Shown here in pieces: positions 1 through 33,772 of a DNA stretch of 33,772 nt (its first letter is position 1; each line of letters begins with the position of its first letter). The notes beneath the pieces were generated by a model. That model was not told the origin of the DNA, ran no database searches, and worked only from the letters and a program-made list of their open reading frames with translations. The stretch comes from an uncultured Opitutia bacterium. Its GTDB lineage: Bacteria > Verrucomicrobiota > Verrucomicrobiia > Opitutales > Opitutaceae. The translations under genes were made by a program, and so were the position numbers. The DNA lies in contig CAIKTR010000108.1 of assembly GCA_903830425.1 (NCBI GenBank), positions 1-33,772 on the forward strand. Direction: 5' to 3'.

Positions 1-88
1 CGCCAAGCGCAGTTACACGGCCGAGGAGCAGCAGGCTTGCTCGCTGGAAGCGAAGCGCCGGGGCGAGGACTGCGAAGCCTGCCAGTGA
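1..88 (+). CDS. C-terminal tail of an unidentified protein (partial)
   Basis: An open frame enters from the left edge and stops with TGA at 86-88. It encodes 28 residues and begins mid-gene (the frame starts at base 2). The tail is charged, reads AKRSYTAEEQQACSLEAK at its start, and carries three cysteines, two of them near the end in a C-E-A-C arrangement. The composition looks like a real coding end rather than noise, but nothing identifies the family. The next gene on the same strand begins 123 bp later, after two GC-rich hairpin-forming segments. Moderate confidence that it is coding; function unknown. Confidence 0.5.
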   Translation, partial: AKRSYTAEEQQACSLEAKRRGEDCEACQ

Positions 89-118
89 GTGTGCCCAGGG
101 CTGCAACGGCCGCCGGTC

Positions 119-135
119 GCTGGCCGGCGGCCAGC
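119..135. other. GC-rich inverted repeat after the first gene
   Basis: A perfect 7-bp inverted repeat (GCTGGCC, 3-nt loop, GGCCAGC) lies 30 bp past the stop of the leading partial gene. No T-tract follows on either strand, so it is not a canonical intrinsic terminator. A second weaker hairpin (CTCCC...GGGAG) lies near 147-166. Either could mark the transcript end of the first gene or sit in the leader of the next one. Confidence 0.3.
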
Positions 136-211
136 CGCCGCGCCCCCTCCCGGCTGAGCCTGGGAGTGGGGCGGGGGGCCGTGCCGGTGCCCCGGGACGG
201 GTGGACGAATC

Positions 212-1819
212 ATGGCTCGGTCACCCCATGACCTCATGACCCGGCTCTGGGAGCGCATGGGAGGGTCGCTCAAGGAATTTTGCGCCCTCGGCGATGCCAC
301 CTATCTCTGGCCGCGCTGGATCATTCTTCGCGCGGTTGGCCTGGTCTACGTCCTCGTCTTTGCCGGCATCCTGGCCGAGGGCCAGGCCCTGATCGGCCCG
401 GACGGCATCGCCCCGGTCCGGGGCATCCTCGCCGGGTACGCCCAGCAGTATCCGAATCCCGTGGAGGCGTTCCTCCGGGTCCCGAGCCTGTTTTGGCTCA
501 ATTCCAGTGCGGGCATGATTGCCACCCTGCAGTGGCTGGGACTGGCCGCCGCCGTGGCCGTGGTCTTGAACGTGGGCCCGCGGGTGGCGCTGTTTGCCTG
601 CTGGCTGATCTTTCTCTCCTTCGTCTCCCTCGGCCATTTTTTTTCCGAAACGGCGCCCGATCCGCTGATGATCGAGGTCGCGCTCCTCTGCATCCCGCTG
701 GCGTCGCCGGGCTTGTTCCCGGGCCTGGGAGCGGGCACGGCGCCGCGCCGGGTCGCCGTGTTCGCGCTGCGCTGGATGCTGTTCCGTCTCATGCTGGAGG
801 CGGGGCTGTCGAAGTTCGTCTTTGGGAACGCCCTGTGGCGCAACTTCACGGTGATGGACGTCATGTATGAGACGGCGCCGTTCCCGACGATTTTGGGCTA
901 CTGGGACTTTCAGCTGCCGCATGTTTACCACCTCCTGGAAATTGCCCTCACGTTCGCGGCGGAAATCGTGGCCCCGCTGGTGGCGGTGCTGGGGGGGCGG
1001 CGGTGGCGGTGGATCGCGTTTTTTGTGTGGGGCGCGCTGCAGCTGGGCATCGAGCTGACCAACAATTTCGGCTGGCTCAATCTTGCCGCGATCGCGCTCG
1101 CCGTGGTGCTCCTCGACGATGCGATGATCGTGGCCGCGGTCCGCTGGCTCCGCCTCCACCGGCTGGCGGGGCTGCTGGCGTCCCGCGGGGCGACCGTCTC
1201 CCCCCGCCCGGTGCCACCGTGGGCGCGGTGGGGACTGCGCGCGGCGCTGGGGACCCAGTTCGTGGTGGCCCTGTTCTTTTATCTGGTCGCGCCGGCGCGG
1301 ATCCCGGTCGAAAGCATCCCCGGCGTGATCGCCCGGCCGGTCGTGCTGCTTTTCGGCAGTTGGCGCAGCGCCAACGCCTACCCGCTCTTCGGCAGCCTCA
1401 AGTCCACCCGGGAGACCGTCCAGTTCGTCGGTTCGAACGATGGGGGCGAGACGTGGCGCAGCTATGGGTTTCGCTACCAGGCGCAGCAGGTTGACCGCAT
1501 GAGTCCTTTTATCGCCCCGTGGTATCCGCGGTTCGAGGCGACGCTGCAGAACACGATGCTCATCTCGACCGAACCGGCGCTGTACCAGGCGGTGGCGGCC
1601 CACCTGATCCGGCGCGATCCGCCCGTGCTGAAGCTGTTCCGGCAGGATCCGTTTGCCGATCGCCCGGCGACGATGGTCCGGATGCCGATCTACCAGCTCA
1701 ACTTCACGGATTACCCGACGCACCGCGCCACCGGGCATTACTGGCGGCAGCAGTACCTGGGCGAATATGCGCCGCTGATGTACTTGAGCGAGCACGGCGA
1801 AATTGTGGGCGCCAACTGA
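212..1819 (+). CDS. Lipase maturation factor (LMF) family membrane protein
   Basis: A 535-residue polytopic membrane protein matching the bacterial relatives of eukaryotic LMF1/LMF2, which help lipases fold in the endoplasmic reticulum. Recognisable family stretches include LMLEAGLSKF, then WRNFTVMDVMYETAPFPT, a LGYWDFQLP segment, and NNFGWLNLA in a later membrane helix. Several hydrophobic segments span roughly residues 35-300. The C-terminal third (from about residue 380) is soluble, with a FGSWRSANAYPLFG stretch and a conserved-looking RFEATLQNTM region. The bacterial role is not established; a part in maturing exported enzymes is a guess from the eukaryotic family. In-frame ATGs also occur at 236 and 257; the first is used for lack of better evidence. 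The next gene follows after 9 bp on the same strand, so the two are probably co-transcribed. Confidence 0.85.
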   Translation: MARSPHDLMTRLWERMGGSLKEFCALGDATYLWPRWIILRAVGLVYVLVFAGILAEGQALIGPDGIAPVRGILAGYAQQYPNPVEAFLRVPSLFWLNSSAGMIATLQWLGLAAAVAVVLNVGPRVALFACWLIFLSFVSLGHFFSETAPDPLMIEVALLCIPLASPGLFPGLGAGTAPRRVAVFALRWMLFRLMLEAGLSKFVFGNALWRNFTVMDVMYETAPFPTILGYWDFQLPHVYHLLEIALTFAAEIVAPLVAVLGGRRWRWIAFFVWGALQLGIELTNNFGWLNLAAIALAVVLLDDAMIVAAVRWLRLHRLAGLLASRGATVSPRPVPPWARWGLRAALGTQFVVALFFYLVAPARIPVESIPGVIARPVVLLFGSWRSANAYPLFGSLKSTRETVQFVGSNDGGETWRSYGFRYQAQQVDRMSPFIAPWYPRFEATLQNTMLISTEPALYQAVAAHLIRRDPPVLKLFRQDPFADRPATMVRMPIYQLNFTDYPTHRATGHYWRQQYLGEYAPLMYLSEHGEIVGAN

Positions 1820-1828
1820 GCGCAGGCC

Positions 1829-2845
1829 ATGCAGCGAACCTACCTCCCACTTGCTTGCCTGCCGGCCTGTATCCTTGGACTGGCTCTGGTTGGCTGTGCC
1901 CGGAACGCTCCGCCGATCCAGCCCCGGGATCCGCTGGGGCAGGGCCGCCTGCTGCCAGGCAAGCCGTGCCTCGGCACGCCCTTCACGCTCTCGAAACTTG
2001 ACCTGGAAATGCGGCCCATCCCGTCCGGGACTTTCCGTCAGGGCAGCCCCCGAAATGAGCCCGGCCGAACGGCCGCCGAGGGCTTACCCGCGTGGGTGAG
2101 CATGGCCCGTCCCTTCTGGCTCGGCCGCACGCCGGTGACGCACGGCCAGTGGCGCGCCCTGATGGGCACGGACCTCGCGGCTCAGGCGCAAAAAGCGTTT
2201 CCCGGCAACCGCGACCTCAGCCAGCTTCTCGCCGGCGCCGATGAATCCGCCGCGATGTACTTGGTGAACTGGCGCGAGGCGATGGAGTTTTGCAGTCGCC
2301 TGAACGCGCGCGCCCGCGCGGAGGGCTCGCTCCCGGCCGGCTATGAATTCACCCTGCCAACCGAGGCCCAGTGGGAGTATGCCTGCCGCGCGGGGACCGC
2401 GGACGCCACGTACGGGGAGGGCCTGAGGCTCGCGGGTGAATCCAGCGCCGCCGGGCTCGGCCGGATCGCGTGGTATGCCGGGAACAGCAGTGTCGGTTAT
2501 GAGGGCCCCGGCTGGGACACCGTGGCTGGGTCGGGTGAAAATTCCCCGGGGGGCCGGGCGGGTCCTCGCGGTGTCGGGCTGAAACAACCCAACGCCTGGG
2601 GGCTCTGTGACATGCTCGGCAATGTTTACCAATGGTGCCGGGATGTTCCGGCCGAGGTGCTTCCTGCCGACGACGTCACCGACCCGACCGGCCCCGTGTC
2701 CGGTTTGGACCGGGTGGTGCGGGGCGGCAGCTGGCACAGCGGTGCGGCCTACTGCCGCGCGGGCTATCGCGCCTGGAACATGGCTGACGGGCGATCCCAG
2801 TTTATCGGCTTTCGCGTGGCCTTGGCGCCGAGTCACCGGGATTGA
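1829..2845 (+). CDS. FGE-sulfatase (SUMF1-like) domain lipoprotein
   Basis: A 338-residue protein with a lipoprotein signal (hydrophobic stretch ending LVGC, Cys 23 as the acylation site) followed by a formylglycine-generating-enzyme fold. Family landmarks in order are MRPIPSGTFRQGS near residue 55, TPVTHGQWRALMG, YLVNWREAMEFC, LPTEAQWEYACRAGT, GLCDMLGNVYQWCRD, RVVRGGSWHSGAAYCRAGYR and a closing FIGFRVAL. In true sulfatase-activating FGE the RGGS segment carries two active-site cysteines; here the first position is Ser (HSGAAYC) and only the second Cys remains. Sulfatase activation is therefore unlikely, and the fold may act as a binding or scaffold module. It follows the LMF-like gene by 9 bp and converges on the DUF2235 gene. 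Family call is firm, function is not. Confidence 0.88.
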   Translation: MQRTYLPLACLPACILGLALVGCARNAPPIQPRDPLGQGRLLPGKPCLGTPFTLSKLDLEMRPIPSGTFRQGSPRNEPGRTAAEGLPAWVSMARPFWLGRTPVTHGQWRALMGTDLAAQAQKAFPGNRDLSQLLAGADESAAMYLVNWREAMEFCSRLNARARAEGSLPAGYEFTLPTEAQWEYACRAGTADATYGEGLRLAGESSAAGLGRIAWYAGNSSVGYEGPGWDTVAGSGENSPGGRAGPRGVGLKQPNAWGLCDMLGNVYQWCRDVPAEVLPADDVTDPTGPVSGLDRVVRGGSWHSGAAYCRAGYRAWNMADGRSQFIGFRVALAPSHRD

Positions 2846-2895
2846 CGCATGGGTCTGCGCCTCCGTGCGTCGAGGCAGCCCGGGTCGGCGCGCCC

Positions 2896-4140
2896 TCAGC
2901 CCCAAGCGGTCGAATCGTACAACTGCACCTGATCGGGGCCGGGATAGGCGAGGGGATCGTAGATGCGGGCGGAGACCTGACAGGCGGGCGGAAACCCGGC
3001 CCCTTCGACGCAGTACTGCAGGCCGCCGGTTTGCACGAATTGCTCGACGCTCGGATGCACGCGCGGCACGCCGCCGTTCCAAGGCTCGAGGCTGCGCGGG
3101 GAGGTTCCGCCCAGGTCGGCCGCGAGGCCGAGTTCCTGGTGCCGCAGCCAAGGCAGCCCCTCCGTTGCGGTATGCTGGGCGGCGAGTTCGAGCCGCCAGA
3201 CCAGGCTCGGCAACTGCTGGGCGGCCAAGGCGCTCTCCCAGTTGTTCCACATGAAATTCAGCGCGACCCGGGCGAGGGCATCGTTAAAATAGCCGCCGCC
3301 CACGTCACTGTGCGCCCCGGGAAACCACACCTCCTTCATGGTGGCGGCGCGACTTTTCGGGTACTGCAGCAAGGTGGGGGTGAAGAGCTCCCGGGTCTCA
3401 TCCAGCGCCAGGCAGTGCACGGCGTGGGCCACCGTGTCCGGCACCCGCCAGTCGCCCGGCTTGGCCGACACGTTCGTCGGCACCGTGTCCCACACGCCGA
3501 GGAAGGCGATCGGGATCTCGTCGCCGGCAATCAGCGGCTTGCCCGCCCACTTGGTCGTCAGCGTCCACACGTCATGGCGCACCTGCCCGCTGTTCCGGAC
3601 CCGGCCGTAGCGGCTCTCGATCGTGGCCTCCTTGGCGAAACCCCGGACCGCCAGGTCCCGCGCAAACAGGCGGGCGCTCGCGGCGCCGCGGCTGAAGCCG
3701 AGAATCGAGACTTGGTCGCCGCGCCGGTACGATTGCAGGAATTCGCAATAGGCGGCGTTGCGGATGTGCTCCTCCTGCGTCGCCCAGGCTCCCTCCACCT
3801 TCTGGTTCAGCGCGTCGTGTTCGTCGTCGTTGCCGATGCCGCGGAAATAGTGCGTGATCTGGCGGGGTCCGTCCGGCGCGAGCCCGGTGTAGGTCTTGAC
3901 CAGGTTGGTGACGATGGGCGGATACGCCTTGCTGGGATCGTCCTGGCTGACCCAGAGCTGGCGGGTCTTGTCCCAGGTGAAGTCGGCCGGGTTCATCCCG
4001 GTCTCGTCATTCCAGGTCCCGTCGAAGAGGAAAATGTGATGTCGACCGGCGGAGTCTTGCTTCCAGTCCGGGTTGCAGGGGAGGTCCGACCGCTTGAGGT
4101 CGTCCGGCTGGTTGCCGGCGGGGAGTTTCGGGGGTGGCAT
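2896..4140 (-). CDS. DUF2235 alpha/beta-hydrolase (Tle1-like phospholipase fold)
   Basis: A 414-residue protein with the DUF2235 signature: FDGTWND at 39-45, the nucleophile elbow LGFSRGA with Ser 150, LGVWDTV with Asp 218, and GAHSDVGGGY with His 277. Ser-Asp-His in these motifs fits the catalytic triad known for Tle1-type T6SS phospholipases of this family. No signal peptide is visible and no type VI secretion genes lie in the window, so the role may be an orphan cytosolic lipase or a cargo encoded away from its system. The start is supported by an AGGA-like sequence just upstream. It is the last gene of a leftward run, 63 bp after the sterol-desaturase-family gene. Substrate unknown. Confidence 0.85.
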   Translation of the reverse strand: MPPPKLPAGNQPDDLKRSDLPCNPDWKQDSAGRHHIFLFDGTWNDETGMNPADFTWDKTRQLWVSQDDPSKAYPPIVTNLVKTYTGLAPDGPRQITHYFRGIGNDDEHDALNQKVEGAWATQEEHIRNAAYCEFLQSYRRGDQVSILGFSRGAASARLFARDLAVRGFAKEATIESRYGRVRNSGQVRHDVWTLTTKWAGKPLIAGDEIPIAFLGVWDTVPTNVSAKPGDWRVPDTVAHAVHCLALDETRELFTPTLLQYPKSRAATMKEVWFPGAHSDVGGGYFNDALARVALNFMWNNWESALAAQQLPSLVWRLELAAQHTATEGLPWLRHQELGLAADLGGTSPRSLEPWNGGVPRVHPSVEQFVQTGGLQYCVEGAGFPPACQVSARIYDPLAYPGPDQVQLYDSTAWG

Positions 4141-4182
4141 GGGTTTTCCTCGGGGAGGGGCGGATCGGCCCGGTGCGGGGGT

Positions 4183-4200
4183 GCCACCCGGGGCGGTGGC
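4183..4200. other. Hairpin just after the sterol-desaturase-family stop
   Basis: A 6-bp inverted repeat (GCCACC, 6-nt loop, GGTGGC) lies 3 bp beyond the TGA at 4204-4206 of the leftward hydroxylase gene and before the DUF2235 start. It has no T-tract. It could attenuate read-through or protect the upstream mRNA end. Confidence 0.25.
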
Positions 4201-4203
4201 GGC

Positions 4204-5211
4204 TCAGTCCTGGTGCTCCCCGGCCAGCTTGGACCCGGCGCCGTCCGGCAGGCCGTCGCGGAAGGTGCCGAACCAGCGGTCGAGCGGCACGGTGCTTTCG
4301 CCGTAGTTGCACTCGAAGTAGCGGTGGTGGAGGTAGTGAAAATAGGATCCGGTCGGGAACTTGTCGTTCAGGATCGGACCCTCGAATCCGTGATGCCCGC
4401 CGGCCGGCCCGAGGGCGGCATGCTGCAGGTCGAAGAGAAAATGGAACGGATGCGACGGCACCACCCAGTGGATCAGCACCACGCTGAGATACAGGATGGT
4501 CTCGACGGGGTGCATCGCCATGCCCGACCAGGCATTCGGGTTGCTGTTCTTGTGGTGCAGGTAGTGAACGTGCCGGTAGAGCGGCTTCCAGTGGATCAGC
4601 CGGTGCACCCAGTAAAAATGAAACTCGCGCCAGAACGGGATGACGAAGAACCACAGGACGAAATAGACCGGATGCCGCGTCCACTCGAGCCAGGGGATGC
4701 GATGGTTGGCGTACAGCCACAGGGTCCCGACCTCGTAGGCGGTCCAGATGAGGCCGGCGACGCCGCAGGTCCAGAAGATGTTGTCGTAGACCTGGTCATG
4801 AAACAGGAACCGGCGGCTGTTCTCGGCCGGCCAGTTCGGGTCGTATTTTCCCTTCGTGCCCTCGCGCTTGAGGATGTAGAGGTGGAGGTGGAATCCGCCG
4901 TAATACAGCCACATCAGCGCGAGATTTCTCAGGTAGACCTGGCCGATCCAGCCGGCCTCCAGGTGAACGCAGCGGGCCACGTCGGGCTGGGTCAAAAACC
5001 AGGCCGCAGCGGAAATGGCCAGCAGCAGCAGATTTGTCGGCCACAGGAAGCCGGGATAGCTGACGACCCATTTGCAGGTCGCGGCCATGCGCAGCGGCCA
5101 CGAAAAAATCGGGGCGAAGCGGATGGGGTAGGGCGGACGCCACTCTCCTCGGGCGGAGCGCGCCTCGGGCGCCGGCGGTTCAGTCGCTGGGCTGATTGGA
5201 TCGGCTGGCAT
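4204..5211 (-). CDS. Sterol desaturase / fatty acid hydroxylase family protein
   Basis: A 335-residue integral membrane di-iron protein. The histidine boxes that bind the two irons are visible: HRLIH at 203-207, HYLHH at 216-220 and HYLHH at 292-296, the last followed by a CNYGESTVPLDRWFGTF segment typical of the family. Hydrophobic stretches occur near residues 55-75, 95-112, 145-165 and 180-200. Members hydroxylate or desaturate sterols, fatty acids, carotenoids or alkylglycerols at the cytoplasmic membrane; the substrate here cannot be read from sequence. The short Pro-rich N-terminus before about residue 25 is probably unstructured. It lies between a YchJ-like gene (63 bp upstream) and the DUF2235 gene (63 bp downstream), all leftward. 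Confidence 0.9.
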   Translation of the reverse strand: MPADPISPATEPPAPEARSARGEWRPPYPIRFAPIFSWPLRMAATCKWVVSYPGFLWPTNLLLLAISAAAWFLTQPDVARCVHLEAGWIGQVYLRNLALMWLYYGGFHLHLYILKREGTKGKYDPNWPAENSRRFLFHDQVYDNIFWTCGVAGLIWTAYEVGTLWLYANHRIPWLEWTRHPVYFVLWFFVIPFWREFHFYWVHRLIHWKPLYRHVHYLHHKNSNPNAWSGMAMHPVETILYLSVVLIHWVVPSHPFHFLFDLQHAALGPAGGHHGFEGPILNDKFPTGSYFHYLHHRYFECNYGESTVPLDRWFGTFRDGLPDGAGSKLAGEHQD

Positions 5212-5274
5212 CAGCGGCAGAGAGTGTCCGGGCCGCGCTGCAAGGCAAGCGCGGGCCGGATGGTGGCGGGCGGT

Positions 5275-5796
<522 letters not shown>

Positions 5797-5833
5797 GACC
5801 CAGAATTAGCGGGCCGGGGCTGGTCAAGGCGAG

Positions 5834-5870
5834 GGGAAAGCCGGGGTTTCCCGCGGGCTCCCGCCGCGGG
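5834..5870. other. Overlapping inverted repeats between tgt fusion and ychJ-like gene
   Basis: Two adjacent perfect inverted repeats share bases: GGGAAA/TTTCCC (5834-5839, 5847-5852, 7-nt loop) and CCCGCGG/CCGCGGG (5850-5856, 5864-5870, 7-nt loop). Because the TTTCCC and CCCGCGG arms overlap, the two stems are partly exclusive. No T-tract follows the leftward tgt gene, so a classical terminator is not supported. They may affect transcript ends or ychJ-like gene expression. Confidence 0.3.
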
Positions 5871-5903
5871 TACGCCGGCCGGCAGTGGTCCCGGGAGGAA
5901 CGC

Positions 5904-7934
5904 TCACCCGCCGAACTGGGGGTGGGCCTCGAGCCGCTGGGCAAAGGCGGGCTTGTCGCTGTCGGCCAGGCCGGGGGGGAATTTGGAATCGCTCCGCCGC
6001 CAGCGCGCGAGCCACTCCGCGCCGAGCAGGCGCGGCCGGCCGGCCGGCGCCGCGGCGCCGGGCCTCCGGGTGTAGGCCACCGTGGTCGTGGCCTTCGGGC
6101 CGGTGCCGACGCCCTCGGCGACGAAAAAGCCCGCCGTGAGCAGGGCGACCCGCACGGCCGTTGCCGCCGAGTAGGTGTAGAGCTCGGCGGGCTTCGGCCG
6201 GCCGTGCTGGATAATCCGCGCAAACACCGCGGGGGTCCACAGCCCGGTGTCGGTCTTGGCGGAAAACGGGTCGTAAAAAATCAGGTCCGGCGCGGGCGCG
6301 GACTCAAGAAAACTCAGGAAGTCGCCGTGGTGCAGCTGCCAGTGGAGCCGGCCGGAGGCGTGCGCCCAGCGGCCGGACTCGAGGAGGGCATGCGGCGCCC
6401 CGTGGTGGAGCGACGGGAAGTGGCTGGCAAAACGCAGCGCGAGCCGCAGCGGGTCGAGGTCGAGCTCAAAGCTCACCAGCCGCAGCGGCCGCACCGCGGC
6501 GGCGCCCTCCCGGTCGAGGGTCTGCTCGCCGCACTGCAGCGCCGCCATGGCGTTCGCCGCCGCCCCCAGGCCGACATCCCAGACCACGAGCTCGTCCGTG
6601 TCGTCCGGCTGCGCCCGCAGGCGCTCCGCCAGCCGCGATTGCTCCACGTAGAGGGCCTGGGCCTCGTCGCTCGGGCGGCTGACCGAGTGCATCACCTCGC
6701 CCGAGCTGCGCTGGCGGATGTTGGCGAAACCCTGCGGGCTGGTGACCACCTCGTAGTCGCCCAGCTGCCGCGAGCGGACGGGCGCGCGCTTCTTCACCGG
6801 GTGGACGACCTGTTCATCGTCGCTGCCGCCGAGCTCGTGGCGCTTCGCCTCGTAGAGGGCGGCGAAGCGGTCTGCGAGGATGCTCTCCCGCAGCTCGCGC
6901 ATCAGGCGGTGGTAGAAGGAGAAGTTGTGCACGCCGAGGAGGTGCCAGCCGAGGACCTCGTCGGCCTTGACCAGGTGGTGCAGGTACGCGCGGGAGTAGG
7001 TCTGGCAGGTGGGGCAGGGGCAGCCGGCCTCGAGCGGCGCCTCGGAGAGCTTGTGCACGCTGCGGCGCACCTGCAGCCGGCCGCGGGCGGTGAACGCGAC
7101 CCCGCGCTGCGCCAGCTGGGAGGGGATGATGCAGTCGAACATGTCGACCCCGCGGTGCACCGCCTCGAGGATGTCGATCGGCGTGCCGACGCCCATGAGG
7201 TAGCGCGGGAGGTTTTTGGGCAGGTGGTCGGTGACGAGCCCGGTGAACTCGTAGCGCTGGGCCTGGGTCTCGCCGACAGCGAGTCCGCCGATGGCGAGGC
7301 CGTCGAACGGCAGCTGGCGCAGGAAGGCCGCGCTCTTCTCCCGCAGGTCGCGGTGGCAGGCGCCCTGCACGATGCCGAACAGCGCGGCCGGGGCGTCGCC
7401 GCGGGCCGCCAGCGAGCGCCGGGCCCAGCGGTGGGTGAGTTCCATCGCGACCGCGGCCTCCGCATGCGGCGCCGTGGACGGGATGCACTGGTCGAGCGCC
7501 ATCATGATGTCGCTGCCGATGACCTGCTGCATCGCGATGCTGGACTCCGGCGAGAGCAGGTGGAGGTCGCCATCGACGTAGCTGCGGAACCGCGCGCCCT
7601 CCTCGTTGAGCGCGCGTTCGCCCGGGAGGGAAAAGATCTGGAAGCCGCCGGAGTCGGTGAGCACCGGCCGGTCCCACTGCATGAAGCGATGGATGCCCCC
7701 GAACCGCTGGAACACCTCGGGGCCGGGCCGGAGCAGGAGATGGTAGGTGTTGGCCAGCAGCACGCTGGCCCCGGTCGCCTTGAGCGTCTCCACCGTCTGG
7801 CTCTTCACCGTGGCCTGCGTGCCCACCGGCATGAACACCGGGGTCTGCACCGGACCATGCCGCGTCTGGAAGGTCGCCGCCCGGGCCTTGGAGCCGGTGG
7901 CTTCGCGTTCGAGGGTGAAGTGGAGACGGGACAT
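5904..7934 (-). CDS. tgt: Bifunctional tRNA-guanine transglycosylase (Tgt) fused to MnmC-type methyltransferase
   Basis: A single 676-residue frame. Residues 1-370 are a complete Tgt, which exchanges G34 for preQ1 in tRNA on the way to queuosine: Asp 94 in LTDSGGFQ, Asp 267 in MFDCIIPS, and the zinc site Cys 305/307/310 with His 336. Residues about 393-625 match the MnmC methyltransferase domain (DUF752/MnmC2), which makes mnm5s2U34: SAM loop DVGLGAAANAM at 453-463, LVSFELD at 487-492, FYDPFSAK with Asp 555, then LW and an AGFFVAEGVGTGPK segment. No MnmC oxidoreductase domain is present. The usual PTRNARxG stretch of Tgt reads PSQLAQRG, replacing both arginines by glutamine. The start at 7934 is the conserved Tgt N-terminus; the frame stays open upstream without homology. 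Domain calls firm; dual activity inferred. Confidence 0.92.
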   Translation of the reverse strand: MSRLHFTLEREATGSKARAATFQTRHGPVQTPVFMPVGTQATVKSQTVETLKATGASVLLANTYHLLLRPGPEVFQRFGGIHRFMQWDRPVLTDSGGFQIFSLPGERALNEEGARFRSYVDGDLHLLSPESSIAMQQVIGSDIMMALDQCIPSTAPHAEAAVAMELTHRWARRSLAARGDAPAALFGIVQGACHRDLREKSAAFLRQLPFDGLAIGGLAVGETQAQRYEFTGLVTDHLPKNLPRYLMGVGTPIDILEAVHRGVDMFDCIIPSQLAQRGVAFTARGRLQVRRSVHKLSEAPLEAGCPCPTCQTYSRAYLHHLVKADEVLGWHLLGVHNFSFYHRLMRELRESILADRFAALYEAKRHELGGSDDEQVVHPVKKRAPVRSRQLGDYEVVTSPQGFANIRQRSSGEVMHSVSRPSDEAQALYVEQSRLAERLRAQPDDTDELVVWDVGLGAAANAMAALQCGEQTLDREGAAAVRPLRLVSFELDLDPLRLALRFASHFPSLHHGAPHALLESGRWAHASGRLHWQLHHGDFLSFLESAPAPDLIFYDPFSAKTDTGLWTPAVFARIIQHGRPKPAELYTYSAATAVRVALLTAGFFVAEGVGTGPKATTTVAYTRRPGAAAPAGRPRLLGAEWLARWRRSDSKFPPGLADSDKPAFAQRLEAHPQFGG

Positions 7935-8031
7935 CGCGGGAGAGTTGACAGACGAAAACGGCCGGTGGGAAGCGCAGAGGAGGCCCGCGGCGGCGGGATC
8001 GGCCGACCGAGCCCGGGTCAAGGGCGCCGGC

Positions 8032-9522
8032 TCAGAGCCCGAAGGCGGCGCTGTAGGCGACGAGGTTCCGGCCCTGGATGCGGAGCCGGATATTGCGGCC
8101 CGCGAGCTCGTCCAGGCTGGTCTTCGTTTTCCACGTGATCGCCGCCCGGGACTGGTCCCCGGTGCAGGGGAGGCAATCCGCCTGGGCGTACCCGGCATAT
8201 TCCACGCCATACCCGGCCCGCAGGATGGAGACCGTGACGGGCTCGGCGCTGATGAAGTTGAGGAAAAGTTTTCCGCCGGGACAACGGAAGGGGAGCGTCG
8301 TAAAAAACCCGTCGCCTTCCGTCTGCTGGCCGACCAACCGGTCCCGCGGGAAGGTGGCGAAGGCCAGCGAGGGTTTCATCGCCGCGAGCCGGCCGGCGGC
8401 GGCGTCATCATGCCGGTCCGCGGAGGCGTAGTAGTAATACCGGTAGTCATCGCCGACCAGGATCGGCGGGGCCAGCCCCAGGTAGGTGCCGCCGGCATCA
8501 TAGGTGCCGGGCGCGCCTGGTGCCAGCAGGCGGGGCCGTGACGGCATGCGGTGCCAGGCGAGATTGTCGCCGCTCTCCACCAGTTCGATCCAGGTCGTCT
8601 GGGTCGTGAGGTCAAACAGGTTGAGAAAGCCCAGCGTGCGCCCGGCCAGGGTGAAGGCGGTCTGGTTGTAGAAGTTGGTCCCGGCGTGGTCGCCGTGGTC
8701 CGGCGTGAAGAGCCACTGCGGATCGCTCCACGTCTCAAAGTCGTCGCTGTGCACCAGCATCCGGCTGCGATTGTCGCCGGCCCGGTCCTTGAGAAAGGCG
8801 TAGTAGCGCCCGGCGGGATCCTGCCAGAGCGACTCCGCGTCCTGCGACGGCAGCACCGTGCCGGTGGGGGTCCAGCGCAAGCCGTCGGGCGAGACGAGCA
8901 GGCAGCCGCCGCGCTGGTCGGGATCCTGCACGTCGTGGTGGTACATCAGCATCTTGTAGCGCCGCGCCGGATCGCGCTCCGCCAGATCCTCGATGACCGA
9001 GGCCGAATCGTTGAAGTAGGCCGGCCAGTGGACGATGATGTTGTTGCCGGGAAATTTTTCCGCGAAGTGCAGGTTCAGCGCCGGGCGGCGCCAGTGCAGG
9101 CCGTCGTCGGACTCGGCATAACAAACGACGCAGTGTTTTTTCCCCTGGAGGGAGTTGTCGATCAGCACCGCTCCCGCCACCACGCCGGGAAATTCCGTGC
9201 CGTAGAAATACTTGAATTTTCCGTCGAGGCGCGACCGGAGCACGCTGCCCCAGCCGAAACCGCTGTGTTCCCACGGCATCTCGGCGGTGAAGACGGGATT
9301 CAGCGGGGATTTGCACAGCGGCTCGAAGCGGTCGGCGCTGTGCTGGCGCTGCGCGATGCAACCGGGGGTGAACAGGATCTCGCGCCGGGGGGCGGCGCCC
9401 GGTCCCGCGGGGGCGGGGCGCCCGACCGCTGCCGCCGCCGCCGGCGGTCCGAACTGGGTCAGCGGCAGCGCCGTCGCAAGCACGGTGGCGGTGTGGAGGA
9501 AGTGCCGGCGGGTTTGGTTCAT
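8032..9522 (-). CDS. Tat-exported beta-propeller glycoside-hydrolase-like protein
   Basis: A 496-residue protein beginning with a twin-arginine signal (MNQTRRHFLHT, then a hydrophobic stretch to an Ala-rich cleavage region near residue 35). The body has recurring blade motifs of the form S-x-D-x-x-x-W: SDDGLHW, SPDGLRW, SDDFETW and SGDNLAW. This pattern is typical of five-bladed propellers related to GH32/GH43/GH68-like enzymes and sialidase Asp-boxes. Conserved-looking acidic residues occur in NPVFTAEMPWEHSGFGWGS and SQDAESLW. The exact GH family cannot be assigned. The start at 9522 is preferred over an in-frame ATG 30 bp upstream because it places the Tat motif at the N-terminus. It follows the DUF4434 gene by 22 bp, and both are Tat substrates, suggesting a joint role in periplasmic saccharide use. 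Confidence 0.75.
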   Translation of the reverse strand: MNQTRRHFLHTATVLATALPLTQFGPPAAAAAVGRPAPAGPGAAPRREILFTPGCIAQRQHSADRFEPLCKSPLNPVFTAEMPWEHSGFGWGSVLRSRLDGKFKYFYGTEFPGVVAGAVLIDNSLQGKKHCVVCYAESDDGLHWRRPALNLHFAEKFPGNNIIVHWPAYFNDSASVIEDLAERDPARRYKMLMYHHDVQDPDQRGGCLLVSPDGLRWTPTGTVLPSQDAESLWQDPAGRYYAFLKDRAGDNRSRMLVHSDDFETWSDPQWLFTPDHGDHAGTNFYNQTAFTLAGRTLGFLNLFDLTTQTTWIELVESGDNLAWHRMPSRPRLLAPGAPGTYDAGGTYLGLAPPILVGDDYRYYYYASADRHDDAAAGRLAAMKPSLAFATFPRDRLVGQQTEGDGFFTTLPFRCPGGKLFLNFISAEPVTVSILRAGYGVEYAGYAQADCLPCTGDQSRAAITWKTKTSLDELAGRNIRLRIQGRNLVAYSAAFGL

Positions 9523-9544
9523 GAATGCAGGGCAGGGACGGCCG

Positions 9545-10639
9545 CTACCCATTCAGAAACTTCAGGTAGGCGTCGTGCAGCTCCTCCGCGCCCGGTCCGC
9601 CGATGTTCACCTTGTCCGTGCGGCGGTTCATCAGGCCCTGGTACTGGTAGATGATGATCTTGTCCGCGACGGGGGCGGCCGCGCGCAACTGGCGTTGCAG
9701 CCGCTCGAAATGGCACGGGGTGCAGATGCGGCGCCCGTCGGGCCGCTGCTCGGAATATTCGAAGACCTCGCAGTTCACCCACAGCTGCTGGCCGACTTTC
9801 TGATGGAGGGGCTTGAGCAGGGCATAACCTTCGGCGGCCTCGTTGAAATTCAGCGAGGGGTAGAGTTTCTCGAAGCCGGCGTGGTCCTGGTAGGCGATGA
9901 TGTCCACGTTGAGCTGCTCCAGCTGGCGCAGGAGGGGCCCCTGCTGTTCCGGGCGCGGGCGCTTGAGGTTGGCGGGCGACATCATCAGCCGGACGCCGGG
10001 GACGCGGGCGCGGATCGCCTGCGTCAGCTTCGACGTTTTGTCGCAGTCCGCCTGTGCAAACAGGCCTCCGCCCTGCACGGCGTGCGCCTCGGCGGAGAGG
10101 TAGAACCCCTGCAGCGCGCGGTAGTGCCCGTACCGCTCGCGCAGGTCCTCCGCCATGCTGGCCAGCCAGGTGTCATGCTCGGGGGTGAGGTCCGGATTGG
10201 CGTTGAGCGAATAACGGCCGAAGGCGCCGAGCCCGAGGTAGATGCCCATGCCCTGCCGCTCGCAGGCGCGGATGACCGCGCCGACCGGATCCTTGCACGG
10301 CAGGGGCCACTGCACCCCGACCGTCCGCCGGTTCGCCGGGTACAGTGGGCGGCCCCAGAGGGCGCAGTTAGTTAAAATCACCGTGTCGAGGCCCATCGCC
10401 TTCATGTCCGCGACGATCGCCTCCCAGTTTTCGTCCTGCCACTCCCGGCACTCGTCGATCCAGTACTGGGCGTCCCAGTTGTTCACGTGCTGGATGTCGA
10501 GAAAACTGCCCGTGATTTTTGGGGGGCGCGCCCGCGGGGTGACCGCCGGTGCCGCGGCGGCGAGCCCGTAGTGCGCCATGGGGAGGGAGGCCGCGAGCAG
10601 GGAGGAGGTCTGGAGGAAGCGGCGCCGGGTTTGTTGCAT
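9545..10639 (-). CDS. Tat-exported DUF4434 family (TIM-barrel, glycosidase-like) protein
   Basis: A 364-residue protein with a clear Tat signal (MQQTRRRFLQTSS followed by a hydrophobic core ending in an Ala-rich stretch near residue 30). The mature part matches DUF4434: ITGSFLDIQHVNNWD, YWIDECREWQDENWE, MKAMGLDTVILTNCALW, GIYLGLGAFGRYS, LQGFYLSAEAHA, DIIAYQDHAGFE and LWVNCEVFEYSE. These lie at the positions expected for strand ends of a TIM barrel, where carboxylates such as the Glu in FYLSAEAH and WVNCEVFE could be catalytic. DUF4434 proteins are often found in polysaccharide-use loci but no activity is firmly established. It is the first gene of the leftward run and lies 22 bp upstream of the propeller gene, so the two probably form one operon. 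Confidence 0.82.
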   Translation of the reverse strand: MQQTRRRFLQTSSLLAASLPMAHYGLAAAAPAVTPRARPPKITGSFLDIQHVNNWDAQYWIDECREWQDENWEAIVADMKAMGLDTVILTNCALWGRPLYPANRRTVGVQWPLPCKDPVGAVIRACERQGMGIYLGLGAFGRYSLNANPDLTPEHDTWLASMAEDLRERYGHYRALQGFYLSAEAHAVQGGGLFAQADCDKTSKLTQAIRARVPGVRLMMSPANLKRPRPEQQGPLLRQLEQLNVDIIAYQDHAGFEKLYPSLNFNEAAEGYALLKPLHQKVGQQLWVNCEVFEYSEQRPDGRRICTPCHFERLQRQLRAAAPVADKIIIYQYQGLMNRRTDKVNIGGPGAEELHDAYLKFLNG

Positions 10640-10768
10640 GGGTTGAAAGGAAAGCGGGCGCCTCGTCTGCTCCTGACCCCCTCAGCAACGGGGTTAGGCC
10701 CCGGCCTGTCAACCCAGCGGGCAGCGCCGCCTTGACCTGCGGCCCTGCGCCCCCCAAGCCCGTGGTAC

Positions 10769-11011
10769 ATGGATCTCCACGACGACGATCAGGGCTTTCT
10801 GCGCGACTTGGTCAAAGGCTCCCGCCAGAAGATGCACCACGTGGCGTGGACCGACCGCGATGGCACCGGTCGCCAGACCGCGCTGACCCAGCCCGAGGCC
10901 GTGCGCCTCAACACCCTGGCGCACCGCCTGGGCATCTCCAAGGCCGAGCTGCTCCGCCAGGCGGCGTTCCTGCCCGTCGCAAAGCCCGCGGTGAAGCCCC
11001 CTGTGGCCTGA
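10769..11011 (+). CDS. Small protein with a putative helix-turn-helix or RHH-like C-terminal half
   Basis: An 80-residue protein of unrecognised family. The N-terminal half is acidic (MDLHDDDQGFLRDL). The second half, ALTQPEAVRLNTLAHRLGIS followed by KAELLRQAAFLPV, has the spacing of a ribbon-helix-helix or HTH-like helix pair (hydrophobic residues every 3-4, with LGISKAELLRQA resembling a recognition segment). The codon pattern is GC3-rich like its neighbours, supporting that it is coding. A TTGACC hexamer lies 37 bp before the start. It stands alone between divergent DUF4434 and downstream PhyH genes. DNA binding is only a suggestion. Confidence 0.6.
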   Translation: MDLHDDDQGFLRDLVKGSRQKMHHVAWTDRDGTGRQTALTQPEAVRLNTLAHRLGISKAELLRQAAFLPVAKPAVKPPVA

Positions 11012-11153
11012 TCTGCCGCGGTCCCGTCCTGCGGTGCGCCGGGCGGCGGGACGGTTGGCGGCCGGGAAACGGCCGGCCCGACCGCCGCGCGCGATTGACT
11101 GCGGCGGTGATGACTGAAAGCAGTAACCCCGATCCTGCCAACCCCGCCGCCCC

Positions 11154-11999
11154 ATGCCCGACTTTACCCTGACCGAGCAACAGCAGACGTTCTTCAAGAC
11201 CTTTGGCTTCCTTGCTTTCCCCGGCCTGCTGCGGGATCGCATCGATGAGATCATCCGCGAATTCGAGGCCGTCTTCGCCCAGCGCGGTGGCGGGCATGCG
11301 GGCAAGCCGCACGAGGGCAAGCAGCGCTCCTGCATCGTCCCGTTTCTGGACCAAAGTGTCCTCCTCTCCAGCCTGCTCGATGACCCGCGCATCCACGGCA
11401 TCGCGGCGGGGTTGCTGGGCGACGACTTCAACTACATGCCCAGCGACGGAAACTATTACTCCGGTGACACGGGCTGGCATTCGGATGGCTGGCACCGGGA
11501 GACGGATCCGGTGCACCTCAAGATTGCGTTTTATCTCGATCCCTTGACGCGCAGCACCGGCTGCCTGCGGGTGATTCCGGGCAGCCACCGGGATGGCGAC
11601 GCCTTCGCCGCGGCGCTCACGCGGGAACTGGGCGGCGCGGAGCAGACGTGGGGCGTCCCCGGCCGCGACGTGCCCGCCGTGGCGCTGGAGACCGTGCCGG
11701 GTGACATCCTGGTGTTCAACCACAACACGAAGCACGCGGCGTTTGGCGGCAGCGGCTGGCGGCGCATGTTCACGATGAACTGCTGCCAGCGCTATCCGGA
11801 GGCCCGCCTGCCGGAGCTGCGCGAGTATCTCAAGGGGATCTCCCGTTTCTGGGTCGAGCGCGCATATGGCGAGATCATGATGAACACGGCGGGCCCGGGT
11901 CGCCGGCGGCACCTCGAGCAGGTGATGGCCAACGACGGCCATATCGCGGCCTTGTCCCGTCAGGCCCGCGCGGCGATGACCGAGCCCTCGCGCGGGTGA
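11154..11999 (+). CDS. Phytanoyl-CoA dioxygenase (PhyH) family Fe(II)/2-oxoglutarate oxygenase
   Basis: A 281-residue PhyH-family protein. The iron-binding facial triad is visible as His 109 and Asp 111 in GWHSDGWHRE, with the distal His most likely His 194 in FNHNTKHAAFGG; Arg 203 or 204 (GWRRMF) would hold the 2-oxoglutarate carboxylate. Family landmarks GFLAFPGLL near the N-terminus, STGCLRVIPGSH at 134-145 and VPGDILVF at 181-188 are in the expected order. These enzymes hydroxylate small molecules, lipids or natural products; the substrate here is unknown. No signal peptide. A TTGACT hexamer 59 bp upstream is a possible -35. It converges on the epimerase gene with only 27 bp between stops. 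Confidence 0.9.
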   Translation: MPDFTLTEQQQTFFKTFGFLAFPGLLRDRIDEIIREFEAVFAQRGGGHAGKPHEGKQRSCIVPFLDQSVLLSSLLDDPRIHGIAAGLLGDDFNYMPSDGNYYSGDTGWHSDGWHRETDPVHLKIAFYLDPLTRSTGCLRVIPGSHRDGDAFAAALTRELGGAEQTWGVPGRDVPAVALETVPGDILVFNHNTKHAAFGGSGWRRMFTMNCCQRYPEARLPELREYLKGISRFWVERAYGEIMMNTAGPGRRRHLEQVMANDGHIAALSRQARAAMTEPSRG

Positions 12000-12026
12000 G
12001 GGGAGGCCGCGGCGGCGCCGGCCGGG

Positions 12027-13043
12027 TCACTGGGCCCCGAACGCCCGCACCGTCTCGCCCGCGAATTTTTCCCACGCCGCGACCAGACGGTCCTCCATCG
12101 GGTCGCGGTCGGCGGACACGATTTTTTGGTGCTGGTCCATCCACGCCACGGTCCGGCGCACGCCCTCCTCGTAGGGCATCGCCGGGCGGTACTCGGGGAC
12201 GTCGCGCTTCAGCTTCGCGCTGGAGTAGACCCCGTGGAACCGGAAAATCTCCTCGAGCGCGGCGTAGCGCGGCCGGTCGACGGCGAGCAGGAAGTCGCTG
12301 GGCAGGTGGACGATCCGCGGCGGCGGCGCGCCGATCGCCGCGGCGGTGCGGCGGGTGTAGTCGTCCCAGGTGACGACCTCGTCGCCCACGATGTTGTAGG
12401 TTTCGCCGAAGCACCGGGTCCGGCCCGCCGCGTGGGCGAAGCCCAGGCCGACATCCTCGGCATAGGCGCTCTGCCACAGCCCGTGGCCATCCCCGCTGAC
12501 GATGATCGGCCGGCCCTGGCGCAGGCGGTCGACGAAGGTCGGCTCCCACCCCACGTTGTTGATCACGTTGCCGCCGGGCCCGTAGGTGTGCGAGGGACGG
12601 AAGATGGTGACCGCCAGCTGCCGCTCCGCGTGGGCGCGCCGGAACCGCTCCTCGCAGGCCGCCTTGTCGCGCCCGTAGGCCGAGTGGGGCGCCAGCGGCG
12701 TGGTCTCGAGCGTGGGCACGACCGTCTGGGTGTTGCCGTAGGTGCAGACCGTGCTGCAAAAAATGAAGTGCCCGCAGCGCCCGGCGAAGGCGCGGACCGC
12801 GCTTTCCGCCTGGTCGGGCCGGAAGCAGATCATGTCGATCACGACGTCCCAGGTCCCGGCCGCGGCGATCGTGCGCTCAAACGCGGCGAAGTCATTGCGG
12901 TCCCCGGTGAGCTGCGCCACCGCGCCGATCCGGCGCTCGGTCAGGCCGCGATTATAGACGGTGAGGGCGGCGCCGCGGGCGTGGAGCGCGTGGACGATCC
13001 CGGTGGAAATCAGGCCCGTCCCGCCGATGAGGAGCACTTTCAT
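12027..13043 (-). CDS. NAD-dependent epimerase/dehydratase (extended SDR)
   Basis: A 338-residue extended short-chain dehydrogenase. The nucleotide-binding loop is IGGTGLISTG at 6-15 (third Gly replaced by Ser, as in a subset of atypical members), the catalytic Ser is in IFCSTVCTYGN around 97, and the YxxxK pair is Tyr 123/Lys 127 in SAYGRDKAAC. The downstream RPSHTYGPGGN and YAEDVGLGFAHA stretches are usual for sugar-nucleotide epimerases and reductases. The C-terminal part after residue 230 binds the substrate, which cannot be told from sequence. The start at 13043 fits the family N-terminus; the frame is open further upstream but without homology. It is divergent from engB across a 142-bp region holding a palindrome. 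Confidence 0.9.
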   Translation of the reverse strand: MKVLLIGGTGLISTGIVHALHARGAALTVYNRGLTERRIGAVAQLTGDRNDFAAFERTIAAAGTWDVVIDMICFRPDQAESAVRAFAGRCGHFIFCSTVCTYGNTQTVVPTLETTPLAPHSAYGRDKAACEERFRRAHAERQLAVTIFRPSHTYGPGGNVINNVGWEPTFVDRLRQGRPIIVSGDGHGLWQSAYAEDVGLGFAHAAGRTRCFGETYNIVGDEVVTWDDYTRRTAAAIGAPPPRIVHLPSDFLLAVDRPRYAALEEIFRFHGVYSSAKLKRDVPEYRPAMPYEEGVRRTVAWMDQHQKIVSADRDPMEDRLVAAWEKFAGETVRAFGAQ

Positions 13044-13080
13044 GGGGCCAGCCAAGACCGCGGGGCGCCGAACGACGAGT

Positions 13081-13101
13081 GGGAAAACGGGCCGTTTTCC
13101 C
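13081..13101. promoter_or_regulatory. 21-bp palindrome between epimerase gene and engB
   Basis: Two 10-bp arms (GGGAAAACGG and CCGTTTTCCC) are perfectly complementary around a single central G. It lies 38 bp upstream of the epimerase start and 85 bp upstream of the engB start. The A/T-rich core inside a GC-rich region and the symmetry fit an operator for a dimeric regulator; a hairpin in the epimerase leader is the alternative. No T-tract follows, arguing against a terminator. Confidence 0.45.
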
Positions 13102-13159
13102 GGCCCGCGCCCCGGCTTGGTTGCAGGTTGCCCTGGCCACTGGTTCCGGGTATCGAATG

Positions 13160-13178
13160 GGTTCGCCCGGCGCGAACC
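13160..13178 (+). promoter_or_regulatory. Stem-loop just upstream of engB start
   Basis: A perfect 7-bp inverted repeat (GGTTCGC, 5-nt loop CCGGC, GCGAACC) ends 7 bp before the engB ATG at 13186. In the mRNA this would place a stable stem where the ribosome must bind, and no Shine-Dalgarno sequence is visible there. A role in translation control of engB is plausible but unproven. Confidence 0.35.
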
Positions 13179-13185
13179 TCCCTGC

Positions 13186-13791
13186 ATGAAAATCAAATCC
13201 GCCCTCTTTGACACCAGCGCGCCCGACCTGAAGTCGTGCCCCCCCTCGGCCCTGCCGGAATTTGCCTTCATCGGCCGGTCCAATGTCGGCAAGTCCTCCC
13301 TGATCAACCTGCTCGCGGAGCGGCGGGAGCTGGCCAAGGTGTCGGTGACCCCGGGCAAGACGAAGCTCATCAATTTCTTCACGATGAACGACACGTGGAG
13401 CCTGGTGGACCTGCCCGGCTACGGCTATGCGTCGGTCGGCCAGCAGCGCCGGGACGAGTTCAACCAGTCCGTGAGCGATTACCTGCAGAAGCGGAAAAAC
13501 ATTTTCTGCGTGTTCGTGCTCATCGACTCCCGGCTCCCCCCGCAGCCCATCGACCTGCAGTTTGTCCGGTGGCTGGCCAGCGTCTCGGTGCCGTTCGTCC
13601 TCGTCTTCACCAAGACGGACAAGCAGTCGGCCGCCCGCTCGCAGGTGCACATCGGCCGGTTTCGGCAGACCCTGGCCGAAGGCGGCGTGGCGGTGCCCGA
13701 GATCTTCGCCAGCTCGTCGAAAACGAAGGCGGGGCGGGCCGACATCCTCGGGTTCATCGAATCGACCCTGGCCAAGAACAACCGGCTCTAG
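13186..13791 (+). CDS. engB: Ribosome biogenesis GTPase EngB (YsxC/YihA)
   Basis: A 201-residue TrmE-Era-EngA-EngB-Septin family GTPase needed for large-subunit ribosome assembly. All G motifs are present: P-loop GRSNVGKSS at 30-38, the G2 threonine in VTPGKTKLINFF at 54-65, G3 DLPGYGYA at 75-82, G4 TKTD at 142-145 and G5 SSSKT at 176-180. The length is typical. The start at 13186 (MKIKSALFD) matches the family; the frame stays open upstream but overlaps the divergent epimerase gene. It is probably transcribed alone, and converges on the TMTC-like gene 48 bp downstream. Confidence 0.96.
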   Translation: MKIKSALFDTSAPDLKSCPPSALPEFAFIGRSNVGKSSLINLLAERRELAKVSVTPGKTKLINFFTMNDTWSLVDLPGYGYASVGQQRRDEFNQSVSDYLQKRKNIFCVFVLIDSRLPPQPIDLQFVRWLASVSVPFVLVFTKTDKQSAARSQVHIGRFRQTLAEGGVAVPEIFASSSKTKAGRADILGFIESTLAKNNRL

Positions 13792-13839
13792 CCGGCCGGC
13801 GGGGTTCCCCGCGGCGGATGTCTGGGCGCCCCGCGCCGG

Positions 13840-17420
<3,581 letters not shown>

Positions 17421-17441
17421 GCCGCCGCCGGGCGCCGGGCC

Positions 17442-17732
17442 TCAGCTGGACGGCAGCGCCAGCAGGGAGTCCGGCCCCTTGTCCCCCTGCTCGCTCTTGA
17501 GGTACTTCTGCCCGGCGTAGGTGACCACGACGATCTTCACCGTGCGGTCCTTGGTGACCACGACAAACTCGTCCGTGCCGGACTCGATGGCGCTGATGGC
17601 GGCCTGCTGGGACAGCTTCCAGCGGCTCTTGTCGGAGTTGAGCCCGCCGATCAGCTCGATGCGCTCATGCGGGTCATAGCTGTAGGCCTTCTGGGCAAAC
17701 GTGACGGTGCGGCGGTTGATGGGGCGGGCCAT
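17442..17732 (-). CDS. DUF3892 domain protein
   Basis: A 96-residue protein. The C-terminal half matches DUF3892: FVVVTKDRTVKIVVVTYAG, then QKYLKS and a terminal SLLALP, all in the expected order. The N-terminal half (RRTVTFAQKAYSYDPHERIE) is less typical of the family. DUF3892 proteins are small, widespread and of unknown function. The start ATG at 17732 opens a divergent region of 166 bp shared with the DTW-domain gene, which contains an A/T-richer patch around 17794-17809 that may hold the promoter. Confidence 0.8.
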   Translation of the reverse strand: MARPINRRTVTFAQKAYSYDPHERIELIGGLNSDKSRWKLSQQAAISAIESGTDEFVVVTKDRTVKIVVVTYAGQKYLKSEQGDKGPDSLLALPSS

Positions 17733-17898
17733 GATGGGTCGTGGGTTCGAGGGAGGCGGGAGAGCGTCGGGCAGCTTCCTCCCGATTACGGCCATTAGCG
17801 AATTAAACCGCGCGGCCCGCCGGCGCCCCGCCGAGTCGCGGGCCAAGCGCGAACTCCGGATTGACCGGCGGCGATTTGTCGCCCCGGATGGCGGGACG

Positions 17899-18591
17899 AT
17901 GGCGCGAAGCGTGGTCCTCAAGCAAAGTCCGCGGTGCCCGCGCTGCCAGCTGCCGCCGCGGTGGTGCATCTGTGCCGGGATCCAGCCGGTCGACTGCCCG
18001 GTGAAGGTGGACGTGCTCATGCACCACATGGAGCACTGGCGCCCCAGCAGCACGGGACACCTCATCCGGCGCGTGATCCCGACCGCCGACGTTCACCTCT
18101 ACCGGCGGGAGCGTCCGCTCGAGCGGGCCGCGATCGTGGCGCCGGGCCGGGAGCTGTGGATCCTGCACCCGCTGGGGGAGCCGCTGCCCGCGGCCGCGCC
18201 GCCGGCCGGGCTGCAGGTGCTGCTGCTGGACGGGACCTGGCGCCAGGCGGGCGACATGCTGCGCGCGGTCGAGCCGTGGGGTCGCCGGGTCTGCCTGCCC
18301 CTGACAGGGGAGAGCCGCTACTGGCTGCGCACCCAGGCCGGCGAGGGGAAGTTCTGCACGGTCGAGGCGCTGATTTTCCTGCTGGCCGCGCTGGGGCTCT
18401 CCTCGGCGCATGACCAGCTGCAACTCCAGTTTGAACTCCACGTCTATGCCGGGCTGTGCTCGCGCGGGGCCAAGGCGAAGGCGGCGGAATATCTGGCGGC
18501 GTCGCCGGTGCGCACCGCCCTGCCCGGGTTGGTGGATGAGCTCGCCCGGCATCGCTCGCGGGATGCGGGGGCGCCGCCGGTGAGTGGGTGA
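17899..18591 (+). CDS. DTW-domain tRNA-uridine aminocarboxypropyltransferase (TapT-like)
   Basis: A 230-residue DTW protein. The N-terminal zinc-type cluster CPRCQLPPRWCIC is at 13-25, followed by HHMEHWRPSSTGHLIRR at 42-58, which corresponds to the H-E-R-TG region, and the DTW signature as LLLDGTWRQA with Asp 111 and Trp 114. A late QLQFELHVYAGL segment also fits. Members transfer the 3-amino-3-carboxypropyl group of SAM to uridine in tRNA (acp3U). The exact position modified is not decidable here. The stop codon at 18589-18591 is immediately followed by an in-frame ATG of the desaturase gene, suggesting coupling. A short stem (GGCGA/TCGCC, 17869-17882) lies in the leader. Confidence 0.88.
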   Translation: MARSVVLKQSPRCPRCQLPPRWCICAGIQPVDCPVKVDVLMHHMEHWRPSSTGHLIRRVIPTADVHLYRRERPLERAAIVAPGRELWILHPLGEPLPAAAPPAGLQVLLLDGTWRQAGDMLRAVEPWGRRVCLPLTGESRYWLRTQAGEGKFCTVEALIFLLAALGLSSAHDQLQLQFELHVYAGLCSRGAKAKAAEYLAASPVRTALPGLVDELARHRSRDAGAPPVSG

Positions 18592-19848
18592 ATGCCGGGG
18601 GGGTCGGGCCCAGCCGGGCCCAGCCTCCTGACGTCGGCTGCTACGAGGCGGGGAGCCTCGGCTCGATGGTGGGGCACGGGTAACGGGCTTGCCATGGCGG
18701 GCGGGGTTCCTAATACCCCACCGCCTATGGCAGATACCCCACCGCCTAGGGCGGAAACCTCACCGCCTAAAGCGGCAACTTCACTGGCTGAAGCGGAAGG
18801 CGCACCGACGGGTGCAGAAACCTCGCCGCCCATGACCGGAGCGCACACCCCGCCAGTCCTCGACTGGTACCGCACCCCGATCCCGTCGGACGTCTTCAAG
18901 CGACTGCACCAGCGCAGCGACGCGAAAGCCTTCGCCCAGGCGGGCGGCTTTCTGGCGGTCTACGCCGCCACGGCGACACTCGCCTTCCTCTCGTGGCGGC
19001 TGCACCAGCCGTGGTTCGTCACGGTGCCGCTGGTGTTCCTGCACGGGATGGTGGCGAGCTTTCTGGTCAACGGCATGCACGAGCTGGGACACGGGACCGT
19101 GTTCCGGACCAAGGCCCTCAATGAGTTTTTTCTCCGGCTGGTGTCCTTTCTCGGCTGGAACCACCCGGACCTCTTCAGCGCGAGCCACCAGCGGCACCAC
19201 CGCTACACGCTCCATCCGCCCGATGACCAGGAGGTCGTGCTGCCGGTGAAGCTGATGCTGCGGCATTTTCTCGAGCAGGGATTCATCAACCCCCGCGGCT
19301 TCAAGTGGGTGTTTCTCTACACCCTGCGCATCGCCTGCGGCCGCTTTGAGGGCGGCTGGGAGCTGTGGTGCTACCCGCCGGAGCAGCCGCAGCTGCGCCG
19401 CGCGCCGATCCGCTGGGCGCGCGTGGTGCTGGCGGGCCATGTGCTGCTCGCGGCGGTGTCGCTGTCCTTCGGACTGTGGATGATCCCGGTGCTGCTCTCG
19501 CTGACCCCGGCCTACGGCGCCTGGCTGTTTTTCCTCTGCAACAACACGCAGCACGTCGGCCTGCAGGACAAGGTCCCGGATTTCCGCCGCTGCTGCCGCA
19601 CCGTGATTCTGAACCCCGTGGTGAGCTTTCTGTACTGGGAGATGAACTATCACATGGAGCACCACATGTATGCCGCGGTGCCCTGCTACCACCTGAAGCA
19701 GCTGCATGCGGCCATCCGGGCCGACGTGCCGCCCCCGCACGCCGGCCTCGTCGCCGTCTGGCGGCACATCATCGCAGTCCTGCGCCGTCAGGAGCAGGAA
19801 CCCTCCTACCAGTACCTCGCGCCCTTGCCCGAGCCCGGGACGCGTTGA
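18592..19848 (+). CDS. Fatty acid desaturase with repeat-containing N-terminal extension
   Basis: A 418-residue membrane di-iron desaturase. The three His boxes are HELGH at 163-167, HQRHH at 199-203 and HMEHH at 354-358, with hydrophobic segments before and between. Such enzymes insert double bonds into acyl chains at the membrane. The conserved domain begins near residue 88 (PVLDWYRTPIP). The first 80 residues are Pro/Ala/Thr-rich and include six in-frame 7-residue repeats, so the true start is uncertain: in-frame ATGs lie at 18592 (abutting the stop of the DTW gene), 18694, 18727 and 18832. The first is given because the frame is open and coupling is likely; 18832 would give a compact 338-residue enzyme. 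Confidence 0.85.
   Translation: MPGGSGPAGPSLLTSAATRRGASARWWGTGNGLAMAGGVPNTPPPMADTPPPRAETSPPKAATSLAEAEGAPTGAETSPPMTGAHTPPVLDWYRTPIPSDVFKRLHQRSDAKAFAQAGGFLAVYAATATLAFLSWRLHQPWFVTVPLVFLHGMVASFLVNGMHELGHGTVFRTKALNEFFLRLVSFLGWNHPDLFSASHQRHHRYTLHPPDDQEVVLPVKLMLRHFLEQGFINPRGFKWVFLYTLRIACGRFEGGWELWCYPPEQPQLRRAPIRWARVVLAGHVLLAAVSLSFGLWMIPVLLSLTPAYGAWLFFLCNNTQHVGLQDKVPDFRRCCRTVILNPVVSFLYWEMNYHMEHHMYAAVPCYHLKQLHAAIRADVPPPHAGLVAVWRHIIAVLRRQEQEPSYQYLAPLPEPGTR
18606..18625. repeat. Tandem 10-bp direct repeat
   Basis: The decamer GGGCCCAGCC occurs twice head to tail just after the DTW gene stop, within the putative N-terminal extension of the desaturase. Being 10 bp it is not codon-periodic, unlike the 21-bp repeats further on, which weakens the case that this part is translated. 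Confidence 0.6.
18644..18660. repeat. Perfect inverted repeat in the desaturase 5' region
   Basis: CGAGGC and GCCTCG flank a 5-nt GGGGA loop. The surrounding segment (about 18628-18680) resembles a dispersed palindromic element rather than protein-constrained sequence, but other copies would have to be found in the genome. Confidence 0.4.
18715..18840 (+). repeat. Six 21-bp in-frame tandem repeats
   Basis: Six consecutive units of exactly 21 bp start at 18715, 18736, 18757, 18778, 18799 and 18820. In the desaturase frame they read TPPPMAD, TPPPRAE, TSPPKAA, TSLAEAE, GAPTGAE and TSPPMTG. The first three units are closest to each other, the fourth and fifth most diverged. Unit 2 contains a small palindrome (CCGCC, TAG, GGCGG). 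Exact codon periodicity favours translation as a Pro-rich linker. Confidence 0.8.
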
Positions 19849-19913
19849 GCCCGGCGCCGCCGCGACCGGGGGCTGTGGGGACCGGGCGGCAGCGGCCCGC
19901 CCTAGGACGCGCC

Positions 19914-19945
19914 AAGAAAAAGCCCCGGATGAAATCATCCGGGGC
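19914..19945 (-). terminator. Intrinsic terminator of the peroxiredoxin gene
   Basis: A perfect 10-bp stem (GCCCCGGATG at 19922-19931, loop, CATCCGGGGC at 19936-19945) is followed on the minus strand by a T-rich tract (five T, C, two T, complement of 19914-19921). It lies 27 bp past the peroxiredoxin stop. On the plus strand no T-tract follows, so it serves the leftward gene, though the hairpin also faces the desaturase transcript. Confidence 0.9.
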
Positions 19946-19972
19946 CGAAGGTTTGGCGGCGGCGGGGCGCGC

Positions 19973-20608
19973 TTACGTGGAGGCGAGGTAGTCGGCCACG
20001 CCCTGGTTGGTCGGCTTCATGCCCTTCTTGCCCCGGCTCCAGTTGGCCGGGCAGACCTCGCCGTGCTGCTCGAAGAACTGCAGCGCATCAACCATGCGGA
20101 GGGCCTCGTCGACGTTCCGCCCGAGCGGCAGGTCGTTGATGAGCTGGTGGCGGACCACCCCCTTGAGATCGATCAGGAACAGGCCGCGGTACGCGATCAG
20201 GTCGCCGGTCGCGGTGAACGGGTCGCCCGGACGGCTGCCGGCCTGCAGTTCGCCCGCCAGCACGCCGTAGGCGGAGGAGATGGTCTTGTTGGTGTCGGCC
20301 ACGATCGGGTAGGTGACGCCGCCGATGCCACCCTTGTCCTTCGGGACCTGCAGCCAGCCCCAGTGGGACTGCTCGGTATCGGTCGAGCACGCGACCACGG
20401 CGGTCTTGCGGGCGGTGAACTCGGGCAGCGCGGCCTGGAAGGCGTGCAGCTCGCTGGGGCAGACAAACGTGAAGTCCTTCGGGTAAAAGAAGAACACCAC
20501 GTGGCTCTTGCCGAGATAGCGTGACAGGGAGAAGTCGTGGACGACTTCCCCGTTGACGACGGCGTTGGCGTTGAAGGTGGGGGCGGATTTTCCGACGAGG
20601 ATGGGCAT
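19973..20608 (-). CDS. Typical 2-Cys peroxiredoxin (AhpC/TSA family)
   Basis: A 211-residue thiol peroxidase that reduces hydrogen peroxide and organic peroxides. The peroxidatic Cys 50 is in FYPKDFTFVCPSEL and the resolving Cys 186 in HGEVCPANW, with the catalytic Thr of the PxxxT/SxxC site as FTFVC. A GGIG motif at 93-96 corresponds to the GGLG of oxidation-sensitive enzymes, but no C-terminal YF motif is seen. An insertion of about 14 residues (around 118-137, rich in Gly and Pro) separates YGVL from the usual RGLFLID segment, which is unusual. It is a single gene with its own intrinsic terminator, divergent from the GH78-like gene. An inverted repeat 39-55 bp upstream may be an operator. 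Confidence 0.95.
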   Translation of the reverse strand: MPILVGKSAPTFNANAVVNGEVVHDFSLSRYLGKSHVVFFFYPKDFTFVCPSELHAFQAALPEFTARKTAVVACSTDTEQSHWGWLQVPKDKGGIGGVTYPIVADTNKTISSAYGVLAGELQAGSRPGDPFTATGDLIAYRGLFLIDLKGVVRHQLINDLPLGRNVDEALRMVDALQFFEQHGEVCPANWSRGKKGMKPTNQGVADYLAST

Positions 20609-20646
20609 GGGAGGGAGGGGGTGAGTTCACGGTAGGAGAGCTAAAA

Positions 20647-20663
20647 ACTTGGCTATGGCAAGT
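20647..20663. promoter_or_regulatory. Inverted repeat upstream of peroxiredoxin gene
   Basis: ACTTG and CAAGT arms flank a 7-bp centre, 39-55 bp upstream of the peroxiredoxin start on the minus strand and within the divergent region shared with the GH78-like gene. The position suits an operator. No match to a known OxyR, PerR or Fur consensus could be made. Confidence 0.25.
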
Positions 20664-20773
20664 GCCGGCAGGGGGTCGGGAAAATGAAAATTCGCCCGGG
20701 CCGCGGCCGGGCGGAGAGTCCGGGCTGGCCAAACCCGGGGTCTCACGCACAAGACTGCGTCCTGCCCACCCCC

Positions 20774-22906
20774 ATGACCCCCTACCGCCCCTTCGCTCGC
20801 GCGCTGCCCGTCTGGCCGCAAAAACTCACCGGCCGGATGAACACCTGGCTGAGCTTCCATGCCAGCGTCCCGCTGGCCGCCGGCCGCGGGGCCACGCTGC
20901 GGCTCGCGGCCGCCCAGGCCTACCGGGTGTGGGTGAACGGCCAGCTGGCGGGGCGCGGTCCCGCGCGCACGGCCCATCACCATGCCCGCGTGGACGAATG
21001 GCCGGTGCAGGCGGATGCCGCCGGCACCCTCGCCGTGATCATCGAGGTGATGGGTTACGGGATCCCGACGTTCTGCTCGACCCACGAACCCGCCTTTTGC
21101 TGCGCCGAACTCATCGTGGGGCGGCGGCCCGTGGCGTGGACGGCCCCCCGCGGCGGCGGCTTTGCCGCCGAGCAGCGCACCGAGCGCGTCCAGCGCGCTG
21201 AGCGCTACAGCTACCAGCGCGCCTTTATCGAGGGCTACCGGATCGGCGCCGCCGGCCTCACCTGGCGCGCCCCCGGCTATGCGCCGGCCCGTCCGCTGGC
21301 GGTGGCCCGCGTGAAGCACCGCCGCACCTGGCTGGCGCGCGGCGTCGCCTATCCCGACCTGTCCGTCCTTTCCCCCCGCCCGGCCGCCGTGCGGGGCCGG
21401 GCGCTCCCGTACCGCGCCGCGCTCGCCGCCAAGGCGCAGAAGTTCCCCAATCTGTTCGAGGTGCCCAAGACCTGCGCCGGTTACCCGCTGGACCAGGTCG
21501 AGTGGCCGCTGTTCCAGACGCTGGCCGGCACCCCGTTCCGCACGACCGGCCCGGCCCGGCTCCGGGCCGGCGCCGCGACGCCGCTGCGGGCGAAGGAGTG
21601 GATCCGGGCGGATTTTGGCGCGGACTGCACGGGTTTCCCGGCCCTGCGCATGAAGGCGGCCAAGGCGACGCGCCTGCTGCTGGTGTTCGACGAGATCCTG
21701 GTGGACGACCAGGTGAAGTTCAACCGCTCCGGCTGTGTGAACGCGCTCTGGCTGGAACTGGCGGCGGGGGCGGAGATCGATTTCGAGGCGTTCGAGCCGT
21801 ACACGTTTCGCTATCTGCAGGTGCTGGTCTGGACCGGGGCGGCCGAGGTGTCGGACCTGCGGCTCCGCCACTACATCAATGGGGAGGCGTTGCGGCCCGC
21901 GCCGGCGGGGCTGGAGCCGGCCGCCGCGCAGGTGCGGGCCGCCGCCCTCGCCACCTACCGCCAGAACGCGCTGGATATCTTCATGGACTGCCCGGCCCGC
22001 GAGCGGGCGGGCTGGCTGTGCGACAGCCTGTTCACCGCGCGCGCCGAGTGGCACCTGACCGGGGACAACGTCATCGAGCGGGCCTTTCTTGAAAACTATC
22101 TGGTGCCGCCCGGGTTTGCCGGCCTGCCGCGGGGCATGGTGCCGATGTGTTACCCGGCGGAGCCGCTGCAACTGCAGTTCATCCCGAACTGGGCGATGTT
22201 TCTCGTCGTGCAGCTGGACGAGGCCCGGCGCCTGCGGCGCCTGCCCTCGGCCTGGCAGCCGCTGGTCGAGCGGCGCGTGCGCGGGCTCGTGCAGTATTTC
22301 CGCCGCTTCGAGAACGACCTCGGCCTCCTGGAAAAGCTGGAAAGCTGGGTCTTTGTCGAGTGGTCCAAAGCCAACGAGTTCGTGCAGGACGTGAACTTCC
22401 CGAGCAACATGCTCTATGCGATGACCCTGCGCGCGGCGGCGCGGCTGCTGAACGATCCGCGGCTCGCGGCCCAGGCGGACCGGATCGATGCGACGGTCCG
22501 GGCGATGGCGTGGCGCGACGGGCGGTTTGTGGACAACGCCGTGCGCGACAAGCAGGGCCGGCTCGCGGTGACCGACCATGCGAGCGAAGCGTGCCAGTAC
22601 TACGCCTTCTTCACCGGACTGGCGTCACCCCGGCGGGAGGCGGCGCTGTGGCGCCGGCTCGTGCGCGCGGACTACGGCACGCTCTATCCGGCGAATGTCT
22701 TCGTCGGCAAAATCATGCGCTTCGAGCTGCTGATCGCGAATGGCGAGCTGGCGGCGGCCCGCCGCGAACTGCTCAAGAGCTACGTGCCGATGGCCCGCGC
22801 CACCGGCACGCTGTGGGAGCTGTTTGAGAAGCACGTGAGCTGCAACCACGGCTTCACCTCGTACATTGCCATGCTGATCGACCAGCTGGCCGCCGCGCGC
22901 CGGTGA
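20774..22906 (+). CDS. GH78-like alpha-L-rhamnosidase
   Basis: A 710-residue protein with the GH78 catalytic signature DCPARERAGWLCD at 405-417. Asp 405, Glu 410 and Asp 417 keep the spacing of the catalytic-site acids of characterised GH78 enzymes (DCPxRExxxGWxxD), and Glu 682 in TLWELFEKHVSCNHGF corresponds to the late conserved Glu. The N-terminal region (residues 15-130, with YRVWVNGQLAGRGPAR) is a carbohydrate-binding-like beta-sandwich that in GH78 precedes the (alpha/alpha)6 barrel. The enzyme would remove terminal alpha-L-rhamnose. No signal peptide is visible; a start 90 bp upstream (20684) is possible but adds no recognisable sequence. It converges on the M55 gene with only 10 bp between stops. 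Confidence 0.85.
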   Translation: MTPYRPFARALPVWPQKLTGRMNTWLSFHASVPLAAGRGATLRLAAAQAYRVWVNGQLAGRGPARTAHHHARVDEWPVQADAAGTLAVIIEVMGYGIPTFCSTHEPAFCCAELIVGRRPVAWTAPRGGGFAAEQRTERVQRAERYSYQRAFIEGYRIGAAGLTWRAPGYAPARPLAVARVKHRRTWLARGVAYPDLSVLSPRPAAVRGRALPYRAALAAKAQKFPNLFEVPKTCAGYPLDQVEWPLFQTLAGTPFRTTGPARLRAGAATPLRAKEWIRADFGADCTGFPALRMKAAKATRLLLVFDEILVDDQVKFNRSGCVNALWLELAAGAEIDFEAFEPYTFRYLQVLVWTGAAEVSDLRLRHYINGEALRPAPAGLEPAAAQVRAAALATYRQNALDIFMDCPARERAGWLCDSLFTARAEWHLTGDNVIERAFLENYLVPPGFAGLPRGMVPMCYPAEPLQLQFIPNWAMFLVVQLDEARRLRRLPSAWQPLVERRVRGLVQYFRRFENDLGLLEKLESWVFVEWSKANEFVQDVNFPSNMLYAMTLRAAARLLNDPRLAAQADRIDATVRAMAWRDGRFVDNAVRDKQGRLAVTDHASEACQYYAFFTGLASPRREAALWRRLVRADYGTLYPANVFVGKIMRFELLIANGELAAARRELLKSYVPMARATGTLWELFEKHVSCNHGFTSYIAMLIDQLAAARR

Positions 22907-22916
22907 CGCGGCCGGC

Positions 22917-23744
22917 TCAGCTGGCCGGGTGCCAGTCGGGCGCGGGCCAGTTGTAGATGTAGCGCGGGTCGGGGATGGTCCAGGAGACAGAGCGGGCGTG
23001 CCGTCGCTGGACGCCGGGCAGGCCCGCGAGCCGGTCCGCGAGGGCGCTCCACGCGTATTCAACGGTGACCTCAATCGGCCCGGGGAGCCGCCAGACTTGG
23101 GCGCTGGCCCGGCGACCGATGGCTTGCGCCACATCGCGGCGGAGACGCGCGCGGACCTCGGCGACGGGATACAGTTCGCAGGTGGCCCAGCCGGTGCCAC
23201 GTTTTGTCGGGGTGGCGGCGACCCAGGGAAACAGGCGGTGTGCCTCGGCGCAGAGCGCCTCGTCACCGGAGACATGCAGCAGGGGCACCCCAAAGGCCCC
23301 GGCGTGGAGCGCGAACTGGCTCAGCTCGCCATGTTCCTCGCCATTGATGCAATACCGGCAGATTTCCTTCGGACATTGGGTGTGGTCGAGAAATCCACCG
23401 AGGGTGCCGGCCATGGCGTGCTGGCCGACCATCACGGCGCCGGCAGTGGCCTCATCCAGGCCGGACAGCCGGATGGGGCGGTCGTGCTCGAGGCGCCGGG
23501 GCGACGCCCGCGGATCCAATGCCACCCGGGTGAAGGCCAACTGGCGGTTGCGGCCGTGGCCGTCCCAGACCACCACCTCGGTCGCTCCCGCATCAAAACA
23601 GCCGGCGACGGTGGCATTGGTGTCGGCGGCGAGTTGCGCGAGTCCGTGGGCATAGGCGGGGTCCTCGTCATGCGTGGCGTAGCATTGCTCCCAGTCGTCC
23701 ACGCCGGCGAGGCCCTCCATGTCGGTGACAATGCAGATTTTCAC
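22917..23744 (-). CDS. M55 family D-aminopeptidase (DppA-like)
   Basis: A 275-residue zinc peptidase. The metal-binding set is readable: Asp 8 and Glu 10 in TDMEGLAGV, His 63 in WDGHGRN, His 109 in VGQHAMAG, and a Glu in NGEEHGE (136-140). These match the DppA ligands. DppA removes N-terminal D-amino acids from small peptides, for example from peptidoglycan turnover, and forms decameric rings. The C-terminal part (from about 195) carries the ITVEYAW-like segment common to the family as IEVTVEYAW. No signal peptide, so it is cytoplasmic. It appears to stand alone, convergent with the GH78-like gene; a 177-bp gap lies upstream. Confidence 0.93.
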   Translation of the reverse strand: MKICIVTDMEGLAGVDDWEQCYATHDEDPAYAHGLAQLAADTNATVAGCFDAGATEVVVWDGHGRNRQLAFTRVALDPRASPRRLEHDRPIRLSGLDEATAGAVMVGQHAMAGTLGGFLDHTQCPKEICRYCINGEEHGELSQFALHAGAFGVPLLHVSGDEALCAEAHRLFPWVAATPTKRGTGWATCELYPVAEVRARLRRDVAQAIGRRASAQVWRLPGPIEVTVEYAWSALADRLAGLPGVQRRHARSVSWTIPDPRYIYNWPAPDWHPAS

Positions 23745-23921
23745 GGGGTGTGTGCCTTTGATTACACCAGACAGCCGACATGGCGAGCGTAGGTCCGCGC
23801 GGGGCCGGGCTGGGGCGCCCGACCGGCATGCGGGCGGCCCAAGACGCTGGGCCTGGAGCGGACCCTGACGGGGTCACCCGTGGAGCGAGGGGTGGGGCGT
23901 TCCCCCTCCAGGTGCTGGTCG
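23745..23921. other. 177-bp intergenic region without a recognised gene
   Basis: This gap lies between the end of the lipoprotein gene and the start of the M55 gene, both leftward. It holds a short hairpin (GACCC/GGGTC near 23865-23879) and a direct repeat of TGGAGCG around it, but no T-tract and no coding frame with a recognisable product. The M55 promoter presumably lies here. Confidence 0.4.
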
Positions 23922-24434
23922 TCAGCGCCAGTATCCCTGCACGTAGACGTAGCCGCCGCCCCGGTGCATCCAATGGGGGGGGACGTACGCCTGGTAGCGC
24001 CGGTGCGGCGGGCGCGCCCAGCAACCCGAGATCCAAGCGTAGCGATAGCCGTCGTAGGTCCAATAGCCCTGCACCCACACGGTGTCGGAGGCCGGGCGGG
24101 CGATCACGACGTCCGGCCGCAGCGGCGGCGCCGGCGGGGGCTGGGCGACCACCACCTGGGTCGTGGCCTGGGACTCGGAGGTGTAGAGCGTGCCGCGCTG
24201 GTGGTCGAGGCTGTTGCCCAGGGTGCCGCCCGCGATGCCGCCGGCGAGGGCGCCGATGGCCGCGCCGGACGCGCCATTGTGGCTGCCGCTGTTGTTGCCG
24301 ATGATGGCGCCGGTCAGCGCGCCAAGGGCGGCACCGCCGATCACGCCTTGCTGGGTGTTCGGCCCGGTGCCCACACAGCCCGCGAGGAGGCTGGCCAGGG
24401 CCAGAGAGGGGAGGAGGCGTTGGGAGGTTTTCAT
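23922..24434 (-). CDS. Glycine-zipper lipoprotein with WxxGxW repeats
   Basis: A 170-residue outer-membrane-type lipoprotein. The signal ends in LLAGC with Cys 20 as the lipid site. Residues 30-75 form a glycine zipper (GGAALGALTGAIIGN and AAIGALAGGIAGGTLGN), which can insert in or pack against membranes. After a Pro-rich linker, the C-terminal half has aromatic repeats VWVQGYW, AWISGCW and VYVQGYW of the WxxGxW (BcpO-related) type. Such proteins are common in Gram-negative bacteria and thought to be surface or envelope structural factors. The start at 24434 is fixed by the signal peptide. It is divergent from the MFS exporter gene. Confidence 0.88.
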   Translation of the reverse strand: MKTSQRLLPSLALASLLAGCVGTGPNTQQGVIGGAALGALTGAIIGNNSGSHNGASGAAIGALAGGIAGGTLGNSLDHQRGTLYTSESQATTQVVVAQPPPAPPLRPDVVIARPASDTVWVQGYWTYDGYRYAWISGCWARPPHRRYQAYVPPHWMHRGGGYVYVQGYWR

Positions 24435-24473
24435 GAGGTCGGGAATGAGACGCGTGAAAAGCCGCGCGGGTTC

Positions 24474-24487
24474 CATTGGATTCAATG
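24474..24487. promoter_or_regulatory. Short inverted repeat between lipoprotein and MFS genes
   Basis: CATTG and CAATG arms with a 4-bp centre sit in the 104-bp divergent region, 40 bp upstream of the lipoprotein start and about 52 bp upstream of the exporter start. A/T-richer than its surroundings. It is short, so an operator role is tentative. Confidence 0.2.
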
Positions 24488-24538
24488 ACGCTGGCGGCGG
24501 GAAAAGGTGACGGCCCTGGCGTTTTTTGCAGGCTCGCC

Positions 24539-25819
24539 ATGAACCCGGCCGCCCCAAAACATGCCCCCATGAGTCCTTCGTCAGCCCGCAAGCCCGCCAC
24601 CGGCTTCATTTTCGTCACGCTCGTGCTCTCCATCGTCGGGTTTGGGCTGCTCATCCCGGTAATGCCCCGGCTCATCAAGGAGTTCCAGGGGGGCGACTTC
24701 ACGAGCGGTTCCTATTCCCTCGGCTGGATCGTCAGCATCTACGCGCTGATGCAGTTCATCTGTTCGCCCATCCTCGGCTCGCTGTCCGACCGTTTTGGCC
24801 GCCGCCCCATCATTCTCATCGCGACGGCGGGTTCGGCGATCGACTACGTGATCATGGCCTGCGCGCCGTCGCTGGCCTGGTTCTTCGTCGCCCGCATCAT
24901 CGCCGGGTCCACCGCGGGCGTCCTCGCCACCGCCAATGCCTACATCGCGGACGTCACCCCGCCGGAGAAGCGGGCCCAGTCGTTCGGCCTGCTCGGCGCC
25001 GCGTTTGGCATTGGCTTTGTCATCGGCCCGGTCCTCGGCGGATTCCTCGGGCAGTACTCCCTCCGCCTGCCCTTCTGGTTTGCCGCGGGCTGTGCGGCGC
25101 TGAACTGGCTGTACGGCTACTTTGTGCTGCCTGAGTCGCTGCAGCCGGAGAATCGCCGCGAGTTCTCCTGGAAGCGCGCCAATCCGGTTGGCGCCCTGCT
25201 CGCGCTGAAGCGTTTTCCCGCCGTGCTGGGGCTGGTCGAGTGCTACTTCATCATGACGCTGGCCCAGGTCATGTTGCAGACCACGTGGGCGCTCTACACC
25301 GAGAAGCGCTACGGCTGGAATCCGCTGCACATCGGGCTGTCGCTGATGTTTGTCGGGGTCGCGACCGGGGCGGTGCAGGCCACGCTGGTCAAGCGGATCG
25401 TGCCCAAGCTGGGCGACACGCGGGCGGTGATCATCGGCATGTGCATTTCCCTGCTCGCGTACATCGGCTACGGCCTCGCGCCCTACGGCTGGACGCTCTA
25501 TGCCGTGGTCTGCTTCGGGGCCTTCGCCGGCATCGCCGGGCCCGCCCTCCAGTCCTACACCACCAAGCACATCCCCGCCGACGAGCAGGGGGCGGTGCAG
25601 GGCGTGTTTGCCGGGCTGGCCAGCCTCGCGGGCATTCCCGGCCCGTTCATCGCCTCCCACAGTTTTGGCTGGGCCATCGCGCCGGAGCGCTCGTTCCACC
25701 TGCCCGGCATCGCGTTTTTTGAGGCCGCGGCCTTGTCCGCGGTCGCCCTCTACCTCGCGCTGCGCAGCTTCCGGCGCGACCTCGCGGCGCCGGCGGCCAC
25801 CCCGGTCAGCCCGGCGTGA
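24539..25819 (+). CDS. TetA-type MFS transporter
   Basis: A 426-residue major facilitator with about 12 hydrophobic helices. Motif A lies in the loop between helices 2 and 3 as GSLSDRFGRRPIIL, and the helix 5 antiporter-type motif reads GAAFGIGFVIGPVLGGFLG. The family layout is that of TCR1.2/TetA drug-proton antiporters, but tetracycline is not implied: many such proteins carry sugars or unknown compounds. ATGs at 24539 and 24569 are both possible (the latter begins MSPSSARKPATGF); a weak GCAGG precedes the first. No tetR-like regulator is adjacent. It converges on the aldo/keto reductase gene with 12 bp between stops. Confidence 0.9.
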   Translation: MNPAAPKHAPMSPSSARKPATGFIFVTLVLSIVGFGLLIPVMPRLIKEFQGGDFTSGSYSLGWIVSIYALMQFICSPILGSLSDRFGRRPIILIATAGSAIDYVIMACAPSLAWFFVARIIAGSTAGVLATANAYIADVTPPEKRAQSFGLLGAAFGIGFVIGPVLGGFLGQYSLRLPFWFAAGCAALNWLYGYFVLPESLQPENRREFSWKRANPVGALLALKRFPAVLGLVECYFIMTLAQVMLQTTWALYTEKRYGWNPLHIGLSLMFVGVATGAVQATLVKRIVPKLGDTRAVIIGMCISLLAYIGYGLAPYGWTLYAVVCFGAFAGIAGPALQSYTTKHIPADEQGAVQGVFAGLASLAGIPGPFIASHSFGWAIAPERSFHLPGIAFFEAAALSAVALYLALRSFRRDLAAPAATPVSPA

Positions 25820-25831
25820 GGGCCGGCCGGG

Positions 25832-26824
25832 TCAGCGGCCCACGGCCTGCATCATCGCCGCGGGGTACCGCAGCCCGGCGGCGGCGTTGGGCGGGAACAG
25901 GGCGGACAGCTGCGCGAGTTCGGCCGCGGTCAGGGTGACCTCCAGGGCGCCGAGATTCTCGTCCAGATAGGTGCGCCGCTTGGTCCCGGGGATGGGCACG
26001 ATGTCGCCGCCTTGGGCGAGGACCCAGGCCAGCGCCAGCTGCCCGGGGGTGCAGCCCTTGGCTGCGGCGAGCTGCCCGACGCGCTGGACCAGCGCGAGGT
26101 TGTGCGGGAAATTGTCGCCCTGAAAACGGGGAGAAATCCGGCGGTAGTCATCGGCGGCCAAGTCCTCGATCCGCTGGATCCGGCCGGTGAGAAAACCGCG
26201 CCCGAGCGGGCTGTAGGCGACGAAGCCGATGCCCAGCTCGCGGCAGGCGGCCAGGGCGCCGTCCTCGGCGTCCCGGGTCCAGAGCGAGTATTCCATCTGC
26301 AGCGCGGCGATGGGGTGGACCGCGTGGGCGCGCCGCAGGGTGGCGGCGCCGGCCTCGGAGAGTCCGAGGTGGCGGACCTTGCCCGCCCGCACCAGCCCGG
26401 CCATGGCGCCGACCGTGTCCTCGATCGGGGTGTGGGGGTCGACGCGGTGCTGGTAGTAGAGGTCGATGACGTCGACGCCGAGGCGGCGCAGGCTCGCCTC
26501 ACAGGCGGCGCGCACGTATTCGGGCCGGCCGTTGATGCCGCGGACGGTGGCGTCGCTCCGGCTGCGCACGATGCCGAACTTGGTGGCGAGAAAGACCGAC
26601 GGGCGCGGCCGGCCGGCCAGCGCCCGGGCGATGAGCTCCTCGTTGTCGCCGAAGCCGTACATGTCGGCGGTGTCGAGGAAGGTCAGGCCGCGGTCGAGGG
26701 CGTGGTGGATCGTGGCGATGGACTCGGCGTCGTTGCGGGCGCCGTAGAAATCCGACATGCCCATGCAGCCGAGGCCGAGGGCGGAGACGAGGGGGCCGTT
26801 TTTTCCGAGGGAGCGTGGCGACAT
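25832..26824 (-). CDS. Aldo/keto reductase
   Basis: A 330-residue NADPH-dependent oxidoreductase of the AKR superfamily. The catalytic tetrad is Asp 51 and Tyr 56 in DTADMYG, Lys 82 in LATKFG and His 126 in LYYQHRVDP. The cofactor-binding C-terminal half shows [24 protein letters not shown] and the [14 protein letters not shown] segment. Sequence features (GMSDFYG near 22-28, YYQHRVD) resemble the AKR13 branch, whose members reduce diverse aldehydes and ketones. The start at 26824 fits the family N-terminus; the longer open frame upstream has no homology. It is divergent from the DUF1684 gene across 114 bp. Confidence 0.94.
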
Positions 26825-26938
26825 GCCCGGAAGATGGGCCGTGGGCGGCACAAAGTAAAATCCTGCGGCGGGAAAAGGGCCGCGGGCGCCGGCCGGTTCC
26901 GGGCTGGCGGTGCCGCCCCGCGGTCCTAGGATCGGGGC

Positions 26939-27847
26939 ATGATGAAACTCATGACTTGGGGGCGTGGCTTGGCGGGGCTGGCCGCGCTGGCAGCGGGGCT
27001 CGCGGCGGCGGAGCCGAAGGCCGGGGAGCTGGCGGCGGACATCGAGGCGTGGCGGGCACAGCGGACCGCGCAGCTGGTCAAGCCGGACGGCTGGCTGACG
27101 CTGATCGGGCTGCATTTTCTCTCGCCGGGCGAAAACACCGTCGGTACGGCCGCGGACAACGCCGTGGTGCTGGCGAAGGGGCCGGCGCACCTCGGCTCCA
27201 TCTTGCTGGCGCCGGATGGCCGGATGAAGGCGCGGTTCAACCCCGGCCTCAATGTCCAGGTGGATGGCGCCGACGCCCTGGGGGCGGACCTGCAGGACGA
27301 CACCCACGGGCCCTCGACGCTGGTGACCTGCGGCACGGTCAGTTTTCTGGCGATCGAGCGCGGGGGCCGGAAGGCGCTGCGGGTCAAGGACAGCGCGGCG
27401 GAGCGCCGCACGCAGTTTCTGGGGATCGACTATTTCCCGATCGACCCGACCTGGCGGATCGAGGCGGACTGGGTGCCGTTTGACCAGCCGCGGGAGGTGC
27501 CCATCCGGAACATCCTCGGCCACGTGTCGCCGGCGATGATCCTCGGCCAGGCGGTGTTCACGCGGGAGGGGCGGCGGTGGGCGCTGCTGCCGATCCAGGA
27601 ACATCCGGACGGGGTGCTCTTTTTTGTGATCTCGGACCTGACCAGCGGGCAGCAGACCTATGCCGCGGCCCGTTTTCTCTATGCGGCCCCGCCGGTCGAC
27701 GGCAAGGTCGTGCTCGATTTCAACAAGGCGCAGAATCCCCCGTGTGCGTTCACGCCGTTCGCCACCTGTCCCCTGCCGCCCAAGGAGAACCAGCTGCCCA
27801 TCGCCGTGACCGCGGGCGAAAAGAGCTACCGCGGCCACCAGGAGTGA
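26939..27847 (+). CDS. DUF1684 domain protein, exported
   Basis: A 302-residue protein with an N-terminal signal peptide (hydrophobic [15 protein letters not shown], cleavage near residue 25). DUF1684 landmarks follow: [51 protein letters not shown], and the strongly conserved [18 protein letters not shown] near the end, followed by [11 protein letters not shown]. The family is widespread with no established activity; the conserved NPPCAF...CPLPP block looks like a functional or metal-binding site. An adjacent ATG at 26942 is equally possible. The stop lies 5 bp from that of the convergent DsbA-like gene. Confidence 0.9.
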
Positions 27848-27852
27848 CGGGG

Positions 27853-28509
27853 TCAGCCCGGCCCGGCCCCGTGGTGGGCGGCATGGGCGGCGTAGGCGGC
27901 GGTGTCGGCGAGCATGGCGTCAAGGGTGGCGGTGAGGGGTTCGAGCCGGACAAGTCCGGAGAAAACGGCCTTGTCGCCGATCGCGTCCGTCAGCACGAAC
28001 GCCGGTCGCTGGCTGATCTGGTGGGCGAAAAACTCTTGGGTGCTCGCGTCGACCCGGGCCTTTACCGCGGCTGATTCGGCGGCGGCCCGCAGTTTCCGGG
28101 GGTTGATCCGGCCGGCCTGGGCGGCGACGGCCACGGCGACGGCCAGGTCGCCGACTTTCCGGCCCTCGCGGACGGCGGCCTGTGCGATCGCCCGGCGAAT
28201 CTCGTCGCCCTCGAACCCGAAGTCGCGCCCGGCCTCGGCGACAAGGTTGGGCGCCGGGTAGACGCCCTTGCGCGCAGCCTCGAACCAGCCGGAGTTGAGC
28301 ATGAACGGCGAACGCATCACGGTGCCGCCGCTCCGCCGGTAAAACCAGTCGCACTGTTCCCGCGAGGCCGGAAAATCCCCGGGATTCATCAGGGCAATCC
28401 GCCATTCAAACTGCACCCGGTCCCCGTAGCGGGTCTTGAGGGCATCCCACGTTGGCTCCACCCAGGTGCACCACGAGGAAAGGACCTCAAGGTAGTAGGT
28501 GATTTTCAT
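27853..28509 (-). CDS. DsbA-family protein with a single active-site cysteine
   Basis: A 218-residue thioredoxin-fold protein of the DsbA/FrnE/HCCA-isomerase type. The N-terminal strand and active site read [17 protein letters not shown] with Cys 14 alone: the second Cys of the usual CxxC is Trp 16-Val 17 here. A helical insertion follows (about 60-150), then the ISQRPAFVL stretch with the cis-Pro that faces the active site. A one-Cys centre argues against disulfide oxidation and points to glutathione-dependent isomerase, transferase or reductase chemistry. No signal peptide, so it is cytoplasmic. The start at 28509 matches the family; the longer open frame upstream lacks homology. It is divergent from parE. 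Confidence 0.85.
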
Positions 28510-28692
28510 GGGCAGCAGCGCAACGTCCACCCCGCGCGGCGTCGATGCAAATTCCACCGAGGCCCGGGTCGCGGGCCCGCCGGCTTTTCGGCGGCGCGTC
28601 CCGCCCGCCGCGCGACCCTTCTTTGCGGCGGGCCGGCAATTTCGCTTGTCACGCCGCGCGGCACCGGGACGCTGTGCGCCAGAAACTTACCC
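28510..28692. promoter_or_regulatory. Divergent region upstream of parE
   Basis: This 183-bp gap separates the DsbA-like gene from parE. A TTGTCA hexamer at 28646-28651 lies 47 bp before the parE start and could be a -35 element, but no convincing -10 follows in this GC-rich sequence. No other structure stands out. Confidence 0.25.
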
Positions 28693-30540
28693 ATGGCCCA
28701 AGCCTATACCGAAGCCAGCATCAAGACCCTCAGCTCCCTCGAGCATATCCGCCTGCGCCCCGGCATGTACATCGGGCGGCTGGGCAACGGTCAGCACGCG
28801 GAGGACGGCATCTACGTCCTGCTCAAGGAGACCGTGGACAACTCGATCGACGAATTCATGATGGGGCAGGGCCGGAAGATCGAGGTCGAGCTGGTCGACC
28901 GGACGGTGCGCGTGCGGGACTACGGCCGCGGCATTCCCCTCGGCAAGCTGGTGGACTGCGTCTCGATCATCAACACGGGCGCCAAGTACGACAGCGAGAC
29001 GTTCCAGAAGGCGGTCGGCCTCAACGGCGTCGGCCAGAAGGCGGTGAACGCCCTCTCGGTCTCGTACCGGGCCCAGGCCTTCCGCGAGGGCGAGACCCGG
29101 AGCGCCGAATTTGCGCAGGGCAAGCTCAAGAAGGAGTCGAAGGTCACCAAGACCGACGAGCGCAACGGCACGCTGGTCGAGTTCACGCCGGACACCGCGC
29201 TCTTCGGCGCCGACTTCAAGTACCGCCTCGAGTTCATCGAGGACATGCTCTGGAACTACGCCTTCCTCAACCGCGGGCTCACGCTCACGCTGAACGGCCA
29301 GCCCTTCAAGTCGGAGCACGGCCTGAAGGACCTGCTGACCAAGGAGCTCAGCGGCGAGCCGCTCTATCCCATCATCCACCTGGAGGGCGAGGACATCGAG
29401 GTCGCGTTCACCCACGGCAACCACTACGGCGAGGAGTACTGGTCCTTCGTCAACGGCCAGCACACCACCATGGGCGGCACCCACCTCGCCGCGTTCCGCG
29501 AGGCGCTGGTCGACACGATCCGCAACCACTTCAAGAAGGACTACGACGCCGCCGACGTCCGCCAGGCGATCGACGCCGCCCTGGTGGTGCGCGTGCAGGA
29601 GCCCGTCTTCGAGTCCCAGACCAAGACCAAGCTGGGCTCGAACGACCTCGGCCCGAACGGCCCGTCGATCCGCGAATTTGTCGGCAAGTTCATGCAGCAG
29701 TCGCTCGACACGTACCTGCACAAGCACCGGGAGACGGCCGAGATCATCAAGCAGAAGATCGAGGCGAACGAGCACGAGCGGAAGGAGCTGGCCGGCATCC
29801 GCAGCCTCGCCCGCGAGCGCGCCAAGAAGGCCTCGCTTCACAACCGCAAGCTCCGCGACTGCCGGCTCCACCTCGGCGACCGCCACGAGCGCGCGGAGGA
29901 CAGCACGCTGTTCATCGTCGAGGGCGACTCCGCCGCCGGCTCGCTCACGGCCACGCGCGACGTGCAGACGCAGGCCGTGTTCGCCCTGAAGGGCAAGCCG
30001 CTCAACACCTACGGGCTGTCGAAGAAGGTCATCTACGAGAACGAGGAATTCCACCTCCTGCAGTCGGCCCTGAACATCGAGGACGGCCTCGACGGCCTGC
30101 GCTACAACCAGATCGTCATCGCCACCGACGCCGACGTGGACGGCATGCACATCCGCCTGCTGCTGCTCTCGTTTTTCCTGCAGTTCTTCCCCGACGTCAT
30201 CCGCAACAACCACCTCTTCATCCTCCAGACGCCGCTGTTCCGCGTCCGCAACAAGAAGGTGACGCGGTACTGCTATTCCGAGGCGGAGAAGCAGGCGGCC
30301 GTCGCCGAGCTCGGCGCCAGCCATGAGATCACGCGGTTCAAGGGGCTGGGGGAAATCTCCGCCGGCGAGTTCAAGGACTTCATCGGCGAGAACATCCGCC
30401 TCGACCCGGTGAACCTCCACCACCTCTACAGCAGCGACGAGCTCCTGTCCTTCTTCATGGGCAAGAACACGCCGGAGCGCCAGGACTTCATCATCGCCAA
30501 TCTCCGGGTGGAGAAGGACCTGGTGGAGGCCCGACCCTGA
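28693..30540 (+). CDS. parE: DNA topoisomerase IV subunit B (ParE-type)
   Basis: A 615-residue type IIA topoisomerase ATPase subunit. The GHKL ATP site shows [13 protein letters not shown] near 54-66, DYGRGIP and [14 protein letters not shown]; the transducer domain carries the QTKTKLGS segment with the switch Lys. The TOPRIM domain has EGDSAAG with Glu 410 and the metal-binding acids in [11 protein letters not shown] (Asp 479/481/483). The C-terminal end holds [13 protein letters not shown]. The opening segment [25 protein letters not shown] resembles ParE of Bacteroidota-like lineages more than GyrB. With ParC it would decatenate sister chromosomes. parC follows 134 bp later on the same strand, so an operon is likely. 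Confidence 0.93.
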
Positions 30541-30674
30541 TGAACGCACGCCGCGACGCCGAGGCGCCAGGGGACCTGAATGAATTTCGGGTCGGATCGC
30601 TGACGGACCGAGTCCGCGGCCGTTTCCTCCCTCGCGGTCCGCGCGCCTCGGCGTAAGCCCCTCTCTTTTCCGCC

Positions 30675-32822
30675 ATGGCCAAGAAAAAATCTTCCAAGCA
30701 GAACGACCAACCGGAGCTGCCGCTCGGCGGTGCTGAGACGCCCGCCCCGGAGGCCGTTGTGACTCCAAAGCCCGGTCCGGCCGAGGCGGACCCGCCGCCG
30801 GCCGCCCCCGCGGAGCTGCCGCCGGCCCCGAAGCGGAAGAAGGGCGAAAAGGTTCAGGACGAGCAGGCCCCGCTCGCGCAGAGCTACCGCAACTGGTTTC
30901 TCGACTACGCCAGCTACGTCATCCTCGACCGCGCGGTCCCGCACATCGACGACGGCCTGAAGCCCGTGCAGCGCCGCGTCCTCCATACGCTCTGGGACAT
31001 GGACGACGGCCGCTTCCACAAGGTCGCCAACGTCGTCGGCGCCACGATGAAGCTCCACCCGCACGGCGATGCCTCCATCGGCGCCGCCCTCGTGTCCATC
31101 GGCCAGCGCGCCTGGCTGATCGAGCCCCAGGGCAACTACGGCAACCTGCTCACGGGCGACGACGCGGCCGCCCCCCGTTACATCGAGGCCCGCCTCACCG
31201 CCTTCGCCAAGGACGTCCTCTTCAACCCGAAGACCACCGCCTGGCAGCTGAGCTACGACGGCCGCAACCAGGAGCCGATCACCCTCCCGGCCAAGTTCCC
31301 GATCGTCCTCCTCGAGGGCGCCGACGGCATCGCGGTCGGCCTCTCGACCAAGATCCTGCCGCACAACTTCAACGACCTCTGCCGCGCGGCCATCAACCAC
31401 CTGCAGGGAAAATCCTTCCGCATCCTCCCGGATTTTCCCACCGGCGGCACCGCCGATTTTTCGGAATACAACGACGGCGAGCGCGGCGGCAAGGTGAAGG
31501 TCCGCGCCAAGATCGAGGTGCGCTCGAAAAACCTGCTCGTCATCACCGAGCTGCCCTACGGCGTCACGACCGAGTCGCTCATCGAGTCCATCCTCGCGGC
31601 CAACGCCAAGGGCAAGATCAAGATCCGGCATGTCGACGACAACACCGCCGACAAGGTCGAGATCCTCGTCCACCTTCCGCAGGGCGCCGAGCCCGACAAG
31701 GTCATCCAGCAGCTCTACGTCTTCACCAGCTGCCAGGTGCAGCTCAATTCCGCCGCGTGCGTCATCGTCCGCGACTCCAAGACCGGGGCAGACAAGCCGC
31801 AGTTCCTCGGCGTCCGGGATATTCTCAAGACGAGCGCCGAGTCCACCAAGGAACTCCTCAAGCGCGAGCTGGAGATCAAGCTCGGCGAACTGGAGCAGCA
31901 GTGGCACTGGGACTCGCTCGAGCGGATCTTCATCGAGGAGCGCATTTACCGGCTGATCGAGAAATCCAAGACTTGGGAGAGCGTGCTTGCCGAGATTCGC
32001 GGCGGGCTGAAGCCGTTCCTCCGGCAACTGCGCCGGGACGTGACGGACGACGACCTCGTCCGGCTGACGGAGATCCGCATCAAGCGCATCTCCGCCTACA
32101 ACCGCTTTCAGGCCGACGAGGCCATGAAGCGGATCGAGGAGGGCATCAAGGAGACGAAGGCCCACCTCCGGAACCTCACCGGGTATGCGGTGGCGTGGTT
32201 TGAGACCCTCCAGGAAAAATATGGCAAGGGCGTCAAGCGCCGCACCAGCTACGACGAGATCGAGCAGATCGACGCCTCCGCGGTGGTGTCCGCGAACCAG
32301 CGGCTGTACGTCAACCGCGAGGACGGCTTCATCGGGCTCAACTGGCGCCAGCACGAGTTTGTGACCGAGTGCACGATCCTCGACAGTGTGCTCACGATCA
32401 TGGGGGACGCCTCGCTCAAGGTGTCCAAAGTGGCGGACAAGACTTTCATGGGCCGCGACATCAAGCACGTCGCGATCTGGCCGAAGGAGGGCGACGCCAA
32501 GTTTTACTCCCTGATTTACCGCGATGGCCCCGACGGGAAGACGTTCGCGAAGAAGTTCCAGATCGGGGGCTTGTCCCGCGACAAACTCTATCCGCTGGCC
32601 AAGACGGAGGGCTCGAAGGTGGTTTGGCTGCATGTGGCCGATCGCGAGAAGGACATGCCCAAATTGGTGCACATCTCGCTCGACGGCCGCTCCGGCGCGC
32701 GGATTCGGGAACTGGACTTCGACCTCGCGCCCATTGCCGTGAGCACGCGAACGTCCAAGGGCCTCACGGTCACCAAATGGGCGGTGAAGGAAGTCCAGGT
32801 CGTCGACCTCGCGCTGAAGTAG
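30675..32822 (+). CDS. parC: DNA topoisomerase IV subunit A (ParC-type)
   Basis: A 715-residue cleavage subunit. The catalytic Tyr 169 is in AAAPRYIEARL with Arg 168 before it; GLKPVQRRVLHTL and HPHGDASIG form the winged-helix region around it. The tower and coiled-coil domain reaches to about residue 510 (RRDVTDDDLVRLTEIRIKRI), and a reduced C-terminal propeller follows (FIGLNWRQHEF through GLSRDKLYPLAKTEG). The first 65 residues are a Lys-, Pro- and Ala-rich tail (MAKKKSSKQND onwards) not seen in typical ParC. It forms the A2B2 enzyme with the preceding parE product. No terminator is seen downstream; the next gene is convergent. Confidence 0.93.
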   Translation: MAKKKSSKQNDQPELPLGGAETPAPEAVVTPKPGPAEADPPPAAPAELPPAPKRKKGEKVQDEQAPLAQSYRNWFLDYASYVILDRAVPHIDDGLKPVQRRVLHTLWDMDDGRFHKVANVVGATMKLHPHGDASIGAALVSIGQRAWLIEPQGNYGNLLTGDDAAAPRYIEARLTAFAKDVLFNPKTTAWQLSYDGRNQEPITLPAKFPIVLLEGADGIAVGLSTKILPHNFNDLCRAAINHLQGKSFRILPDFPTGGTADFSEYNDGERGGKVKVRAKIEVRSKNLLVITELPYGVTTESLIESILAANAKGKIKIRHVDDNTADKVEILVHLPQGAEPDKVIQQLYVFTSCQVQLNSAACVIVRDSKTGADKPQFLGVRDILKTSAESTKELLKRELEIKLGELEQQWHWDSLERIFIEERIYRLIEKSKTWESVLAEIRGGLKPFLRQLRRDVTDDDLVRLTEIRIKRISAYNRFQADEAMKRIEEGIKETKAHLRNLTGYAVAWFETLQEKYGKGVKRRTSYDEIEQIDASAVVSANQRLYVNREDGFIGLNWRQHEFVTECTILDSVLTIMGDASLKVSKVADKTFMGRDIKHVAIWPKEGDAKFYSLIYRDGPDGKTFAKKFQIGGLSRDKLYPLAKTEGSKVVWLHVADREKDMPKLVHISLDGRSGARIRELDFDLAPIAVSTRTSKGLTVTKWAVKEVQVVDLALK

Positions 32823-32863
32823 GGCAGGGGGGCGGCTCTGGGGTGTCCGGGTGTGGGCGCCGG

Positions 32864-33463
32864 TCAGCCCTGGGCAAAGATGAGCAGCGGCCCGATGTCT
32901 CCCCGATCTGCTTGCCGGATGGCCTCGATGTAGCGCCGGCGTACCTCGCTCGCTGCCACCAAATCCTGACCGGCGCCCCAAGTCAGTTCCTGACCTCCCT
33001 TGGCTGCGATCACGACATCGGCCAGCAAGCGCGAGTGTCGTCCGTTGCCGTTTGGCCATGGATGGATCAGCACCAAGCGGTGATGCAGTCGGACCGCAGC
33101 CTCGGGCAACGGGTAGGTCGAGTGCTCCAGCCAGGCCCTCGCGTCGTCGCAGGCATTGCGGACGCCCTCGGCCAGTCGGGGCACTTCCCAACCGAGGTTC
33201 TTGTCGGTGGTGCGATACCGACCGGCCCAGGACCAGACCTGGTTGAACATCCGACGGTGCAGTTCGCGGGCGAACCCGTCTGATACGAGATCCGGACGGT
33301 TCAGGACACTCTTGCGCATGGCCCAGACTCGTGCGGCGTTGATGTTAAGCCGCTCGAATTGGTTCAACTCCGCGCGCGTGCTCAGGCTCGGAATCAATGC
33401 CGACTGCTCCGCGCTATCGAGCGGCGTGGCATCGCTAGCTGGTCCAAACAGATCGGTGGTCAT
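32864..33463 (-). CDS. Fic-domain protein, mobile mystery protein B
   Basis: A 199-residue Fic protein. The Fic motif reads HPWPNGNGRHSR at 134-145, matching HxFx(D/E)GNGRxxR except that the acidic metal-binding residue is Asn 138. The substrate flap region is WSWAGRYRTTDKNLG at 77-91. Fic proteins usually AMPylate targets; loss of the acid suggests altered nucleotide chemistry or an inactive form. The layout matches the family known as mobile mystery protein B, which is always paired with an XRE-type partner (protein A) and found on scattered islands. Its ATG overlaps the TGA of the A gene (ATGA), so the two are translationally coupled. Base composition here looks less GC-rich than in the rest of the window. 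Confidence 0.87.
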   Translation of the reverse strand: MTTDLFGPASDATPLDSAEQSALIPSLSTRAELNQFERLNINAARVWAMRKSVLNRPDLVSDGFARELHRRMFNQVWSWAGRYRTTDKNLGWEVPRLAEGVRNACDDARAWLEHSTYPLPEAAVRLHHRLVLIHPWPNGNGRHSRLLADVVIAAKGGQELTWGAGQDLVAASEVRRRYIEAIRQADRGDIGPLLIFAQG

Positions 33464-33772
33464 GATTTCGACCGGGGCTTGAGATCGCCCACCGCCTGGT
33501 TTTCCAGCGCCATGGAGTGCTCGGTGGCCTGGAGATGCTTGAACTTGGGGTCGTGGAACTGCGCGAGTTCACTGTAGGTACGGGCGACCGTTTCACGGGG
33601 CACGATGAAATAGACCAGTTCGCAATCCATCGCCTCCGCCGCGCGCTGCAGTGAATTCAGGCTGATCGCGCCGCGTTGCTCCGCTGCTTCGAGATCTGCG
33701 TAGGACTGACGTTTTATCGAGATTTTTTTCGCCACCTGCTCCTGGCTGAAGGCCAGCACCGAGCGCACGGCG
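33460..33772 (-). CDS. XRE-type helix-turn-helix protein, mobile mystery protein A (5' end beyond window)
   Basis: A frame of about 103 visible codons that runs off the right edge, so the N-terminus is missing. An HTH of the XRE/Cro type starts at the visible N-terminus (VRSVLAFSQEQVAKKISIKR followed by QSYADLEAAEQRG), then SLNSLQRAAEAMDCELVYFIVP, which is characteristic of mobile mystery protein A. The C-terminal tail (KFKHLQATEHSMALENQAV) is typical too. By analogy with toxin-antitoxin pairs it would repress its own operon and perhaps restrain the Fic partner; this is inferred. A GTG at 33768 could be read as a start but the HTH would then be cut short, so the real start lies outside the window. 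Confidence 0.82.
   Translation of the reverse strand, partial: AVRSVLAFSQEQVAKKISIKRQSYADLEAAEQRGAISLNSLQRAAEAMDCELVYFIVPRETVARTYSELAQFHDPKFKHLQATEHSMALENQAVGDLKPRSKS

What the first reader, a model, noticed from the sequence alone, without database searches (positions are those of the whole stretch)
5904..7934. Natural fusion of Tgt with an MnmC-type methyltransferase
Seen: one uninterrupted frame holds a full Tgt (both catalytic Asp residues, complete zinc site) and a full MnmC2-like SAM domain with motif I, the SFE block and the catalytic-type Asp 555. Known: Tgt starts queuosine at G34 of GUN anticodons, while MnmC methylates nm5s2U34 of UUN-type anticodons. Inference: one enzyme would service the wobble base of both tRNAs that share the split His/Gln, Asn/Lys and Asp/Glu boxes, coupling decoding of paired codons. 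The MnmC oxidoreductase domain is absent, so the nm5 precursor must come by another route.
Basis: partly seen in the sequence, partly recalled or inferred. Interest (0 to 1): 0.8.

Follow-up and report, generated by a model that had tools for sequence, protein, structure and literature searches.

The report
Second Tgt fused to aminomethyl methylase
A bacterial tRNA-editing enzyme that normally starts the wobble-base modification queuosine exists here as an extra, altered copy permanently joined to a methyltransferase, which suggests an undescribed methylated RNA base rather than a link between two known tRNA modifications.

Summary
Window 5904-7934 (minus strand) is one uninterrupted 676-residue frame: a full Tgt plus a full MnmC2-type methyltransferase. 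It is no assembly error: 76 of 80 named loci examined, from several phyla, show the same fusion. In its order, 15 of 17 carriers have two or more Tgt matches, against 1 of 206 non-carriers; the window's own species also has a stand-alone Tgt, cut by a contig end. Fused Tgts form one deep clade. They keep the catalytic and preQ1-pocket residues I checked but have lost the Arg pair of the TRxxR helix found in 60 of 60 stand-alone copies. The methyltransferase keeps its SAM residues but changes substrate-side ones. In the 30 best MnmC2-type loci of the phylum that domain is fused to MnmL (26) or the MnmC oxidase (4), makers of its aminomethyl substrate. Best reading: the fusion inserts preQ1, itself an aminomethyl base, into RNA and N-methylates it. 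Nothing was tested at the bench.

The parts
5904..7934 (-). fused tgt-MTase gene, 676 aa, stop codon 5904-5906
   Evidence: homologues aligned
6828..7901 (-). Tgt domain (residues 12-369)
   Evidence: TIGR00430 437.4 bits; AlphaFold model vs Z. mobilis TGT 1q2r Z 50.2, 368 aligned, rmsd 2.1
7653..7655 (-). Asp94 = Z. mobilis Asp102, base-binding/catalytic (role recalled)
   Evidence: 89 of 89 fusion Tgts
7134..7136 (-). Asp267 = Z. mobilis Asp280, nucleophile (role recalled)
   Evidence: 89 of 89 fusion Tgts
7104..7118 (-). residues 273-277 QLAQR in place of the RxxR(N/H) of ordinary Tgts (Z. mobilis R286, R289)
   Evidence: both Arg present in 60 of 60 stand-alone Tgts, E. coli's included; 0 of 89 fusions keep both
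6927..7022 (-). zinc site C305, C307, C310, H336
   Evidence: 89 of 89 fusions
6762..6827 (-). linker, residues 370-391, low model confidence
   Evidence: pLDDT under 50 at 374-386
6054..6761 (-). MnmC2-type methyltransferase domain (residues 392-627)
   Evidence: Methyltransf_30 50.5 bits; domain model vs MnmC2 3vyw Z 23.9, 240 aligned, rmsd 2.8
6249..6272 (-). residues 555-562 DPFSAKTD: Asp555 kept, the loop Asn of other MnmC2s replaced by Asp562
   Evidence: Asp at 562 in 31 of 32 fusions; Asn in 29 of 29 other MnmC2 domains compared
5907..6053 (-). C-terminal tail, residues 628-676, with conserved W..RW.RS and PQF
   Evidence: alignments; similar tail in stand-alone relatives of G482 and G483

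Best explanation
The protein is a second, specialised tRNA-guanine transglycosylase whose own product is the substrate of the methyltransferase fused to it. Step 1: the Tgt domain swaps a guanine in an RNA for preQ1 (7-aminomethyl-7-deazaguanine); all the preQ1-pocket and catalytic residues I checked are intact. Step 2: the MnmC2-type domain uses SAM to N-methylate the new CH2-NH2 group, the same chemistry as nm5U to mnm5U but on a deazaguanine, giving 7-(methylaminomethyl)-7-deazaguanine. Because the RNA-facing Arg pair is lost while an ordinary Tgt is kept for queuosine, the target is probably a guanine outside the standard U33-G34-U35 set, or the same position under different rules. Shown here: fusion, second copy, residue patterns, separate clade. 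Inferred: the base inserted, the methylation product and the RNA target.
For: Extra copy: 15 of 17 carriers vs 1 of 206 non-carriers have two or more Tgt matches; 34 of 36 further carriers have a second Tgt or pieces of one; the window's species has the C-terminal end of a stand-alone Tgt at the start of contig C252. Base pocket: N70, D102, D156, C158, Q203, G230, L231, A232, V233, E235, M260, D280 (Z. mobilis numbers) identical in 89 of 89 fusions; V233 and C158 are the preQ1-type residues (PMC4425180, passages). RNA side: R286 lost in 89 of 89 and R289 in 86 of 89, both kept in 60 of 60 stand-alone Tgts. MTase: SAM-site E490 and D555 in 32 of 32 and Lys614 (E. coli K236, 'RNA binding' in PMC3648344 Table 2) in 30 of 32, but the loop Asn is Asp in 31 of 32, the Arg after that Lys (26 of 29 others) is Ala or Ser in 28 of 32, and the aromatic before the conserved His (28 of 29 others) is Met in 32 of 32. 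Fusion logic: of the 30 best Methyltransf_30 loci in the phylum, 26 are fused to an MnmL-like radical SAM domain and 4 to the MnmC FAD domain (BLAST; four checked by profile), enzymes that make the aminomethyl substrate of MnmC2. Redundancy: 7 of 7 f3 carriers tested have MnmM, G471 a separate MnmC2. QueF, the preQ1 maker, is in 18 of 18 carriers of the first set.
Against: No product, structure with substrate, or expression data. In 46 of 54 carriers searched no other clear mnm5U methylase was found, so service of nm5U stays possible. MnmC2 also occurs unfused in this phylum: L047 (G186) is one of several hits in frames of about 255-330 aa, so fusion to the substrate maker is common, not a rule. 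Arg277 sits next to the lost Arg289 in 82 of 89 fusions and might take its role; three fusions keep R289. Of 12 carriers of the second set searched for QueF, 4 had none (G479-G482) and 2 only a weak hit (G473, G476; 28 and 26 bits), so preQ1 would need salvage there or another base is used. No preQ1 riboswitch in the window or 27 loci scanned and no conserved gene neighbour. That R286 and R289 read the anticodon loop is recalled from the TGT-RNA crystal structure; the one passage I saw only places Arg286 in a cavity connecting the ribose-34/phosphate-35 pockets (PMC5395182). Failing the NF033855 cut-off proves little: three MnmL-fused and two separate MnmC2s (99-123 bits) fail it too.
Confidence: 0.5

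Rival explanations
1. One reading: one enzyme serves two tRNA sets, Tgt acting on G34 of GUN tRNAs and the MTase on nm5(s2)U34 of UUN-type tRNAs, coupling decoding of paired codons.
For: Closest fold and sequence relative of the MTase is MnmC2; MnmE is present in 38 of 38 genomes and MnmEG can make nm5U from ammonium; 46 of 54 carriers show no other clear mnm5U methylase.
Against: A stand-alone Tgt is present that can serve GUN tRNAs; TRxxR lost in the fused Tgt; MTase substrate-side residues changed; MnmM or MnmC2 co-occurs in 8 of 54 carriers; 15 of 16 non-carriers of the window's family f1 show neither MnmC2 nor MnmM, so mnm5U does not seem generally needed there.
Confidence: 0.2
2. Sequential action on one nucleoside, but the methyl goes elsewhere: on the deazaguanine ring, on the ribose, or on another 7-substituted base inserted instead of preQ1.
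For: Fusion and co-specialised substrate residues fit any product of the Tgt domain; some carriers lack a recognised QueF.
Against: The domain falls among MnmC2s (Z 19.0-23.9) and then aminopropyltransferases (Z up to 17.7), both of which use amines (recalled).
Confidence: 0.17
3. The fused Tgt is mainly an RNA-binding or heterodimer partner of the ordinary Tgt (as QTRT2 is of QTRT1) and only the MTase is catalytic.
For: The two Tgts go together.
Against: All catalytic, zinc and pocket residues checked are kept in 89 of 89 fusions, unlike a degenerate partner subunit.
Confidence: 0.06
4. Assembly artefact or chance join of two genes.
For: The window's genome is a 254-contig draft.
Against: 76 of 80 named loci and three single-contig genomes show the same fusion.
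Confidence: 0.005

Closest known systems
Bacterial tRNA-guanine transglycosylase Tgt (Z. mobilis, E. coli)
   Same: Whole fold (Z 50.2), catalytic Asp pair, zinc site, preQ1 pocket
   Different: Fused C-terminal MTase; RxxR replaced, mostly by QxxQ; a second copy beside an ordinary Tgt
MnmC2 / MnmC(m) / DUF752 of Aquifex aeolicus (3vyw)
   Same: Fold (Z 23.9), SAM residues, catalytic-type Asp, RNA-binding Lys
   Different: Asn to Asp in the substrate loop, the Arg after the Lys and the aromatic before the His changed; Tgt partner instead of FAD domain or none
MnmL-MnmC2 fusions of the same phylum
   Same: MnmC2 domain at the C-terminus of an enzyme acting on the wobble base
   Different: Partner is a radical SAM enzyme of the mnm5U path, not Tgt
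Bifunctional MnmC (E. coli)
   Same: MnmC2 domain fused to a second tRNA-34 enzyme
   Different: FAD oxidase partner absent here
Methylated preQ1 of phage DNA (recalled; the paper was not held)
   Same: Would be the same base
   Different: DNA, not RNA; enzyme relationship not tested

Membership tests
Tgt (TIGR00430 equivalog) | score above curated cut-off | tested here: met
   437.4 vs 306.75 bits; 32 of 32 fusions scanned match the model
Tgt (TIGR00430 equivalog) | catalytic Asp pair, zinc ligands, preQ1 pocket | tested here: met
   89 of 89 fusions
Tgt (TIGR00430 equivalog) | TRxxR helix motif of G34-specific Tgts (motif role recalled) | tested here: not met
   0 of 89 fusions keep both Arg; 60 of 60 stand-alone copies do
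Tgt (TIGR00430 equivalog) | preQ1 exchange at U33-G34-U35 | not testable with these tools
   needs enzyme assay; the motif requirement is from PMC4425180 (passages)
MnmC2 methyltransferase (NF033855) | score above curated cut-off | tested here: not met
   74.5 vs 136 bits; but three MnmL-fused and two separate MnmC2s at 99-123 bits also fail, a classic MnmC at 223.5 passes
MnmC2 methyltransferase (NF033855) | SAM-site Glu and catalytic-type Asp | tested here: met
   E490 and D555 in 32 of 32
MnmC2 methyltransferase (NF033855) | Asn of the substrate loop after the Asp-x-Phe motif | tested here: not met
   Asp in 31 and Asn in 1 of 32 fusions; Asn in 29 of 29 others compared
MnmC2 methyltransferase (NF033855) | methylation of nm5(s2)U34 | not testable with these tools
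   needs assay
Bifunctional MnmC | FAD oxidoreductase domain | tested here: not met
   no DAO or MnmC1 (TIGR03197) match at E 1 or better
DpdA (DNA-modifying Tgt relative) | match to NF041059 | tested here: not met
   1 of 32 fusions matches, at E 7.5e-4, the other 31 not at E 0.001; whether that one reaches the cut-off was not shown

The most novel reading that the evidence does not exclude
A widespread, undescribed RNA modification pathway: a second Tgt that places preQ1 at guanines outside the queuosine set and, in the same polypeptide, N-methylates it to 7-(methylaminomethyl)-7-deazaguanine, a deazaguanine analogue of mnm5U, made by an MnmC2 domain re-specified from uridine to deazaguanine.
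Probability: 0.35. Interest if true: 0.88.

Novelty: new variant of a known kind. Interest (0 to 1): 0.7.

Why it matters
If right, it adds a methylated member to the known RNA 7-deazaguanines (the review list I saw has preQ0, preQ1, oQ, Q, GalQ, ManQ, GluQ and G+; PMC7694415, passages) and shows how a Tgt and a U34 methylase can jointly be turned to a new nucleotide. Either way these genes pass NCBI's Tgt model and would be named plain Tgt, which on this evidence misleads for the 76 fused loci checked and perhaps for most of the 519 related stretches found. One LC-MS run would separate the readings.

Tried and rejected
Artefact of assembly: rejected. Sole Tgt of the cell: rejected. Operon or riboswitch link to queuosine genes: none seen. 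Apart from the fusion itself no ORF family recurs in more than 9 of the 93 loci clustered, and one of those 9-locus families is an antisense frame. Rfam found no preQ1 riboswitch in the window, 11 and 16 loci (28 of the 92 fusion loci held, some from the same genomes). No tRNA gene in the window; among 45 loci only one tRNA-Ser (CGA) and one tRNA-Pro (CGG). Loss of QueA as a clue to a non-queuosine product: weak; QueA is missing in 2 of 18 carriers (G443, G466) and 1 of 20 non-carriers (G290), all drafts. Using the NF033855 cut-off as proof of a new function: dropped, since related MnmC2s fail it too. Domain orientation from AlphaFold: not used, pTM 0.56 for the full chain. Promoter and terminator scan uninformative.

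Literature: the rows listed by my searches show, by title and start of abstract, no paper on this fusion or on a methylated preQ1 in tRNA: searches (4 of 4 listed; 3 of 3; 20 of 176, swamped by unrelated DPDM hits; 8 of 8; 3 of 3; 11 of 11; 1 of 1; 12 of 21; 10 of 196), 103 (8 of 23). I read passages or named sections only, no whole paper; most subscription papers are not held. The mass values, and the idea that Asn reads uracil while Asp reads the guanine edge, are mine. The link of PF06962 to MnmM is recalled; PMC9976899 (passages) equates MnmM with YtqB.

Rows dropped or selected: the Tgt of L064 counted as stand-alone because its contig ends inside the fusion; I exclude it (60 of 61 rows remain). 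In one search I used 38 of 89 fusions. In one search the 29 comparison domains are the 27 of L001-L030 that BLAST linked to the fusion's MTase (24 MnmL fusions, 3 FAD fusions), L047 and G471's own; the stand-alone relatives of G482 and G483 were shown apart. QueF was sought in 12 of the 36 second-set carriers only. X was turned to a gap for the tree.

Full report
What is there. The finding's coordinates hold one open frame on the minus strand, 7934 down to 5904, 676 residues. Residues 12-369 are a Tgt (TIGR00430 437.4 bits, cut-off 306.75) and residues about 392-627 a Methyltransf_30/MnmC2-type domain (PF05430 50.5 bits, cut-off 22), with a short low-confidence linker and a conserved tail. The Tgt part of the AlphaFold model fits Z. 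mobilis TGT at Z 50.2 over 368 residues. The MTase part, modelled alone (pLDDT 90.5), fits A. aeolicus MnmC2 at Z 23.9, MnmC structures at 19.0-22.1, then spermidine synthases at 17.7 and below (Foldseek ranks MnmC2 and MnmC first too).

It is not an artefact and not rare. A Methyltransf_30 search of 288 genomes of the phylum led to 18 fetched regions, of which 11 hold the same architecture as the window. An MTase-domain search of 223 genomes of the order found 17 carriers. A scan of the genome collection (84,980 species) with the MTase alignment gave 519 stretches encoding a relative, of which the best 80 were kept; 76 of these 80 are fused in frame to Tgt, three are cut by a contig end and one looks split by a frameshift. 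The other 439 were not examined. By the records' labels the 80 are 69 Verrucomicrobiota, 5 Myxococcota, one each Spirochaetota, Binatota, Acidobacteriota, Bacteroidota and Riflebacteria, and one unlabelled; MAG labels can be wrong. The distribution inside the window's family is patchy: G060, of the same genus, lacks it.

It is an extra Tgt. Among the same 223 genomes, 15 of 17 carriers have two or more Tgt matches, and 1 of 206 non-carriers (G342, two weak matches, probably one split gene, not examined). The two carriers with one match are drafts: in G459 only a 47-residue frame of the fusion's end was seen, at a contig end, and in the window's own genome the DNA of G060's stand-alone tgt matches the start of contig C252, which encodes the last 48 residues of a stand-alone Tgt. 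In 36 further carriers, 34 have a second Tgt or pieces of one (G483 and G502 do not). The window's fused Tgt is 40-50% identical to the stand-alone Tgts and 64-81% to the other fused ones. In a tree of 38 fused and 60 stand-alone Tgts the two groups are the two sides of one branch, support 100/100, stem length 1.11 (the program warns that long branches meet there).

What changed in the Tgt half. In 89 distinct fused Tgts the pocket and catalytic residues I listed are invariant (Z. mobilis N70, D102, D156, C158, Q203, G230-V233, E235, M260, D280), with Phe or Tyr at 106, and so is the zinc site. Val233 and Cys158 are the residues that make bacterial Tgts preQ1-type rather than queuine-type (PMC4425180, passages). 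By contrast the two arginines of the TRxxR helix, R286 and R289, are present in 60 of 60 stand-alone Tgts (E. coli's included), while R286 is gone in 89 of 89 fusions (Q 81, K 7, A 1) and R289 in 86 of 89 (Q 82, K 2, H 2; Arg kept in L143, L146, L158). The one passage I could read puts Arg286 in helix alpha-B lining a cavity between the ribose-34/phosphate-35 pockets of the two subunits (PMC5395182). That both arginines contact the bases beside G34 is recalled from the TGT-RNA structure and was not checked. An Arg one position on (Arg277, 82 of 89) could compensate.

What changed in the methyltransferase half. I compared 32 fusions with 29 other MnmC2 domains (24 MnmL fusions, 3 FAD fusions, the 258-residue frame of G186, and G471's own MnmC2). 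SAM-side residues are the same: Glu490 (E. coli E101) and Asp555 (D178) in 32 of 32 fusions; Lys614 (K236) is Lys in 30 and Arg in 2. The substrate side differs: the Asn of the SPxxN(P)ELW-type loop, 29 of 29 in the others and also in E. coli and Aquifex MnmC2, is Asp in 31 of 32 fusions; the Pro three places before it (23 of 29) is Ala, Ser or another residue; the Arg after the Lys (26 of 29) is Ala or Ser in 28; the Tyr or Phe before the conserved His (28 of 29) is Met in 32 of 32. My inference is that the chemistry (N-methylation of an exocyclic amine) is kept and base recognition is re-tuned; an Asn can read uracil's edge, an Asp guanine's. No structure with substrate supports this yet.

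Why preQ1. Of the 30 best Methyltransf_30 loci in the phylum, 26 carry an N-terminal MnmL-like radical SAM domain and 4 a FAD oxidase domain by BLAST; three of the former and one of the latter were confirmed by profile. Both partners belong to the path that makes nm5U, the substrate of MnmC2 (PMC12548931, passages; PMC9976899, passages). Lower-scoring hits include unfused MnmC2s (L047 and other frames of about 255-330 aa), so fusion to the substrate maker is common rather than universal. Tgt, too, delivers an aminomethyl group: preQ1 is 7-aminomethyl-7-deazaguanine. QueF, which makes preQ1, is in 18 of 18 carriers of the first set and 16 of 20 non-carriers; of 12 second-set carriers searched it is strong in 6, weak in 2 and not found in 4. 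So the economical mechanism is insertion of preQ1 by the Tgt half, then N-methylation by the MTase half.

Against the two-tRNA bridge. MnmM (PF06962), an nm5s2U methylase of another family, occurs in 7 of 7 f3 carriers tested beside the fusion, and G471 has a separate MnmC2 (94 bits for PF05430; 111 bits for NF033855). MnmM was not found in the other 11 carriers of that set nor in the 36 of the second, so most carriers have no other clear candidate, and the bridge is not excluded.

Limits. No wet evidence exists. No genomic context helps: no conserved neighbours, no riboswitch in the loci scanned. The target RNA is unknown. The rows listed by my searches of the held library name no paper on this fusion or on methylated preQ1 in tRNA, but some of those lists were cut and most subscription papers are not in the library. 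Verdict: a real, conserved, widely scattered fusion that is a specialised second Tgt; a new variant of known enzyme families with a fair chance of a new RNA modification.

Noticed in passing
L005-L030 (for example L027:250-1992 +, L011:280-1986 +): MnmL-like radical SAM domain fused to an MnmC2 domain in 26 of the 30 best Methyltransf_30 loci of the phylum; TIGR01212 is over its cut-off in the three scanned.
   Followed up: partly
L208:1145-2017 - (G483) and L209:1182-2051 - (G482): Stand-alone relatives of the fusion's C-terminal half, with a similar LLG..W...RRS...HPQF tail but an MnmC2-type SPxRN loop, each directly downstream of an ORF that looks HAD-like (not searched).
   Followed up: partly
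L210:990-2144 + (G471): A third, divergent Tgt in the spirochaete MAG that keeps TRxxR, overlapping a following ORF that looks like a small methyltransferase (impression, not searched).
   Followed up: no
stand-alone Tgts (L066-L094, L177-L206): Of the 61 rows counted as stand-alone, 49 have Val for Leu231 and 53 Ser for Ala232, and most lack Cys at the aligned positions of two zinc ligands; the latter may be alignment shift.
   Followed up: no
window 8032-9552 -: A 506-aa protein with a twin-arginine-like N-terminus (impression) and no Pfam match.
   Followed up: no
window 1829-2845 + and 212-1819 +: Sulfatase-modifying factor-type protein and a lipase maturation factor-like protein, adjacent and in the same direction.
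   Followed up: no
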